This document shows, piece by piece, positions 1 to 64,000 of a DNA stretch of 64,000 nt. A program made the position numbers and the translations under genes. The notes below the pieces were generated by a model that was not told the origin of the DNA, ran no database searches, and worked only from the letters and a program-made list of their open reading frames with translations. This DNA is from Roseobacter ponti (lineage in GTDB: Bacteria; Pseudomonadota; Alphaproteobacteria; Rhodobacterales; Rhodobacteraceae): NCBI RefSeq assembly GCF_012932215.1, contig NZ_CP048788.1, positions 124,001-188,000 on the forward strand, read 5' to 3'. The first letter of the stretch is position 1; each line of letters starts with the position of its first letter.

Positions 1-1
1 C

Positions 2-2464
2 GGCAAAAAAACATTGGGTTTGCGCGGCAACGCGCGTCCGGGCAACGTAAAGCAGAGCTTTAGCCACGGACGGACCAAGAACGTCGTGGTTGAAACCAAA
101 CGTAAACGCGTTGTGGTGCCCAAAGCCGGTGCGACCAAATCCGCCGGTACATCAGGCGCGGCGGGCGGTGATCCGTCCCGACGCCCCGCAGGGATCACTG
201 ATGCGGAGATGGAGCGCCGGCTCAAGGCCGTGCAGGCCGCTAAAGCGCGCGAGTCCGAAGAAGCAGCCGAGCGTGAGGCCGAAGAAAAGGCGCGCGCCGA
301 AGACCGCGAGCGCCGTCGGGCTGAACAGGAAGAAAAAGAGCGCGAGGAGCGTGAGCGCGAGGAAAGCCTCAAGGCCAAGGCCCAGGAAGATCAGCGTCGG
401 AAGGATGAAGCCGAAGCAGCCGCCAAGGCTGCTGCGGCCCCTGCCGAAGAGCCCGTTGTCCAGCGTCCCGCGCGCGAGAAAGCAGCCCCCGAGGCCGCAC
501 CGCGTAAACAGCAGGATCGTGACCGCGACACCAACAAGCGTGGCAAAGGCGGCGACGACAACCGCCGCTCCGGCAAGCTGACCCTGAACCAGGCGCTTTC
601 GGGTGGTGAGGGCGGACGTCAGCGGTCGATGGCTGCAATGAAGCGCAAGCAGGAGCGGGCGCGGCAGAAAGCCATGGGAGGCCAGGTCGAGCGCGAAAAG
701 GTTGTGCGTGACGTGCAGGTCCCAGAGGCCATCGTGGTCTCTGAGCTGGCCAACCGGATGACCGAGAAGGTCGGCGAGGTTGTCAAAGCACTGATGAACA
801 ACGGCATGATGGTGACGCAGAACCAGACAATCGATGCGGACACCGCGGAACTGATCGTCGAAGAGTTCGGCCACAAGGTTGTGCGGGTTTCTGATGCCGA
901 TGTCGAGGACGTGATCAAAGAGGTTGAGGACGACGACAAGGATCTCTCGCCGCGTCCGCCGGTCATCACCATCATGGGTCACGTTGACCACGGCAAAACG
1001 TCTCTGCTCGATGCAATCCGGAACGCCAAGGTCGTCGCCGGCGAAGCAGGCGGGATCACCCAGCACATCGGTGCCTATCAGGTGAAAACCGAAGGCGGCC
1101 AGCTGCTGAGTTTCCTCGATACGCCGGGCCACGCGGCCTTTACGTCCATGCGTTCGCGCGGTGCTCAGGTGACGGATATCGTGGTCCTGGTGGTTGCGGC
1201 CGATGACGCCGTGATGCCGCAGACCATTGAAGCCATCAACCACGCCAAGGCAGCCAAGGTGCCGATGATTGTGGCGATCAACAAGATCGACCGCCCCGCG
1301 GCTGATCCCAACAAGGTCCGGACAGACCTGCTGCAGCACGAAGTGATCGTGGAGCAGATGTCAGGTGACGTGCAGGATGTCGAAGTCTCTGCCATTACCG
1401 GTCAGGGCCTCGATGAACTGCTCGAAGCGATCGCGCTGCAGGCGGAAATTCTGGAGCTGAAAGCCAACCCGAACCGCGCCGCTGTCGGTGCGGTGATCGA
1501 GGCGCAGCTTGATGTAGGCCGCGGCCCGGTTGCGACTGTTCTGGTTCAGAACGGCACGCTGCGTCAGGGTGATATATTTGTTGTTGGTGAGCAGTACGGT
1601 AAGGTCCGTGCGCTGATCAATGACAAGGGCGAGCGCGTGAAAGAGGCCGGTCCGTCCGTGCCTGTCGAAGTGCTCGGCCTGAACGGTACACCCGAGGCGG
1701 GCGATGTGCTGAACGTGACCGGTACCGAAGCGCAGGCGCGTGAAATCGCGGAATACCGCGCGAACGCTGCCAAAGACAAACGCGCAGCCGCCGGTGCGGC
1801 GACAACGCTTGAACAGCTTATGGCGAATGCCAAGGCCGATGAGAACGTCTCCGAGCTGCCCATTCTGGTGAAAGCTGACGTGCAGGGTTCTGCCGAGGCG
1901 ATCAACCAGGCGATGGAAAAGATCGGCAACGACGAGGTCCGCGTGCGCGTGCTGCACTCAGGTGTGGGCGCGATCACCGAGACCGACGTTGGCCTGGCCG
2001 AAGCTTCCGGCGCGCCGATTATGGGCTTTAACGTCCGGGCGAACGCCTCTGCGCGCAACACGGCCAACCAGAAGGGCGTCGAGATCCGCTATTATTCGGT
2101 GATCTATGACCTTGTGGACGACGTGAAAGCGGCGGCCTCAGGCCTGCTGAGTGCGGAGATTCGCGAGAACTTCATCGGGTACGCGACGATCAAAGAGGTC
2201 TTCAAAGTCACCGGCGTCGGTAAAGTCGCAGGCTGTCTGGTGACCGAAGGCGTGGCGCGCCGCTCTGCCGGTGTGCGTCTGCTGCGCGACAACGTGGTGA
2301 TCCACGAGGGCACGCTCAAGACGCTGAAGCGTTTCAAGGACGAGGTTGCCGAAGTGCAGTCGGGTCAGGAATGCGGCATGGCCTTTGAGAACTATGACGA
2401 TATCCGCCCTGATGATGTGATCGAAATCTTCGAGCGTGAAGAGGTGACCCGGACACTCACATGA
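2..2464 (+). CDS. infB: Translation initiation factor IF-2 (5' end cut by window edge)
   Basis: GTPase that delivers initiator fMet-tRNA to the 30S subunit and promotes 50S joining. The frame is open to the left edge, and the first visible residues (GKKTLGLRG) match the usual alphaproteobacterial IF-2 N-terminus, so only a handful of residues are missing. Order seen: N-terminal segment, long Arg/Glu/Lys-rich helical linker (residues ~60-230), IF2_N domain, then the G domain with the P-loop GHVDHGKT at base 977, the G3 motif DTPGH, and NKID as the G4 motif, followed by the beta-barrel and C-terminal fMet-tRNA-binding domains. About 820 codons remain, a normal length. The gene ends in a strong terminator 24 bases after the stop. 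Confidence 0.97.
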
Positions 2465-2487
2465 TCCGGTGACACAGGTCTGACACT

Positions 2488-2521
2488 AAAAAAAAGGGAC
2501 CGCCTGCGCGGTCCCTTTTTT
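2488..2521. terminator. Bidirectional intrinsic terminator after infB
   Basis: Perfect 8-bp stem GGGACCGC/GCGGTCCC (2496-2503 and 2508-2515) with a CTGC loop, flanked by an A-run (2488-2495) and a T-run (2516-2521). It can therefore terminate infB on the plus strand and the small convergent gene on the minus strand; that gene's stop codon lies in the T-run. Confidence 0.93.
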
Positions 2522-2666
2522 AGTGGATTTCCGGTCCGGTCACTCTGACCGGCCTGCCTGTGAAAGTGTCATCATCCACCTTCACGACGATCCTCCCGTC
2601 CGGCAGTTCACGCACGTAAATGCCCTGAACCGATATTGCGCTTCCCATAATAATGGTGCGAAGCAT
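2520..2666 (-). CDS. Small hypothetical protein, 48 aa, convergent with infB
   Basis: Not recognised. The reading frame runs from ATG at 2666 to TAA at 2520-2522 and encodes 48 residues (starts MLRTIIMGSA, ends RVTGPEIH). Support for being real: an excellent ribosome site (GGGGAGGAGAGAGAC directly before ATG), a stop codon embedded in the infB two-way terminator, and a composition typical of a small beta-rich protein (VRELPDGRIVVKVDD). It has no cysteine, signal peptide or membrane segment. No function is proposed. The opposite strand has a 60-codon open frame over the same DNA, which has no ribosome site and is probably a shadow. Confidence 0.6.
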   Translation of the reverse strand: MLRTIIMGSAISVQGIYVRELPDGRIVVKVDDDTFTGRPVRVTGPEIH

Positions 2667-2732
2667 GTCTCTCTCCTCCCCAGGATACTGACGCTGTCAT
2701 CCTAGGGGGTGTTCACGGAAATGTCATAAACA

Positions 2733-2755
2733 AAATGCCTGAAAGGGCGGCATTT
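2733..2755 (-). terminator. Probable terminator of the ppiC-argJ-mutT operon
   Basis: On the minus strand the sequence just after mutT forms AAATGCC/GGCATTT (7 bp, 9-base loop) followed by TGTTT. The T-run is weak, so termination may be partial. Confidence 0.45.
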
Positions 2756-2781
2756 AATCCGGATCGGAAATAATCCGCCGA

Positions 2782-3180
2782 TCAGAGCCAGTCGCGCAGA
2801 ATCGGGATCAGCGGAATATCCGCCGCAGGCATCGGGTAATCCTTCATCTCCTGCGGGCGGACCCATTTCAGGGTCTGGCCTTCGCGCGACATCGGGGTGC
2901 CGTTCCATTTACGACAGGCAAACAGCGGCATCAGCAGATGAAAGGTATCATAGCTGTGGCTGGCAAACGTCAGCGGCGCGAGGCAGGACGCCCAGGTATC
3001 GATTCCAAGCTCTTCCTGCAATTCCCGGATCAGCGCGACTTCGGGTGTTTCACCCTGTTCCACTTTGCCACCGGGAAATTCCCATAGCCCGGCCATCGAC
3101 TTGCCTTCGGGGCGCTGTGCGATGAGCACCCGCCCGTCGATGTCGATCAGCGCCACGGCTGATACAAGTACGGTTTTCAT
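2782..3180 (-). CDS. mutT: MutT-type Nudix hydrolase (8-oxo-dGTP diphosphatase)
   Basis: Sanitises the nucleotide pool by hydrolysing 8-oxo-dGTP to the monophosphate, preventing A:T to C:G transversions. The 132-residue protein is the standard MutT length. The Nudix box (G-x5-E-x7-REU-xEE-x-GU) is complete at about residues 38-60, reading GGKVEQGE...RELQEELGI. It begins 21 bases after argJ in the same direction, so it is probably the last gene of the ppiC-argJ-mutT operon, an arrangement I recognise from Rhodobacteraceae, where it sits beside secA. No odd features. Confidence 0.92.
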   Translation of the reverse strand: MKTVLVSAVALIDIDGRVLIAQRPEGKSMAGLWEFPGGKVEQGETPEVALIRELQEELGIDTWASCLAPLTFASHSYDTFHLLMPLFACRKWNGTPMSREGQTLKWVRPQEMKDYPMPAADIPLIPILRDWL

Positions 3181-3201
3181 GCTTGGATCTCCGGTCGGCC
3201 G

Positions 3202-4431
3202 TCAGGAACGGTAATCGGCGTTGATGTCGATGTAGCCGTGGGTGAGATCGCAGGTCCACACAGTCGCCGTCCCGTCGCCCAGCCCGATATCAACCGCGAT
3301 ACGCAGGTTTTCGCCCTTCATATGTGCGGCGGCATCGGCCTCAGAATAACCCGGGCTGACCCAGCCTTTGTCAGCGACCAGCACGTCCCCGAAACGGATC
3401 GACAGCAGATCTCGGTCCGCCTCGGCGCCGGACTTGCCCACCGCCATGACCACGCGACCCCAGTTTGCGTCCTCTCCCGCGATTGCGGTTTTCACCAGAG
3501 GGGAGTTTGCAACAGACAATGCATGGGTCTTTGCGTCCCGGGCAGTTCTGGCTCCCGTCACGCTGATTTCAACGAATTTAGTCGCCCCTTCACCGTCGCG
3601 CACCACCTGATGCGCGAGATCGAGCATCACGCCATGAAGCGCACCGGCAAACCCGTCGTGCCCTGTCACGTCAACGCCCGACGCACCGGTGGCCGCAACC
3701 AGCAGCGTGTCAGATGTAGAAGTGTCACTGTCCACGGTGATGCAGTTGAAGGTGCTGTCATTGCCGGCGGATACCAGAGCCTGCAGATCGTTCCGGGCGA
3801 TTTTCGCGTCCGTGAAGATGTAGACCAGCATCGTCGCCATATCGGGCGCGATCATGCCGGAGCCCTTGGCGATACCGGCAATTCGGACAGTCTTTCCGTC
3901 GATGCTGACCTCTGCTGCCGCCCCCTTCGGGAAGGTGTCGGTGGTCATAATTGCTTTTGCGGCCTCTGAGATACCGCCGGCATCAAGCGTTCCGGCCAGA
4001 GCATCGAGCTTTGCCGTGATCCGGTCAAAAGGCAGCGGTTCGCCGATCACCCCGGTTGAGGAGGTGAATACCCGGGCCTGTGGCACGCCGGTCGCCTGTG
4101 CGGTGGCATCTGCGATGGCCCTGACCGCCTCGACGCCCCCTTTGCCGGTGAAAGCATTGGAATTGCCGGAGTTTACAAGGATTGCAGCACCCGCGCTGTC
4201 CACGTCGCCGTTGATCTTTTCCTGACAGTCGAGCACCGGAGCAGACCGCGTGGCTGATCGCGTAAATGCGCCGGCCACTGCCGTTCCCGGATCAAGCAGT
4301 GCGAGCATCACATCAGTGCGGCCCTGATAGCGCACACCGGCAGCAATGGTGGAAAACCGGACCCCGTCGATGACCGGAAGGTCCGGAAAAGAGGCGGGCG
4401 CGAGCGGGGAAACCGCGAGTGCTTTACCCAT
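3202..4431 (-). CDS. argJ: Bifunctional ornithine acetyltransferase / N-acetylglutamate synthase
   Basis: Arginine biosynthesis enzyme that moves the acetyl group from N-acetylornithine to glutamate, giving a cyclic pathway. At 409 residues it is full length. The autoproteolysis site is present: in KGSGMIAPDMATML the Ala199-Thr200 bond is the expected cleavage point and Thr200 the nucleophile of the beta chain. The motif NSGNSNAFTG (about 87-96) is also typical of the family. Whether it is bifunctional or only the transferase cannot be told from sequence alone. The ATG lies 6 bases after the ppiC stop, implying translational coupling. Confidence 0.96.
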   Translation of the reverse strand: MGKALAVSPLAPASFPDLPVIDGVRFSTIAAGVRYQGRTDVMLALLDPGTAVAGAFTRSATRSAPVLDCQEKINGDVDSAGAAILVNSGNSNAFTGKGGVEAVRAIADATAQATGVPQARVFTSSTGVIGEPLPFDRITAKLDALAGTLDAGGISEAAKAIMTTDTFPKGAAAEVSIDGKTVRIAGIAKGSGMIAPDMATMLVYIFTDAKIARNDLQALVSAGNDSTFNCITVDSDTSTSDTLLVAATGASGVDVTGHDGFAGALHGVMLDLAHQVVRDGEGATKFVEISVTGARTARDAKTHALSVANSPLVKTAIAGEDANWGRVVMAVGKSGAEADRDLLSIRFGDVLVADKGWVSPGYSEADAAAHMKGENLRIAVDIGLGDGTATVWTCDLTHGYIDINADYRS

Positions 4432-4437
4432 GTGCGG

Positions 4438-5301
4438 TCACTCCAGAAGATCGATGCGCCGCAGCAGCGCAGGGTCAACCGGGTCACCCCCGGGGCGCAG
4501 CACTTCAGCTTCCTGAGACAGCCTTTCGATTGCGGCTTCGGCAACGGTGCGCCGGGCCTGCCCCTCAAGCTCGGTGCGCACTTCCTCCAGTGTGGGGATA
4601 TCGGCTTTGCGCACTTCGTTCAGACGGATCACGTGCCAGCCGAACTGGGTCTGCACAGGTTGTGATACCTCGCCTTCCTCAAGTGCTATGACGGCGGCTT
4701 CGAATTCAGGCACCATCGCACCGGAGCCGAACCAGCCGAGTTCACCGCCGCCCGGACCGGAGGGACCGGTCGATTTTTCCATTGCGGTTTCAGCGAAATC
4801 CGCGCCTTCGTCGAGGCTGGTCATCACCTCGAGTGCTGCTTCTTCGGTTTCCACAAGAATGTGCGAGGCGTTATATTCGTCTTCGGCTTCGATGCTGCCG
4901 TACTGTTCGTCGTAAAGTGCCTGAACGTCCTCCGAGATATCTGTCCCGGCGAGGATGTTTTCGATGACTTCACCCGCAACCAGAGACCGTTTTTCGTTTT
5001 CAAGCGAATACACCACACGCGGCGGCAGGGTCTCGGTAAACGACTGAGAGAGCGCGCTTTGCTGAATAAGCTGTTGCAGAATGCCGCTGTAGAGCACGTC
5101 GTCGGACAGCTGCTGATACTGCTCCGGCAGCGTTGCTGCGGCCGCGATCATATGGCCAAGCGTGATTTCGACACCGTTCACGGTGGCAACGACTGTTGTT
5201 GCGGATGCTTCGGTCTCTTCTGTCTGGTCCTGCGCGAAGGCCGGCGCGGAAAGGCTCAGCGCCAGCAGAGCGCCGGACAGAAAACGGATGTGTTTTTGCA
5301 T
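4438..5301 (-). CDS. Periplasmic PpiC/SurA-type peptidyl-prolyl isomerase
   Basis: Parvulin-type prolyl isomerase thought to assist folding of exported proteins. It has an N-terminal signal peptide (residues 1-23, hydrophobic core then AFA-QDQ), an acidic helical chaperone-like region (about 40-135), and a parvulin domain (about 142-232) with the family signatures ASHILVETE and GPGGGELGWFGSGAMVPEFE and the final QFGWHVIRL. A helical tail follows. It is the first gene of the operon with argJ and mutT and is divergent from secA, which fits a secretion role for the neighbourhood. It resembles PrsA- or SurA-like proteins; no specific symbol is justified. Confidence 0.9.
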   Translation of the reverse strand: MQKHIRFLSGALLALSLSAPAFAQDQTEETEASATTVVATVNGVEITLGHMIAAAATLPEQYQQLSDDVLYSGILQQLIQQSALSQSFTETLPPRVVYSLENEKRSLVAGEVIENILAGTDISEDVQALYDEQYGSIEAEDEYNASHILVETEEAALEVMTSLDEGADFAETAMEKSTGPSGPGGGELGWFGSGAMVPEFEAAVIALEEGEVSQPVQTQFGWHVIRLNEVRKADIPTLEEVRTELEGQARRTVAEAAIERLSQEAEVLRPGGDPVDPALLRRIDLLE

Positions 5302-5339
5302 GGGTTGGTCCTATGGATGTGTCGCGGCGGGCCACGACA

Positions 5340-5368
5340 TTGACACGGTTTGGCGGGGCCCTTACATC
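5340..5368 (+). promoter_or_regulatory. Candidate secA promoter
   Basis: TTGACA at 5340-5345, a 17-base spacer and TACATC at 5363-5368, about 110 bases before the secA ATG. The -35 matches the housekeeping consensus exactly; the -10 matches 4 of 6. It lies in the divergent region with ppiC. Confidence 0.5.
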
Positions 5369-5476
5369 GCCCTATGGGCGCCATAAAGGCACGGCGTTCG
5401 TGTGTATATCTATGGGCTGCGCCGCGGACGAGCAAGCAGATCAGCGCATGACACTATTACTTCGGCTGGAGAACGC

Positions 5477-8188
5477 ATGCTGGGTTTCGGAACGATCACG
5501 AAAAAAGTCTTTGGCACGCCCAATGACCGGAAAATAAAAGCGACCCGACCCCTGATCGAACAGATCAACGGGCTTGAGCCTGAATTTGAGAAGCTGACCG
5601 ATGCGGGGATCCTCGAAAAGACCGAAGAGCTGCGCGCGCGGGCGCTTAAGGGTGAGAGCCTTGATGATCTGCTGCCCGAAGCCTTTGCCAACTGTCGCGA
5701 GGCGGCGCGCCGGGCGCTTGGTCTGCGGGCTTTTGACACCCAGCTGATGGGCGCGGTGTTTCTGCATGAGGGCAATATCGCCGAGCAGAAGACCGGCGAA
5801 GGCAAAACGCTGACCGCGACCTTTGCGGCCTATCTCAATGCGCTGACCAGGGACGGCGTGCATATCGTCACGGTGAACGAATATCTCGCGAAGCGCGACG
5901 CCTCCTGGATGGGCAAGGTCTTCGGTGCGCTGGGTCTGAGCACGGGCGTGGCCTGGTCCGGGATGCCGGAAGAAGACAAGCGCGAGGCCTACGACAGCGA
6001 CGTAACCTATGCGACCAACAACGAACTGGGTTTTGACTATCTGCGCGATAACATGCGCTCCGAGCTGAGCCAGATTTTCCAGAAAAAGCACAATTTTGCG
6101 ATCGTGGACGAAGTCGACAGTATTCTGATCGACGAAGCACGCACACCGCTGATCATTTCCGGCCCGTCGCAGGACCGCTCCGGCATGTATCAGACCATTG
6201 ATGCGCTGATCCCGTCGCTGAACGACACGCACTTCGAGCTCGACGAGAAAACCCGCAACGTAACGTTCACCGATGAAGGAAACGAGTTCCTCGAGCAGGT
6301 GCTGCGCGACAATGAACTGCTGGAAGAGGGTCAGACGCTCTACGATCCCGAAAGCACCACCATCGTACACCACATCAACCAGGGTCTGCGAGCGCATAAG
6401 CTCTTTCAGCGCGACAAGGATTATATCGTGCGCGATGACAGCGTCGTTCTGATTGATGAATTCACCGGGCGCATGATGGCGGGACGGCGGCTTTCCGACG
6501 GTCTGCACCAGGCGATTGAGGCCAAGGAAGGGGTGGAAATCCGCCCTGAAAACATCACGCTGGCCTCTGTGACGTTCCAGAACTATTTCCGGCTTTATAA
6601 CAAGCTGGCGGGCATGACCGGTACCGCGCTGACCGAAGCGGAAGAATTCAGCGAAATTTATGGTCTGGGTGTTGTCGAAGTCCCGACCAACAGGCCAGTG
6701 GCCCGTGTTGATGAAGACGATCAGGTGTTCCGCACCGCAGTCGAGAAGTATCGCGCGATGCTGGAGCAGATCAAAGAGAGCCACGAAAAGGGCCAGCCTG
6801 TTCTGGTGGGTACGACCTCCATCGAGAAATCCGAAATGCTCAGCAAGATGCTGACCGACGCGGGGCTGAAACATAACGTTCTGAACGCGCGCCAGCACGA
6901 GCAGGAAGCGCAGATCGTGGCCGATGCCGGCAAATTCGGCGCGGTTACAATTGCCACCAACATGGCCGGTCGCGGCACCGACATTCAGCTCGGCGGCAAC
7001 GTCGATCTGCAGATCATGGAAGCGCTGGCAGCTGATCCCGAGGCGGACCCTGAAGCGCTGCGCCAGGGCATCGAAGCGAGCCACGCCGGCGAAAAGGCCA
7101 AAGTAATCGAGGCAGGCGGGCTTTATGTTCTGGCCTCCGAGCGCCACGAAAGCCGGCGCATCGACAACCAGTTGCGCGGCCGGTCGGGACGTCAGGGTGA
7201 CCCCGGACGCTCGTCCTTCTTTCTGAGCCTTGAAGATGACCTGATGCGCATTTTCGGATCTGAGCGGCTGGAGAAAGTGCTGAAAACCCTTGGTCTGAAA
7301 GAGGACGAGGCGATTGTGCATCCCTGGGTTAACAAATCGCTGGAGCGTGCGCAGGCCAAGGTCGAAGGACGAAACTTTGATATCCGTAAGCAGCTGCTGA
7401 AATTTGACGACGTGATGAACGAGCAGCGTAAGGTCGTGTTTGGCCAGCGCCGCGAGATCATGGAAGCGGAAGATCTGTCAGAGATCACGACCGATATGCG
7501 TCATCAGGTGATTGACGATCTGATCGATCAGTATCTGCCGCCCAATACCTATGCGGATCAGTGGGACTCCGAGGGCCTGAATGAGGCCGTGCGCGAACAG
7601 CTCGGAATGGATCTGCCGGTGGCGGACTGGACCGCGGAAGAGGGTGTTGATGACGACGTGATGCGCGAGCGCCTGATCGAGGCTACCGATGCCTTTATGA
7701 AAGACAAGGCCGCGCAGTTCGGCCCCGAAAATATGCGCAACATCGAAAAGCAGCTCTTGTTGCAGTCGATTGACGGAAAGTGGCGCGAACATCTGCTGAC
7801 GCTGGAGCACCTGCGGTCGGTGGTTGGTTTCCGCGGGTATGCACAGCGTGATCCGCTGAATGAATATAAAAACGAGTCCTTTCAGCTTTTTGAGGGCATG
7901 CTCGACAGTCTGCGCGAGGATGTGACCCAGAAACTGGCGCAGATCCGCCCGCTCACCGAAGAAGAGCAAAAGCAGATGGTCGAGCAGATGCGCGCCCAGC
8001 AGGCAGAGGCTCAGGCGGCAGGCGAGCAGGCGGCAGCGCTCTCCGCTGAGCCGGAGGCGGGTGACAGCGATGCGGTTGCGGGGTTTGTCGAAGACGACCC
8101 GTCAACATGGGGAAATCCGGGCAGAAACGAGACCTGTCCCTGTGGATCCGGTAAGAAATTCAAGCACTGTCACGGTCGCCTGATCTGA
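5477..8188 (+). CDS. secA: Preprotein translocase ATPase SecA
   Basis: Motor of the Sec pathway, pushing unfolded preproteins through SecYEG. Start chosen at ATG 5477 ([10 protein letters not shown], with GGAGA upstream) because the frame extends 25 codons further upstream without homology-like sequence; this gives 903 residues, the usual alphaproteobacterial length. Walker A GEGKT at about residue 107, [11 protein letters not shown] at about 210, the preprotein cross-linking region, the second nucleotide-binding fold with [12 protein letters not shown], and the C-terminal zinc and SecB-binding tail [12 protein letters not shown]. All key motifs are intact. Confidence 0.97.
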
Positions 8189-8192
8189 CCTC

Positions 8193-8224
8193 AGGCGGGG
8201 ATTGTTTCGTATCCCTGCCTTTTT
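8193..8224 (+). terminator. Terminator after secA
   Basis: Stem AGGCGGGGAT (8193-8202) pairs with ATCCCTGCCT (8211-8220), ten pairs including one G-U, followed by TTTTT. Five bases after the secA stop. Confidence 0.88.
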
Positions 8225-8277
8225 GTTGCCTGAATGACTCCCAATACGCGTCACAAGTGAGCCCTGTTTACGATCTA

Positions 8278-8314
8278 TTAACCTTCCTTAACAGGTGAAG
8301 AAGGATCGTTAACC
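8278..8314 (+). promoter_or_regulatory. Three TTAAC half-sites upstream of the 8316 gene (possible CtrA sites)
   Basis: TTAACC at 8278-8283, TTAAC at 8288-8292 and TTAACC at 8309-8314, immediately before the ATG at 8316. The first two are spaced by 10 bases. The alphaproteobacterial CtrA regulator binds TTAA-N7-TTAA; here the gap is N6, so this is suggestive only. The ribosome site GAAGGA lies between sites two and three. Confidence 0.3.
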
Positions 8315-8315
8315 C

Positions 8316-9332
8316 ATGTCTCACAAGACAGAGATTATTACCGCTGCCAGTACCCTTGTCTGCGCGCTGGCGATTGGTTTTGTGATGCAGAGCGGCGAAG
8401 TCGCCGAGCAGCGTTATGGCGAGACACAGATTGCCGGACTGGGCAGTGTTCCGGTGGTCGGCACGCCGGTGTCGCCGGTCGGCGTGAGCCCTTCGGCCCG
8501 CATTTCTGAAGATGATCCGCGTTTGCGTGTGAACGGCATTGCCCTGACGTCGGCCGGAATCAGATCCACTGAGGACAAAGAAACAATCAGCGTATCCCTG
8601 CTGGGTCAGCCCGAGAAAGAGCCGGCCAAAGTGGAATATACCGTGCGCACCAGCTGCCCGGTTGTGGCCGAAGCGGAAACGCGGGCCAGCGCCATGCTGG
8701 CGATGCGCGTCGAAGCACCCTGCTATGCAGGCGAAACCGTATCGCTGTCGCACAAGGGCGTGACATTCAGCGATGTCCTCGATGCCAGCGGCCGGATGAG
8801 CGTCGATATCCCGGCGCTTGAACAGGACGCCAGAGTTGTCGTGACATTTGAAAACGGTCGCAATGCAACAGCCGCCAGCACCGTGACAACCATCGCGCTT
8901 TATAACCGCGTGATCGTGCAGACCAAAGCCGGCACCGGTGTACAGATCCACGCCAGGGAGTTCGGCGCGGATTATGGCCAGGAAGGCCATGTCTGGTCGG
9001 GCGCACCGCGCGATCCGGAATCTGTCGGTACAGGCGTTGGCGGGTTCTTGTCCACGCTGGGCAATCCGGAGACCGAAGGCCAGGATGTCGCCCAGATCTA
9101 TACCTATCCCGTGACCCTGTCCGGGGCGAGCAGCACTGTCGATCTGACCGTTGAAACCGAGGTGACCGAGCTCAACTGTGGCCGGACGATTACCGCCTCG
9201 ACCATGCGGGTGATCAAAGGCGGCGACGCAACCGTCAAAGACCTGAGCGTCGATGTGCCGGGATGCGAGACCGTGGGCGATTATCTGGTGTTGATTAACC
9301 CGCTCGAAGACCTGAAACTCGCCGGAAAGTAA
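8316..9332 (+). CDS. Hypothetical exported protein, 338 aa
   Basis: Function unknown; similar proteins next to secA in this family are sometimes labelled translocase by position, which the sequence does not support. A hydrophobic N-terminal segment (about residues 8-25, followed by QSGEVAEQR) looks like a signal peptide or membrane anchor, so the rest should be periplasmic. The body is rich in beta-type and Thr/Ser/Val sequence with four spaced cysteines (in SCPVV, APCYAG, LNCGRT and PGCETV), consistent with two disulfides. It begins after the secA terminator with its own ribosome site GAAGGA and is followed 20 bases later by another envelope gene, so the two probably form an operon. Confidence 0.75.
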   Translation: MSHKTEIITAASTLVCALAIGFVMQSGEVAEQRYGETQIAGLGSVPVVGTPVSPVGVSPSARISEDDPRLRVNGIALTSAGIRSTEDKETISVSLLGQPEKEPAKVEYTVRTSCPVVAEAETRASAMLAMRVEAPCYAGETVSLSHKGVTFSDVLDASGRMSVDIPALEQDARVVVTFENGRNATAASTVTTIALYNRVIVQTKAGTGVQIHAREFGADYGQEGHVWSGAPRDPESVGTGVGGFLSTLGNPETEGQDVAQIYTYPVTLSGASSTVDLTVETEVTELNCGRTITASTMRVIKGGDATVKDLSVDVPGCETVGDYLVLINPLEDLKLAGK

Positions 9333-9352
9333 CCCCAGCGAGGCTCTGTCAC

Positions 9353-10912
9353 ATGAGACTGAGACGTGCGGCGGTTTTCGCCGCACTTTTTATTTGTTGC
9401 ACCCTGCGTTTCGCTGTGGCGCAGGACGTGACGCTGACCTCGCAGGATGGCGATATTGTGCTTTCCGGGAACCTGCTGGGTTTTGACGGCGAGTTTTACC
9501 GCGTCGATACGATCTACGGCGAACTGACAATCGACAGCGCGGGTGTGACCTGTACCGGCAATGCCTGTCCTGATCTGCAGGCTTATGTCGCGGATATTTC
9601 CATCTCCGGCTCTGCGCTGATGGGGTCTGTGATGATGCCCGCGCTCGTTGAGGCCTATGCCCGGCAGAGCACCCTCGACGCTACCCGTGAAATCCTGGAT
9701 GCATCGCATTACACTTATACGCTCAGTGATCCCGCGACCGGGCGACCTGCGGGCATTTTCCGCTTTCGGGTTACTACCACGGATGAAGGGTTTGCCGATC
9801 TGCTGGCCAATGAAGCGGATATCGTCATGGCGCAGCGCGGGGTCCGGCCGGACGAAGTGGCGCGCGCCCTTGAGGCCGGCATGGGCGATCTGACATCGGC
9901 AAAGCAATCAAAGGTTCTGGCGCTTGATGCGGTTGTACCGGTTGTGGCACCGGGCAACCCGGTAACGGCGCTGAAACCCGGAGAACTTGCGCAGCTTTTT
10001 GCAGGTACGATTACTCAGTGGCCGGCTCCGGGCGGATCAGGCCGGCGTGTTGTGCTCTATGCTGCATCACCGGGGTCCGGCGCGGGGCAGGCAATGTTCG
10101 ATCAGATCATGGATCCTGAAGATTTGGAAATGTCGAACAATATCAGTACCTTCACGAATACCAGCGATCTGGCTTCCGCAGTAACGGATGACCCGGAAAG
10201 CCTTGGCGTCACGGCTTTTTCCGGAACGGGAGACACAAAACTGCTGCATCTGGCCGCCGGGTGTATACGTCCGATACAGGCGACAAGGCGGGGCGTTAAA
10301 ACCGGCGATTATCCCTATACCGCGCCGATGTTTCTGTATCAGCCGGCCCGTCGCCTGCCGAAGCTTGCGCGCGGGTTTTTGTCTTTTGTGAGTGACCCAG
10401 CGGCGCAGCTCGTGATCCGCCGGTCCGGTTTTGTCGATCAGACCCCGGAGGAAATTTCGCCGGATGATCAGGGCAGCCGGTTTGCGAATGCGATCGCGTC
10501 TGCTGGTGAGCGGGTAACGCTCGCGGATCTGCAACGTATGACGCAGGTTCTTGCGCCGATGAACCGTCTGACCACCACGTTCCGCACAGAGCCCGGCACA
10601 TCCGATCTCACCGCACAGTCGCGCGGGGCCGTTGTGCACCTCGTGGGAGCTCTGGAGAGCGGGCGGTTTGACGGTCGGGAGCTTCTTTTTGCGGGGTTTA
10701 GTGACGCATCCGGCGCGGCACCTGCCGGTCAGTCAGTATCGCTGCGCGCGGCAGAAAGGCTGCGCGAAATGGTGCTGGAGCAGCTTCCTGCGACCGTGCG
10801 CGCGCTCTTTACCGCCCGGGTTGATGCCTTTGGCGAGGCCATGCCAATAGGCTGTGACGGCAGCCCGGCTGCGCGCGAGGCCAGTCAAAGGGTCGAGGTC
10901 TGGATCCGCTGA
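9353..10912 (+). CDS. Periplasmic phosphate-binding-like domain fused to OmpA-type domain
   Basis: Signal peptide (residues 1-23, ending AVA-QDV), a short N-terminal region with two cysteines (CTGNAC), then a PstS-like type 2 periplasmic binding domain (about 65-370: ISGSALMGSVMMPALVEAY...TYTLSDPATG...GVTAFSG), and a C-terminal OmpA-like peptidoglycan-binding domain (about 415-519: LLFAGFSDASGAA...SLRAAERLREMV...GSPAAREASQRVEVWI). The combination of a solute-binding fold with a cell-wall anchor is known in some alphaproteobacteria, but its ligand is not established. No transporter genes are adjacent, which argues for sensing or tethering rather than uptake. Same strand as the 8316 gene, 20 bases downstream. 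Confidence 0.8.
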   Translation: MRLRRAAVFAALFICCTLRFAVAQDVTLTSQDGDIVLSGNLLGFDGEFYRVDTIYGELTIDSAGVTCTGNACPDLQAYVADISISGSALMGSVMMPALVEAYARQSTLDATREILDASHYTYTLSDPATGRPAGIFRFRVTTTDEGFADLLANEADIVMAQRGVRPDEVARALEAGMGDLTSAKQSKVLALDAVVPVVAPGNPVTALKPGELAQLFAGTITQWPAPGGSGRRVVLYAASPGSGAGQAMFDQIMDPEDLEMSNNISTFTNTSDLASAVTDDPESLGVTAFSGTGDTKLLHLAAGCIRPIQATRRGVKTGDYPYTAPMFLYQPARRLPKLARGFLSFVSDPAAQLVIRRSGFVDQTPEEISPDDQGSRFANAIASAGERVTLADLQRMTQVLAPMNRLTTTFRTEPGTSDLTAQSRGAVVHLVGALESGRFDGRELLFAGFSDASGAAPAGQSVSLRAAERLREMVLEQLPATVRALFTARVDAFGEAMPIGCDGSPAAREASQRVEVWIR

Positions 10913-10923
10913 AACAACACAGA

Positions 10924-10952
10924 AAAAGACCGGACGCGGGGCCCGGTCTTTT
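10924..10952. terminator. Bidirectional terminator between the 9353 gene and dnaJ
   Basis: Stem AAAAGACCGG (10924-10933) pairs perfectly with CCGGTCTTTT (10943-10952) around a 9-base loop, supplying A/T runs for both directions between convergent genes. Confidence 0.85.
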
Positions 10953-10991
10953 CAGATCGTCCTTGTATCAGATTGCCGGCAAATATGCGGG

Positions 10992-12146
10992 TCAGCCTTT
11001 CATCGAATCCCAGAAGCTTTTGACTGAGGAGAAAAAGCTGCTCGATTCCGGATTGTTGTTCTCAGACAGGTCTTCGAACTCCTGAAGAAGCTCTTTCTGC
11101 CTGCCCGTGAGGTTCACAGGTGTCTCGACCGCAAGCTCTATGAACATATCCCCGGTGCCGCCCCCTCTGAGCGCCGGCATGCCTTTGCCGCGCAGCCGCA
11201 TCTGGCGACCGGACTGGCTCCCGGCGGGGATCTGTACCCGCCCGCGCCCGCCGTCGATCGTCGGAACCTCGATGGAACCGCCCAGAGCGGCCTTGGACAT
11301 TGAGACCGGCACCCGGCAATAGAGGTTTGTGCTCTCCCGCTGGAAAAGCTCGTGCTCGGTGACCTCGATAAAGATATATAGATCGCCTGATGGTCCGCCG
11401 CGCATGCCCGCTTCGCCTTCACCGGCGAGCCGGATCCGCGTGCCCGTTTCAACACCCGCAGGAATATTGACGTTGAGCGCGCGTTCCTTTTCCTGCCTCC
11501 CTGCACCCTTGCAGGTCTTGCAGGGGTTCTGGATGTGCTGGCCGAGGCCGGCACAGGTCGGACAGGTCCGCTCTACCGTGAAAAAGCCCTGCTGCGCGCG
11601 TACCTTGCCCATGCCTGAACAGGTCGGACAGGTCACCGGCTCTGCACCGCCTTCGGCACCGGAGCCATTGCAGCTGTCACAGGCCACGGAGCCCGGCACA
11701 TTGATGGTCTTTTGCAGACCGGCAAAGGCATCTTCCAGCGAGATCCGAAGATTATAGCGCAGATCAGATCCGCGCGCCGCACGCCGGCCCCCGCCGCCGC
11801 GCTGGCCGCCCATGAAATCGCCGAAAAGATCGTCGAATACATCGGAAAAGGCCGAAGAGAAATCGCCCTGACCGCCGCCACCAAAGCCGCCGCCCGGACG
11901 CCCGCCTCCGCCCATGCCACCTTCAAATGCTGCATGGCCGAAACGGTCGTAGGCCGCTTTCTTTTCAGCGTCTTTCAGGACCTCATAGGCCTCGTTGGCC
12001 TCTTTGAACTGCGATTCAGCCTGCGGGTCGTCTTTGTTGCGGTCGGGGTGAAGCTCTTTTGCTTTGGAGCGATAACCCTTTTTGATTTCGTCAGCGGAGG
12101 CACCTTTGGCAACGCCAAGCACCTCGTAATAGTCACGTTTTGCCAT
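10992..12146 (-). CDS. dnaJ: Chaperone DnaJ (Hsp40)
   Basis: Co-chaperone that delivers substrates to DnaK and stimulates its ATPase. J domain at residues 1-70 with His33-Pro34-Asp35, a Gly/Phe-rich linker (about 75-125), a zinc-binding domain with four CxxCxGxG repeats (Cys156/159, 173/176, 195/198, 209/212), then the C-terminal substrate-binding and dimer region. At 384 residues it is a full-length type I DnaJ. It lies 77 bases downstream of dnaK in the same direction. Confidence 0.97.
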
Positions 12147-12173
12147 GGATGGGTCCCCTTTATCGGAACGTGA

Positions 12174-12197
12174 CGGGCCGACCCGGAGGCCGGCCCG
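12174..12197 (-). other. Hairpin between dnaK and dnaJ
   Basis: Perfect 7-bp stem CGGGCCG/CGGCCCG with a 10-base loop in the 77-base gap, without a T-run. Likely an mRNA stability or differential-expression element rather than a terminator, since dnaJ follows directly. Confidence 0.4.
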
Positions 12198-12223
12198 ATC
12201 AGAGGTTCCGGGTTACATGGCGC

Positions 12224-14134
12224 TTACGCGCGCTTGTCGTCGTCGAGATCTTCGAACTCGGCGTCCACGATGTCGTCGTCACCGGCCTGCGCCTCGTCGG
12301 CGGCTTCGGGGGTGTCGTCGCCTTCTTCCTGGGCAGACTTATAGATCGCTTCGCCCAGTTTCATCGCGGCCTCGGTCACGTTCTGAATACCGGCCCGGAT
12401 TTTGTCCGGGTTGTCGGTTTCCAGCTCGTCTTTGAGAGCTGCAATCGCAAGTTCGATCGCTTCGACGGTCGTCGGATCAACCTTGTCGGAGTGCTCCTCG
12501 ACAGATTTTTCTGTCGAGTGAATGAGGCTCTCCGCCTGGTTTTTCGCCTCGATCAGCTCGCGACGGGCCTTATCAGCTTCCGCGTTCTCTTCGGCGTCCT
12601 TGACCATTTTCTCGATATCATCATCCGAGAGACCACCGGAGGCCTGGATGGTGATCTTCTGCTCTTTGCCGGTGCCCTTATCCATCGCACCCACGGACAC
12701 GATGCCGTTTGCGTCGATATCAAAGGTCACTTCGATCTGCGGCATGCCGCGCGGCGCAGGCGGGATGTTCTCAAGATTGAAAGCGCCGAGGATCTTGTTG
12801 TCGGAGGCCATCTCGCGCTCACCCTGGAAAACCCGGATGGTCACAGCGTTCTGATTGTCTTCGGCTGTGGAGAAGATCTGGGACTTCTTCGTAGGGATCG
12901 TGGTGTTGCGGTCAATGAGACGGGTGAACACGCCACCCAGTGTCTCAATGCCGAGGCTCAGCGGTGTCACGTCGAGCAGTACCACGTCTTTGACGTCGCC
13001 CTGCAGAACACCGGCCTGAATGGCGGCACCCATGGCGACAACCTCATCGGGGTTCACACCCTTGTGCGGCTCTTTGCCGAAGAACTTGGTGACTTCCTCA
13101 ACCACTTTTGGCATCCGGGTCATACCACCGACCAGAACGACCTCATCAATGTCACCGGCTGCTATGCCAGCGTCTTTGAGGGCTGCCTGGCAGGGTTTCA
13201 GCGACGCTTTGATCAGATCGCCGACTAGCGATTCCAGTTTCGAGCGGGTCAGCTTCATCACCATGTGCAGCGGCTGGCCGTTTGCGCCCATCGAGATGAA
13301 CGGCTGGTTAATCTCTGTCTGGCTGGAGCTGGACAATTCGATCTTGGCTTTCTCGGCTGCTTCTTTCAGACGCTGCAGCGCCATCTTGTCTTTGGTAAGG
13401 TCGACCTGGTGCTCTTTTTTGAACTCATCCGCGAGGTAGTTGACGATGCGCATGTCAAAGTCTTCACCACCAAGGAAGGTATCGCCGTTGGTGGATTTTA
13501 CTTCGAAAAGGCCGTCGTCGATCTCGAGGATGGTTACGTCGAATGTACCACCACCAAGGTCATAGACCGCGATTGTCTGGGTGTTCTCTTTGTCGAGACC
13601 ATAGGCCAGGGCTGCCGCTGTCGGCTCGTTGATGATCCGCAGCACTTCGAGGCCTGCAATCTTGCCGGCGTCTTTGGTGGCCTGACGCTGGGCGTCGTTG
13701 AAATACGCGGGCACGGTGATGACCGCCTGCGTGACTTCTTCGCCGAGATAGCTCTCAGCGGTCTCTTTCATCTTGCCGAGGATGAACGCGGAAATCTGCG
13801 AGGGAGAATATTTCTCACCTTTCGCTTCGACCCATGCGTCGCCGTTGCCGCCGTCGATCACGGCGAAGGGCAGGTTCTTTTTGTCTTTGGCAAGGTCCGC
13901 ATCGTCATTGCGACGGCCGATCAGGCGTTTGACGCCAAAAATTGTGTTGTCCGGGTTGGTGACGGCCTGGCGTTTCGCCGGCTGTCCTACCAGCCGCTCT
14001 TCATCGGTGAAGGCGACGATTGAAGGTGTTGTACGCGCACCTTCGGCGTTTTCGATAACACGTGGCTGCGATCCGTCCATGATGGCGATGCAGCTGTTCG
14101 TGGTTCCAAGGTCGATACCAATTACTTTGGCCAT
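12224..14134 (-). CDS. dnaK: Chaperone DnaK (Hsp70)
   Basis: ATP-driven folding chaperone working with DnaJ and GrpE. The 636-residue protein starts [15 protein letters not shown] with the phosphate-1 loop, has the family signatures [15 protein letters not shown] and [12 protein letters not shown], a linker [17 protein letters not shown], the beta-sandwich substrate domain and an acidic C-terminus ([20 protein letters not shown]). All motifs intact. First gene of the dnaK-dnaJ pair; grpE is not adjacent in the window. Confidence 0.98.
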
Positions 14135-14245
14135 TTTGAGATCCCTCTTGATATTAAGGCGATGACACGGAGCACCGGCCCTTTATGGCGCCTCTGCCCC
14201 GATGATGTGCACACGAAAGCGGGTCGCTTCGTGCGGTTCGCAGGG

Positions 14246-14274
14246 TATATAAGGAGGGGTCTGCAACCCTGCAA
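14246..14274 (-). promoter_or_regulatory. Candidate dnaK promoter
   Basis: On the minus strand TTGCAG (14274-14269), a 17-base spacer and TATATA (14251-14246), about 110 bases before the dnaK ATG. The spacer holds ACCCCTCC, and TTGCAG is repeated 8 bases on. The C-rich stretch before the -10 is reminiscent of heat-shock sigma-32 promoters (CCCCAT), but spacing to a CTTGAA-like -35 is not clear. Confidence 0.4.
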
Positions 14275-14341
14275 CCTTTCTGACGGGCTGCAGGTGGGAA
14301 TCTTTCCCGAATTTTTTCTGTTTTCCCGGGATGCCGCACAG

Positions 14342-14944
14342 ATGACACAGCTGAATGTCGCAGGATTTGAGGTGCATAAGGGCTTTCTGGATATCAGTGC
14401 ACAGCGCGAGGTGCTGTCGGCGGTGCGCGGGGTCGTGGCCGCGGCGCCGCTCTTTACCCCGGTGACCCCGCGCGGCAAAGCGATGTCGGTGCGGATGACG
14501 GCGGCGGGCGATTTCGGCTGGATTTCGGACCGGCGCGGTTATCGCTACAGCCCGGTGCATCCGGACGGGCAGAGCTGGCCGCCGGTGCCGGACTGTATTC
14601 TCGGCATCTGGCGCGATCTGACCGGTGCTGCGCGTGCGCCGGAATGCTGTCTTGTGAACTTTTACGGCGAGGGTGCGCGTATGGGGCTGCATCAGGACAG
14701 GGACGAAGCCGATTTCAGCTGGCCGGTTGTATCGGTATCGCTGGGCGATGATGGTCTTTTTCGCATGGGGGGTACCGAACGGGGCGGCAGGACACAGTCT
14801 GTCTGGCTTCAGTCGGGGGATGTGGTGGTGATGGGGGGTGCCGCGCGCCGCGCACACCACGGGGTGGACCGGATCCGCTTTGGCTCATCAACCCTGCTGG
14901 AGAAGGGTGGCCGGCTTAATCTGACGCTCAGGGTCGTCACCTGA
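14342..14944 (+). CDS. alkB: AlkB-like 2-oxoglutarate/Fe(II) dioxygenase
   Basis: Oxidative demethylase that repairs 1-methyladenine and 3-methylcytosine in DNA or RNA. Iron ligands are seen as HxD (His117, Asp119 in LHQDRDE) and a later His at 172; the 2-oxoglutarate-binding RxxxxxR is Arg191/Arg197 in RLNLTLR. Start placed at ATG 14342 (MTQLNVAGFE) because the open frame upstream overlaps the dnaK promoter region and lacks family character; this gives 200 residues, normal for AlkB. Divergent from dnaK. Confidence 0.9.
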   Translation: MTQLNVAGFEVHKGFLDISAQREVLSAVRGVVAAAPLFTPVTPRGKAMSVRMTAAGDFGWISDRRGYRYSPVHPDGQSWPPVPDCILGIWRDLTGAARAPECCLVNFYGEGARMGLHQDRDEADFSWPVVSVSLGDDGLFRMGGTERGGRTQSVWLQSGDVVVMGGAARRAHHGVDRIRFGSSTLLEKGGRLNLTLRVVT

Positions 14945-15081
14945 GTGCGCGCCTGCCACGGACCTGCGGAATATCTGTACGGCACGGATCCGGTTTTGTA
15001 GGGTCTGTGCAAAGGCGGGGCAGGGACATTTTCCGAAATGCGCGTGCTGTCGGCCCGCAGTGCCACGGAAATGGTTGAAGT

Positions 15082-16053
15082 ATGAATCTGAAGAGAACCC
15101 CGCGTCAGGTGCGGAAGACCGGTGACGACAGCGCCGCGGGGTCGCTTTTCACATATGTCTGGCGGATGAGCGAATGGCACCAGCCGGCGACCTGTCTGCT
15201 GGCCGTTTTTGTGGCTCTGCTCAACCTTGTTCCGATCGAGCTGCAGCGACGCATCGTGAACGAAGTCGTGGAAACGCGCGATATTCCGGTTCTGGTCAAG
15301 TTCGGTATTGCCTATGTCGGGGTGACCCTTGCGCACCAGCTGGTAAAATACGCCCTGTGGATTTACCAGTCCTGGCTGACCGAAAGTGCAACGCTTTATA
15401 CCCGCAGTCACCTATTGCAGATCTATGAAGAGCGCCGCAACGGCACCGGTGAAGCCGTAGATCACCGGTCCGGGCGCACGGTGTCGATTGTCGGCGCAGA
15501 GGTGGAAAAACTCGGCGGCTTTGTCGGTGAGGCGATCTCGGGGGCCTGTGCCAATCTTGCCATGCTGCTCGGTGTGGTCGTCTATATGTTCGTGGTAGAG
15601 CCTCAGATAGCTGTTTTCGCGCTGGCTTTTCTGGTGCCGCAGATCGTCCTCACGCCGTTCCTGCAGCGGCGGCTGAACGACCTGGTGGAAGAGCGCGTCT
15701 CTATGCTGCGCGATCTGGGGGATGCGATATCGGATGCGGAAAAAGACACGCGCGACCGCTGTCCCGGTCTGATCCGGGATATTTACACCAACCGGATGCG
15801 GTATTTCATCCTGAAATTCATCCTCAAGTCTTCTCTGAACCTTCTGAATTCGCTGGGCCCGATCACCGTGCTGCTGTTTGGCGGATACCTTGTGATGCAG
15901 GGAGAGGTACAGGTGGGCGTGATCGTGGCATTTCTCTCGGGTTTCGACCGTATTTCATCCCCGCTGCGCGAGCTGATCGGGTTTTACCGGATTGCAGCAC
16001 AGGCCAGTGTGCAGCATTCGATGATCGCGAAATGGATGTCGCGTTCCACCTGA
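15082..16053 (+). CDS. ABC exporter-type transmembrane domain without an ATPase domain
   Basis: A 323-residue protein that looks like the membrane half of a type IV (exporter-fold) ABC transporter. About six hydrophobic segments are visible (near residues 38-55, 70-92, 150-172, 173-190, 250-272, 275-295) with a long intracellular loop (LQRRLNDLVEERVSMLRDLGDAI) and the common final pattern FDRISSPLRELIGFYRIAAQASV that normally leads into the nucleotide-binding domain. The stop comes directly after it and there is no Walker A or LSGGQ sequence in this frame or just downstream, so either the ATPase is a separate protein elsewhere or the protein has another use. It converges on the ABC-2 permease gene with a 31-base gap. 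It looks intact rather than frameshifted. Confidence 0.75.
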   Translation: MNLKRTPRQVRKTGDDSAAGSLFTYVWRMSEWHQPATCLLAVFVALLNLVPIELQRRIVNEVVETRDIPVLVKFGIAYVGVTLAHQLVKYALWIYQSWLTESATLYTRSHLLQIYEERRNGTGEAVDHRSGRTVSIVGAEVEKLGGFVGEAISGACANLAMLLGVVVYMFVVEPQIAVFALAFLVPQIVLTPFLQRRLNDLVEERVSMLRDLGDAISDAEKDTRDRCPGLIRDIYTNRMRYFILKFILKSSLNLLNSLGPITVLLFGGYLVMQGEVQVGVIVAFLSGFDRISSPLRELIGFYRIAAQASVQHSMIAKWMSRST

Positions 16054-16084
16054 TCGTCGCTTGCCGAACGGATGTCAGGGGTCG

Positions 16085-16909
16085 TCAGCGCCGCGCGCTC
16101 CAGCTCGCAGAGGCATGGCGGCGGGTATAGAACTCACCCATGAGCCCGATCATGATCAGCACAATCGCCACCCAGAGCGCATAGCTCCAGTCGGTAAAAC
16201 GCGGCACGTAATTGATAAAGATATAACCGCGGGCCTGGTCGATTGTGTGAAAAAGCGGGTTCCAGTCGAACATGGCGAGCATATAGGCGGGCATCATATT
16301 GGCGACAAACATTTTGCCCGATGCGATCATATTGGCGCGCTGATAGATCGTGTTGAAAATCATCACGAACTGCGGAGCCCAGGGTTTGATCGCCAGAAGC
16401 ACGATCCCGATCGACACGCCGGTAAGCCAGGAAAGCATCAGCATGCAAAAGGCACCGCCAGGGTTTTCTATGTGAATGGGCATCCAGGCGACGTGGTAGA
16501 TAAACAGGATAAAGCCCATGGACAGCACCTGGATATAGAGCGATCCCAGAGCGGCGGCGGCAATCGCCACAATAGTATTCATCGGCGCGTGCTGCATCAT
16601 CGGGCTTGCCGGACCTTCGGACCCGACAACGGCACCCATCGCTTTGGTGTGGGTCATAAAGAGAAAAACGCCGGACATAATATAGAGCAGGAAATCGCCC
16701 CGAACGGCGGCACCGCGCAGCCCCAGCAGGCTGAACATCACATAAAAGGCGAGCACGAAAATAACCGCCTGCAGCAGGTTCACCCCGATGGCCAGAAAGG
16801 CATTGGCATGCGTTTTGCGCACCGACCGCACCGCAGAGTGGTAGATCAGCGTCAGGATGGTCAGCGCGGAGGTGATGCCGCCCTGACGTCTGTGGGTCGT
16901 GTCAGTCAT
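16085..16909 (-). CDS. ABC-2 type polysaccharide export permease (KpsM-like)
   Basis: Integral membrane protein with about six transmembrane segments (AFLAIGVNLLQAVIFVLAFYVMF, FLLYIMSGVFLFM, TIVAIAAAALGSLYIQVL, CMLMLSWLTGVSIGIVLLAI and others) and the C-terminal signature FDWNPLFHTIDQARGYIFINY typical of capsule or O-antigen ABC-2 permeases. Start set at ATG 16909 (MTDTTHRRQG), preceded by GAGGCGCGG, giving 274 residues; an in-frame extension of 37 codons upstream looks non-coding. The usual ATPase partner (KpsT-like) is not adjacent. Divergent from cysQ. A role in surface polysaccharide export fits the sugar genes that follow. Confidence 0.82.
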   Translation of the reverse strand: MTDTTHRRQGGITSALTILTLIYHSAVRSVRKTHANAFLAIGVNLLQAVIFVLAFYVMFSLLGLRGAAVRGDFLLYIMSGVFLFMTHTKAMGAVVGSEGPASPMMQHAPMNTIVAIAAAALGSLYIQVLSMGFILFIYHVAWMPIHIENPGGAFCMLMLSWLTGVSIGIVLLAIKPWAPQFVMIFNTIYQRANMIASGKMFVANMMPAYMLAMFDWNPLFHTIDQARGYIFINYVPRFTDWSYALWVAIVLIMIGLMGEFYTRRHASASWSARR

Positions 16910-17027
16910 GTCTGCCGCGCCTCGATATCTGCACAGAGTGTCACGGAATTCTTGATGTTCCGTTATCGGCGCAGCATAAAGTCCGGAGCCGGCCAGATCA
17001 ACAACAGCCGCGGGAGACACCTCTTTT

Positions 17028-17825
17028 ATGGATTACAGTGCCTTATCGGTCGCTATGCGCAGATTGTCGCTGCTGGCCGGAGCGAAAATAATGGAGGTTT
17101 ATGCGGCGGACGATTTTGACGTGAAGGTAAAATCAGACGCAAGTCCTGTCACCGAGGCAGATGAAGCGGCGGATGCCATCATTTCCGCCGGTCTGCGCGA
17201 AGCTTTCCCCGACATCCTTCTGGTGACCGAAGAGCAGGCGGCGACCCACACCAGCACTGCCGGCACGTTTCTCATCGTTGATCCGCTGGACGGGACGAAA
17301 GAGTTTATTAACCGGCGTGGTGATTTCACGGTAAACATCGCGCTTGTGGAAAACGGTGTACCTACGCGTGGCGTGGTCTATGCGCCGGCGAAGGGGCGGA
17401 TGTTTTACACCCGTGCCGACGGTCAGGCAGTTGAGGAAACTGGTGATCTCGCTTTGGGCAGCGTGGGAGAAACCCATGTAATATCAGTCTCTGATGCGGA
17501 CAATTCGGCTCTGATGGTGGTTGCATCGAAGTCCCACAGGGATCAGGCGACAGACGATTACATCAACCGCTATGCCGTGCACGACATGACCAGTGCCGGC
17601 AGCTCGCTGAAGTTCTGTCTGGTGGCCACGGGCGAGGCGGATCTTTATCCGCGGCTCGGGCGTACGATGGAATGGGACACGGCCGCGGGAGACGCCGTTC
17701 TGCGCGGCGCCGGTGGGTTCGTTGTCCGTTTTGATGACCACAGCCCGCTGGTTTACGGAAAGGAAGGATATGCCAACCCGTTCTTCATCGCATATGCGCC
17801 TGGCGTCGATCTGGTGACCGGCTGA
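17028..17825 (+). CDS. cysQ: 3'(2'),5'-bisphosphate nucleotidase CysQ
   Basis: Magnesium-dependent phosphatase converting PAP (3'-phosphoadenosine 5'-phosphate) to AMP, relieving inhibition of PAPS-using enzymes. Inositol-monophosphatase fold with metal motifs: SDASPVTEAD (about 36-46), EE in LVTEEQ (about 66), DPLDGTKEFI (about 86-95) and WDTAAGDAVL (about 216). At 265 residues it is full length. Its stop overlaps the kdsB start by one base (TGATG), so the two are coupled. A PAPS sulfotransferase gene lies about 6 kb downstream on the same strand, giving a ready source of PAP. Confidence 0.9.
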   Translation: MDYSALSVAMRRLSLLAGAKIMEVYAADDFDVKVKSDASPVTEADEAADAIISAGLREAFPDILLVTEEQAATHTSTAGTFLIVDPLDGTKEFINRRGDFTVNIALVENGVPTRGVVYAPAKGRMFYTRADGQAVEETGDLALGSVGETHVISVSDADNSALMVVASKSHRDQATDDYINRYAVHDMTSAGSSLKFCLVATGEADLYPRLGRTMEWDTAAGDAVLRGAGGFVVRFDDHSPLVYGKEGYANPFFIAYAPGVDLVTG

Positions 17826-18625
17826 TGTCTGTTCTGATCGTCATTCCCGCCCGCTATGCCTCGACCCGTTACCCGGGCAAACCGCTGGTTGAACTGCGGG
17901 GCGCCTCTGGTGTCGCGCGCAGCCTGATCGAGCGGAGCTGGCAGGCGGCGATGTCTGTTGGCGGTGTCAACCGTGTGGTGGTCGCCACGGATGACGAGCG
18001 CATCCGCGCGGCTGCTGAAGCCTTCGGTGCCGAAGTGGTGATGACCGCCGATACCTGGGTCAATGGCACGGAGCGCTGTGCCGAGGCGCATGAAAAGCTC
18101 GGGGGGGGTTACGAGGTGATCGTCAATCTCCAGGGGGATGCGCCGCTCACTCCGCACTGGTTCGTCGAAGACCTCATAGCCGGTCTGCGCGCAGACCCGG
18201 AAGCTGAGATCGCAACACCGGTGCTGCGCTGTGACGGGGCGACGCTCAACGGGTTTCTCGAGGACCGCCGCGCGGGACGTGTCGGTGGCACCACAGCGGT
18301 GTTCGGGCGGGACAAGCAGGCACTTTATTTCTCCAAAGAGGTGATTCCCTATACGGGCAAAACCTGGGAAACAGAGCCGGAAACGCCGGTTTTTCACCAC
18401 GTTGGCATCTATGCGTATCGCGCGGATGCGCTGGCGGCCTATCCGGACTGGCCTGCCGGCCCGCTGGAAAAACTCGAAGGCCTTGAGCAGCTGCGCTTTA
18501 TGGAAAACGGACGCCGGGTGCTTTGTGTCGAGGTTTCGGCGCGGGGGCGGCAGTTCTGGGAACTGAACAACCCCGAAGACGTGCCGAAGCTCGAAAAGAT
18601 GATGGCTGAAATGAACCTCGACTGA
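17825..18625 (+). CDS. kdsB: 3-deoxy-manno-octulosonate cytidylyltransferase
   Basis: Activates KDO with CTP to CMP-KDO for the LPS inner core or KDO-containing capsule. The N-terminal VIPARYASTRYPGKPL is the nucleotide-binding signature, and NLQGDAPL carries the acidic metal site. 266 residues, slightly longer than the E. coli enzyme. Translationally coupled to cysQ by a TGATG overlap. A second KDO gene, kdsD, occurs at 28.3-29.3 kb in the window. Confidence 0.93.
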   Translation: MSVLIVIPARYASTRYPGKPLVELRGASGVARSLIERSWQAAMSVGGVNRVVVATDDERIRAAAEAFGAEVVMTADTWVNGTERCAEAHEKLGGGYEVIVNLQGDAPLTPHWFVEDLIAGLRADPEAEIATPVLRCDGATLNGFLEDRRAGRVGGTTAVFGRDKQALYFSKEVIPYTGKTWETEPETPVFHHVGIYAYRADALAAYPDWPAGPLEKLEGLEQLRFMENGRRVLCVEVSARGRQFWELNNPEDVPKLEKMMAEMNLD

Positions 18626-18705
18626 CCGGGGCGGCGGGCCGTCGCTCAATTGTGGCAGCGGCGGTGGCAAAATCGTGCTGATCGCCGGCGATTGTCATTG
18701 TTGCG

Positions 18706-18734
18706 TCAACAGAACCGGCAAATTCCGTTATATT
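18706..18734 (+). promoter_or_regulatory. Candidate galU promoter
   Basis: TCAACA (18706-18711), a 17-base spacer, and TATATT (18729-18734) in the AT-rich part of the 191-base gap before galU; the start codon is 82 bases further on. Confidence 0.4.
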
Positions 18735-18816
18735 TCATTAAGCCTGATGTTTTCGGCACCGGTAGATGTTAGGATTACGGTGGTGGGTGTTTTAAGATGT
18801 GCAGAAGGATATGAGT

Positions 18817-19707
18817 ATGAAACGTGAGGTCACCAAGGCGGTCTTTCCTGTAGCGGGGCTGGGCACAAGATTTTTGCCGGCGACCAAGTCAGTCCCCAAA
18901 GAGATTATGACGCTGGTGGACCGTCCGCTGATCCAGTACGCGATCGATGAGGCGCGGGCTGCTGGCATCAAGGAATTCATATTTGTCACCTCGCGCGGCA
19001 AGGGCGCGCTTGAGGACTACTTTGACCACGCGCCGCAGCTTGAGGCGGAGCTGGAAAAGAAGGGCAAAACGAAGCTTCTTAAAACACTCGAATCGACCAA
19101 TATGGAAAGCGGTGCGATTGCCTATATCCGCCAGCATAAGGCACTGGGCCTCGGACATGCCGTCTGGTGCGCGCGCCGGCTGATCGGGGACGAGCCCTTT
19201 GCGGTGATCCTGCCGGATGACGTCATTGCGGCGGAAAAGCCGTGTCTGCAGCAAATGGTCGAGGCCTATGCGGAGACCGGTGGCAACATGGTCGCGGCAA
19301 TGGAAGTGCCGATGGAAAAGACCTCGTCTTACGGCATGCTCGATGTGGATGAAGACATGGGGTCGATGGTGCGCATTCGCGGCATGGTCGAAAAGCCTAA
19401 AGACAATCCGCCGTCCAATCTTGCGGTGATCGGGCGCTATATTCTGTCGCCCTCGGTGCTGAATAATCTGCATGAGATGAAGAGCGGCGCGGGCGGAGAG
19501 ATCCAGCTCACGGATGCCATCGCGGATGAGATTCGCAGTGACCGGGGCGTGTATGGCTACCGGTTTGCGGGCCAGCGGTTTGATTGTGGCTCCAAGTCCG
19601 GCTTTTTGCAGGCGACAGTGGCCTTCGGTCTCGCGCGGCCTGAGCTGCATGATGATCTCGCGGCCTATCTGCACGAAGTGGTCAACCTGGGAAAAGCGGC
19701 GGAGTAA
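18817..19707 (+). CDS. galU: UTP-glucose-1-phosphate uridylyltransferase
   Basis: Makes UDP-glucose for glycan synthesis. The N-terminal signature VFPVAGLGTRFLPATKS and later QEL-type region LGLGHAVWCAR, VILPDDVI and QLTDAI are those of bacterial GalU. Start placed at ATG 18817 because AGAAGG (18803-18808) sits 8 bases upstream; earlier GTG 18799 and ATG 18811 are possible. This gives 296 residues, the normal size. Own promoter likely. Confidence 0.94.
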   Translation: MKREVTKAVFPVAGLGTRFLPATKSVPKEIMTLVDRPLIQYAIDEARAAGIKEFIFVTSRGKGALEDYFDHAPQLEAELEKKGKTKLLKTLESTNMESGAIAYIRQHKALGLGHAVWCARRLIGDEPFAVILPDDVIAAEKPCLQQMVEAYAETGGNMVAAMEVPMEKTSSYGMLDVDEDMGSMVRIRGMVEKPKDNPPSNLAVIGRYILSPSVLNNLHEMKSGAGGEIQLTDAIADEIRSDRGVYGYRFAGQRFDCGSKSGFLQATVAFGLARPELHDDLAAYLHEVVNLGKAAE

Positions 19708-19795
19708 CGCCGGCCCTGTGGCTGGTGTCAGGGCGGCGCCTGTGGGAAACTGCACCCTGCCGTTCGGCTGATACGGCACTGTTTCGGGGTTTTTC

Positions 19796-20824
19796 ATGCC
19801 TGCCAGTCGTTCCCTGCTGACACGCTACAAGCTGCGGCTGCGGCGCAAACGGATGCTGTGGCGGGCGTTTCGGTCGCGGCATAACCTGACGCCGGTGTCG
19901 CGGCGAACAGGGGCGATTGCGCGGGACGATATCCTGCTATTCGCCACTCTGCGCAACGAGATGCAGCGGGTGCCGTGGTTTCTGAAACATTACCGCGGCA
20001 TGGGCGTCGGGCATTTCCTGATCGTTGATAACGCCAGCGATGACGGGACGGCTGATTACCTGCGTACAGAGCCTGATGTGAGCCTCTGGCAGACCGATGC
20101 CAGCTATAAGGCGTCGCGTTTTGGCATGGACTGGATCACCTGGCTGCAGCGGCGCTATGCACATGGTCACTGGGCCGTCACGGTTGATGCAGATGAGCTG
20201 CTGATCTATCCCGGGCATGATACCCGCGACCTGCGCAGGCTCACTGCGGATCTTGCACAATTCAACCAGAGGGTGATGGGCGCGATCATGCTCGACCTCT
20301 ATCCCAAGGGGTCTCCGGACGCACAGAGCTATGACCCGGAGCACGACCCGGTTCAGGTTTTGCCATGGTTTGATGCCTGGGGGTATCAGGCACAGTTACA
20401 ACCAAAGATGGGTAATCTTTGGCTGCAGGGTGGCGCGCGGGCACGATGCTTTTTCAGCAGTGATCCGCGCCGCGCCCCGACCATGAACAAGATCCCGCTG
20501 GTACACTGGGACAGATCTTATGTCTATGTAAACTCGACACATAATCTCCTGCCGCCTGCGCTGAACCAGACATGGGAGGCGCAGGGGCGCGAGGCTCTGA
20601 GCGGCGCGCTGCTGCACACGAAGTTCCTGCCGGGATCGCCGGCCCGTGCGCGCCGTGAAAAGGCGCGTGCCGAGCACTTCTCGAACTCAAAGGCCTATGA
20701 CGATTACTATGACGCCGTGGCACAAAACCCTGACTTGTGGGAGCCGCAGTCCACACGTTTAACGGGTTGGCGCCAGCTGGTCGATCTCGGGCTTATGACG
20801 GGTGGCGATGTTGATCGGGACTGA
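19796..20824 (+). CDS. Glycosyltransferase family 2-like protein (paralogue 1)
   Basis: Probable glycosyltransferase of the Glyco_tranf_2_4 type. GT-A nucleotide-sugar features: LLFATLRNEMQRVPWFLKHY near residue 47, LIVDNASDDGTADYL near 75-89, and the metal-binding DxD Asp131-Ala-Asp133 in TVDADELLIYP. A strongly basic N-terminus (residues 1-30) could contact membrane or lipid-linked acceptors. 342 residues, no membrane segments. The next gene is a paralogue over the full length (shared NKIPLV-W-R-YVY-STH-LLP block). Donor and acceptor unknown. Confidence 0.82.
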   Translation: MPASRSLLTRYKLRLRRKRMLWRAFRSRHNLTPVSRRTGAIARDDILLFATLRNEMQRVPWFLKHYRGMGVGHFLIVDNASDDGTADYLRTEPDVSLWQTDASYKASRFGMDWITWLQRRYAHGHWAVTVDADELLIYPGHDTRDLRRLTADLAQFNQRVMGAIMLDLYPKGSPDAQSYDPEHDPVQVLPWFDAWGYQAQLQPKMGNLWLQGGARARCFFSSDPRRAPTMNKIPLVHWDRSYVYVNSTHNLLPPALNQTWEAQGREALSGALLHTKFLPGSPARARREKARAEHFSNSKAYDDYYDAVAQNPDLWEPQSTRLTGWRQLVDLGLMTGGDVDRD

Positions 20825-20997
20825 CCGGGATCCGGACACGCCGAAACCGCTCCAAACCATTGCAAAAAAGCGCTTTTCAGGCAATAAAATGGTAAGAAGT
20901 CGCAAACTATAAACAGCGGCGTAAGTCTTGTGCAGGCACACCCGGATCAACCGGGGACAGGCCGGCAACGGGGCGGTGGCAGAAAAGGGCAGAAAGC

Positions 20998-22008
20998 TTG
21001 GGTGTTCTGGGGTCTTACCGGATGCGTCTGGCGCGTAAGCGTCTGCGAATTCGTGCGCTCAGAAAAAGCCCGGAACTGCGCCGTGTTTCCGACCGTACCG
21101 ATGCGATCCGGGCGGGTGAAATCCTGCTCTTTTCCACCATGCGCAACGAGAAAGTGCGGCTGCCCTATTTTCTTGACTACTACCGGAATATGGGCGTCAC
21201 GCATTTTCTGATCGTCGACAATGACAGCACCGATGGCAGCGCGGATTATCTGGCCGACCAGCCCGATGTGTCGGTCTGGCGGACCCGGTCGGGTTATCGC
21301 AAATCGCGGTATGGCGTTGACTGGCTGAACCATCTGCAAAGCAGATACGGCCATGGTCACTGGTGCGTCGTGGTCGACCCCGATGAGTTTCTGCTCTATC
21401 CGTTTTGCGATACACGGCCGCTGCAGGCGCTGACGGACTGGCTCGACACCTGCTCGATCCGGGCATTCTCGGCGATGTTGCTGGATATGTATCCCAAGGG
21501 GCGTCTGGAGGATCAGCGCTATCTGCCGGGCATGGATCCGATGGAAATCGCCTGCTGGTTTGACAGCGGCAACTATTCGATCACCCGCAACCATCTCTAT
21601 GGCAACCTGTGGATTCAGGGTGGACCGCGGTCGCGTGTTTTCTTCCGCGACGAGCCCTATCGCGCGCCCGCGCTGAATAAAATTCCGCTGGTGAAATGGG
21701 ACCGGCGCTATGCCTATGTGCACTCGACCCATATGTTGCTGCCGCGCGGTCTGAACCTTGTTTACGACGAATGGGGTGGAGAGAAAGCTTCGGGCGTTCT
21801 GCTGCATGCGAAATTCATCGATACCTTCGCCGATAAGGCCTCTGAGGAGATTGAACGCCGGCAGCACTATGCGGAATCCTATGAGTACCGCGCCTATGCC
21901 GACAATCTGGGGCGCGACACACAGCTCTGGTGCAAGTGGTCGGAGAAATACATCAACTGGCGGCAGCTTGAGATCCTCGGACTCATGTCCAAGGGGAACT
22001 GGGCATGA
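20998..22008 (+). CDS. Glycosyltransferase family 2-like protein (paralogue 2)
   Basis: Full-length paralogue of the preceding glycosyltransferase: LLFSTMRNEKVRLPYFLDYY near residue 43, LIVDNDSTDGSADYL near 71, metal site Asp127-Pro-Asp129, and a conserved C-terminal WRQLEILGLMSKG matching WRQLVDLGLMTGG in the first. TTG at 20998 is used as start because AAGGG lies 8 bases upstream; ATG 21022 is the alternative. Its stop overlaps the next start (ATGA), so they are coupled. The 173-base gap before it is AT-richer and probably holds a promoter. Confidence 0.82.
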   Translation: MGVLGSYRMRLARKRLRIRALRKSPELRRVSDRTDAIRAGEILLFSTMRNEKVRLPYFLDYYRNMGVTHFLIVDNDSTDGSADYLADQPDVSVWRTRSGYRKSRYGVDWLNHLQSRYGHGHWCVVVDPDEFLLYPFCDTRPLQALTDWLDTCSIRAFSAMLLDMYPKGRLEDQRYLPGMDPMEIACWFDSGNYSITRNHLYGNLWIQGGPRSRVFFRDEPYRAPALNKIPLVKWDRRYAYVHSTHMLLPRGLNLVYDEWGGEKASGVLLHAKFIDTFADKASEEIERRQHYAESYEYRAYADNLGRDTQLWCKWSEKYINWRQLEILGLMSKGNWA

Positions 22009-23705
22009 GTGTCGGCATCGTCATGCTGGTGCACACAGCTCTTGGCCGGGCGGAGGAGGTGGTGCGGCACTGGTCCGCCTCAGGCTGTCCGGTGGTGATC
22101 CATGTGGACCGTTCTGTGCCACGCAAAACCTATCAGAAGTTCGTGCGCGCGCTGGATGACGTGCCGGATGTGGAGTTTTCCAAACGCTTCCGCTGTGAAT
22201 GGGGCACCTGGGGCATCGTCGCTGCGACCCAGGCCGCGTCCGAGCGCCTGCTGGCGGAGTATCCGCAGGTGCGACACGTCTATCTGGCCTCAGGTTCCTG
22301 TCTGCCGTTGCGCCCGGTGCAGGAGCTGATTGATTACCTCGATGCGCGCCCGCAGACCGATTTCATCGAAAGCGCCACGACAGCTGATGTGCCCTGGACC
22401 GTCGGCGGGCTTGATGCGGAACGTTTCACCCTGCGGTTTCCGTTTTCGTGGAAGAAAAACCGGTATCTTTTTGACCGCTACGTCGCCTGGCAGCGGTTTT
22501 TCCGCGTGAAAAGAAGGATACCCGGTGGTCTGGTGCCGCACATGGGGTCTCAGTGGTGGTGCCTGACACGCCAGACCCTGTCGGCCATTCTTCAGGATCC
22601 TGCGCGCGACGAATACGACCGCTATTTCCGCCGGGTCTGGATCCCGGATGAGAGCTATTTTCAGACCATGGCGCGGCAGTATTCGGTCAATATCGAGAGC
22701 CGGTCCCTAACGCTGTCGAAGTTCGACTATCAGGGCAAACCGCATATTTTCTATGATGATCATCTGCAGTTGCTGCGGCGGTCGGATTGTTTTGTGGCGC
22801 GCAAAATCTGGCCACGGGCGCAGCGGCTCTATGACGCTTTTCTGACGGATGAGGCGGGAGCCATGAGCCGTCAGGAGCCCAACCCGGGCAAGATCGACCG
22901 GATTTTTGCCAAGGCGGTCGAACGGCGGATGCGCGGTCGCGCGGGTCTTTATATGCAGAGCCGGTTTCCGCGGGAAGACTGGGAAAACGGCGTGACGGCG
23001 GCTCCTTTTTCAATGTTTCAGGGATTTGCCGAGCTTTTTGATAATTTTGAGCCCTGGCTCGCGCGCGCCACCGATACCCGGGTGCATGGTCACCTCTTTG
23101 CCCCCGATGGCGTGCATTTTGCCGACGGTCAGAACGCGATCAACGGCGCACTCAGCGACAGTGCGGTGCTGCGTGATTACAACGCGAATTTCTTTCTGAC
23201 CAATCTCATCTGGAACACGCGCGGGCAGCGACAGTGTTTTCAGTTCGGACCGGCGGACAACCAGGTGATCAACTGGCGCGTGGCCAAGGACCCCAATGCG
23301 CAGATATCTGTGATCAGCGGCGCCTGGGCCATCCCGCTCTTCCGCTCAAACGCTGATTTCCGGGATCTGCGCAAACGCGCGGCAGAGCTGCAGAAGATCG
23401 AGAGCGATCATCTTGATGTGCTGCGCTCGACCTGGACAAAGGCGCGGGTCCGGATCTGGACCATGGCGGAGTTTATTGAGGCGCCGATGGAGCCCTTGCA
23501 GACCATCCTTGATGAGATCGGCACCGGCACCCCGCAGCGGCTCAAAGAGATGCCGCGTATGGTCAGTCTGCGCGGATTCGGACAGTTCCTGCAGAATCTG
23601 AAAAACCAGGGGATGCACCCCTATCTGATGGGTGATTTTCCGGTGGAACAGGACGTGGCGCAGAACCGGCCGGAAAAGCCGCCGCGTCCCTATGTGGTGC
23701 GCTGA
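22005..23705 (+). CDS. Branch-type (core-2/I-branching, GT14-like) glycosyltransferase with C-terminal extension
   Basis: Probable beta-1,6-N-acetylglucosaminyltransferase-like enzyme. The N-terminal 260 residues carry the Branch-domain pattern: VMLVHTALGRAEEVVRHW, VVIHVDRS, LASGSCLPLRP, SQWWCLTR and IPDESYFQT. The C-terminal 250 residues form a second domain of unknown role, which I believe corresponds to a DUF5928-type region found with this domain in Rhodobacteraceae; that attribution is from memory. 566 residues, soluble. Starts inside the previous stop codon by ATGA and ends 3 bases before the sulfotransferase gene, so these three genes form one unit. Confidence 0.8.
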   Translation: MSVGIVMLVHTALGRAEEVVRHWSASGCPVVIHVDRSVPRKTYQKFVRALDDVPDVEFSKRFRCEWGTWGIVAATQAASERLLAEYPQVRHVYLASGSCLPLRPVQELIDYLDARPQTDFIESATTADVPWTVGGLDAERFTLRFPFSWKKNRYLFDRYVAWQRFFRVKRRIPGGLVPHMGSQWWCLTRQTLSAILQDPARDEYDRYFRRVWIPDESYFQTMARQYSVNIESRSLTLSKFDYQGKPHIFYDDHLQLLRRSDCFVARKIWPRAQRLYDAFLTDEAGAMSRQEPNPGKIDRIFAKAVERRMRGRAGLYMQSRFPREDWENGVTAAPFSMFQGFAELFDNFEPWLARATDTRVHGHLFAPDGVHFADGQNAINGALSDSAVLRDYNANFFLTNLIWNTRGQRQCFQFGPADNQVINWRVAKDPNAQISVISGAWAIPLFRSNADFRDLRKRAAELQKIESDHLDVLRSTWTKARVRIWTMAEFIEAPMEPLQTILDEIGTGTPQRLKEMPRMVSLRGFGQFLQNLKNQGMHPYLMGDFPVEQDVAQNRPEKPPRPYVVR

Positions 23706-23708
23706 TCC

Positions 23709-25130
23709 GTGGGGCGGTTCGACACATTTGTCATCTTCGCAGAGATGCGCACGGGATCGAATTTTCTCGAAACCAACCTGAATGCGCTGGAGGGCGTGAC
23801 CTGCCTTGGTGAGGCGTTCAACCCGCATTTCATCGGTTATCCCGACACCAGCACGCTGCTTGGCATGGAGCAGGACACCCGCGACAAAGACCCGATGCAG
23901 CTTCTGCGTCTGATCCGCGCCGAGCCCGGGCTGACCGGTTTCAGATATTTCCACGATCACGACCCCCGCGTACTTGATGCGGTACTGACCGATGAGCGCT
24001 GTGCCAAAGTGCTGCTGACGCGCAACCCGGCGGAGAGCTATGTCAGCTGGAAGATCGCGCAATCCACCGGCCAGTGGAAGCTGACCGATGTGGCGCGGCG
24101 CAAAAAGGCGAAGGCGGTTTTTGATGCGGCGGAGTTTGCGGCCTTCGTGGCGGATCTGCAGCGCTTTCAGACCGGCGTGCTGCACAAGGTTCAGGCCAGT
24201 GGCCAGACGGCGTTCTTCCTCGATTATGAGGATCTGAAATCACTCGACGTGATCAATGGTCTGGCGCAGTTTCTGGGCAGCGACGCGCGGCTTGATGCGC
24301 CTGATATGCGGCTGAAGGTTCAGAATCCGGAGCCGCTCGCAGAGAAGGTGAGCAACTTTGAGGACATGGAAAAAGCCCTCGCGGGGGCCGATCCGTTCAG
24401 CCTCTCGCGCATGCCTGATTTTGAGCCACGACGGGCGGCGGCGGTGCCGACCTATGTGGCCGGGCATACCGCGCCACTGCTTTATCTGCCTGTCAAAGGG
24501 GGGCCGGTTGCACCGGTCATGGCCTGGCTGGCCGCCCTCGATGGTGTGGAAGAAGAGGCCCTGGGTCTGCGCATGTCTCAGAAAGATCTGCGGTTGTGGA
24601 AGCGATCAAAGCCGGGCCATCGCAGTTTCACGGTGATCCGTCACCCCCTGGCGCGCGCGCATCACGCATTCTGCAGCTACATCCTCGGGACCGGCCCGCA
24701 GGTTTACGGCGCGATCCGGGCGACGCTGGTGCGCCGCTACGGGCTGCCGCTGCCTGACAGTGCGCCGGACAGCGGTTATGATATCGACCAGCACCGCGCG
24801 GCCTTTCATGCGTTTCTGGTGTTTCTGAAAGGTAATCTGGCCGGACAGACCGCGATCAGAACGGATGCCGCATGGTGCAGTCAGGCACAGGTGCTGCAGG
24901 GGTTCGGCGGGCTGATGCTGCCGGATTTCGTGATCCGTGAAGATGAGGCCGCTGCTGATCTGGATGCGCTTGCGGCGCGGTTGGGCTGTGAGGATGCGCA
25001 ACCTCTGGCGCCGTCGCCTCAGGACCTGCCGTTTTCACTCGCAGAGGTCTGTACCCCGCAGACCGAGCGGCTGGCGGCCGCCGCCTATGCGCGGGACTAT
25101 CTCACCTTCGGTTTCAAAAGCTATAGCTAA
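23709..25130 (+). CDS. PAPS-dependent sulfotransferase (NodH-like) with a second sulfotransferase-like half
   Basis: Probable carbohydrate sulfotransferase using PAPS. The first half has the 5'-phosphosulfate loop EMRTGSNFL (residues 12-20) and the 3'-phosphate site LLTRNPAESYVSW (102-114, with Arg105 and Ser110), as in the NodH/Stf0 group. The second half (about 245-473) contains another 3'-phosphate-type signature, FTVIRHPLARAHHAFCSYI near 307-325, preceded by PLLYLPVKGG, suggesting a second, divergent sulfotransferase fold. GTG start at 23709 directly after the glycosyltransferase stop. The 3' end overlaps the convergent ptsN by 4 bases. Confidence 0.78.
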   Translation: MGRFDTFVIFAEMRTGSNFLETNLNALEGVTCLGEAFNPHFIGYPDTSTLLGMEQDTRDKDPMQLLRLIRAEPGLTGFRYFHDHDPRVLDAVLTDERCAKVLLTRNPAESYVSWKIAQSTGQWKLTDVARRKKAKAVFDAAEFAAFVADLQRFQTGVLHKVQASGQTAFFLDYEDLKSLDVINGLAQFLGSDARLDAPDMRLKVQNPEPLAEKVSNFEDMEKALAGADPFSLSRMPDFEPRRAAAVPTYVAGHTAPLLYLPVKGGPVAPVMAWLAALDGVEEEALGLRMSQKDLRLWKRSKPGHRSFTVIRHPLARAHHAFCSYILGTGPQVYGAIRATLVRRYGLPLPDSAPDSGYDIDQHRAAFHAFLVFLKGNLAGQTAIRTDAAWCSQAQVLQGFGGLMLPDFVIREDEAAADLDALAARLGCEDAQPLAPSPQDLPFSLAEVCTPQTERLAAAAYARDYLTFGFKSYS

Positions 25131-25591
25131 GCGGCCTGTTCTGCTTCATCAGAAATCAGAATGGTATAGAGCGTCGCGGGGTTCGGATTAGAGCGCAGTT
25201 TGGAGCAGATCGCGGTGTTGCGCAGCGTGCGCGATACCAGCGCCAGCGCCTTGAGGTGTTCGACACCGGCATCTTCGGGTGCAAAGAGCGCAAAGGCGAT
25301 ATCAACCGGCTGGCGGTCCACCGATGTGAAATCGATGGGTTTGTCGAGCAGGACAAAAGCGCCGACAACGCGGTCGAGACCTTCCAGGCGGGCATGCGGC
25401 AATGCCACGCCGTGACCCACACCTGTCGGCCCGAGCGATTCACGTTCCAGCAGCGCGTTCAGCACGTCGGAAGATTTCACGCCATAGACGCTCTCAGCCA
25501 GATCACCCAGATCGTGCATGAGGCGTTTTTTACTCGAAGCCGAGGTTAAAACTTTCACGGCCTCCGGTTTCAGGAGGTTTGCAAAATTCAT
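25127..25591 (-). CDS. ptsN: PTS IIA-like nitrogen regulatory protein PtsN
   Basis: EIIA-Ntr of the regulatory phosphotransferase system; phosphorylated on histidine by NPr to adjust nitrogen, carbon and potassium responses. 154 residues, with the active-site His66 in GHGVALPHARLEGL. Lies 41 bases after hpf in the same direction, the common alphaproteobacterial order. Its last codons overlap the end of the convergent sulfotransferase gene. Confidence 0.93.
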   Translation of the reverse strand: MNFANLLKPEAVKVLTSASSKKRLMHDLGDLAESVYGVKSSDVLNALLERESLGPTGVGHGVALPHARLEGLDRVVGAFVLLDKPIDFTSVDRQPVDIAFALFAPEDAGVEHLKALALVSRTLRNTAICSKLRSNPNPATLYTILISDEAEQAA

Positions 25592-25632
25592 ACTGCCCGT
25601 ACTGTTCCTGAGGCGATCTGTCGCCCGTGTGT

Positions 25633-26202
25633 CTATTCAGGATCTATCCAGCCGATATTGCCGTCGTCGCGGCGATATACGACATTTACTCCCTGCTTTC
25701 CCTCGTTGCGGAACACCAGTACCGGTGCGCCCGCCAGTTCCATCTGCATTACGGCCTCTCCCACAGAAAGAGAAGGAATTTTTGTCTCCATCTCCGCCAC
25801 GATCATGGGCTGCAACGTTTCAGGTTCGTTTGACTCCTCTGAGTCGGAGTCTGAGGCGAGGATATATGAGGAAGCTCCGAAGATTTCAACTGGTTCTGCC
25901 CGATCTTTATGATGATCTTTCAACCTCCGCTTGTATCGGCGCAGCTGCTTTTCCATCTTTTCGCAACAGGCGTCGAACGCCGAGTAGATCTCATTCTGGT
26001 GGGCTTTGGCCTGAGCTGTCAGCCCGGTGGACAGGTGTACGGTGGCTTCACAGACAAATTCGTGACCGGATTTGGAAAAAACAACGACAGCTTCCGTGGG
26101 ACGTTCGGCATATTTTTTGACGGCCTCGCCCAGTTCTTCTTTGACGTGGGTCTGAAGCGCTTCACCGATATCGATTTGTTTGCCGCTGATCTGGTACCGC
26201 AT
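25633..26202 (-). CDS. hpf: Long-form ribosome hibernation promoting factor
   Basis: Binds 30S subunits in stationary phase and, in the long form, dimerises ribosomes into 100S particles. N-terminal S30AE/HPF domain (residues 1-105, MRYQISGKQIDIGEALQTHV...) and a C-terminal dimerisation domain (about 130-189, PMIVAEMETKIPSLSVGEAVMQMELAGAPVLVFRNE...GNIGWIDPE) joined by an acidic Ser-rich linker. Strong ribosome site GAAGGAGAG. Downstream of lptB with a 246-base gap. Confidence 0.93.
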   Translation of the reverse strand: MRYQISGKQIDIGEALQTHVKEELGEAVKKYAERPTEAVVVFSKSGHEFVCEATVHLSTGLTAQAKAHQNEIYSAFDACCEKMEKQLRRYKRRLKDHHKDRAEPVEIFGASSYILASDSDSEESNEPETLQPMIVAEMETKIPSLSVGEAVMQMELAGAPVLVFRNEGKQGVNVVYRRDDGNIGWIDPE

Positions 26203-26448
26203 AGTCTCTCCTTCAAATGACGAACGCCCCTGCTCAGCACCGGCCCTGACGGGTCAGGTTCTGTTTCAGCAGACATTCCGGAATATGGCGCGGGGTTTAG
26301 TGTCTTTTGTCCCTGGCGGGCAGGCTCGGGTGCAAAAAGACGGAAACTTAAGAACGCCATGGTTATATTGAGCCAGATAACCGGCATCAGAGTCAAACAA
26401 AACAGGATCTGCGGAGCAGAAAAAATCGTTAACGAACTGACGGTTGGG
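26203..26448 (-). other. Intergenic region lptB-hpf; rpoN absent
   Basis: No coding sequence found. In many proteobacteria rpoN sits between lptB and hpf; here there are only 246 bases. It must hold the hpf promoter; a stretch CTCAATATAACC about 150 bases before the hpf ATG has a -10-like TATAAC but no clear -35 at the right distance. Confidence 0.6.
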
Positions 26449-27207
26449 TCAGGAGATCCGGAAGTTATCACCCAGATAGACACGGCGCACGTTTTCGTTG
26501 CTTACGACTTCCTCGGGGGTTCCGGACATCAGTACCTGGCCTTCGTGCAGGATATAAGCGCGGTCCACAATTTCCAGCGTTTCACGCACGTTATGGTCTG
26601 TAATCAGCACACCGATGCCGCGTTTCTTGAGGTCAGCCACGAGATGGCGGATGTCACCCACCGAGATCGGGTCGACCCCGGCGAAGGGCTCATCAAGCAG
26701 CAGGTATTTGGGGTTCGCGGCAAGGCAGCGCGCGATTTCAACCCGTCGTCGTTCCCCGCCGGAGAGGGCCAGAGCCGGCGCACGCCGCAGGTGTTCGATG
26801 GAGAACTCCGACAGCAGTTCTTCAAGGCGTTCACGGCGTTTGTGCCGGTGCTTTTCAGTGATGTCGAGGATGGCGGCGATGTTGTCCTGAACCGACAGGC
26901 CGCGAAAGATGCTCATCTCCTGCGGCAGATACCCGATTCCAAGCTGGGCGCGCCGGTACATCGGAAATCCTGTCACATCCTGTCCGTCAATCGTCACGGT
27001 GCCGCCTTCGGGCGTGACCAGACCGGCGATGGCATAAAACGTTGTGGTCTTGCCGGAGCCGTTCGGGCCCAGCAGGGCGGTGACCTCACCCCGGTCGAGA
27101 TACATTGAGAAATCCCGGATCACGACCTTCTTGCGATAAGATTTCCGCAGATGCTCAATCCGCAGCCCGGGCGATCCTTCGGAAACTGTCAGGTCGGGTC
27201 GCGTCAT
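26449..27207 (-). CDS. lptB: LPS export ABC transporter ATPase LptB
   Basis: Powers extraction of LPS from the inner membrane with LptFG. 252 residues with Walker [10 protein letters not shown], the LptB-typical Q-loop [14 protein letters not shown], signature [13 protein letters not shown], Walker [14 protein letters not shown] and switch His in [11 protein letters not shown]. Its ATG overlaps the lptA stop by one base (TAATG). Confidence 0.95.
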
Positions 27208-27698
27208 TATCTCTCGCCGGTCTGCAGGACGGTGCGGACTTTGCCTTCCATCCGCGCTGTACCGGCGTTGAGTTCGACGGTCATGCGGTCGGAAGACAGG
27301 GTCGACGGGCCCTGCACCAGCAGCACATTACCCGTCATGACGATGGTGCCGTTGTCGATATCATAGTCAGCCTTCTCGGATTCCGCCGCATCCGCGCCCG
27401 AGACAAGTGTCACCCCGCCCGAGGCTTCGAGGCGGGCGATCCCGCTTGTGTCCTCGCGGTACACTACCAGCACACGCGCGGCAGAAAGGCGCATCTCGCC
27501 CTGGGAAATGACGACATTATCGGTGAAAACTGCGGTGCCGGTGGACTGATCGACCGAGAGGTTCTCGGCAGCGACCTCGACGGGAAGATCAGAAGACGAC
27601 TGCAGGCTTCCGAATGCCACCTGCGCACCCTGTGCCCAGAGGCTGGTTGCAAAAACCGCTGCCAGGGCGGGAAATCCGAAAACTCTGAACAGCTTCAC
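27207..27698 (-). CDS. lptA: LPS transport periplasmic protein LptA
   Basis: Bridge protein carrying LPS across the periplasm. 163 residues, N-terminal signal peptide (residues 1-22, ending LWAQ-GAQ), then the OstA-like repeat region with [25 protein letters not shown] and [10 protein letters not shown]...[15 protein letters not shown]. Four bases after lptC, coupled to lptB. Confidence 0.92.
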
Positions 27699-27702
27699 GT
27701 CG

Positions 27703-28311
27703 TTATTCTTCCACCTGTTTGGGTTGATATACCAGCTTCACACCGTTTGTGAAAACCATTTGGGCGGCCTCTCCGGCACCGGGAGAGAACATTCGCATTT
27801 TTCCTGCGGTGAGCTCTCCGCCCGGGGTCAGAGCAAAAACTGTTCCGGGGGACAAAAGCTCAAGCGACGTCAGCCTCGCATTCAGCAGCTGGCTGCGGAC
27901 CTGCCAGCCCTGTGTGGTGGTCAGCACCACATTGCCGGCCAGCGCCGACCGGTCGCGCTGCAGATCGACGGAAGCGTTGTCGGCCTTCACATTGACGCCT
28001 GTGCCGCTGGCCAGCTCCATGCGCACAAACACATCGAGGGCGCGGGTTTCGCCCACCACGTCCTGCGGCGAGGTGACGGTTTCGGCAATCAGTGATATCT
28101 GATCACCGTTGGCGGTGGTGCCCGAAAAATAGGGTCCGGTCAGTTGCTGGTTTGCCAGGCGGTCGCGCACTTCAGGGTCGGCAAAGGGAATCGACGCGGT
28201 CGGATCAATCGCCCGAGAGAGCAGAAAAAGGGTCGACAGAAGCGCCAGTGCCATCAGCGGCAGGGCAACTTTGAGCCAGGCGACGGTGCGTGAATAGCTG
28301 TCCACCTGCAT
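27703..28311 (-). CDS. lptC: LPS export system protein LptC
   Basis: Single-pass inner-membrane protein passing LPS from LptFG to LptA. 202 residues with an N-terminal transmembrane segment (about 12-32, VALPLMALALLSTLFLLS) and a periplasmic beta-jellyroll domain (YFSGTTANGDQISLIAETVT...ALAGNVVLTTTQGWQVRS). Six bases after kdsD. Family LptC sequence is weakly conserved, but order and topology are decisive. Confidence 0.9.
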   Translation of the reverse strand: MQVDSYSRTVAWLKVALPLMALALLSTLFLLSRAIDPTASIPFADPEVRDRLANQQLTGPYFSGTTANGDQISLIAETVTSPQDVVGETRALDVFVRMELASGTGVNVKADNASVDLQRDRSALAGNVVLTTTQGWQVRSQLLNARLTSLELLSPGTVFALTPGGELTAGKMRMFSPGAGEAAQMVFTNGVKLVYQPKQVEE

Positions 28312-28317
28312 GACCCG

Positions 28318-29280
28318 TCACCCCAGCCCTGCGCGCAGGCAGTCATGGATATGAATGAGACCGCTTACCCGCCCGCTGGTTTCGGGATCCACCACCAGCA
28401 GGCAGGTGATCTCGCGGTCGTTCATCAGGCTGACGGCCTTTTCCGCCAGCGCGCCGGGGGCGATGGTCACCGGCGAGCGGGTCATGATCTCGCGCGCCGT
28501 GGCACCGGTCAGCCTGTCGAGATGGCGCCCGATGTCACCATTCGTGATGATACCCCGCAGCTCGCCGTCCGCATCGGTGACGGCCACAACGCCAAAGCCT
28601 TTCTGTCCGATGACGCGCAGGGCATCCGGCATCGGGGTTTCCTCGCGCACCATCGGAATGGCGTCACCGGTGTGCATCAGATCACCCACGCGGCTGAGTT
28701 GTGCGCCCAGTTTGCCGCCCGGATGGAAATCACGAAAGTTTTCCGGTGTGAAATCGCGGTGCTTCATCAGCGCGATGGCCAGTGCGTCTCCGACCGCCAG
28801 AGTCATTGTGGTCGAGATCGAGGGCACGACGCCTGTACCGCAGGCCTCGCCCAGCGAGGGCAGCTCGATGATGACATCGCATTGTCGCCCGAGACTGCTG
28901 CCCGGGTTTTTCGTGATGCCGAGCAGCGGAATGTCAAAGCGGCGCGAATAGGCGATCAGATTGGCCAGTTCCGGGGCCTCACCCGAATTCGATATCGCCA
29001 GCACCACATCCGCCGATGTTATCATGCCCAGATCTCCGTGGCTGGCCTCAGCGGGGTGTACGAACTGTGCCGGCGTGCCGGTGCTGGCCAGGGTCGCCGC
29101 GATCTTGCGCGCGATGTGGCCCGATTTACCGATGCCGGTCACGATCACGCGGCCACGACTGTTCAGCAACAGGTCGATGGCGTCACGAAAACGCCCGTCC
29201 AGCGTGTCTGCCAGCGTGGTCAGCGCCGCGGCCTCTGCACGGATCACCTCGCGGGCGGTATCGATAAACGGCGTTTTCAT
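28318..29280 (-). CDS. kdsD: D-arabinose 5-phosphate isomerase (KpsF/GutQ family)
   Basis: Converts ribulose 5-phosphate to arabinose 5-phosphate, the first committed step of KDO synthesis. SIS sugar-isomerase domain (about 35-190, GRVIVTGIGKSGHIARKIAATLASTGTPAQFVHPAEASHGDLG) followed by two CBS domains (about 205-320). 320 residues, normal. Its start overlaps the rnd stop by ATGA. Adjacent lptCAB tie it to LPS assembly; kdsB at 17.8 kb is the later step. Confidence 0.93.
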   Translation of the reverse strand: MKTPFIDTAREVIRAEAAALTTLADTLDGRFRDAIDLLLNSRGRVIVTGIGKSGHIARKIAATLASTGTPAQFVHPAEASHGDLGMITSADVVLAISNSGEAPELANLIAYSRRFDIPLLGITKNPGSSLGRQCDVIIELPSLGEACGTGVVPSISTTMTLAVGDALAIALMKHRDFTPENFRDFHPGGKLGAQLSRVGDLMHTGDAIPMVREETPMPDALRVIGQKGFGVVAVTDADGELRGIITNGDIGRHLDRLTGATAREIMTRSPVTIAPGALAEKAVSLMNDREITCLLVVDPETSGRVSGLIHIHDCLRAGLG

Positions 29281-29891
29281 GCGTGCGCGAAGATGTCCGT
29301 CTCGGGCCAGCCTTCGAGATCGAGCCGCGCACGCACGGGCAGGAAGTCAAAACAGGCCTGCGCCATCTCCATACGTCCCTCTCGCTCCAGCATGGCGGTC
29401 AGCGCGTCGCGCAGCTGGTGCAGATACAACACGTCGGAGGCGGCGTATTCGATCTGCGCCTCGGTCAGGGTTGCGGCACCCCAGTCACTGGACTGCTGTT
29501 GTTTGCTGATGTCGATGTTGAGCAGTTCCTGCAGCAGTTTCGCCAGACCATGCCGATCGGTGTAGGTGCGCACCAGACGGCTGGCGATCTTCGTGCACCA
29601 GACCGGGCTGGCGGCAGCGCCGAAGGTGTTCAGCATCGCGGCGATATCGAACCGCCCGAAGTGAAAGAGCTTGAGCACGGTCTCATCTTCCAGCAGACGG
29701 CAGAGGTTCGGGGCCTCGGTCTGGCCTTTGCTGATCTGGACCAGATGCGCGTTGCCGTCACCACCCGAAAGCTGCACAACGCAGAGTCTGTCGCGATGCG
29801 GGTGCAGGCCCATTGTTTCGCAGTCGATGGCGACAACCGGACCAAGGTCAAGGTCGTCGGGCAGATCATGTCTGTAAACTGTATGTGTCAT
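29277..29891 (-). CDS. rnd: Ribonuclease D, short form (DEDD 3'-5' exonuclease domain only)
   Basis: 3'-5' exonuclease of the DEDDy family, expected to trim tRNA or other small RNA ends. Exo I AIDCETMGL (Asp23, Glu25), Exo II HFGRFDIAAM, Exo III YAASDVLYLHQLRD. Start set at ATG 29891, preceded by the ribosome site AGGAGG, giving 204 residues; it lacks the HRDC domains of E. coli RNase D, as usual in alphaproteobacteria. Coupled to kdsD. Confidence 0.9.
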   Translation of the reverse strand: MTHTVYRHDLPDDLDLGPVVAIDCETMGLHPHRDRLCVVQLSGGDGNAHLVQISKGQTEAPNLCRLLEDETVLKLFHFGRFDIAAMLNTFGAAASPVWCTKIASRLVRTYTDRHGLAKLLQELLNIDISKQQQSSDWGAATLTEAQIEYAASDVLYLHQLRDALTAMLEREGRMEMAQACFDFLPVRARLDLEGWPETDIFAHA

Positions 29892-29942
29892 GTGCCTCCT
29901 ATAGCGCGCCCCGAAGGTCTGTGAAAGCACGGGATTCGGGTC

Positions 29943-30713
29943 TCAGCTCCAGGTGTCTGTGCCGTTCGGGCGGGGAAGAGCCTGCAGCAGATCAAACACC
30001 AGTCTGTGGCACTCGTGCCCGCGCCAGCCTTGCGGAAAAACCGCTTCCGGCAGATCGGAGTGTTTGAGCACCAGACGCCGCCAGTTATGAACAATGAGGC
30101 ACCGCAGCACCGCCCGTTGCACCGGCGGCAGTTGTATCAATTCAGGCAGGTCGGATCTGACACGCCTGAGTGTTTCAAAAAGAGCCGCATACTCCGCACA
30201 TAGCGGAGCCGGGGCGACAGCATGGCGGAGCCGGTCAGGCAGTGTTTCGCCCTGCAACAGAGCCGCATCTGCCGGAACGAGCGCCCCCCTTGCAGCGATC
30301 AGGACGCCCGCCATCAACGGTGTATAGCCCATGGCGCGCAGAGCGGTTTCGCTGGTATCCTCAGGCGCCAGGATGATCTGCCACTCCCGAGGTATGCTGT
30401 CCGGTGATGCGTAGATCCGCGCGCTCGCGGCGACGGTTTCGCTTCGGCCGTGCGCTGTCAGGCTGTGGAGGCTTGTCCGTCCTGTCTTGCGCGATGTGAT
30501 CCAGCCGTCGCGGCGCAGCCGGTGCAGGGCAACACGCGTGGCTTCCGGGCGCACATCCATCGCGGCCATAATTTTAGAGAGAGCCGGGCCGGGAATAGTG
30601 GCCCCTTTTTCCTGCGCCAGATCACCGAAGACAGAGACGATGAGCGACCAGACACGCTGGCCGCCGGGGCCGGTCAGTGCGCGTGCGTGGGTGGTAAAGG
30701 TTTCAGACTGCAT
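29943..30713 (-). CDS. paaX: Phenylacetate catabolism repressor PaaX
   Basis: GntR-like winged-helix repressor of paa genes, released by phenylacetyl-CoA. 256 residues: N-terminal HTH (GPALSKIMAAMDVRPEATRVALHRLRRDGWITSRKTGRTSLHSLTAHGR broken at about residues 43-92), then the PaaX effector domain with the typical LRAMGYTPLMAGVLIA and C-terminal HNWRRLVLKHSDLPEAVFPQGWRGHECHRL. Start overlaps the paaZ stop by 11 bases; it is the last gene of the paa operon and so probably autoregulates. Confidence 0.92.
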   Translation of the reverse strand: MQSETFTTHARALTGPGGQRVWSLIVSVFGDLAQEKGATIPGPALSKIMAAMDVRPEATRVALHRLRRDGWITSRKTGRTSLHSLTAHGRSETVAASARIYASPDSIPREWQIILAPEDTSETALRAMGYTPLMAGVLIAARGALVPADAALLQGETLPDRLRHAVAPAPLCAEYAALFETLRRVRSDLPELIQLPPVQRAVLRCLIVHNWRRLVLKHSDLPEAVFPQGWRGHECHRLVFDLLQALPRPNGTDTWS

Positions 30714-32745
30714 TCATCGTCAGCAGGTCATATTCGGCAACGGTGGCGTCTTCCCCGTTGGTCAGTTTCACATGCCAGCGCACCTCGCCGTAGTCCTCGG
30801 TGCGTGGCGTTTTCGCTTTGACCGTCAGCGTCACGGTTATCACATCACCGGGGATTACCGGGGTCATGAAGCGCAGATTGTCGAGCCCGGTATTGGCCAG
30901 CACCGGCCCGGGATCGGGCTGAACAAACATGCCGGCGGCAAAGCTCAGCAGCAGATACCCGTGGGCGACCCTGCCGGGGAAAAACGGATTGGCTGCAGCG
31001 GCCTCTTCATCCATATGTGCGTAAAACGTATCGCCGGTGAAATGCGCAAAGGTTTCGATATCATCGGTGGTGATCCGGCGCGGGCCGGCGGTCAGTGTAT
31101 CGCCGGGTACCAGATCGCCAAAGGAGCGCGTGAAAGGATGCGGTTTGCTACGGTCTTGCGTGGTGCCAGGCATCCACTGGCCGGTGATGCCCGAGATGAT
31201 ATCCGGGCTGCCCTGGATCGCGGTGCGTTGCATGTAATGCAGGACGCCGCGCACCCCGCCAAGCTCTTCGCCGCCGCCCGCCCGCCCCGGGCCGCCGTGG
31301 ATCATATGCGGCAGCGGCGCGCCGTGTCCGGTGGCTTCTGTCATCGATGTGCGGTTGTTGAAATAAAGCCGGCCATGAAAGGACGCAGAGGCCAGAGTGA
31401 TCTCGCGCGCCACCTCCGGGTCGCCCGTGAACACCGAGGCCACGAGCGAGCCCTTGCCCCGGTTCAGCAGTCGCGCGGCATGGTCCGTATCGCGGTATCC
31501 CATGACTGTGGCCACCGGGCCAAAGGCTTCGGTATTGTGCAGATGTACAGCATCATCCGGGGCCGCACAGTGAAAAAGCATGGGCGGCAGAAAGGCACCG
31601 TTTCGGGTGTTTTCCCCCATAACAGAGAAGCTGTCCGGATCGCCAAAGACACGCTCAGCCTCTTTGCTGAGCTGCGTGCATTTTTCGAGAACGTCGTTTT
31701 TCTTCTCCTGAGAGACGAGCGCGCCCATGTCGGTTGTATCCAGCCGCGGATCGCCGACGGTGGTCTCGGCCAGACGCCCGGACAATGCGGATATCACAGC
31801 GTCCACATGGCGTTCCGGGACCATCACGCGGCGAATGGCGGTGCATTTCTGGCCGGCCTTTACGGTCATTTCGCGGTGAACCTCTTTGACGAAAAGGTCA
31901 AATTCCTGCGTGCCGGGGCCAGCGTCTGTTCCAAGCACAGAGGCGTTCAGGCTGTCCTGTTCTGCGGTGAAACGCGTCGCACCGGCGAGAAGTCGGGGAT
32001 TACTGCGCAGTTTGAGCGCAGTTTCGGCCGATCCGGTGAAACTCACCACATCCTGTCCGCCGAGATGATCAAGTAAATTACCGGTCCCGCCGGTGATCAG
32101 CTGCACGGTCCCCTCGGGCAGAAGCCCGCTTTGCAGGATCAGACGGACGCAGGCCTCGGTCACGTATGAGGTGGCTGTTGCCGGTTTCACAATTGACGGC
32201 ACACCGGCGATGAGCGCAGGCGCCAGCTTTTCCAGCATGCCCCAGACCGGAAAGTTGAACGCGTTGATCTGCACTGCCACGCCCTGCAGCGGCATCGCGA
32301 TATGCTGACCCATGAAAGTGCCTGTGCGGCTGATCTGTTCGGCAGCCCCGTCGATATAAACCTGCCCGGCGGGCATTTCGCGGCGGCCCTTAGACGCAAA
32401 TACCAGCATGGTGCCGATGCCGCCGTCCACGTCGATCAGGTGATCTTTCTGTGTGGCACCGGTGTCAAAGCTGAGATTACAGAGCACTTGCCGGTGCTCT
32501 TTCAGCCAGAGCGCGAGGGCTTTCACCATGCGGGCACGATCATGGAACGTCATGGCGCGCAGCGCCGGACCGCCCTTATCGGTGGCCCAGCCCAGCATTG
32601 CCGCTGCATCGGGTGCATCGCTGCCCGCGCTGTAAAGGGGCTCACCGGTTACAGCACTGTGGATGACGCGCGCGCCGCTACCGGGCGGGATCCAGCGACC
32701 GGCAGCAAAACTGTGGACGGCGGTCAGGGCGCTGGTGTCGGGCAT
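30703..32745 (-). CDS. paaZ: Oxepin-CoA hydrolase / 3-oxo-5,6-dehydrosuberyl-CoA semialdehyde dehydrogenase
   Basis: Bifunctional ring-opening enzyme of aerobic phenylacetate degradation. Aldehyde dehydrogenase part (about 1-520) with catalytic Cys301 in [12 protein letters not shown] and Glu262 in TAEQDSLN; MaoC-type hydratase part (about 545-680) with [13 protein letters not shown] and [10 protein letters not shown]. 680 residues, as in E. coli PaaZ. ATG 32745 is preferred over GTG 32748 because AAGGAGG lies 4 bases before it. Tightly coupled to paaE. Confidence 0.95.
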
Positions 32746-32754
32746 CACGCCTCC

Positions 32755-33819
32755 TTAATGGGTGTCGTATTCTACGGTGATCGTATCGCTCAGCGGGTAG
32801 CACTGGCAGGTCAGGACCATGCCCTGTTCGACCTCGTAATCCTCAAGCGCATGGTTGCTGAGCATCTGGTATTCGCCTTCCAGCACGCGAGCCTTGCAGG
32901 TTGAACAGACGCCGGCGCGGCAGGCAAAGGGCGCATCGAGCGCATTGTCCAGAGCGGCCTGCAGCACTGACTGGTCCCTGGGCATGGTGAAACTGCGGGT
33001 GATGCCTTCGACGGTGATATGTGCTTCGGTGCCGGGCGCGGATGCCGCGCGTTCGGCCAGGGCCGCGCGGGCAAGACGCCCCTGCTGGCTCTCGGTAAAG
33101 AGCTCAAAGCGGATTTTGTCGGGGTCCATTCCATGCGATTTCAGACTGTCTGCAATGGTGATCATCATCGGCTCCGGCCCGCAGATCAGTGCCATATCCA
33201 TGTCGTCGATGTGGATCCACTGTGCGAAAAGGCCCGCACATTTCTCTGCATCGACACGGCCGGAAAAGAGCCCGATGTCCTGACCGGATTCCAGCACGTG
33301 GATAACCCGGAGCCGCTGCATATAGCGGTTTTTCAGGTCTTCAAGCTCTTCGCGAAACATGATCGTGTTTACCGCACGGTTGGCATAGACCAGCGTGAAG
33401 GTCGACCGCGGCTCCTCGTCCAGCACTGATTTCAGGATCGACAGCACCGGTGTGATCCCTGACCCGCCGGCAAACCCGAGGTAATTGCGCGTCTGATCAG
33501 GCTCTGTTCCGGGGAAAAACCGTCCCTGAGGGGACATGGCATGCAGGGTGTCACCGACAGTGAGATCCGCGTTGGCAAAGGTGGAAAAGGCCCCGCCGTC
33601 CACGCGTTTTATGCCCACCTGGAGCACGCCCTCCTGTGAGCCTGCGCAGATGGAATAGTTACGTCGGAGTTCTGTGCCCGCAAAATCCTGGCGGAAGGTC
33701 AGATACTGACCCGGTGTGAAGGCAAAAGCCCCGGGGTCCTGAGGGTGCAGGGTCAGCACAACGGCATCGCGGATGGTGCGATGAATGCCGGTGACGGTGA
33801 GAGGATGAAACCTGGCCAT
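32755..33819 (-). CDS. paaE: Phenylacetyl-CoA 1,2-epoxidase reductase subunit PaaE
   Basis: NAD(P)H-dependent flavin and 2Fe-2S reductase feeding electrons to the PaaAC diiron centre. Ferredoxin-reductase FAD motif RRNYSICAG near residue 53, NAD-binding GFAGGSGITPVLSILK near 115 and a C-terminal plant-type ferredoxin domain with Cys300, Cys305, Cys308 and Cys338. Start at ATG 33819 (MARFHPLTV), one base after the paaD stop; upstream open frame discarded. 354 residues. Confidence 0.94.
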   Translation of the reverse strand: MARFHPLTVTGIHRTIRDAVVLTLHPQDPGAFAFTPGQYLTFRQDFAGTELRRNYSICAGSQEGVLQVGIKRVDGGAFSTFANADLTVGDTLHAMSPQGRFFPGTEPDQTRNYLGFAGGSGITPVLSILKSVLDEEPRSTFTLVYANRAVNTIMFREELEDLKNRYMQRLRVIHVLESGQDIGLFSGRVDAEKCAGLFAQWIHIDDMDMALICGPEPMMITIADSLKSHGMDPDKIRFELFTESQQGRLARAALAERAASAPGTEAHITVEGITRSFTMPRDQSVLQAALDNALDAPFACRAGVCSTCKARVLEGEYQMLSNHALEDYEVEQGMVLTCQCYPLSDTITVEYDTH

Positions 33820-33820
33820 G

Positions 33821-34288
33821 TCAGATACACTTGAAATAATCAAAGGGCTCAAGGCAGGCGCGGCATCGCCACTGTGCCTTGCAGGGCGTGGACCCGAACT
33901 GGCTGATCCGCTCAAGGTTTTCTGAGTGGCATTGCGGACACCGTGCCGGGCCACCGGCAGGCTGGGGTGGTGCAATGCCATAGTCTTCGAGCTGTCGCCG
34001 CCCGTATTCGGTGATCCAGGCAGTTGTCCAGGCGGGCGAAAGCTGCGTTTTCAGGTGCAGCTTCTCGATACCCTGGTCGCGCAGCGCTGTTTCGATATCA
34101 AGGTTGATAATACGCGTCGCCGGGCAACCGGAATAGGTCGGCGTCACGATAATCTCCAGTGTTTCACCCTGCCAGACCACATCGCGGATCACGCCCAGAT
34201 CAACGAGGCTGAGCACCGGGATTTCCGGATCAGGCACCGCCCTCAGCCAGTCGTAAACCGTCTCTGTTGAGGGCTTTTCCACTACCAT
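33821..34288 (-). CDS. paaD: Phenylacetyl-CoA epoxidase assembly subunit PaaD
   Basis: SufT/DUF59-type protein needed for maturation of the epoxidase, probably for its iron centre. DUF59 core with DPEIPVLSLVDLGVIRDV and TYSGCPATR, and a C-terminal zinc-type cluster (CPQC...C...CRAC...C). ATG 34288 chosen because it overlaps the paaC stop (ATGGTAG), giving 155 residues; an in-frame start 30 bases upstream is less likely. Confidence 0.91.
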   Translation of the reverse strand: MVVEKPSTETVYDWLRAVPDPEIPVLSLVDLGVIRDVVWQGETLEIIVTPTYSGCPATRIINLDIETALRDQGIEKLHLKTQLSPAWTTAWITEYGRRQLEDYGIAPPQPAGGPARCPQCHSENLERISQFGSTPCKAQWRCRACLEPFDYFKCI

Positions 34289-35037
34289 GTCGCATCCGGA
34301 TAGGCGCGTTGCAGCCATTGCATCTGCGTCAGAAGGTGTCCCAGATGTTCCGAATGACGCTTGCCGGTTTTGCCGCCCTTATGGGCGAAATCGCTTTCCG
34401 GCAGGGTCAGGGTCGCTCTTGTCATCACGGCCGTTACCCGTTCATCAAATACGGGGCGCAGGCTGGCAGGGTCTGGTGCAATGCCGGCGCTGGCCATTGC
34501 CTGGTCCACGTCATCGCTGGTGAACATTTCGCCAGTGTAGGGCCAGAGCCGGTCAAGGGCGGCCTGCATCCGGGCGTGGCTTTCATCAGAGCCGTCGCCA
34601 AGGCCGATGACGGTGTCAGAGGCACGCTCCAGATGATACGTGACCTCCTTGAGCGACTTCTCAGCGATGGCCGCAATGCCTTCATGCTCACTTTCGCACA
34701 GCGCTGAAAGGCAGGCCTGGTGCCAGGCATCAAAAAGAAACTGCCGCATGATCGTCCGGCCAAAATCGCCGTTGGGTTGTTCGACCAGCAGCAGGTTGCG
34801 GAAGTCCTTCACGTCCCGGCGAAACGCGAGCGCATCTGCATCCCGGCCTGCGCCTTCGACCTCGCCGGCGAGGTTCAGCCAGAGGGTCGTCTGCCCGATC
34901 AGATCAAGCGCTGTATTGGCAAGGGCGATGTCCTCTTCGAGCACGGGTGCCACGCCGCACCACTCCGACACCCGGTGTCCCAGCACCAGCGTGTTGTCGC
35001 CCATGCGGCAAAGGAATTCAAAGAGCGGGTCGCTCAC
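34282..35037 (-). CDS. paaC: Phenylacetyl-CoA epoxidase structural subunit PaaC
   Basis: Ferritin-like partner of PaaA in the multicomponent epoxidase; stabilises the catalytic subunit and helps bind it. 251 residues, all-helical, with VLGHRVSEWCGVAPVLEEDIALANTALDLIGQ near the N-terminus and LCESEHEGIAAIAEKSLKEVTYHLERA. Start overlaps paaB stop by ATGA. Confidence 0.93.
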   Translation of the reverse strand: MSDPLFEFLCRMGDNTLVLGHRVSEWCGVAPVLEEDIALANTALDLIGQTTLWLNLAGEVEGAGRDADALAFRRDVKDFRNLLLVEQPNGDFGRTIMRQFLFDAWHQACLSALCESEHEGIAAIAEKSLKEVTYHLERASDTVIGLGDGSDESHARMQAALDRLWPYTGEMFTSDDVDQAMASAGIAPDPASLRPVFDERVTAVMTRATLTLPESDFAHKGGKTGKRHSEHLGHLLTQMQWLQRAYPDATW

Positions 35038-35318
35038 ATCGCACCTGCATCATCGGGGATGTCGAAAAAGCCGGGGTGCCGGTACACTTTGTCATTCGCG
35101 GGCTCATAAAACGGGCCTTTGTCGCCGGGTGATGAAGCCGCGATCTGGCGGGCCTCGACGACCCATATGCTCACGCCTTCATTGCGGCGGGTATAGACGT
35201 CACGGGCGTTTTTGATCGCGCCTTCGGCATCTGCGGCGTGCAGTGATCCGACGTGCCGGTGGCTGAGGCCATGCTGGCCACGGATGAAAACCTCCCAGAG
35301 GGGCCATTCGTTCTGCAT
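35034..35318 (-). CDS. paaB: Phenylacetyl-CoA epoxidase subunit PaaB
   Basis: Small subunit bridging PaaAC heterodimers. 94 residues from ATG 35318 (MQNEWPLWEVFIRGQHGLSH), the family start; it reads HVGSLHAADAEGAIKNARDVYTRR, GVSIWVVEA and ends in a short tail. The ATG lies 4 bases after the paaA stop; the longer frame upstream overlaps paaA and is discarded. Confidence 0.93.
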   Translation of the reverse strand: MQNEWPLWEVFIRGQHGLSHRHVGSLHAADAEGAIKNARDVYTRRNEGVSIWVVEARQIAASSPGDKGPFYEPANDKVYRHPGFFDIPDDAGAM

Positions 35319-35322
35319 TTTG

Positions 35323-36315
35323 CTACTCCGCCGCCAAAGCGCGGGATTTTTTCTTCTCCGCATGGGCCATCAGACCCTCGCGCACCCATGCGCCGTCGTC
35401 CCAGGCTTTGTTGCGCGCCTCCATCCGGTCGGCTGAACAGGGGCCGTTGCCGGCGAGCACTTCGAAAAACTCATCCCAGTCAGGTTCGGAAAAGTCGTAG
35501 TGGCCGCGGTCTTCGTTCCATTTCAGGTGTTCGTCGGGGACCGTCAGACCCAGGAAATCCGCCTGGGGCACTGTCTGGTCGACGAACTTCTGACGCAGTT
35601 CGTCATTGCTGTTCATCTTGATTTTCCACGCCATGTTCTGGGCGGAATGCACCGAGTTTTCATCGGACGGGCCGAACATCATCAGCGACGGATACCAGAA
35701 GCGGTCCAGTGCGTCCTGCGCCATGGCGCGCTGTTCTTTCGTGCCGTTGGCCATCTTCATCATGACGTCAAAGCCCTGGCGCTGGTGAAAGGATTCCTCT
35801 TTGCAGATCCGCACCATGGCGCGCGCGTAAGGTCCGTAAGACGTGCGCTGCAGCGGCACCTGGTTCATGATCGCGGCACCGTCGACGAGCCAGCCTACAG
35901 CCCCCATATCCGCCCATGTCAGGGTCGGATAATTAAAGATTGAGCTGTATTTCATTTTACCGCAGAGCAGGTCGCGGGTCAGTTCATCGCGGCTGACGCC
36001 AAGCGTTTCCGCAGCGCAATAAAGATAGAGCCCGTGGCCCGCTTCGTCCTGCACTTTGGCCAGCAGAATGGCTTTGCGCTCCAGCGTCGGCGCACGGGTG
36101 ATCCAGTTGCCTTCGGGCAGCTGGCCCACGATCTCAGAATGCGCGTGCTGCCCGATCTGCCGGATCAGCGTCCTGCGGTAGCCTTCGGGCATCCAGTCGC
36201 GCGGCTCGATCTTGCCGCCGGCGTCAATGCGCTCCTGAAAGGCGCGCTCCTGCGGATCCATTTCTTCCAGTGTCTTCACCCTGCTGCCGGTCGATCTGAT
36301 CATCTGCGCATACAT
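35323..36315 (-). CDS. paaA: Phenylacetyl-CoA epoxidase catalytic subunit PaaA
   Basis: Diiron oxygenase forming ring-1,2-epoxyphenylacetyl-CoA from phenylacetyl-CoA and O2. 330 residues with both ExxH iron motifs: DEAGH in [16 protein letters not shown] and EESFH in [14 protein letters not shown], and a C-terminal block ending [10 protein letters not shown]. Three bases after pcaF, so expressed with it. Confidence 0.95.
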
Positions 36316-36318
36316 TTC

Positions 36319-37521
36319 TCACACCCTCTCCAGAATAAGTGCCACGCCCTGGCCAACGCCCACGCACATGGTGCAGAGCGCATAGCGACCACCGGTCCGC
36401 CGCAGCTGATATGCTGCCGTTATCGCGAGCCGCGCGCCTGACATGCCGAGCGGATGGCCCAGTGCAATTGCGCCGCCCTGTGCATTCACATGCGGTGCAT
36501 CGTCGGGCACCCCAAGGGCGCGCAGTGTTGCGAGCCCCTGTGCCGCAAAGGCTTCGTTGAGCTCGATCACATCCATCTGCCCGATGCTGAGCCCGGTGCG
36601 CGCCAGCAGCTTTTCGCAGGCCGGCACCGGACCGATCCCCATCACGCGCGGTTCCACGCCCGCTGCGGTCATGCCGACGATCCGTGCCATTGGAGTCAGC
36701 CCGTGTTCTTTTATCGCGGTATCCCCTGCGATCAGCATTGCGGCAGCACCATCGTTGACGCCTGACGCATTGCCCGCCGTCACCGTGAGGTCCGGGCCGT
36801 TGATGCCGCGCAGTTTGCTGAGCTTTTCAGGGCTTGTCTCCGGGCGAGGATGTTCGTCTTCGGACACCGTCACCGGATCGCCCCGGCGCTGCGGGATCAC
36901 CACCGGACAGATCTCTTCGGCGAAGACACCTGCATTGTGCGCTGCGGCATAGCGTTCCTGACTGCGCGCGGCAAAAGCGTCCTGATCCGAACGGCTGATG
37001 CCGTAGTCTTCGGCTACATTATCCGCCGTTTCGGGCATCGAATGGGTGCCGTATTCCCGTTTCATCACAGGGTTCACAAAACGCCAGCCGATTGTCGTGT
37101 CGTAGAGTGCAGCAGCCCGGGAAAAGGCGCTGTCGGATTTCGGCATGACGAAAGGCGCGCGGCTCATGCTTTCAACGCCGCCGGCGATGCCAAGGTCCAT
37201 GTCGCCCGCGCGGATGGCGCGCGAGACTGTGCCGACTGCATCAAGGCCCGACGCGCAGAGCCGGTTCAGCGTGATCCCCGGAACATCGACGGGCAGCCCT
37301 GCCAGAAGTGCTGCCATACGGGCCACGTTGCGGTTGTCTTCTCCGGCCTGGTTGGCGCAGCCCAGCACGACATCATCGAGGCGCGCCCAGTCAAGGTCGG
37401 GGTTACGCGCAATCAGCGCCCGGAGCGGTGCTGCGGCCAGATCATCGGCGCGCACCGCAGACAAAGCACCGCCATAGCGTCCGACGGGTGTGCGCTGCGC
37501 GTCACAGATATATGCCTGCAT
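36319..37521 (-). CDS. pcaF: 3-oxoadipyl-CoA / 3-oxo-5,6-dehydrosuberyl-CoA thiolase
   Basis: Thiolase cleaving 3-oxoadipyl-CoA to succinyl-CoA and acetyl-CoA, the shared last step of the beta-ketoadipate and phenylacetate routes (PaaJ activity). 400 residues; active-site cysteines in [11 protein letters not shown] (nucleophile, about residue 89) and [10 protein letters not shown], and the base His in [16 protein letters not shown]. Placed first in the paa operon, so it probably serves as PaaJ here; pcaF versus paaJ cannot be decided from sequence alone. Confidence 0.92.
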
Positions 37522-37576
37522 TCGATCCTCCGGTTGCCTTTAATACTAGGCCGCCGCGCGATTCGGTTCAATCAAA

Positions 37577-37616
37577 ACGTTACCGTTTTTTCTGTTGTAA
37601 TGATATTCCGTAACGT
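37577..37616 (-). promoter_or_regulatory. Candidate operator upstream of the paa operon
   Basis: Inverted repeat ACGTTAC (37577-37583) and GTAACGT (37610-37616), perfect 7-base arms 26 bases apart, centres 33 bases apart (about three helical turns), 56-95 bases before the pcaF ATG. PaaX is the obvious candidate regulator, as it is the only repressor in the operon, but the arms differ from the E. coli PaaX motif. Confidence 0.4.
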
Positions 37617-37617
37617 A

Positions 37618-38340
37618 TCAGGCTGATCTGCTGCTCTTGTCTTTCTGATGCGCCGTTCCGGACATCGCGCGCAGTGTACCCGGCGCTTTCCCGTTTGTGG
37701 CTGCGGAGTTCTGCGGCCAGGCGTCATGTTCTCCGCTGCGGGGCGCATTTTCGCATCTTGCAAGGGCCTTACGGATGTCGCCGACAGCCTGCTGCACGCC
37801 GCGACACATCCCGATCAGACGATCCACCCGCCCGGTATTGTCGGTGCAGAAGAGATCGCTCTGCTGCGCGGCTTCGAACATGGAGACAAGGTTCTGTACC
37901 TGCAGATCCGCGAGGCTGGAGAAAAAGCGGATGTCATCGTGCATCCGCTGGTTCTTCCCGGCCTGCGCATCGCCCCGGATCTCAAAAGCCACTCCGATAA
38001 CGCGGTCGCCTTTGCAGGGGAGCGGAACATGCTGCAATGACACATCCCAGAACCGCGGACCGTCCGGCGTGGGCAGAAGCTGCTCGAACCGCACGCCGGC
38101 CCGGGCATCCGCGCAGGTATTGCACCGCGATCTGACCGAATCCGCGCCATCCGCTGTGAAATCTGCCCAGCTTACCCCGTCAGCTGTTGTCGCATCAGGG
38201 CCGGCCGCCGTTCCAAAAGACTTGTTGACGCACAAAACCCGGAAGGGCGCTCCGGGCGCCGGTCTTTCGACGGCAAAAACCGGAAAGTGGAACTGGTTAA
38301 ACAAAACCAGTAATTCGTCGGCGGAACTGTTCTGGAACAT
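37618..38340 (-). CDS. PAS-domain protein without a recognisable output domain
   Basis: 240 residues. A PAS-like sensor domain spans about residues 15-125 (FPVFAVERPAPGAPFRVLCVNKSF ... RFEQLLPTPDGPRFWDVSLQHVPL ... VIGVAFEIRGDA in separated blocks), followed by a helical stretch (about 135-200) and a low-complexity Ser/Ala tail. No kinase, GGDEF, EAL or HTH motif is visible. CNTC at about 73-76 inside the PAS domain could bind a ligand or respond to redox. Ribosome site GAGAGG before ATG 38340. It lies 96 bases upstream of pcaF on the same strand, with the inverted repeat between. No function is assigned. Confidence 0.65.
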   Translation of the reverse strand: MFQNSSADELLVLFNQFHFPVFAVERPAPGAPFRVLCVNKSFGTAAGPDATTADGVSWADFTADGADSVRSRCNTCADARAGVRFEQLLPTPDGPRFWDVSLQHVPLPCKGDRVIGVAFEIRGDAQAGKNQRMHDDIRFFSSLADLQVQNLVSMFEAAQQSDLFCTDNTGRVDRLIGMCRGVQQAVGDIRKALARCENAPRSGEHDAWPQNSAATNGKAPGTLRAMSGTAHQKDKSSRSA

Positions 38341-38420
38341 TGGACCTCTCTGTACCTGAGGAGCCCATGGTGTCGGAATATAGCTGTCAGTTTCTTACCG
38401 GAACCTTGGCGATTTTAGTA

Positions 38421-38453
38421 AAACTCCCCACAGTTTTTCTGAGTCTGCGGGGA
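38421..38453 (-). terminator. Terminator of the 12-gene polyol-type operon
   Basis: On the minus strand TCCCCGCAG (38453-38445) pairs with CTGTGGGGA (38433-38425), nine pairs including one G-U, then GTTTT. About 100 bases after the Gfo/Idh stop. The T-run is short, so it is only moderate. Confidence 0.5.
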
Positions 38454-38550
38454 ATTTACCATATTTTCCAGAGAGTTATATGTCTCTTCGCGGGGGTGGC
38501 TCTGGTTGCGTAAACAGTCTGTTGATGGCCGCACCGACGCATATCTGTCC

Positions 38551-39684
38551 TCAGAGATTGATCCATGCGGCGTTCTTCGCCGAAGAGCGCACACAGGCGT
38601 CCACAAACTCCATACCGCGCAGCCCATCCTCTATTGTCGGATAGACCACATCCGGATCAGGCGTTTCTCCGTCGCGCCGCGCGATGATCGCCTGCGCTGC
38701 TTCGGAGTAGATATTGGCGAACCCTTCGAGATATCCTTCCGGATGGCCGGGCGGGATACGGCTCATGCGGGCTGCGGCGTCGCCGGCACCGGCACCATTG
38801 CGCGTGATCAGCCGTGTGGAGTCTCCCAGCGGTGTGAACCAGAGCCTGTTGGGATCCTCCTGCGCCCATTCCAGCCCCCCGTTTTCGCCGTAAACCCGCA
38901 GACGCAGCGCGTTTTCATTGCCGGGGGCCACCTGGCTGGACCAGAGCATGCCGCGCGCGCCACCATTAAACCGCAGCATCACATGCGCATTGTCATCCAG
39001 GCGGCGACCGGGAACGAAAGCCTGCAGATCCGCTGCGAGGCTTTCCACAGTGAGCCCGGTGACGAAGCAGGCGAGGTTATGGGCGTGTGTGCCAATATCG
39101 CCGGTTGAGCCGCCCGCGCCGGAACGCTCCGGGTCGGTGCGCCAGGCGGCCTGTTTGAAGTCCTGTTCTTCGCTCAGCCAGTCCTGCGGATACTCCACCT
39201 GCACAACCCGGATTTTTCCGATCTCGCCCGCCGCAATCATCGCGCGCGCCTGGCGTACCATCGGGTATCCGGTGTAATTGTGCGTCAGCACAAAAAGTGC
39301 GTCAGATTTCTCCGCCGCTTTGACCAGTTTGCGGGCGTCCGCCAGGGTCGAGGTCAGCGGCTTGTCGCAGATCACGTGAATGCCACGCTTGAGAAACTCC
39401 CGCGCGGCGGCGTAGTGCACGTGGTTGGGGGTGACGATGGCCACGGCTTCGATCCCGTTTTTCAGTCGAGCCTCGCGGATCGCCATCTGTTTGAAGTCGT
39501 CATAAATGCGGTCCTCCGGCAGACCGAGGGCCTGACCTGAAGCGCGTGATTTTTCCGGCGTGGACGACAGGGCCCCGGCAACGAGTTCATAGTGGTCGTC
39601 GATGCGCGACGCGATGCGGTGCACGGCCCCGATGAAAGCATCGTTGCCGCCGCCAACCATACCTAAGCGTATGCGATTGCTCAT
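38551..39684 (-). CDS. Gfo/Idh/MocA family NAD(P)-dependent sugar dehydrogenase
   Basis: Oxidoreductase, probably acting on a sugar or polyol derivative. N-terminal Rossmann motif GMVGGGNDAFIGAVHR (about 8-23), the family EKP-like motif as CDKPLTSTL (about 110), the C-terminal alpha/beta domain with GGSTGDIGTHAHNLACFV (His as catalytic candidate). 377 residues. Last gene of the operon, 3 bases after the isomerase gene. The substrate is unknown. Confidence 0.86.
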   Translation of the reverse strand: MSNRIRLGMVGGGNDAFIGAVHRIASRIDDHYELVAGALSSTPEKSRASGQALGLPEDRIYDDFKQMAIREARLKNGIEAVAIVTPNHVHYAAAREFLKRGIHVICDKPLTSTLADARKLVKAAEKSDALFVLTHNYTGYPMVRQARAMIAAGEIGKIRVVQVEYPQDWLSEEQDFKQAAWRTDPERSGAGGSTGDIGTHAHNLACFVTGLTVESLAADLQAFVPGRRLDDNAHVMLRFNGGARGMLWSSQVAPGNENALRLRVYGENGGLEWAQEDPNRLWFTPLGDSTRLITRNGAGAGDAAARMSRIPPGHPEGYLEGFANIYSEAAQAIIARRDGETPDPDVVYPTIEDGLRGMEFVDACVRSSAKNAAWINL

Positions 39685-39687
39685 GGC

Positions 39688-40740
39688 TTATATCCCCAGC
39701 ATTCTGCGGTTTGCGGCCTCATCCGTGCCACCGTCCGCAAAGTCGTCAAAGGCCCGTTCCGTCACCCGGATGATGTGATCGCTGACGAACTGCGCACCCT
39801 CGCGTGCGCCGTCCTCAGGGTGTTTGAGGCAGCATTCCCATTCCACGACAGCCCAGCCGTCAAAATCATTCGCGGCCATCTTTGAGAAGACGGCGGCAAA
39901 GTCCACCTGCCCGTCGCCAAGACTCCGGAACCTGCCCGCGCGATCCACCCAGGGCTGATAGCCGCCATAGACACCCTGCCTGCCGGTCGGATTAAACTCG
40001 GCATCCTTGACGTGGAACATTTTGATCCGGTCTTTGTAGATGTCGATATTGTCGAGATAATCCATGCACTGCAGCACGTAATGCGACGGGTCATAGAGCA
40101 TGTTACAGCGGCTGTGATTGTCCACGCGCTCAAGGAACATCTCAAAGGTCACGCCGTCGTGCAGATCTTCGCCCGGGTGGATTTCGTAGCAGATATTCAC
40201 GTCGTTGTCTTCGGCGTGATCAAGGAGCGGCCGCCAGCGTCTGGCGAGCTCATCAAAGGCCGTCTCGACCAGACCTGCGGGCCGTTGCGGCCAGGGGTAG
40301 AGGTAGGGCCAGGCGAGCGCGCCGGAGAAGGACACGTGATCCCTGATCCCGAGGTTGGCCGATGCACTGATCGCTTTTTTGACCTGGCTCACGGCCCATT
40401 CCTGGCGTGCTTTCGGATTGCCGTGCACCGACGGGTCGGCAAAGCCGTCAAAGCCCGCATCATAGGCCGGGTGCACCGCGACGAGCTGCCCCTGCAGGTG
40501 GGTGGAAAGCTCGGTGACCTCGATGCCGTTTTCCGCCGCCTCGCCTTTAAAGGTGTCGCAGTAATCCTTGCTCGTCGCCGCCTTGTCGAGATCGAAGAGC
40601 CGCGCGTCCCAGCTGGGTACCTGCACGCCCTTATAGCCGCAACCAGCCGCCCATTTCGTTACCGCGTCCCAGGAATTAAAGGGGGCGTCGTCGCCCGCGA
40701 ACTGCGCCAGAAACAGCGCTGGTCCTTTGATCGTTTTCAT
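39688..40740 (-). CDS. Sugar phosphate isomerase/epimerase (AP_endonuc_2 TIM barrel)
   Basis: Xylose-isomerase-like TIM-barrel enzyme of 350 residues. Metal-site motifs are seen: NICYEIHPGEDLHDG (Glu and His, about residue 183), MLYDPSHYVLQ (Asp/His), FHVKDAEF and WVDRAGRF...GDGQVDFAAVF...WAVVEWECC (Glu). It probably interconverts keto-sugars or their phosphates. Close members pair with Gfo/Idh dehydrogenases in inositol- and sugar-type pathways; the exact reaction is open. Confidence 0.85.
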   Translation of the reverse strand: MKTIKGPALFLAQFAGDDAPFNSWDAVTKWAAGCGYKGVQVPSWDARLFDLDKAATSKDYCDTFKGEAAENGIEVTELSTHLQGQLVAVHPAYDAGFDGFADPSVHGNPKARQEWAVSQVKKAISASANLGIRDHVSFSGALAWPYLYPWPQRPAGLVETAFDELARRWRPLLDHAEDNDVNICYEIHPGEDLHDGVTFEMFLERVDNHSRCNMLYDPSHYVLQCMDYLDNIDIYKDRIKMFHVKDAEFNPTGRQGVYGGYQPWVDRAGRFRSLGDGQVDFAAVFSKMAANDFDGWAVVEWECCLKHPEDGAREGAQFVSDHIIRVTERAFDDFADGGTDEAANRRMLGI

Positions 40741-40770
40741 GTGGTTTCCTCCCGTTGAACTGCGCCCGGG

Positions 40771-41826
40771 TCAGGGCGGCAGGTTGTCTTTCAGATAAAT
40801 ATCGATGCGGATGCGTTCCTGTGCGGTGTCGATCGGGGTGTTGTCCGTGGCGGCCCGCATGATACGGATCGCCGAACGCACGAGGTGGCCTGCGTCCTGG
40901 CTGATCACGGCGTCGAATGTGCCCGATCCGAGCGCTGCACGCGAGAGCGGCGTGAGTTCATGTGCGACGATGACCGGCGCGGGATCGGGGGCGCTTTGCT
41001 GCAGGTGGCGGATCAGACCGGCGTTGCCCGCCGCAGAGGAATATATGCCAACGATGTCGGGCGTGCGCGCGAGAGCATCAGGCAGCAGGCGTTCAATCAG
41101 GTCGGGATCGTCGCGGCCCTCCAGCGAGGCAAGTACAGTGAGGTGCGGAAAGTCGCGCGACATAACTTCGTCAAACCCGAGACGACGTTCCAGATGATCC
41201 CGGGCCAGCATCGACCCGGTGAGTACCAGCACGTTGCCGGCCCGTGGCGACAGAAAACGCCCCATCAGCCGCCCCGCTGTGCGCCCCGCCGCAATGTTAT
41301 CCACGCCGACATATGTGTTGCGGTCCGAACTGGGAATATCGGAGACCAGCGAAACCACGGCCACGCCCGCGCGCCGCAGCCTGCCGATGCTGTCGCGCAC
41401 AGAGGGGGTTTCCGGGCCAAATACAGCAACCCCGTCCAGCCCGGTTGTATCGACCGAGTTGATCGCCTCCGAGAGCGCCATCGGATCAAAGGCCGGTACC
41501 CGGATCAGCGAAATCTGAGTGCGATCCCGCCTGAGACCGAAAGACTGCCCGACGATGTGTTTTTCCAGCAGCGACAGAAACTCATTGTCGGTGGCCGGCA
41601 GGATAAAGAGAAAGCGATACACCCGACCGCGGGCCAGATTGGCCGCCGCAGTGTCGCGCACATAGCCCAGATCGGCGATGGCCTTGTTGACCTTTTCGAC
41701 AGTAATTTTGCGCACGCCCGGGCGCTCGTTCAGAACCCGGTCCACGGTTGCCAGGCTGACCTCGGCCACGCGCGCAATGTCGTTGACCGTAGGTTTCAGC
41801 GGGTTATGCGCGCGACCGGCTTTCAT
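40771..41826 (-). CDS. LacI family transcriptional regulator
   Basis: 351 residues. N-terminal LacI HTH and hinge (residues 13-65: TVNDIARVAEVSLATVDRVLNERP split here before GVRKITVEKV) and a periplasmic-binding-type effector domain (FLFILPATDNEFLSLLEKHIVG..., VAVFGPETPSVRDSIGRLRRAGVAVVSLVSDIP). It sits inside the operon between the kinase and isomerase genes. The two LacI-type palindromes upstream of the binding-protein gene (49.79-49.83 kb) are its probable targets, making the operon self-controlled. Confidence 0.9.
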   Translation of the reverse strand: MKAGRAHNPLKPTVNDIARVAEVSLATVDRVLNERPGVRKITVEKVNKAIADLGYVRDTAAANLARGRVYRFLFILPATDNEFLSLLEKHIVGQSFGLRRDRTQISLIRVPAFDPMALSEAINSVDTTGLDGVAVFGPETPSVRDSIGRLRRAGVAVVSLVSDIPSSDRNTYVGVDNIAAGRTAGRLMGRFLSPRAGNVLVLTGSMLARDHLERRLGFDEVMSRDFPHLTVLASLEGRDDPDLIERLLPDALARTPDIVGIYSSAAGNAGLIRHLQQSAPDPAPVIVAHELTPLSRAALGSGTFDAVISQDAGHLVRSAIRIMRAATDNTPIDTAQERIRIDIYLKDNLPP

Positions 41827-41838
41827 GAGCGTGCTGGA

Positions 41839-43470
41839 TTACCCTTTCATAGCGGCAGCGAGGCCCTCAAAAAGGCGCGCGACCGCCTCCGCACCCGGAT
41901 CGTTGTGGCCGATCAGGTTTTCCTCGGGCACATAGGAGGCACGCCCCGCTTTGGCGCGGCCCATCTTCGCCGTACCATCCGCACCCGTACGGGCAGCTCC
42001 GGCCGCCGCATCAATGCCATCGGGCATCGCGGTGAGCGCCGGATGCAGTGCGTCGATCATCGTGCGGTCACCTGTTGCAGCGCCGCCCACTTCGCTGATC
42101 CGTTCGAGACCTTTCAGCAGCGCCTCATGGGTCGGATGCCCGTTGGCGCAGGCATCCCCGGTGGCCCCGAAGAATATCGCGAGGATCACACCGGAGGAGC
42201 CGCCCATTGTCTGGCTGAGCTCATTGCCAACGGCACGGAAAAGCTGCGTCAGATCGGCCAGCGGCATGCGGTCCATTGACCCGCTGAGCGCCCGGGCGGC
42301 GGTGGCGAGCGTACTGCCGGTATCCCCGTCGCCGGATTTTGCATCGAGCTTATTCAGATCATCTTCAGCGGCGATGAGCAGATCACAGCATTGCTCGATC
42401 AGGCTGCGGATGCGCGGATTTTCTGACGGTATCGGTTTGATCGGGCTGAGCCCGTCGGGCAGTGGCTTAACCTTGCCCGCACCCAGCGTGTTCATGCCAG
42501 GCCAGGCAGCCAGCGGTACGGCCCGCGCGAGACCCACCTCTGTCGCGGCATCCAGTGGCAGAACGGAAACCGAAAATCCGTGCATATCTAGAGAGGTCAT
42601 CATCGGCGCGGGGCCGATCAACGCTTTGATCCCGGTGGCATGGGTGGAGGTCGCCAGCGCATGGGTCAGCACCGCCATTTCCAGCGGTGTGGTGCCCCCG
42701 AGGTTGTTCAGCAGCGCCACACATTCATTTCCATCAATATGCCCGGCAAGCCTGCTCAGAACCATTTCCATGGCTTTCTCGGCGTTCTCGAAATCGACCT
42801 GCTGCACACCGGCCTCGCCGTGAATGCCAAGACCAAGCTCGGCCATGCCGGCAGCAATCCGGTCTTCGCGCGCAGAGCCGGGCACGGTGCAGGTATCAAG
42901 CGACATGCCGATGGACGCCGTACCGGCCACGACCGCTTCGGCGGCGGCGGAAACAGTGTCGAGGTCTGCACCGTCCTCTGCCAGCGCGCCGGCGATTTTG
43001 TGCACGAAAAGGGTGCCGGCGACACCGCGTGCCTGAGGGAGGTCAGGCAGCGCGATGTCGTCGTCCACGATGACCATTGCAACTTTTAAACCATACGCAC
43101 GCGCACGCTCCGCGGCGAGGCCGAAATTGAGACGGTCTCCGGTGTAATTCTTGACAATCAGGAGGCAACCGGCCTCGCCGGTGACGGCGAGGATGCCCGC
43201 GAGGACCGCATCGACAGACGGCGAGGCAAAGACCTCGCCGCAGACCGCCGCCGTCAGCATGCCCTCTCCGACGAACCCTGCGTGGGCGGGCTCGTGCCCG
43301 GATCCGCCGCCCGATATCAGTGCCACGCGCGATTTATCCCAGTCACTGCGGCAGACAACCTTTATATGCGGGTATCCGTCGAGCCGGCAGAGCGCGCCGC
43401 CGGAGCCGGCGAGCACTCCGTCGATCGCGTCGGTGACCAGGGCGTCTTTGGTATTGATGAACTGTGCCAT
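41839..43470 (-). CDS. Fused dihydroxyacetone-type kinase (DhaK-DhaL, ATP-dependent)
   Basis: 543 residues from ATG 43470 (MAQFINTKDALVTD, ribosome site GGGAGAG). DhaK domain (about 1-335) with GGGSGHEPAHAGFVGEGM and the covalent substrate-binding His217 in GLGIHGEAG; DhaL ATP-binding domain (about 355-543) with LDAKSGDGDTGST (Asp381, Asp383 bind Mg-ADP) and GGSSGVILAIFF. ATP-type fused kinases of this family phosphorylate dihydroxyacetone, glyceraldehyde, or tetrulose sugars. With an isomerase and dehydrogenase beside it, a keto-sugar other than dihydroxyacetone is plausible. Specificity unknown. Confidence 0.88.
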   Translation of the reverse strand: MAQFINTKDALVTDAIDGVLAGSGGALCRLDGYPHIKVVCRSDWDKSRVALISGGGSGHEPAHAGFVGEGMLTAAVCGEVFASPSVDAVLAGILAVTGEAGCLLIVKNYTGDRLNFGLAAERARAYGLKVAMVIVDDDIALPDLPQARGVAGTLFVHKIAGALAEDGADLDTVSAAAEAVVAGTASIGMSLDTCTVPGSAREDRIAAGMAELGLGIHGEAGVQQVDFENAEKAMEMVLSRLAGHIDGNECVALLNNLGGTTPLEMAVLTHALATSTHATGIKALIGPAPMMTSLDMHGFSVSVLPLDAATEVGLARAVPLAAWPGMNTLGAGKVKPLPDGLSPIKPIPSENPRIRSLIEQCCDLLIAAEDDLNKLDAKSGDGDTGSTLATAARALSGSMDRMPLADLTQLFRAVGNELSQTMGGSSGVILAIFFGATGDACANGHPTHEALLKGLERISEVGGAATGDRTMIDALHPALTAMPDGIDAAAGAARTGADGTAKMGRAKAGRASYVPEENLIGHNDPGAEAVARLFEGLAAAMKG

Positions 43471-43484
43471 GGTTGTCTCTCCCT

Positions 43485-44480
43485 TCAGTAAATGCGGTTG
43501 CCGTCGGCGTCGAAACACAGCGGATCGCGTGGTGCGATGCGCACCTGATTGCCGGGCGTGTATCGGGCGTGCGGATCGGCGAGCGTCGTGATGTCGTGCC
43601 CGTCGAGGTTCAGATGCAGGCGGGTGTGATCGCCAAGACGTTCGACGCGGCCAACCGTGGCCTCGCGGCCTTCACCCTGGGTGACGTGCTCAGGTCTCAG
43701 TCCGATCCGGTGGGCACCGCGCGGCGCAGCGCCAAAAAGATCTCCGGGCAGGATATTGATCCTCGGCAGTCCGAGGCGCGAGGCGACATAAACCGAATTA
43801 GGATTCTCGTAGATGTCGCGCGGGGTGCCGAACTGCACAAGTCGTCCCTCGTTCAACACGCCCACATGTGTGGCCATGGTCATTGCCTCGATCTGGTCAT
43901 GGGTCACGTAAAGGATGGTGGCCCCGAGGCTCGCCTGAATGCGTTTCAGCTCGATCCTGAGGTCTGTGCGCAGCTTGGCATCGAGCGACGAGAGGGGCTC
44001 GTCCATGAGGTACACCTGCGGCTCGCGGACGAGCGCGCGACCGATCGACACGCGCTGCATCTCGCCGCCGGAAAGTGCCGTGGCCTTGTTGTCGAGTTTG
44101 TGGGCGATCTGAAGGACGTTCGCCACCTCGTTCACTTTGCGGGTGATCTCGTCTTTGGGGGTTTTCAGGATCGGGGATTTCAGCGGGAATTCCAGATTTT
44201 CGCGCACGGTGAGGTGCGGATAGAGCGAATACTGCTGGAACACCATCGCCACATCGCGTTGTGCCGGTGTCTCTTCGCGCAGGACGCGGCCGCCGATGCT
44301 GATCTCTCCGGCGTCGAGGGTTTCCAGGCCCGAAATCAGCCGCAGCGTGGTGGTTTTGCCAGCACCCGTGGGGCCCAGCAGCACGACAAATGCACCGTCC
44401 GGGATCGTCATGTCGATGTCGGCGACACCAACCGTGTCACCAAAGGATTTTGACACGCCTTTCAGAATAACCTCAGCCAT
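43485..44480 (-). CDS. Sugar/polyol ABC transporter ATPase 2 (UgpC/MalK-like)
   Basis: 331 residues from ATG 44480 (MAEVILKGVSKSF); an upstream in-frame TTG is unlikely. Walker A GPTGAGKTTT, signature LSGGEMQRVSIGRAL, Walker B VYLMDEPLSSLDAKLR, switch His in LYVTHDQIEAM, then a TOBE domain (IGLRPEHVT...). The divergent Walker A (T for S) and shorter C-terminus distinguish it from its neighbour. Overlaps the preceding ATPase gene by 8 bases. The two probably form a heterodimer. Confidence 0.9.
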   Translation of the reverse strand: MAEVILKGVSKSFGDTVGVADIDMTIPDGAFVVLLGPTGAGKTTTLRLISGLETLDAGEISIGGRVLREETPAQRDVAMVFQQYSLYPHLTVRENLEFPLKSPILKTPKDEITRKVNEVANVLQIAHKLDNKATALSGGEMQRVSIGRALVREPQVYLMDEPLSSLDAKLRTDLRIELKRIQASLGATILYVTHDQIEAMTMATHVGVLNEGRLVQFGTPRDIYENPNSVYVASRLGLPRINILPGDLFGAAPRGAHRIGLRPEHVTQGEGREATVGRVERLGDHTRLHLNLDGHDITTLADPHARYTPGNQVRIAPRDPLCFDADGNRIY

Positions 44481-45570
44481 GGGCAAGCACCTCGTCGTTC
44501 AGTTCCGAGCGCAGGGCGCGGCCGGTGTTTTCCTCAAAGAGCGTCACAGTTGCAGCGTCAAACCCAAGGCCTATCTTCTCGCCAACGCGGGCAGATTTCC
44601 CCGCGGGGACACGCGCTTTAAGCTCGCCGTTGGGTGTCGTCATCGTGATGATCTGCGTGGTGCCGAGGTATTCGGTGGCGATGATTTCGCCGCGGTAGTC
44701 GCCGCTGTCACTGAGCTCGATATGCTCTGGCCGCACACCGTAAACGAGCCTGCCTGACGCCCCCTGCATCTGGCGCGGAACGCCCAGCTTTCGGCCATCC
44801 ATCTCGACGCTTTGTGCGCCCTCAGCCACCTGGCCCTCAAAGCTGAGAAAGTTCATCGAGGGTGAGCCGATGAAGTCCGCGACGAACATTGTGGCGGGCA
44901 TGTCATAGATGTCCTGGGGTTTGCCGAACTGCTCAACCACGGCGTTGTTCATCACCACGATCTTGTCGCCCATCTGCATGGCCTCGAGCTGGTCGTGGGT
45001 CACGTAAACAGTCGTCGCACCCATGCGATCATGCAGGGCGCGGAGCTCTTCGGACATGTGCTCGCGGAACTCCGCATCGAGCGCGCCAAGGGGTTCGTCC
45101 ATCATGAAAGCCTTGGGGTCGCGCACGATGGCGCGGCCCAGGGCCACCCGCTGGCGGTCGCCGCCCGAAAGCCCGCCGACCGGCTTTTTGAGAATGTTTT
45201 CAATGCCAAGGATCCGCGCGACCTCGTCGATCTTGGCTTTGACGGCGGCGCGTTTCATGCCCTGGCTGATCAGCGGATAGCTGAGGTTTTTATAGACGTT
45301 CATATGCGGATAGAGCGCGAACATCTGGAACACGAAGGCGATATCGCGCTGGGACGGTGGCTTCTGGCTGATCTCTTCACCGTCGAGGTAGATCTCTCCG
45401 GATGTGGGCAGCTCAAGCCCCGCGATCATCCGCAGGGTGGTGGTTTTCCCGCAACCCGAGGGGCCGAGCAGCATAAAGAACTCGCCGTCCCCTATGGTGA
45501 ATGAGCTTTCCTTCACGGCGGTGAAATCGCCGAATTCCTTGCGCACGTTTTTGATAATGATCTCAGCCAT
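44473..45570 (-). CDS. Sugar/polyol ABC transporter ATPase 1 (UgpC/MalK-like)
   Basis: 365 residues from ATG 45570 (MAEIIIKNVRKEF). Walker A GPSGCGKTTT, signature LSGGDRQRVALGRAI, Walker B AFMMDEPLGALDAEFR, switch His VYVTHDQLEAM, and a C-terminal TOBE/MalK-type domain with VRPEHIELS. The start overlaps the DUF1801 stop by 8 bases. Two distinct MalK-type ATPases beside two permeases and one binding protein is the layout I know from the Rhizobium glycerol transporter GlpSTPQUV. Confidence 0.92.
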   Translation of the reverse strand: MAEIIIKNVRKEFGDFTAVKESSFTIGDGEFFMLLGPSGCGKTTTLRMIAGLELPTSGEIYLDGEEISQKPPSQRDIAFVFQMFALYPHMNVYKNLSYPLISQGMKRAAVKAKIDEVARILGIENILKKPVGGLSGGDRQRVALGRAIVRDPKAFMMDEPLGALDAEFREHMSEELRALHDRMGATTVYVTHDQLEAMQMGDKIVVMNNAVVEQFGKPQDIYDMPATMFVADFIGSPSMNFLSFEGQVAEGAQSVEMDGRKLGVPRQMQGASGRLVYGVRPEHIELSDSGDYRGEIIATEYLGTTQIITMTTPNGELKARVPAGKSARVGEKIGLGFDAATVTLFEENTGRALRSELNDEVLAHG

Positions 45571-45985
45571 GGGTGTTGGTGTTCCTGTGATAGGTGAGCG
45601 CCTGCGAAAGGAAGGCGGCAAGGGGGCCTTCGGGCAGGGGTCTGTCTGTCTCCAGCAGAATGCCGCGCGTCCCGTCAAAGTCGAAACCAGTGCCCTGGCG
45701 TGCCCGGAAGTCAGACACGAGAGAGGTCTGGCAATGGACATAAACGCCGGCGCGCTCGGGTGTCTTGCGCGGCCAGCCGAGGCGCAGGGTAGTGCCTGTT
45801 TTCCGCTTTGTGTTCAGGTAGGCGGGCTGCCCCCATTTCAGGGTCTCGTCGATGGGTCCCGCGTCAAGATCGCAGGCCAGGGTGAGGATCATGTCGCGCA
45901 CCTGCATGTGGCAGGCGCGGACCGGCGCGGGGTAGCCGTCAAAGACCGGCGCGATGCCGGGGGGGAGGGGGCGTGACGCGGTCAT
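45563..45985 (-). CDS. DUF1801-like small protein in the transporter operon
   Basis: 140 residues from ATG 45985 (MTASRPLPPG). The segment ETLKWGQPAYLNTKRKTGTTLRLGW and VHCQTSLVSDFR is typical of DUF1801 (YdhG-like) proteins of unknown biochemical role. Start overlaps the small membrane protein's stop (ATGA) and the stop overlaps the next ATPase start by 8 bases. It looks embedded in the operon by translation coupling, which is unusual company for this family. The longer in-frame extension upstream is discarded. Confidence 0.75.
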   Translation of the reverse strand: MTASRPLPPGIAPVFDGYPAPVRACHMQVRDMILTLACDLDAGPIDETLKWGQPAYLNTKRKTGTTLRLGWPRKTPERAGVYVHCQTSLVSDFRARQGTGFDFDGTRGILLETDRPLPEGPLAAFLSQALTYHRNTNTHG

Positions 45986-46170
45986 TTCGGAAAGTGGCTC
46001 ACGACGATGAACATCACGGTTCCGATGAGCGTGGTGATGAAGGAATAAGTATAGGCCCACATCACGAAAGGCTGCATCAGCATGACCACGCCAACCGCGA
46101 TGATGATGGTGGCCAGCATTTCCCAGGGGCCGCGTTTGAGGCGCATCAGGCCATTGAGAAAACTGCTCAT
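45982..46170 (-). CDS. Small integral membrane protein, 62 aa, of the ABC operon
   Basis: From ATG 46170 (MSSFLNGLMRLKRG), with a strong AGGAGG seven bases upstream. Two hydrophobic segments, about residues 18-37 (MLATIIIAVGVVMLMQPFVM) and 41-58 (YSFITTLIGTVMFIVV), with short ends, so a two-helix membrane protein. Its place between permease and ATPase genes corresponds to GlpU, a small membrane protein of the Rhizobium glycerol transporter operon; that comparison is from memory. It may be an accessory subunit of the transporter. Confidence 0.72.
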   Translation of the reverse strand: MSSFLNGLMRLKRGPWEMLATIIIAVGVVMLMQPFVMWAYTYSFITTLIGTVMFIVVSHFPK

Positions 46171-46201
46171 GCTGAAACCTCCTGAAAGGGCTGTGATTTG
46201 C

Positions 46202-46241
46202 GTGCACAACCCGTGCACCTGGTGTGCACCGCGCGGTGCAC
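46202..46241 (-). repeat. Four phased GTGCAC hexamers (two potential hairpins)
   Basis: Palindromic GTGCAC at 46202, 46213, 46224 and 46236, spaced 11, 11 and 12 bases, in the 97-base gap between the permease and the small membrane protein genes. The last two form a perfect 18-base palindrome (GTGCACCGCGCGGTGCAC). In RNA the pairs would fold as two stem-loops; in DNA they lie on one helical face. Confidence 0.75.
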
Positions 46242-46267
46242 CGGGACGTTATGTCTGCTCGGGGGCA

Positions 46268-47206
46268 TCATTTGCGGACCGCCCCGAATGTGATCCCGCG
46301 CAGCAGGTGTTTGCGCAGTGCCACGGTGAAAATCATCACCGGCAGCAGGAAGATGGTCGCGCCTGCCGCTACGGCGGGCCAGTCGAGGCCGCCCACGCCG
46401 ATGATCGTGGGGATGAAGGGCGGCGCTGTCTGTGCCGTGCCGGAGGTCAGCAGCACCGCAAAAGCGTATTCGTTCCAGGCGAAGATCAGACAGAAGATCG
46501 CGGTGGAGGCGATGCCGGTCGCGGCCTGGGGCAGCACGACTTTGTAGAAAGCCTGGAACCTTGTGTAGCCGTCGATGAGGGCGGCTTCTTCGTATTCGCG
46601 TGGGATCTCGTCGATGAAACCTTTGAGAAGCCAGACGGCGAGAGAGATGTTCACTGCGGTATAAAGCAGGATCATGCCAAGGTGTGTGTCCGACAGACCG
46701 AGCTGGCGGTACATCAGGAAAATCGGGATGGCCACCGCGATGGGGGGCATCATCCGCGTACTGAGGATGAAGAACAGAAGATCATCCGCCAGCGGAATTT
46801 TGAACCTGGAAAAGGCATAGGCCGCGAGCGTGCCCAGAAAGATACTGAGAAAGGTCGAGCCGAAGCCGATGATGACAGAGTTGAGGAACCGTTCGCCAAA
46901 CTTCGACGGGCCGGCGATGACCATATCGTACTGCCGCACGATGTCTTCATACCAGGTCTCGGGCGGGTTGGCGGCCAGGAACTCATCGGTCTGGCGCGTG
47001 CGGGTGGTAAAGAGGTTCACGTAGCCTTCAAGCGTTGGCTCGAAAAAGACCTTTGGCGGATAGCTGATGGCATCGGCGGGCGATTTGAACCCGGTGAGCA
47101 TGATCCAGGCGAGCGGGATCATCGTAATCAGCGCGTAGGTGATGACCAGTGTACCGGCAAACCATTTAGACCGTTTGCTGGGTTCGGTGACGGAGAAGCT
47201 GCTCAT
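46268..47206 (-). CDS. Sugar/polyol ABC transporter permease 2 (MalG-like)
   Basis: 312 residues, six transmembrane segments. EAA loop EYEEAALIDGYTRFQAFYKVVLP (about 200-222) docks the ATPases. A long periplasmic loop between segments 1 and 2 (about 40-105, FEPTLEGYVNLFTTRTRQTDEFLAA) is longer than in MalG. Starts inside the stop of the 49-codon ORF (ATGA). Confidence 0.92.
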   Translation of the reverse strand: MSSFSVTEPSKRSKWFAGTLVITYALITMIPLAWIMLTGFKSPADAISYPPKVFFEPTLEGYVNLFTTRTRQTDEFLAANPPETWYEDIVRQYDMVIAGPSKFGERFLNSVIIGFGSTFLSIFLGTLAAYAFSRFKIPLADDLLFFILSTRMMPPIAVAIPIFLMYRQLGLSDTHLGMILLYTAVNISLAVWLLKGFIDEIPREYEEAALIDGYTRFQAFYKVVLPQAATGIASTAIFCLIFAWNEYAFAVLLTSGTAQTAPPFIPTIIGVGGLDWPAVAAGATIFLLPVMIFTVALRKHLLRGITFGAVRK

Positions 47207-47352
47207 TCTGTGGTCTCCGGTCCGGTGGTCTGTTGCGCATCGTCTACCGGGGGTTTTTGTCCGGGTGCGGCATTGAGGTTGACGGGCCCTGACGGGCTAA
47301 TGCGGGCGATAAGCGGGGAGGCTGCTTGTCTTGTCTGAATGGTGATTTTCAT
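47203..47352 (-). CDS. Small ORF, 49 aa, between the two permease genes
   Basis: Not recognised. ATG 47352 follows the permease 1 stop by two bases, and AAGGAG stands 8 bases before it; its stop overlaps the permease 2 ATG as ATGA. Sequence begins MKITIQTRQAASPLIARI, is then Pro/Ala/Gln-rich and ends TTGPETTE. No signal or membrane segment. The signals suggest it is translated, at least to couple the permease genes; a stable protein is unproven. Confidence 0.5.
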   Translation of the reverse strand: MKITIQTRQAASPLIARISPSGPVNLNAAPGQKPPVDDAQQTTGPETTE

Positions 47353-47354
47353 GA

Positions 47355-48302
47355 TCAGCGCTCCTTCACCCTGTTGAGGGCTTTGACGTAGATCGAGGCC
47401 AGGCCGAAGACGGTCACAAAAAGGATGATCGCATAGGCTGAGGCATAGCCGGTGCGCCATTTCTCGAAGGCCTCGCGTTTGAGGTTGATTGAGGTGAGCT
47501 CGGTCGTCGAGCCGGGCCCGCCGCCGGTGAGCTGCACCACCAGATCGAACATCTTGAAATTCTCGATGCCGCGGAAAAGCACCGCAAGCATCAGGAAGGG
47601 CAGCACCATGGGGATGGTGATGGTGAAGAACTGTCTGAGTTTTGAGGCGCGGTCGATCTCGGCGGCTTCGTATATGTAGTCCGGGATGGAGCGGAGCCCG
47701 GCAAGACAGATCAGCATCACGAAAGGCGTCCACATCCAGGTGTCCACAATGACGATCGACCAGGGGGCGAGATCTACGGAGCCCAGCATTTCAAAGCTCG
47801 ACGGATCCTTGCCGGTGAAGAAGGCCACGATGTAATTGAAGAGGCCGATCTGTGGCTGGTAGAGGAATTTCCAGAAGTTGCCGACCACCGCGGGGCTGAG
47901 CATCATCGGCAGCACAATGATCGTGGTCCACAGATCGTTGCCTTTGAATTTGCGGTTGATGAGCCAGGCGAGCGTAAATCCGATCAGCACCTGGAAGAAA
48001 ATCGTCCAGAACAGAAAATGTGCCGTGGCCTGCATGTTGAGCCAGATGTCGGTGTCGGTGAGGATGCGCTCGTAATTGCGCAGGCCGACGTATTCGACCT
48101 CGCGGTTCAGGCGGTTGGCGCGAAAGTTGGTGAAGCTGAGATTGATCGTCCAGATCAGCGGAAAGATGTTGATCGCCAGCAGCAGGAAAATCGTGGGCGC
48201 CACGAAGATCCAGGCGATGGCCCTGTCGCTCAGGCCTTTGATCTTGCGGGCCATGACGGGGGGCGTGGCCTCGGCCGCGCGGGTGATGGGAGTGTCGGAC
48301 AT
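47355..48302 (-). CDS. Sugar/polyol ABC transporter permease 1 (MalF-like)
   Basis: 315 residues with six transmembrane segments (first: AIAWIFVAPTIFLLLAINIFPLIWT, about 28-52). EAA loop YIYEAAEIDRASKLRQFFTITIP near residues 210-232. C-terminal GSTTELTSINLKREAFEKWRTGYASAYAIILFV is usual for this group. Lies after the binding protein with a 93-base gap holding hairpins. Confidence 0.92.
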   Translation of the reverse strand: MSDTPITRAAEATPPVMARKIKGLSDRAIAWIFVAPTIFLLLAINIFPLIWTINLSFTNFRANRLNREVEYVGLRNYERILTDTDIWLNMQATAHFLFWTIFFQVLIGFTLAWLINRKFKGNDLWTTIIVLPMMLSPAVVGNFWKFLYQPQIGLFNYIVAFFTGKDPSSFEMLGSVDLAPWSIVIVDTWMWTPFVMLICLAGLRSIPDYIYEAAEIDRASKLRQFFTITIPMVLPFLMLAVLFRGIENFKMFDLVVQLTGGGPGSTTELTSINLKREAFEKWRTGYASAYAIILFVTVFGLASIYVKALNRVKER

Positions 48303-48321
48303 TTAAACGCAGCTTTCCGGT

Positions 48322-48386
48322 GGCAGGGCGGGGGGCCGCCTTGCCGGTTCAGGAGAGAGCCAGGGTGAGGCGCATGCCCCACCCTG
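48322..48386 (-). other. Paired mRNA hairpins between binding-protein and permease genes
   Basis: CAGGGTGGGGC/GCCTCACCCTG on the minus strand (48386-48361): 11 pairs with one G-U and a 4-base loop, ten bases after the binding-protein stop. A second, GGCAAGGCGG/CCGCCCTGCC (48345-48322), has one mismatch. Neither has a T-run. This is the classical layout that protects upstream mRNA and keeps the binding protein more abundant than the permeases. Confidence 0.6.
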
Positions 48387-48395
48387 AAGTGATTT

Positions 48396-49715
48396 TCAGA
48401 GTTTGCCTTCGTCTTCGAAGGTTTCTGTCCAGTCCTCGATCAGCTTATCGAGCGCTTCCTGTGCGGTGCCCTGATCGGCGACCACATAGTCATGGACGCG
48501 TTTCTGCATGGCCAGCAGCAGTTCGGCATAGGCCGGCTCCTGCCAGAAATCCTGCACCGCACCCATGGCTTCGAGGAAGTCACCGGCAAATGGTGCGCTG
48601 TCCACGAATTCAGGGCTTTCCAGCACGGCTTTATGCGCGGAATAGCCGCCCAGATCCCACCATTTCTGCTGTACCTCGGGGTTGGCGAACCACTTGATAT
48701 ACTCAAGTGCTGCGTCCTGTTTATCGGAGTAAGCAACGACCGAGATGCCCTGACCGCCCAGCGTGGAGCCCGCCTGGTTCTGGGGCGGGTTCACGAAGAA
48801 GTCGATCTTTTCGCCGCCGGTGTTGGGGTCTGCATAGAGCCCGGGGAAGAAGGCGAACCAGTTCATCGCCATCGCCACCTGGCCCGATTTGAAGGCATCG
48901 AGGCTCTCACCCATATAGCTGTTCGTATAGCCCGGAGGTGTCGCTGTTTCATAGAACTCTTTATAGAATTCAAGCGCTTCCACAGCTTCGGGTGAGTTTA
49001 CAGCACCTTCCATGTCGTATTCGCCGGGTGTGTTTTCGTACTTGAACCCCCAGGGGTAAAGCGCCGAAGTGACACCCATTGTGATGCCTTCAGAGCCACG
49101 CTCTGTGAAGATGGCGGCACCGTACACCGTCTGTCCGTCAATCTCGCGACCCTGGAAGAACTGTGCTGTTTCGAGCAGCTCTTTCTGAGTTGTCGGTTCT
49201 GCCAGATCACGGCCAGTGGCCTCTTTGAAGGCGGCTTTGATGTCGTCGCGCGCGAACCAGTCTTTGCGGTAGAACCAGCCGTTGGCGTCGCCCATGGCAG
49301 GCAGCGCGTAGTAGTTCGGCGTGCCCTTCGGCCACGTGGAATAGGCATAGACCGTCGCATCAGCGAAGTCGCCCATGGAGATGCTTTCGGCGTCAAAGAA
49401 ATCGTTGAGTTTCACGTAGTGGCCGTTTTCCGCGCCGCCGCCGATCCACTGGCTGTCGCCGATGAGCAGATCGCAGAGTTTGCCGCCTGAGTTCAGCTCA
49501 TTGAGCATGCGGTCGGCGAAATTGGGCCAGGGGATAAATTCAAAGCTCATGGTGTGGCCGGATTCCGCTTCGAACTCCTTGGAAAGCTCGACGAGGGCGT
49601 TGGCCGGATCCCATGCAGCCCAGCACAATGTGAGTTCTTCGGCCTGAGCGGCACTGCTCATGCCCGCGGCTGCGAGGCTGAGTGCGCTGACCGTGGTCAG
49701 TTTCGAAAATTTCAT
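48396..49715 (-). CDS. Sugar/polyol ABC transporter substrate-binding protein
   Basis: Family 1 extracellular solute-binding protein, 439 residues. Signal peptide 1-25 (ending SAAQA-EELT), then CWAAWDPANALVELSKEFEAESGHTMSFEFIPW and a mature fold with many aromatic residues (WF, WY, YY) lining the presumed sugar pocket, such as GVTSALYPWGFKYENTPG and AMNWFAFFPGLYA. First gene of the operon, so likely expressed most. Substrate not known; no close match to maltose-type motifs can be claimed from sequence alone. Confidence 0.92.
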   Translation of the reverse strand: MKFSKLTTVSALSLAAAGMSSAAQAEELTLCWAAWDPANALVELSKEFEAESGHTMSFEFIPWPNFADRMLNELNSGGKLCDLLIGDSQWIGGGAENGHYVKLNDFFDAESISMGDFADATVYAYSTWPKGTPNYYALPAMGDANGWFYRKDWFARDDIKAAFKEATGRDLAEPTTQKELLETAQFFQGREIDGQTVYGAAIFTERGSEGITMGVTSALYPWGFKYENTPGEYDMEGAVNSPEAVEALEFYKEFYETATPPGYTNSYMGESLDAFKSGQVAMAMNWFAFFPGLYADPNTGGEKIDFFVNPPQNQAGSTLGGQGISVVAYSDKQDAALEYIKWFANPEVQQKWWDLGGYSAHKAVLESPEFVDSAPFAGDFLEAMGAVQDFWQEPAYAELLLAMQKRVHDYVVADQGTAQEALDKLIEDWTETFEDEGKL

Positions 49716-49785
49716 GTGATTCCTCCCTATGTGTCATGCCCGACCGCTTGATGACGATTCGGTGGCTGACTGCTCCGAGGCTAAT

Positions 49786-49801
49786 TGAGGGGCGTACCTC
49801 A
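49786..49801 (-). promoter_or_regulatory. LacI-type operator 1
   Basis: Minus-strand TGAGGTACGCCCCTCA, 16 bases, TGAGG/CCTCA arms with a central CG as in LacI-family operators, 71 bases before the binding-protein ATG (49715). A possible promoter TCGACA - 17 - TTAGCC surrounds it. Confidence 0.75.
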
Positions 49802-49816
49802 TGTCGATGATTTTTT

Positions 49817-49832
49817 TGAGGGACGTACCTCA
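49817..49832 (-). promoter_or_regulatory. LacI-type operator 2
   Basis: Minus-strand TGAGGTACGTCCCTCA, identical to operator 1 except one base; 14 of 16 positions are self-complementary. The centres are 31 bases apart, nearly three helical turns, as expected for cooperative binding. Confidence 0.75.
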
Positions 49833-50036
49833 GAAACGCTTAAACTGCTGTTTTACCGGGAATGTTTCTTTTCCGAGCGCTGAACGCAGGACCGTCATCT
49901 GAGAGTGGTGATCAGGGCGAAGGCAGGCGGGGAATCAGTCTTCATGCGTTTTAGGGGCGGCATGATGTTTCCGGCAGGAGGCTGATTATCGGGCCACCTC
50001 GTGCAGAGATGCCAGGGGTGTGTGCCCGTGTTGTGA
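49833..50036. other. Remainder of the arfB/operon intergenic region
   Basis: Together with the operator region, 321 bases without a gene. No further coding sequence, terminator or repeat is seen; arfB ends at 50037 with no clear terminator. Confidence 0.5.
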
Positions 50037-50462
50037 TCAGACGTCGCCGTCGCGCACATTGCCGCGCAGAGCTTTGACCTCGCCGCGGGCCTTTTTCGCC
50101 TTCAGGCGGCGTTTTTTCGACCCTAACGTGGGCTTTGTGGGGATGCGCCGTTTGGGTGGTACGAGGGCTTTGCGGATGAGATCGGCCAGGCGGTCGCGCA
50201 CGATGTCGCGGTTGCGGGCCTGGCTGCGGGTCTCGTCGCATTGCAGCACCAACGCGCCTTCGGTGGTCCAGCGGCGTCCGGCGAGGCGGCGCAGACGGTT
50301 TTTCACCGGTTGCGCCAGATTGGGCGAGCGTGCGGCCTCGAAGCGGAGTTCGACGGCGGAGGAGACCTTGTTCACATTCTGACCACCGGGCCCGGAGGAG
50401 CGGATGAAGTTCTCCGTCAGCTCCCAGTCCTCAATGGCGATGTCTTTGTTGATCCTCAGCAT
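50037..50462 (-). CDS. arfB: Alternative ribosome-rescue factor ArfB (peptidyl-tRNA hydrolase)
   Basis: Rescues ribosomes stalled at the end of non-stop mRNA. Start at ATG 50462 (MLRINKDIAIEDW), giving 141 residues. Catalytic GGQ at residues 26-28 in SSGPGGQNVNK; C-terminal basic tail rich in Arg and Lys (PPKRRIPTKPTLGSKKRRLKAKKARGEVKALRG), which reaches into the mRNA channel. The in-frame sequence upstream of ATG crosses the leader terminator and is not coding. Confidence 0.93.
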   Translation of the reverse strand: MLRINKDIAIEDWELTENFIRSSGPGGQNVNKVSSAVELRFEAARSPNLAQPVKNRLRRLAGRRWTTEGALVLQCDETRSQARNRDIVRDRLADLIRKALVPPKRRIPTKPTLGSKKRRLKAKKARGEVKALRGNVRDGDV

Positions 50463-50493
50463 GGGATGCCTTTTGCCACGAAATACGCAGACG

Positions 50494-50523
50494 AAAAAGG
50501 GCCGCACGGGATGCGTGCGGCCC
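50494..50523 (-). terminator. Strong terminator upstream of arfB
   Basis: On the minus strand GGGCCGCAC (50523-50515) pairs perfectly with GTGCGGCCC (50507-50499), 9 bp around a 7-base loop, followed by TTTTT. It lies only 32 bases before the arfB ATG, so it ends a leader or small RNA, and may attenuate arfB. Confidence 0.88.
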
Positions 50524-50596
50524 AATCGAATGGTTTACGGAGGTGGGGTCGGTTAGACGACCGTCCACTTCGGGGTTCTGCCCACCAAGGGCTGCC

Positions 50597-50653
50597 TCAG
50601 CAGGCGACCTCCAAAGCTGTTCCGACACCTCTCTCCAATACCGTTCTTGACAC
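50597..50653 (-). CDS. 18-codon leader ORF with extended Shine-Dalgarno
   Basis: GTG 50653 to TGA 50597-50599, encoding VSRTVLERGVGTALEVAC. It follows AAAGGAGGTGATCCA, a perfect complement of the 16S tail; GGAGG is 7 bases from GTG, ideal spacing. Coding is inferred from these signals only. No run of one amino acid as in an amino-acid attenuator. Confidence 0.4.
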   Translation of the reverse strand: MSRTVLERGVGTALEVAC

Positions 50654-50790
50654 TGGATCACCTCCTTTACCTATCTGTTAAAACCACCTGAATCGTCGCA
50701 CAGCAAATCGCATTCGCCAAGCACTTTTTTAAAGATCCGCCATCGGGGCGACGGTGTCTGATTATTTCGCAGGCAGACCCGGCAGAGTGC

Positions 50791-51411
50791 TCAGGATGCA
50801 GGTGCAAGGCGCGCGGTCAGAGCCCGGAACGGTATCAGGGCAATGAGCGCCAGCGCCAGTTTCACGCCCCAGTCGGCCACGGCGAGCGACACCCAGAGCG
50901 GTGCCATCGGGCCCACGCCCAGCAGGGGCAGGACTTCGCCGGCCCAGGACACATCATTGCCCGGCTCGAGGAATGTGAGGCCAGCGGAGAAGGCGATGGT
51001 GAAAAAGAGGGCGGTGTCCACCGTGCTGCCGATGATGGTAGAGGCCAGCGGCGCGCGCCACCAGGCGCCGTTCCGGAGTGCGGAAAAGATCGCCACATCA
51101 AGGAGTTGCGCGGTCAGAAACGCGATAGCGGATCCGACGGCGATGCGCAGGGTCACCAGAGGCCCGAACTCGCCCGTAATCTGTGTGCCGATGAGAGAGC
51201 AGATAACGCCCACGACGAAGCCCGCGAGCACAACGCGCCGGGCGGCCTGCGCGCCATAGACGCGGTTCATAATGTCAGTGACCAGAAAGGCCAGCGGATA
51301 GGTGAAGGCCCCCCATGTCAGCCAGTTCCCGAAGAGGAACTGCACGAGGATATTGGAGGCCACCACGATGGCGGCCATGGCAATGATGCCGGGGATGTAA
51401 GCGCGGTTCAT
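50791..51411 (-). CDS. yhhQ: Queuosine precursor transporter (YhhQ / VUT family)
   Basis: Inner-membrane importer of 7-cyano- or 7-aminomethyl-7-deazaguanine for queuosine tRNA modification. 206 residues from ATG 51411 (MNRAYIPGIIAMAAIVVASNIL), with about six transmembrane segments and the family block TYPLAFLVTDIMNRVYGAQAARRVV; GSTVDTALFFTIAF is also characteristic. An in-frame extension upstream lacks the family pattern and is not used. No neighbour of the queuosine pathway lies in the window. Confidence 0.88.
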   Translation of the reverse strand: MNRAYIPGIIAMAAIVVASNILVQFLFGNWLTWGAFTYPLAFLVTDIMNRVYGAQAARRVVLAGFVVGVICSLIGTQITGEFGPLVTLRIAVGSAIAFLTAQLLDVAIFSALRNGAWWRAPLASTIIGSTVDTALFFTIAFSAGLTFLEPGNDVSWAGEVLPLLGVGPMAPLWVSLAVADWGVKLALALIALIPFRALTARLAPAS

Positions 51412-51537
51412 GGGTTTGTTTTTCCGTTTTGACAAGGGTGCGGCACTTGGTCCGCGCTGTGGCGGACGGGCGGTCTTTAGGCTGCATCGTCCCGGGGCGC
51501 AAGTCACTCTTCGCGAAAGGGCCCGGCACGACAGGAC

Positions 51538-51560
51538 GCCGGCAGGGGCACTCTGCCGGC
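51538..51560 (-). other. Hairpin downstream of mepA
   Basis: Perfect 8-bp stem GCCGGCAG/CTGCCGGC in the 201-base gap between mepA and yhhQ, with no T-run. May end or protect the mepA message. Nothing else, including a preQ1-like aptamer, is apparent in the gap. Confidence 0.35.
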
Positions 51561-51612
51561 CGGAGCCTGCAGCTTTCACCTGACGGTTATGCCGGCCCGG
51601 ACGTCCGGCAGA

Positions 51613-52545
51613 TCAGCGCGCGGTCAGCACCTGAGCGCACTGCGCCGGAAGATCCGCGACGCGCAGTTCACGGCGGGGTTTCGGGGCCGGGGCATTGGGG
51701 TCGGGCGGTGGCGGGTTGAGGATGTTGTTCACCCAGGCCTGGGCATCCGCGCAGCCATCGCCCGCAGGCGGTGGCGTCTGGTTCACGCAGCCCTGCGCGC
51801 CTCTCGGGCAGGCGAGACGGACGTGAAAGTGATAGTGATGCCCGTACCAGGGCCGCACTTTATTAAGCCATGAGCGGTCCCCTTTGGCGTCTTTGCACAT
51901 CTGCACCTTGGCCCCTGGGAAGATGAAAATCCGTGCGACGCGCGGATCTGAGGCGGCGGCTTTGACGATCTGGTGATGCGCGGGCGTCCAGTTGTCGTTG
52001 ACGAAGGCACCCTTGTTGCGGCGCATGGAGACAGACGAGATATTCTCGCGCTGGCTGGCGGAAAGCGACAGGTTGTCGGCACGTCGCAGCCAGATGTCAG
52101 CATCAAGACCGATCTGGTGGCTGCGGTGGCCCGAGAGCATCGGCCCGCCGCGCGGCTGGCTCAGATCGCCCACATAGATGCCGTTCCAGCCAGGTTGCCG
52201 GGCGGCGGCGCGGCTGAGGTCTTCGACGAAATCCACGGTCTCGGGATGGCCCCAGTTGCGGTTGCGCGACAGGCGCATCGCCTGCCAGGTCGGGCCGGTT
52301 TCAGCAAGCTGTGCGGCACCTGCCACGCAGCCTTTGGCGTAGCTGCCATAGGGTGCGGGGGCCTGCCCGGAACCGTCTGTTTTGGCACCGAAGACCGATT
52401 TGGCGACCTTTTGCGCGTCGGCGGACCCCGAGGTGCCGATGGTGGGCAGCGGTCCGGCAGGGGCTGTGTTTGTCGCAGGTTGCGAGCAGGCCGCCAGGAT
52501 AAGGCAGGCGGCAGAAATCAGTGTTATCATTCGGGGCAGTGTCAT
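51613..52545 (-). CDS. mepA: Penicillin-insensitive murein DD-endopeptidase (MepA family), lipoprotein
   Basis: Zinc LAS-type endopeptidase that cuts D-Ala-meso-DAP cross-links in peptidoglycan. 310 residues with a lipoprotein signal (lipobox LAAC, Cys20). Metal-site motifs GHRSHQIGLDADIW (about 139-152) and WYGHHYHFHVRL (about 231-242). C-terminal Pro-rich region (NPPPPDPNAPAPKP). The start overlaps the MFS gene's stop by 4 bases (ATGA). Confidence 0.92.
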   Translation of the reverse strand: MTLPRMITLISAACLILAACSQPATNTAPAGPLPTIGTSGSADAQKVAKSVFGAKTDGSGQAPAPYGSYAKGCVAGAAQLAETGPTWQAMRLSRNRNWGHPETVDFVEDLSRAAARQPGWNGIYVGDLSQPRGGPMLSGHRSHQIGLDADIWLRRADNLSLSASQRENISSVSMRRNKGAFVNDNWTPAHHQIVKAAASDPRVARIFIFPGAKVQMCKDAKGDRSWLNKVRPWYGHHYHFHVRLACPRGAQGCVNQTPPPAGDGCADAQAWVNNILNPPPPDPNAPAPKPRRELRVADLPAQCAQVLTAR

Positions 52546-53909
52546 CGGACGCGGTCTCCCTTTGGATGGACCCAGATCAGCACGAAAAGGGACAGAATGA
52601 AAAGCCCGATGAGCGGAGAGATGCCCATGCGCGCGCTTTCAGTGAGGGTGGTGACAATTGAGATCAGCGCAGGCGCCAGAAAGGCCGTGGCCTTGCCCGA
52701 CAGCGCGAAAAGGCCAAAGGCCTCGGTGGGGCGGTCGGGGTTGGTATGGCGCACCATCATTGAGCGGGAGGCAGCATAAAGCGCACCACCAGCCCCGCCA
52801 ATGGCCGCGCCGCAGATGTAAAAGAGTACATCCGGCAGGGCGGAGCCGGGAGCGAGGGCCTGACCGAAGAAGGCCTCGCGTGACATGCCCACGATGATGC
52901 AGCAGACGATGATGAGGATGAAAATACAGACCCTGATGACAGGTTTAGGGCCGAATTTTGCGTCAAAGCGCCCGCCGATCCATGTGGCGATGGCGGCGGT
53001 CACCGCGCCGAGGATACCAAAGAGCGCGATGTTGGTGAGCGACCAGTCGAGTACCAGGCGCGCATAGACGCCGCCAAAGCCGTAAAGCGCGTTGAGCGCG
53101 TCGCGGTAAAGCATCGATGAGCCGAGATAGGCCGCGAGGCTGGGGCGTTTCAGGACCTGCGCCAGTGACGCTCTGAGATCTGTCATCGCTTCGGTAAAGC
53201 CGCCCTGTTTCACGACGGGGGCAGGTTCGCGGACCCAGAGGAAATAGGGGATCATGAAGAACACGAACCACAGCGCGATAAACGGGCCGACAAAGCGGGT
53301 GCCCTCGCTTTGCGCAGGGTTGAGCCCGAAGGCAGGGGCGAGGCCGATGAGCGTTGTGCCCGCCTCCGGGTTGGCCTCAAAGAAAAAGAGCAGCATGACG
53401 AAAAGCGAGACCACACCGCCCCAGTAACCGAGGGCCGCACCCGTGCCGCTGATCTGCCCGATGGTGTCCTCGTCGCCGAGGCCAGGGAGCTGTGCATTGA
53501 CGAAAATCAGCGCGAACTCGGCGGCCACGAAGCCGATGGCGAAAGCCACAAGGCAGAACCACAGGCCCGAGCCGTCGGGCATCAGGTACCACATCGCCGC
53601 AGCCGCGATCACATAGATCACCGAAAAGGCGACGATCCAGGGCATGCGTTTGCCGGTGCTGTCGGCATAGGCCCCGATGACCGGCCCCAGAAGGCCGATG
53701 GTCAGGCCGGCGACGAGCTGCGCGTTGGCCCAGACCGACTGCGCGCGCGCGTCCGCGGCTTTTTCCGCCATGCCGCCGGTGGCGAAGAAATCCGTGGCGA
53801 CACCCGCAAAATAGGGGCCGAAGATGAAGGTCAGCCCGAGCGTGTAGAAGGGCTGCGCCGCCCAGTCGAAGGCGAACCACCCCCAGATACGCTTTTTCTG
53901 TGCTGTCAT
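52542..53909 (-). CDS. MFS transporter, UMF1 / Atg22-like
   Basis: 455 residues, about 12 transmembrane helices, with the UMF1 opening IWGWFAFDWAAQPFYTLGLTFIFGPYF (shown here only as family description) and an inner loop of basic residues. The yeast homologue Atg22 exports amino acids from the vacuole; the bacterial substrate is not known. Coupled by ATGA to mepA, so co-expression with a cell-wall enzyme hints at muropeptide or amino-acid transport, which is inference only. Confidence 0.83.
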   Translation of the reverse strand: MTAQKKRIWGWFAFDWAAQPFYTLGLTFIFGPYFAGVATDFFATGGMAEKAADARAQSVWANAQLVAGLTIGLLGPVIGAYADSTGKRMPWIVAFSVIYVIAAAAMWYLMPDGSGLWFCLVAFAIGFVAAEFALIFVNAQLPGLGDEDTIGQISGTGAALGYWGGVVSLFVMLLFFFEANPEAGTTLIGLAPAFGLNPAQSEGTRFVGPFIALWFVFFMIPYFLWVREPAPVVKQGGFTEAMTDLRASLAQVLKRPSLAAYLGSSMLYRDALNALYGFGGVYARLVLDWSLTNIALFGILGAVTAAIATWIGGRFDAKFGPKPVIRVCIFILIIVCCIIVGMSREAFFGQALAPGSALPDVLFYICGAAIGGAGGALYAASRSMMVRHTNPDRPTEAFGLFALSGKATAFLAPALISIVTTLTESARMGISPLIGLFILSLFVLIWVHPKGDRVR

Positions 53910-54052
53910 GGCTGCCCGCCTTTTATCGTTATCTTAAGCTAAAGCAGCCACAACCCGTTGACGCAAGAAGTGCTTTGGCCCGCGGGCGGCGGGGCCTTGC
54001 CCTTTGGGGCGGGCCTGCTTAACTGAGTGCAGAGATCAAAAGAGGGCAAACG

Positions 54053-54340
54053 ATGCAGTCGCTTTTCGAAATTCTGATGCTTTTGCTCAATGTGCTTTGG
54101 TTTTTCATCATCGCGCATGTGATCATGAGCTGGCTGATCAACTTTCAGGTGCTCAATACGCAGCAACAGCTGGTGGCGCAGATCTGGTATGGTCTGAACC
54201 GGCTGCTGGAGCCGATTTACGGGCCGGTGCGCCGGATTCTGCCGCCGATGGGCGGGATTGATCTGGCGCCCCTCGCGGTCCTGATCGCGGTGGCGGCTCT
54301 GCGGATCATCCTTGTCAACAATTACGCGGCTTTCGTCTGA
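54053..54340 (+). CDS. yggT: YggT family membrane protein
   Basis: 95 residues, two YggT-type membrane segments (FEILMLLLNVLWFFIIAHVIMSW near the start and a C-terminal IDLAPLAVLIAVAALRIILV) around GLNRLLEPIYGPVRRILPPMGGID. Ribosome site AAGAGGG. Family function is poorly defined, with links to cell division, osmotic tolerance and Fe-S or pyridoxal-related genes in other bacteria. Confidence 0.88.
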   Translation: MQSLFEILMLLLNVLWFFIIAHVIMSWLINFQVLNTQQQLVAQIWYGLNRLLEPIYGPVRRILPPMGGIDLAPLAVLIAVAALRIILVNNYAAFV

Positions 54341-54455
54341 TCTCTGTGCCTGCCGGGGCGTTTAATTATCTCTGCGGGGCTGCGAGGTCTTGTTCAGACA
54401 ATCTTAGTATGTGAGTCTGCATCAAAAGAGCAGATAAACAGACAGGATTTTCCGC

Positions 54456-56498
54456 ATGACCGGCGCTGCCACGCTGTTACGTGATGTCTTTGGCTTTGAC
54501 GCCTTTCGCCCCGGTCAGGAAGAGATCGTCGATGCGGTGACCGCAGGCGAGAACGTGCTCGCGATCATGCCCACAGGTGGCGGTAAATCCCTTTGCTTTC
54601 AGTTGCCTGCACTGATGCGGGAGGGGGTGACGGTGGTCATCTCGCCGCTGATTGCGCTGATGCGCGATCAGGTGCGTGCGCTGCAGGAGGCGGGCGTCTG
54701 CGCCGGGGCGCTGACCTCGGGCAATACGCCTGAGGAAACGGACGCGGTTTTCGAGGCGCTGGAAGCGGGGCGTTTGCGGCTGCTTTACATGGCGCCGGAA
54801 CGCTTGGCATCGGGGGCTGCGGGTCTTCTGCGCCGTGCGGGCGTGTCTCTGATCGCGGTCGATGAGGCGCATTGCGTGAGCCAGTGGGGGCATGATTTCC
54901 GGCCCGATTATCTGCGCATCGGCGCGCTCCGGCGCGACCTTGGCGTGCCGCTGGCCGCTTTCACGGCGACGGCTGACGCCGAAACCCGTGTGGAAATTAC
55001 CGAAAAGCTTTTTGGCGGAGAGCAGCCCCGCGCGTTCCTGCACGGGTTTGACCGCCCGAACATCCATCTCGCTTTTGCTGCAAAGAACGGGCCCCGTCAG
55101 CAGATCCTGGCCTTTGCCGATGCGCGGCGCGGGCAGTCGGGCATCGTCTACTGCGGCACCCGCGCCAAGACAGAAGGGCTGGCCGGCGCGCTGCGTGAGG
55201 CGGGCCACACCGCGCTGCATTATCACGGCGGGATGGACGCGGAAGACCGGCGCATCGCCGAGCGGCGGTTTCAGCAGGAAGACGGGCTGATCGTGGTGGC
55301 GACTGTCGCCTTTGGCATGGGCGTTGATAAACCGGACATCCGATGGGTCGCCCATGCGGATCTGCCCAAATCGATCGAGGCCTATTATCAGGAGATCGGG
55401 CGGGCCGGGCGCGATGGTGCACCGGCGGAGACGCTGACGCTTTTTGGTCCGGAGGATATCCGCCTGCGCCGGTCGCAGATTGACGAGGGTCTTGCGCCGC
55501 CGGAACGCCGCGCGGCTGATCACGCGCGGCTCAACGCGCTGCTTGGTCTGGCTGAGGCACTGAAATGCCGGCGCGAAACCCTGCTGGGCTATTTCGGCGA
55601 GGCTGAGGTGACCTGTGGCAGCTGTGATCTGTGTGACACGCCGCCCGATGTGTTCGACGCCACCGTTGCCGTGCGCAAGGCGCTGTCGGCGATTTTGCGC
55701 ACTGAGGAATGGTTTGGTGCAGGCCATCTCATTGATATTCTTCTTGGAAACAGGACTGAAAAGGTGCTGCAGCGCGGGCATGACCAGCTTCCCACATTCG
55801 GCGTCGGCACGGAATATGACAAACGGCAGTGGCAGACGATTTTCCGCCAGATGATGGGGCACGACCTGCTGCGCCCTGACCCCGACCGCCACGGCGCGTT
55901 ACGGATGACGGATGCGGCGCTGCCGGTGCTGCGCGATCAGGCGACAATTTCGTTGCGCCGTGACAGTGTTCGTGCGGCGGCGAACACGCGCCGTCCGGCG
56001 GTCAAAGCGATGGTCTCCGATGAGGACGCGCCGCTCCTGTCGGCGCTCAAGGCGAAACGGCGCGCCCTGGCCGAGGCGGCGCGGCTGCCGGCCTATATCA
56101 TTTTCAACGACCGCACTCTGATCGAAATGGCTGAAAAACGCCCGGCGACGCTGGATGATATGGCCGGGATCGGCGGTGTGGGTGCCAAGAAACTCGACAA
56201 ATACGGTGATGCGTTTCTGGAAGTGATTGCCGGCGAGGCGCCGCAGGTCCATCCGCGACGTCGCGATCTGGCGGGCAAAGCGGCGGGCACGGTCTATGAC
56301 CGGCTGCTCGCGGTTCAGGCGGATCTTGCACGCGGTACGGAAGGTCATGACAAACCGCTGAGTTGTTCCGCATCGCTGCTGGCAAAAGTCGCGCAGATGC
56401 ATGCGGCCGATGTGCGCACGCTGGAAAAACTTCTGGGTGAGCGACGCGCTGAGAGATTTGGCCCCGCATTTCTGGACGTCCTGCGGGAGGCGGGCTAA
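54456..56498 (+). CDS. recQ: ATP-dependent DNA helicase RecQ
   Basis: 3'-5' helicase acting in recombination and fork repair. 680 residues: motif I PTGGGKS (about 40), DEAH box in VDEAHCVSQWGHDFRPDY (about 138), motif VI region YQEIGRAGRDG, RQC zinc cysteines in CRRE...CGSCDLC (about 370-395), and HRDC at the C-terminus (about 525-605, LPAYIIFNDRTLIEMAEKRP...GVGAKKLDKYG). Full length. Confidence 0.95.
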   Translation: MTGAATLLRDVFGFDAFRPGQEEIVDAVTAGENVLAIMPTGGGKSLCFQLPALMREGVTVVISPLIALMRDQVRALQEAGVCAGALTSGNTPEETDAVFEALEAGRLRLLYMAPERLASGAAGLLRRAGVSLIAVDEAHCVSQWGHDFRPDYLRIGALRRDLGVPLAAFTATADAETRVEITEKLFGGEQPRAFLHGFDRPNIHLAFAAKNGPRQQILAFADARRGQSGIVYCGTRAKTEGLAGALREAGHTALHYHGGMDAEDRRIAERRFQQEDGLIVVATVAFGMGVDKPDIRWVAHADLPKSIEAYYQEIGRAGRDGAPAETLTLFGPEDIRLRRSQIDEGLAPPERRAADHARLNALLGLAEALKCRRETLLGYFGEAEVTCGSCDLCDTPPDVFDATVAVRKALSAILRTEEWFGAGHLIDILLGNRTEKVLQRGHDQLPTFGVGTEYDKRQWQTIFRQMMGHDLLRPDPDRHGALRMTDAALPVLRDQATISLRRDSVRAAANTRRPAVKAMVSDEDAPLLSALKAKRRALAEAARLPAYIIFNDRTLIEMAEKRPATLDDMAGIGGVGAKKLDKYGDAFLEVIAGEAPQVHPRRRDLAGKAAGTVYDRLLAVQADLARGTEGHDKPLSCSASLLAKVAQMHAADVRTLEKLLGERRAERFGPAFLDVLREAG

Positions 56499-56551
56499 GT
56501 CACCTGCTGAGTGCGGGCGGGTTCCGCGACAGATATTCGGGGAAGTGATTT

Positions 56552-57331
56552 ATGCTGGTGGTGATTTCGCCTGCCAAGAGGCTCGACTGGGACGCAACAG
56601 ACCGGGCGGGGACCGAACCGGCGTTTCAGGAAGATGCGTTGCGTCTTGTACGGACGGCGCGGAACCTGACGCTGGGCAACCTGCGTGATCTGATGAACCT
56701 GAGCGATGATCTGGCGCGACTGAACCGCGACAGGTTCCGCGCCTTTGAAGCCGAGCCTCCGACCGGGGCCACGCGGCCCGCAGCCTTTGCCTTTGCGGGC
56801 GACACGTATCAGGGACTGGAAGCCCCGAGCCTTGATGATGATGAAATTGCCTGGGCGCAGGACCATCTGCGGATCCTCTCCGGCCTTTACGGGGTGTTGA
56901 GACCGCTCGACGCGATCCAGCCTTACCGTCTGGAAATGGGCAGCCGGCTGAAAACCCGCCGGGGGGCGAACCTGTATGAATACTGGCGCGACAGTCTTTC
57001 GAAGGCTCTGAACGCGCAGGCAGAAGCGCTTGGCACGGACCTTCTGGTGAACTGCGCCAGCCAGGAATATTTCGGCGCCGTGGCACCCAGGGCGCTGAAA
57101 CTGCGGGTGATCACGCCGGCCTTTATGGAAGACAGGGGTGATGGCAAGGGGCCCGGAATGGTCAGCTTCTTTGCGAAAAAAGCCCGTGGCGCGATGGCGC
57201 GTTACGTCATTCAGAACCGGCTGAACCGGGCTGAGGATCTGCTTTCTTTTGATACCGGCGGCTATGCTTATCAGCCGGAGATGTCGGAGCCGGACAGGCC
57301 GGTCTTTTTACGTCCCTATCCGGCGGCCTGA
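56552..57331 (+). CDS. yaaA: Peroxide stress protein YaaA
   Basis: 259-residue DUF328/UPF0246 protein that limits intracellular free iron under peroxide stress and binds DNA. Family blocks MLVVISPAKRLDW, LYGVLRPLDAIQPYRLEMGSRL, NCASQEYFGAV and FFAKKARGAMARYVI. Ribosome site GGGAAG. Its 3' end overlaps the end of the convergent hybrid kinase gene by 16 bases. Confidence 0.93.
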   Translation: MLVVISPAKRLDWDATDRAGTEPAFQEDALRLVRTARNLTLGNLRDLMNLSDDLARLNRDRFRAFEAEPPTGATRPAAFAFAGDTYQGLEAPSLDDDEIAWAQDHLRILSGLYGVLRPLDAIQPYRLEMGSRLKTRRGANLYEYWRDSLSKALNAQAEALGTDLLVNCASQEYFGAVAPRALKLRVITPAFMEDRGDGKGPGMVSFFAKKARGAMARYVIQNRLNRAEDLLSFDTGGYAYQPEMSEPDRPVFLRPYPAA

Positions 57332-59565
57332 TCAGGTTCGTCGACCGGAGCCCGCACCCCGTCGGGGCAATGGGCGAGAATACGGGAAATAATCGCAGGT
57401 TTGCGCAGTGGTTTCGTCATGTAGTGATCCAGCCCGGCGTCGAGGATTTCTTTCTCATCGCCGGCCATCGCATGGGCCGTCAGGGCGACAATCGGCACGC
57501 GCTCTCCTGTTTCCTCTTCCATTCCCCGGATCTGCCGGGCGGCCTCTTTTCCGTCGAGCCGGGGCATTGAGATATCCATAAAGATCAGGTCGGGACGGAA
57601 CTCCTTCCACATGTCGACCGCCTCCTGTCCGTCGCAGGCAAACTTCAGATCAATGTTTAGCGATTTCAGCATTTTGGAGAAAACGAGGCGGTTTGTCCTG
57701 TTGTCTTCTGCTGCAAGGATGCGCATGAGCCCGGTGCCGGTTTTATCCCCGGCATCCCGCTGTTCCGGAACGGACTGCGCGGGGTTGTCAGGGGCCGCGC
57801 GATGGCGGAACCCGGGGATCGGGGTAACCTCCCGGGCGACACGCGCTTCGGCCTCACAAAGCCACCGGATCAGATCCGCGCGCAGAAACGGGCGCTGCAT
57901 GATCGTGTCGACGGCGTCCCGGTCTGCATTGCGCCGCGCCAGCCCGGCGTTCCCACAGAGCAGCAGAACGGGTGTGTGGTGACCTGCATCTCTGAGCGCG
58001 CGCGCGACTTCGAAACCGTCAGAGATACCGTCGGTGTGATCGGCTATGACCAGACTGATATCGGCCTGCATTGCGGCCTGCGCTGATCCGGCATCTTCGC
58101 CCATGGTGACTTTGAGGCCGGTTTCTTCGAGGTGACGGCGGATGATATCCCGCCCGGCCCAGTCCCGTCCCGTGACGAGGACATGCTGAAGCGTCGCAGG
58201 CAGGTCCGCAGCCGGCAGAATGGCCGGACCGTCCGTGGCCATGCGCAGATCGAACCCGAAGCACGAGCCGACGCCCTCCTGAGACGTCAGCCAGACTTTT
58301 CCGCCCATCATGCTGATCAGCCGCTGGGTAATCGCGAGGCCCAGACCGGTGCCGTCAAACTGCCGGTTCCGTTCATTTTCCACCTGGTTGAACTCACCAA
58401 AGACGTGGTCGATGAGCTCTTCGGGAATGCCGATGCCGGTGTCTTCGACGGTGATGGTCAGATCAAGAGCCGCGTCATCCGGGGTCGGTGTTCCCTTCAC
58501 GCGCACCAGAACGTGACCTGAGCTGGTAAATTTGACGGCGTTGCCCAGCAGATTTGTCAGCACCTGACGAATGCGTCCGGGATCACCCACGACACGGGAT
58601 GCAATCTCCATCTGATAATCAACACAAAGCCGAAGCCCCTTTTCCTGCGCCGACGTCTGCAGGAGGGTCATGACGTCATGCACCGCATTCTCCAGATCAA
58701 ACGGTTCGGGATGCAGGTCCAGCCTCTCGGCCTCGATCTTTGAATAATCGAGCACGTCGTTGATGATCACCAGCAGGGCCTCGCCCGAGCGTTTGATCGT
58801 CTCGACATAGAGCTGCTGCTCTTCGCTCAGATCGCCCTCTGCCAGCAGATCCGCCATGCCGACAACGCCGTTCATCGGCGTACGCAGTTCGTGGCTCATA
58901 TTGGCGAGGAAGGTCGATTTTGCACGGTTGGCGCTTTCGGCACTGTGACGGGCAGATTTCAGCTTTTTCTCGTAGGCAACAGTCTCTGTGATGTTCAGGC
59001 CGAGCGAGATAATGTCGCCGTCCGGTCCGCGCTGATCAAGCATTTTGATGTACTGACCGTTCCACAACCGGATCACCTGGGGGGCCGGGTCCGGCGACTG
59101 TACACGGTCAATCATCAGCTGCCGCCAGGCGACGGGCGAGAGGTCACCGGTGTTTACAATTCCCTCATCCGTCAGCACCTGGAGGATGGTGACATAGCTG
59201 ACCCCGGGTCGGATTTCCTCAAGCCTGTCAAAGACCGCCAGATAGGACGGATTGGCCATGATCAGCTCGAGGTCAGGCGAGAAAAAGGCGAAGCCGTCCT
59301 TGATGGTGCCGATCGAATGCCACAGGCGTCTTTCGACCCGTTCGATTTTTTCCTGTGCGGCTGTAAGGTCGGATTTTACCCGCTGGTTTTCGTCCCGCAC
59401 GGTGGCAACTTCGGCGCGGGTTTCGACAATCTGATCCGACAGGTTTCGCGCGTGTTGTCCGAGTTTCCTGTTGGCGGCAAAGAGCTCTGCCTGCTTGAGC
59501 TCAAGCAGGCGTTCCGCGGCAAGCCGGCGGCGTCTTTCCTCTGCCATTTTGTTGGCCAGGCTCAT
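57316..59565 (-). CDS. Soluble hybrid histidine kinase (coiled coil - PAS - HK - REC - REC)
   Basis: 749 residues, no signal or transmembrane segment, so cytoplasmic. N-terminal coiled coil (about 1-82), PAS domain (about 85-195), HisKA with His225 in MSHELRTPMNG, HATPase with N-box GNAVKF, G1 DTGIGI and G2 GTGLGL (about 341-410), a degenerate receiver (about 460-575; acidic pair missing and Lys replaced by Arg558), and an intact receiver with Asp664 in MDISMPRL and Lys in MTKPL. No output domain: it needs a phosphotransfer partner elsewhere. Confidence 0.92.
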   Translation of the reverse strand: MSLANKMAEERRRRLAAERLLELKQAELFAANRKLGQHARNLSDQIVETRAEVATVRDENQRVKSDLTAAQEKIERVERRLWHSIGTIKDGFAFFSPDLELIMANPSYLAVFDRLEEIRPGVSYVTILQVLTDEGIVNTGDLSPVAWRQLMIDRVQSPDPAPQVIRLWNGQYIKMLDQRGPDGDIISLGLNITETVAYEKKLKSARHSAESANRAKSTFLANMSHELRTPMNGVVGMADLLAEGDLSEEQQLYVETIKRSGEALLVIINDVLDYSKIEAERLDLHPEPFDLENAVHDVMTLLQTSAQEKGLRLCVDYQMEIASRVVGDPGRIRQVLTNLLGNAVKFTSSGHVLVRVKGTPTPDDAALDLTITVEDTGIGIPEELIDHVFGEFNQVENERNRQFDGTGLGLAITQRLISMMGGKVWLTSQEGVGSCFGFDLRMATDGPAILPAADLPATLQHVLVTGRDWAGRDIIRRHLEETGLKVTMGEDAGSAQAAMQADISLVIADHTDGISDGFEVARALRDAGHHTPVLLLCGNAGLARRNADRDAVDTIMQRPFLRADLIRWLCEAEARVAREVTPIPGFRHRAAPDNPAQSVPEQRDAGDKTGTGLMRILAAEDNRTNRLVFSKMLKSLNIDLKFACDGQEAVDMWKEFRPDLIFMDISMPRLDGKEAARQIRGMEEETGERVPIVALTAHAMAGDEKEILDAGLDHYMTKPLRKPAIISRILAHCPDGVRAPVDEPDQAAG

Positions 59566-59696
59566 CGCGCAACATACATTCGTTAAACCACCGGTTTTGT
59601 GGTCAATATTGCGGATTTCGGTGAATATCCTCTTAAGCGGCCCCGTACAATCGCGCTACGGCCTGCTGCTCTTTGTGTCAGATGATCAGGGCGTGT

Positions 59697-61739
59697 TCAA
59701 CGGCGGCCTTCGCGCAGCCATGCGCCAGTGATGAAGGCGGCCGAGAGCAGCAGTACCAGCCAGCCGGGCAGCAGCGCTGTCTGGCGCACGTCGCGGGTTT
59801 CATAGGCGCCACGCGGCGTGAGACCGATCCAGTTGCGGCCCGCAGCGGGGCGGCCTTCGCGCACATCCCTGAGCCGCGGCAGACCGTCTTCCAGCCGGAT
59901 GATTCCGCCGCGCAGACCCGCGATGACGGGTTCCAGAATATCGCCCGTCGCGATGGTCTGTTCAAATTCGCGCGGGGCGGCGGGGCCGAGGCCGATCACC
60001 GCAAGCTGGTCGCCGTTTTCCAGGCGATAGAGGCCGATCTCAGGCCCCTCATAGGTGGTCCCGAAAACGCCGGGGCTGATCTCGGAGAGTTCCAGCTCGA
60101 CGGTATTGCCGGAGGGGTCGGTCAGCACCACCGGCGGGACGGTCTCTTCCAGCGTCCGGCGCTCAATGCGCATGGTCTGGCCGGTGGCCTCCGCGGTCAG
60201 CGCCTCTTCTTCGAGCTCGGGTTCTTTCATCATCCAGTGGGCGAGACGGCGCAGCAGCTCAAGCTGCGGCCCGCCACCCTCATAGCCGCGATTCCAGAGC
60301 CAGGCGTGATCAGAGGCGAGCAGCGCCACGCGACCCAGACCCACCCGGTTGAGCACCAGAAGCGGCCGCTCGTCTGCGCCGGTCATGACCACATTGCCGG
60401 CAGGTTCGGTAAGCTCGATCTGGCGCAGCCAGCGGCCCCAGTCGCCGTTGTCGGGCAGATCGGTCGTCACAGGGTGCCGGTTCCCAAGGTCGCTGACAAC
60501 GGGGCGGTAGGGTTGTTCGACCACGCGTGCGGTGGGCGCTGCGGGCAGCACGGAGCCCAGCGGCGAGCGGAAAATACTGTCCGCACCGGCAAAATCCGGT
60601 CCGGCAGCAACCAGAACGGCCCCGCCCGTGCGGATGTAATTGGCGACATTGTCGAGATAGAGCGCGGGCAGGATGCCGCGCCGTTTATAGCGGTCAAAGA
60701 TGATCAGGTCGAAATCGTCGATCTTTTCCAGAAAGAGCTCGCGCGTTGGGAAAGCGATGAGGGAAAGCTCGCTGACCGGGACGCCGTCCTGCTTTTCGGG
60801 CGGGCGCAGAATGGTGAAGTGCACCAGATCTACGGAACTGTCTGATTTCAGCAGGTTGCGCCATGTGCGCCCGCCCGGATGCGGCTCTCCGGAGACCAGC
60901 AGAACACGCAGGCGGTCGCGCACGCCGTTCATCTGCACAAGCGCGCGGTTGTTGCGGTCGGTCAGTTCGCCCTCGGCCATCGGCACGGTAAATTCGATCA
61001 CGTTGCGCCCGCCATGGGGCAGGGTCACGGGCAGTTCAATGTCCTGATCCAGCGGCACCTGAAAAAGCTGCGGCTCGGCACCGTCAACGGAGATTTCCAG
61101 CGGGGCAATGCCGTCGCCCGCGGGGGCCGCCCCCATATCCTCGATGCGCAGGGTGAGCGTCACGGGCTCGCCGATGATGGCAAAGGCCGGTGCGTTGCTG
61201 ATTGACAGGCGGCGGTCCCAGTCGGTCTCGCGGCCCGTGAGCAAGAGGTGCATAGGCGCCGGCAGGTCGAGCGGCAGGTCCGCGTCATGCACGCGGCCGT
61301 CGCTGACCGCGACGATGCCTGCAATACGGGCGCGGGGTTCTTCGGCAAGCGCGCCGGAGAGGCTGGTCATCAGGCGGGTGCCGGCGTCGCCTTCGCCGTC
61401 GGGGACGACGATGCGGCGGACTTCGGTATTGGGGCGCGCGGCAATGCGTTCTGCAAGTGCGTCGGCGGCTTCGGTGCGCTGCGCGGGGCGGTCGCTCAGC
61501 CCCTGGCTCGCGGTCTCATCTTCCAGCAGCATCACGATATCGGTGAGCGGCGCGCGGTCTTCCTGCTGATAGGAGGGATTGCAGAGCGCGCCCAGCACCA
61601 CAAGGGCCGCAACCGCGCGCAGGGGCCAGCCGTTCAGGCCGCGCAGCACCGCAAGTGTCACGCTGATCGCGGCAATGACCGCAACCATCAGCACCATGGC
61701 CCAGGGGACCAGCGGGTCAAAGATCAGCGCGCCGGTCAT
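59697..61739 (-). CDS. Large membrane protein with VWA/glutamine-amidotransferase-like fold, partner of DUF4159 protein
   Basis: 680 residues; three predicted transmembrane helices: two at the N-terminus (residues 12-35 and 37-53) and one at the C-terminus (about 656-675). Between them lie a VWA-like fragment (LTDIVMLLEDETASQGLSD), Ig-like region (ISVDGAEPQLFQVPLDQDIELPVTLP) and a class I GATase-like segment (LRVLLVSGEPHPGG...LIIFDRYKRRGILPALYLDNVANYIRTGGAVLVAAGPDF). It begins in the stop of the upstream gene (ATGA). I know such proteins from the MoxR-DUF58-DUF4159 group; role unknown. Confidence 0.72.
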   Translation of the reverse strand: MTGALIFDPLVPWAMVLMVAVIAAISVTLAVLRGLNGWPLRAVAALVVLGALCNPSYQQEDRAPLTDIVMLLEDETASQGLSDRPAQRTEAADALAERIAARPNTEVRRIVVPDGEGDAGTRLMTSLSGALAEEPRARIAGIVAVSDGRVHDADLPLDLPAPMHLLLTGRETDWDRRLSISNAPAFAIIGEPVTLTLRIEDMGAAPAGDGIAPLEISVDGAEPQLFQVPLDQDIELPVTLPHGGRNVIEFTVPMAEGELTDRNNRALVQMNGVRDRLRVLLVSGEPHPGGRTWRNLLKSDSSVDLVHFTILRPPEKQDGVPVSELSLIAFPTRELFLEKIDDFDLIIFDRYKRRGILPALYLDNVANYIRTGGAVLVAAGPDFAGADSIFRSPLGSVLPAAPTARVVEQPYRPVVSDLGNRHPVTTDLPDNGDWGRWLRQIELTEPAGNVVMTGADERPLLVLNRVGLGRVALLASDHAWLWNRGYEGGGPQLELLRRLAHWMMKEPELEEEALTAEATGQTMRIERRTLEETVPPVVLTDPSGNTVELELSEISPGVFGTTYEGPEIGLYRLENGDQLAVIGLGPAAPREFEQTIATGDILEPVIAGLRGGIIRLEDGLPRLRDVREGRPAAGRNWIGLTPRGAYETRDVRQTALLPGWLVLLLSAAFITGAWLREGRR

Positions 61740-64000
61740 TGTCCGAGCCTGTCGAGAAGGGCCGGTACATGGACCTGGTCCGATTTATAGTTGCCGGTCA
61801 GCACGTGCATGACCAGGTTCACGCCGAAACGATAGGCCAGTTCGCGCTGGCGCTCGCCGGTGAAACCGCGGCCCACCGGCACCATCGGCGCGCCGTTCTC
61901 TGAGATTGCCCAGGCCGCGGCCCAGTCGTTGCCGCCGATCACCACCGGTGTCACACCGTCGTTGAGATTGCGAAAGGGCATGCCCTCTATCTGTTCGGCA
62001 TCGGGCGGGGCGGCTTCGACCCAGACATCGCGGCTGGTATGCCGGCCCGGGAAATCCTGAAGCAGATAAAAGGTGCGCGTGAGCACGTGATCGGCGGGCA
62101 GCGGCTCAAGTGGCGGTATATCAAGCGGGGCCGCGAGATCCTGCAGCTTGCGCCCGTTGGGGCTGGCCCCGCCGAAGCGCGCAACATCGGCATCGCGTGT
62201 ATCAAAGAGGATCAGCCCGCCCGAGCGCAGATAGTCGTTGAGCTTTGCATAAGCCTCGGAGGAAGGGCGCGGCTGGTCGGGGGTCACGGGCCAGTAGAGG
62301 ATCGGGAAAAACGCAAGCTCGTCCATCTCCAGATCGACACCAACCGGGTCCGCAGGCTCAACGGAGGTGCGGAAATTCAGGGTCTGTGACAGGCCCGCGA
62401 GACCTGCGCGCGACAGATCGTCGACCCGCGCATTGCCGGTTGAGACATAGGCCAGCGCCAGTTCGGCCGTGGCACTGAGCGCAAATTCATCGGTTGCGGC
62501 ATCCGCGCTCTGTGCCTCTGCCTGTGGTGATGCCAGGAGCAGCGCACCGAGGATCACGGCAGCCGTCCTGTTCACACGCCCCAGAAGCCGGCCCGAAAGC
62601 GCCAGGGAGGCCACAACATCAGCCAGCAGCAGCAGCACTGAAAGGCTCAGAAGCCAGCCCGCGACGGGTTGTTCGGGGGCGATGGCAAAACCGCGGACCG
62701 GAATATCTGCAGGCCAGGTGGCCTGCTCAAGGGTATCGCCGGTGCTGATTACGTTGCGCGCCAGCACCCGGTCGCCTGAGGCATAAATCCCGGGCTGCAT
62801 ATCAGGGCCGGCGGGCGCGTTGATGAGATCGGTGCCCGCGACACCCGGCAGCGTGCCGGCATCCGAAAGCGTACCAAAACCGTCCATTACCTGTTCGGGC
62901 GTCCATGTGGTGCCTTCCATCTGCGACAGATCAGGCGCGCCGGCGGACGACGACACGGCAAGCCGTTCAAGCATGCGCACGAAAAGCCCCGAAAGCGGCA
63001 GGGTGGACCAGTCGGCACTGGCGGTCACGTGAAAGAGTACGATCTGTCCCTGACCGCTGGTCTTGCGGGTCACGAGCGGCGTGCCGTCGGTCAGTTCCGC
63101 AATGACGCGTTCGGCCAGCGTCGGATCGGGCTGCGCCATGACCTGGCTGGTAATCTGCACATCGTCGGGGATGGCGAGGCCGAAAAAGGGCGAGTTCTCT
63201 CTGAAGGGTGCCAGCGCTTTGGGTTCACCCCAGCTCATCGCACCGCCGACCGTCCGGCCACCGGAGCGCAGACGCACGGGCATCATCGGGTCTTCGTCCA
63301 CCCGCGACACATCGCTGGCGGCGATCCGCGGCCCGGCAAAGCGCAGCAGCAGGCCGCCTTCTTCGATCCAGTCGCTCAGACCTCCTGCTTCGGACGGCGA
63401 CAGCGTCGCCACATCCGCCAGCACAATGACATCGGGGTTGGCGGGCAGCACATCGCTCAGCGACCCGCCAATAAGATCGGCGGTGGGTTCAAGTGCCTGC
63501 TCGAGATAGTGCAGCGGTGACAAAAGCTGCAGCCCTTCGCGGCTTTCACGTCCGGCGATAAGGGCAACCTCACGGCGGCTGAGAGCATCATCGGCCAGTG
63601 TTGTCGCCCCTGCAGAGCGCTGACCCTGCAGATCAAACCGGGTGATGCGCGCGCGCAGTTCCGAGGGCAGCGACAGAGCGGCGGTTGCCTCTGTGGCGCC
63701 TTCGGCAAAGGTTGCGGTGGCGGTCGCCAGAATGCCCGCGTTTCCGGCAGGATCGCGCCCCTGCGCCTGCAGGACCACCTGACGTTCGGGGCCGGGTGTG
63801 GCGCGGATCGCGGTCAGTTGCACCGCGCCATCCTCAAACCCTGCGGGCGCTATGGCCAGCACATTGGCGGCGGTCTGATAGACTTCGATAGCGCCGGCAC
63901 GCTCAAACGCGTCGAGTACTGTGTCGCGGCCCGGATAGTCGAGCCCGTCGCTGAACCACAGCGTATCAAAAGCACCCAGCTCTGCAGCGAAACCGGCGGC
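61736..64000 (-). CDS. DUF4159/BatA-like membrane protein (5' end cut by window edge)
   Basis: The frame stays open to the right edge (754 codons in the window), so the gene starts beyond it; a GTG at 63862 is not the start. The visible N-terminal part, with DTLWFSDGLDY, resembles a VWA domain. A transmembrane segment near the middle (LLSLSVLLLLADVVASLALSG) separates it from the C-terminal DUF4159-like domain (LAYVSTGNARVDDLSRAGLAGLSQTLNFRTSVEPADPVGVDLEMDELAFFPILYWP in pieces; GGLILFDTRDAD; MPFRNLNDG). Coupled to the next gene by ATGA. Part of a probable MoxR-DUF58 aerotolerance-like operon. Confidence 0.78.
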   Translation of the reverse strand, partial: AAGFAAELGAFDTLWFSDGLDYPGRDTVLDAFERAGAIEVYQTAANVLAIAPAGFEDGAVQLTAIRATPGPERQVVLQAQGRDPAGNAGILATATATFAEGATEATAALSLPSELRARITRFDLQGQRSAGATTLADDALSRREVALIAGRESREGLQLLSPLHYLEQALEPTADLIGGSLSDVLPANPDVIVLADVATLSPSEAGGLSDWIEEGGLLLRFAGPRIAASDVSRVDEDPMMPVRLRSGGRTVGGAMSWGEPKALAPFRENSPFFGLAIPDDVQITSQVMAQPDPTLAERVIAELTDGTPLVTRKTSGQGQIVLFHVTASADWSTLPLSGLFVRMLERLAVSSSAGAPDLSQMEGTTWTPEQVMDGFGTLSDAGTLPGVAGTDLINAPAGPDMQPGIYASGDRVLARNVISTGDTLEQATWPADIPVRGFAIAPEQPVAGWLLSLSVLLLLADVVASLALSGRLLGRVNRTAAVILGALLLASPQAEAQSADAATDEFALSATAELALAYVSTGNARVDDLSRAGLAGLSQTLNFRTSVEPADPVGVDLEMDELAFFPILYWPVTPDQPRPSSEAYAKLNDYLRSGGLILFDTRDADVARFGGASPNGRKLQDLAAPLDIPPLEPLPADHVLTRTFYLLQDFPGRHTSRDVWVEAAPPDAEQIEGMPFRNLNDGVTPVVIGGNDWAAAWAISENGAPMVPVGRGFTGERQRELAYRFGVNLVMHVLTGNYKSDQVHVPALLDRLGQ

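Follow-up and report, generated by a model that had tools for sequence, protein, structure and literature searches.

A 64-kb stretch of Roseobacter ponti DNA, hereafter the window, carries on its minus strand a small RNA whose Shine-Dalgarno (SD) sequence is complementary to most of the 16S rRNA tail. Judged from the comparison of sequences, this RNA is conserved, single-copy and structured: behind the long SD come a tiny ORF that has been kept, an anti-SD arm in Rhodobacterales, and a terminator. We lean towards the view that it is an independent small RNA gene whose SD is gated by ribosomes. It resembles a switch operated by free ribosomes more than a control element dedicated to arfB, the next gene downstream. 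At rest, the anti-SD is predicted to hide the SD and a hairpin to hold the start codon, in folds that are consistent across relatives. A free 30S subunit would then invade through its own 16S tail, the displaced anti-SD would be captured within the ORF, by the segment that surrounds GGAG, and translation of the ORF would run as far as the hairpin at its stop codon. The RNA would thereby report, or buffer, free 30S subunits, and its candidate outputs are the peptide, the freed anti-SD arm or the trapping of ribosomes.

The locus upstream of arfB

The minus-strand sequence AAAGGAGGTGATCCAG is complementary to 16 nt of the 16S tail encoded in the same genome. The 3′ end of that 16S rRNA reads GCGGCTGGATCACCTCCTTTCT, so that 16 consecutive bases of the RNA are able to pair with it, and the motif AAAGGAGGTGATCCA has here its sole exact copy in the window. 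Toward arfB the parts follow one another in the order SD, GTG with 18 codons, small hairpin, long helix, CACCTCC and terminator (Table 1). The earlier note on this DNA, made from the letters alone, had described an exact anti-16S SD on the minus strand followed by a GTG and an 18-codon ORF, and then a hairpin, a CACCTCC and a terminator shortly before a gene that it named arfB; all of these parts are present, and the gene name stands, with a match above the family cut-off. The start codon of the window copy also lies within a predicted hairpin, which that note had not mentioned. None of 200 shuffles of positions 50464-50690 folds as well as the native sequence (z -3.8).

The gene upstream of the RNA (50791-51411) matches the queuosine-precursor transporter family TIGR00697. 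A search of 50430-50830 for a sigma-70-like promoter gave no match. Ahead of the RNA, several relatives (L010, L011, L012, L019 and L021) share a sequence resembling TTGACaaACACaAAATCTGTG that includes a CACA...TGTG inverted repeat and may be a promoter plus operator; the window version of this stretch is divergent.

Because the motif is an exact complement of 16S, the first possibility considered was a 16S gene fragment in reverse orientation. That reading was ruled out: the match ends at the GTG, nothing in the window matches rRNA, and the end of the genome's own 16S gene was located 230 kb from the RNA.

Table 1. Parts of the RNA locus and the adjacent gene, in window positions
Feature	Position	Strand	Basis
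Whole RNA gene region, to the terminator T tract	50494-50690	-	Conservation (model R1) and fold z; 5′ end unmapped
Extended SD AAAGGAGGTGATCCA, 16 nt with the next G	50654-50668	-	Complementary to own 16S tail; core conserved
ORF of 18 codons plus TGA, GTG start (50651-50653), peptide VSRTVLERGVGTALEVAC	50597-50653	-	Length kept in 51/52 relatives
Start-codon hairpin, UCCAGUGU with a AUAUUGGA-type strand; window version GUAUUGGA	50634-50657	-	97.4% of cells paired in the 52-sequence alignment of relatives
TTGGAG in the ORF (codons 6-7), predicted alternative anti-SD partner when the SD is occupied	50633-50638	-	GGAG at this site in 109/114 relatives; predicted folds
Small hairpin AGG-CAGC-CCT, starting with the final base of the stop codon	50588-50597	-	98.7% of cells paired in the 52-sequence alignment; both sides vary
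Covarying helix P2, ORF codons 12-15 with CCCCGAAGTG, plus the intervening stretch	50566-50619	-	Permutation test
Anti-SD CACCUCC, predicted mask of the SD	50539-50545	-	Predicted folds; all seven pairs kept in 93/98 anchored relatives (the anchoring expression itself demanded a YYTC(C/T) ending)
Intrinsic terminator	50494-50523	-	10-bp stem and T5, about 31 nt ahead of the arfB ATG at 50462
arfB, next downstream gene; linked, outside the core RNA	50037-50462	-	NF006718, 181.7 bits (cut-off 100)

Conservation in the family and the link to arfB

The pattern AAAGGAGGTGATCCANTG occurs once in the R. ponti genome and its reversed control not at all, and the looser pattern AAAGGAGGTG-N2-9-RTG occurs once and its reversed control twice. 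A single occurrence by itself is weak proof, because the reversed control of the looser pattern is found twice; the proof lies in conservation. The exact pattern AAAGGAGGTGATCCANTG is present in 71 of 149 family genomes, once in each, as against none of the 149 for the reversed control. A covariance model (R1) was made from 52 Rhodobacterales copies, training sequences that had themselves been found by the motif. Under stricter filters it places a single copy in 131 of the 149 family genomes, and it recovers a copy in all 17 genomes of the genus examined, R. ponti included. All 62 R1 hits without the exact motif were fetched, and 30 of them share one A-to-G change within GATCC that preserves a G.U pair with 16S. 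When these hits are joined to the training sequences (114 relatives, 52 of them chosen by the motif itself), the ten-base core AAAGGAGGTG is intact in 111 and bears one change in 3.

The structural comparisons use an alignment, A1, of 52 sequences from loci selected by their first peptide residues. L008, L041, L048 and L105 were unused, no end having been found for them; of the 56 loci with ends, L007, L013, L099 and L169 were dropped, and the ends of L011 and L019 were set by hand. Each sequence was cut at the anti-SD with a search expression that demanded TC(C/T).

Comparison of the sequences shows that the ORF is maintained, as would be expected of a translated small mRNA or a dual-function sRNA. 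Its length hardly varies (Table 1), and it ends in TAG (29 relatives), TGA (17) or TAA (6), in 52 sequences that were chosen by the first peptide residues and not by the stop. Among the further 62 hits, read in one register fixed by the script, 44 have 18 codons. All 52 aligned sequences have GAG as codon 7 and 49 have TTG as codon 6, so that both are near-fixed at the nucleotide level; glutamate at codon 4 is spelled GAA in 7 and GAG in 5. That the start codon, the length of the ORF and each of the three stops are maintained, and that the peptide start is conserved within orders, could be taken to mean that the RNA is an ordinary small mRNA that encodes a micropeptide behind a very strong ribosome-binding site, its structure merely tuning translation. 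We consider this unlikely: across orders the peptides are alike by eye in little but residue 2, codons 12-15 vary in step with an RNA helix (see below), and the near-fixation of codons 6-7 is one of nucleotides.

The neighbourhood of the RNA bears on a second alternative, in which the RNA is an attenuator or leader of arfB: translation of the 18-codon ORF would decide passage through the terminator, and arfB would go up when ribosomes are short. The ORF and the terminator do stand directly upstream of the gene to be controlled. Of the 71 genomes with the exact motif, 59 have a same-strand arfB start within 400 nt downstream (range 178-349 nt). The order SD, ORF, anti-SD and terminator is conserved, so the refuting condition set by the earlier note, a lack of conserved SD-ORF-terminator order upstream of arfB in related genomes, does not apply. 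The gap between the T run of the terminator and the arfB ATG is at most 40 nt in 28 of 49 measurable loci (of 53), which leaves little room for another promoter. From these gaps it follows that arfB is probably transcribed by read-through in many Rhodobacteraceae, where the RNA probably doubles as a leader. Among the matches listed from named genomes, loci with a Rhodobacterales-type peptide have a same-strand downstream arfB in 16 of 20 cases (13 within 350 nt, 3 at about 1.1 kb). One genome (G011:C7:203-1660) has, besides its full arfB match, three short partial arfB-like matches nearby on the same strand.

The RNA is not found only together with arfB, however. In 12 of the 71 genomes there is no arfB within 400 nt: three have it 738-1749 nt away, three at a greater distance, and six on a different contig or strand. 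In the 97 listed loci without a Rhodobacterales-type peptide there is a single arfB match (in stretches of up to 8 kb, with some RNAs near the edge); it is L142, of Hyphomonadaceae, where arfB lies on the opposite strand, upstream of the RNA. The terminator hairpin of the window copy, moreover, is the same in both computed folds, and no antiterminator was identified in them. We therefore doubt that attenuation of arfB is what the RNA is for. Neighbours are common within groups and different between them: a relative of the transporter gene stands upstream in at least 20 sequences, the window included, and at least 14 loci with a Sphingomonadales-type peptide have a different downstream gene. 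The comparison as a whole points to the arfB link as an arrangement at the level of the family, and the wider distribution of the RNA suggests that the role of arfB leader is not its original one. The earlier note had proposed a ribosome sensor controlling arfB. Control of arfB is not supported as a general function, given the 12 genomes and the single match just described, but the idea of an RNA opened by ribosomes gains support from the two-state fold predicted below.

Predicted folds and what they allow

The folds are predictions, and they hold across relatives. In the 52-sequence alignment, which is trimmed at that very element, the SD is paired to C(A/G)(C/U)CUCC in 99.7% of cells. The changes seen in this SD:anti-SD helix are one-sided only and keep the pairs, so covariation is unable to prove it. 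For helix P2 the permutation test (51 of the 52 sequences) gave a mean of -14.8 kcal/mol with own partners versus -12.0 kcal/mol with permuted ones, and none of 10,000 permutations reached the observed value; this and all other tests are statistics without correction for relatedness. In 16 of the 114 relatives the anti-SD was not anchored, and eight of these show CACCTCC, CATCTCC, CATCTTC or CACCTCT by eye.

Folding of the 52 sequences without their terminators puts the anti-SD CUCC on the SD in every one of them. When the SD is forced open, as if held by 16S, the CUCC moves onto ORF codons 5-9 in 40 of 52, and in the remaining 12 there is no capture. In controls with everything after the start region shuffled, the closed state was predicted in 21 of 416 and capture in 13 of 416; when the shuffle spared SD and anti-SD and was confined to the middle, the figures were 329 and 22 of 416. 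The 62 further hits, cut at a fixed length that ignores the anti-SD, have a distal partner for the SD in 58 cases (the exceptions being L263, L281, L314 and L316), and this partner moves into the ORF in 45, leaving 17 without alternative capture; their shuffles gave 78/248 and 8/248. Six loci outside alignment A1 were folded as well, and all six closed and five showed capture. The earlier suggestion that CACCTCC could mask the SD thus has a counterpart in a predicted fold conserved in the order.

Opening of this fold by 30S subunits is energetically allowed in the models. The predicted cost of opening averages 12.1 kcal/mol, versus -25.7 kcal/mol for the SD:16S duplex, across the 52 sequences, and the window copy has values of 11.8 and -28.2 kcal/mol. 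An open-state helix that had been expected between codons 2-5 and the 20 nt past the anti-SD failed its permutation test (own -6.03 versus permuted -5.85; 1736 of 10,000 permutations, and 757 of 10,000 on 21 distinct strands). AAAG:CUUU and GAGAA:UUCUC exchanges are visible in the rows of that stem despite the non-significant test.

A clasped pair made of a 16S-tail copy and its complement might also work as a ribosome-titration switch, in which free 30S subunits open the clasp and the loose copy masks the SDs of other mRNAs, giving feedback to global initiation; we rate this as rather unlikely. Another reading makes the RNA a trans-acting regulator, its anti-SD arm a mimic of the 16S tail that pairs with the SDs of other mRNAs in the manner of alphaproteobacterial anti-SD sRNAs. 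A CACCUCC-type arm is retained in most relatives, two of them (L159 and L309) carry downstream of the SD a near-complete copy of the 16S tail (GGATCACCTC), and SisA of Caulobacter is said, in the available part of its report, to act via an anti-SD 10-mer common to SisA-D (PMC12559287). The predicted resting fold, however, has the arm on the RNA's own SD in 52/52 and 58/62 sequences, and we judge action in trans to be quite improbable. Very improbable is a part in 16S 3′-end maturation, with the complement guarding or guiding the trimming of precursor 16S rRNA: in GAAAGG relatives it reaches the last-but-one base of the 16S end, which we take to be CCUUUCU, but the start codon, the ORF length and the stop codons would be left unexplained.

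Relatives across Alphaproteobacteria and known systems

The small RNA with its putative ribosome-gated SD has a relative in Rfam. A scan of the window at the gathering threshold gave no entry for the RNA, and a permissive scan gave RF01867 (CC2171), with a full-length alignment at 35.3 bits (E 4.6e-6). Because this score is below the gathering cut-off of 75, the window copy is not filed as a member of RF01867 and is treated as a relative instead. Four other permissive matches (E 3.2 to 8.4) were taken as chance. Elsewhere in the window, 16193-16342 on the plus strand matches RF02645 (Cis2_sRNA, Ruegeria cis2 sRNA) at 81.4 bits, above the cut-off. The RF01867 consensus opens with the same extended SD and GUG-UC start (GAAAGGAGGUGAUCCAGUGUC), is of similar length and ends in a terminator hairpin; the window carries this 5′ segment with its start and serine codons, and with T for the first G. 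Six of the seven pairs of the RF01867 closing stem, which joins the start of the ORF to the terminator, are possible by hand count, in other letters (GAACGGU:ACCAUUC), and the stem is present in part in the open-state fold of the window copy; the related covariation test is non-significant. There are also differences. In the Rfam structure a GG:CC mini-hairpin of two pairs is the only pairing within an otherwise open SD, but in the RNA described here an anti-SD is predicted to mask the SD; the displayed RF01867 alignment names no ORF or anti-SD.

In the portions of the literature that were available, RF01867 is among the families with improved structure in Rfam 15 (PMC11701678). For MH_s33, a relative in Mesorhizobium huakuii that is listed under RF01867, an RNA-seq interval is given, in a study reporting RNA-seq products for 34 of 35 non-riboswitch predictions, the exception being MH_s6 (PMC5596092). 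Two earlier ncRNAs have been reported as translated (Schrader 2014; PMC4117421). The RNA is related to an Rfam family for which the literature found, in those portions, states no function.

A pattern search of named genomes yields at least 117 loci. Among the matches listed, the titles are alphaproteobacterial, a few being only Proteobacteria or Pseudomonadota; the exception is L180, labelled SAR92 (a gammaproteobacterium), which looks like a chance match. Relatives of the RNA occur in Sphingomonadales, Rhizobiales and Caulobacterales, and the RNA also exists without arfB nearby. The pattern AAAGGAGGTGATCCNDTG is found in 32 of 190 class genomes, and RF01867 matches at E 0.001 or better in 39 of 190, 7 of these above the cut-off; in 14 control genomes Caulobacter vibrioides alone is positive. 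Of 18 listed named loci that carry the exact pattern, five score at or above the RF01867 gathering cut-off, and the exact-pattern loci of Sphingomonadales, Bradyrhizobium, Mesorhizobium and Rhodobacterales fall below it.

Features outside the search pattern support, at the level of sequence, the view that the class-wide relatives are one family. Codon 2 is serine in 26 of 30 fetched class loci, which the pattern did not demand; 85 of 99 usable listed loci have CAAC or AACA within the 20 nt that precede the SD (versus 8 of 99 for the control), and a terminator-like site lies 40-260 nt past the SD in 41 of the 99 (versus 3 of 198 control segments). Masking of the SD was scored as a z value in 156 non-redundant sequences, with a mean of -1.00 versus -0.02 for scrambled SDs. 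The mean z was -1.73 in Rhodobacterales, -1.93 in Bradyrhizobium and a weak -0.60 in the VSHC group, and in Sphingomonadales this test detected no masking by a downstream anti-SD (-0.10). Since masking differs by group, the gate may not be the same throughout the class. RNAalifold on MAFFT alignments of other orders found almost no structure for the VSHC and MSS groups; among the groups with a listed result, Bradyrhizobium (7 sequences) was the one with a hairpin over the SD.

Two groups have peculiarities of their own. Bradyrhizobium-type loci (L136, L146, L150, L154, L173, L194 and L199) have an ORF of only 14 codons in which KRCHLAGIAR is fixed, and the CHL codons spell UGUCACCUC, an in-ORF anti-SD that is predicted to fold onto the SD. 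In Sphingomonadales-type loci (e.g., L110, L126 and L144) CACTTCC recurs, as does a stem resembling CATGGT(T)CAG:CTGACCATG, though there is no masking signal.

Other known systems resemble the RNA in part, as far as the available text of each describes it. rnTrpL/peTrpL of Sinorhizobium also places a tiny ORF, then hairpins and an intrinsic terminator, before a gene; here, by contrast, no run of codons for one amino acid is seen by eye, and the RNA persists at loci that lack a following arfB. An extended SD in Staphylococcus aureus likewise lengthens the SD:16S helix toward the start codon, but by two extra base pairs and in an ordinary mRNA, whereas here 16 pairs are possible and an internal mask is predicted (PMC13009471). 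The Caulobacter SisA-D RNAs share the anti-SD motif, but they act on mRNAs, and the available part of their report mentions no tail-length SD (PMC12559287). A literature search of similarly partial texts returned no account of the combined architecture of tail-length SD and anti-SD.

The RNA is thus a relative of RF01867 built around pairing with the ribosomal anti-SD, with a tail-length SD, a kept ORF, an internal anti-SD in Rhodobacterales and a predicted two-state fold. Should ribosomes operate the switch, Alphaproteobacteria would have in it an RNA that senses free 30S subunits.
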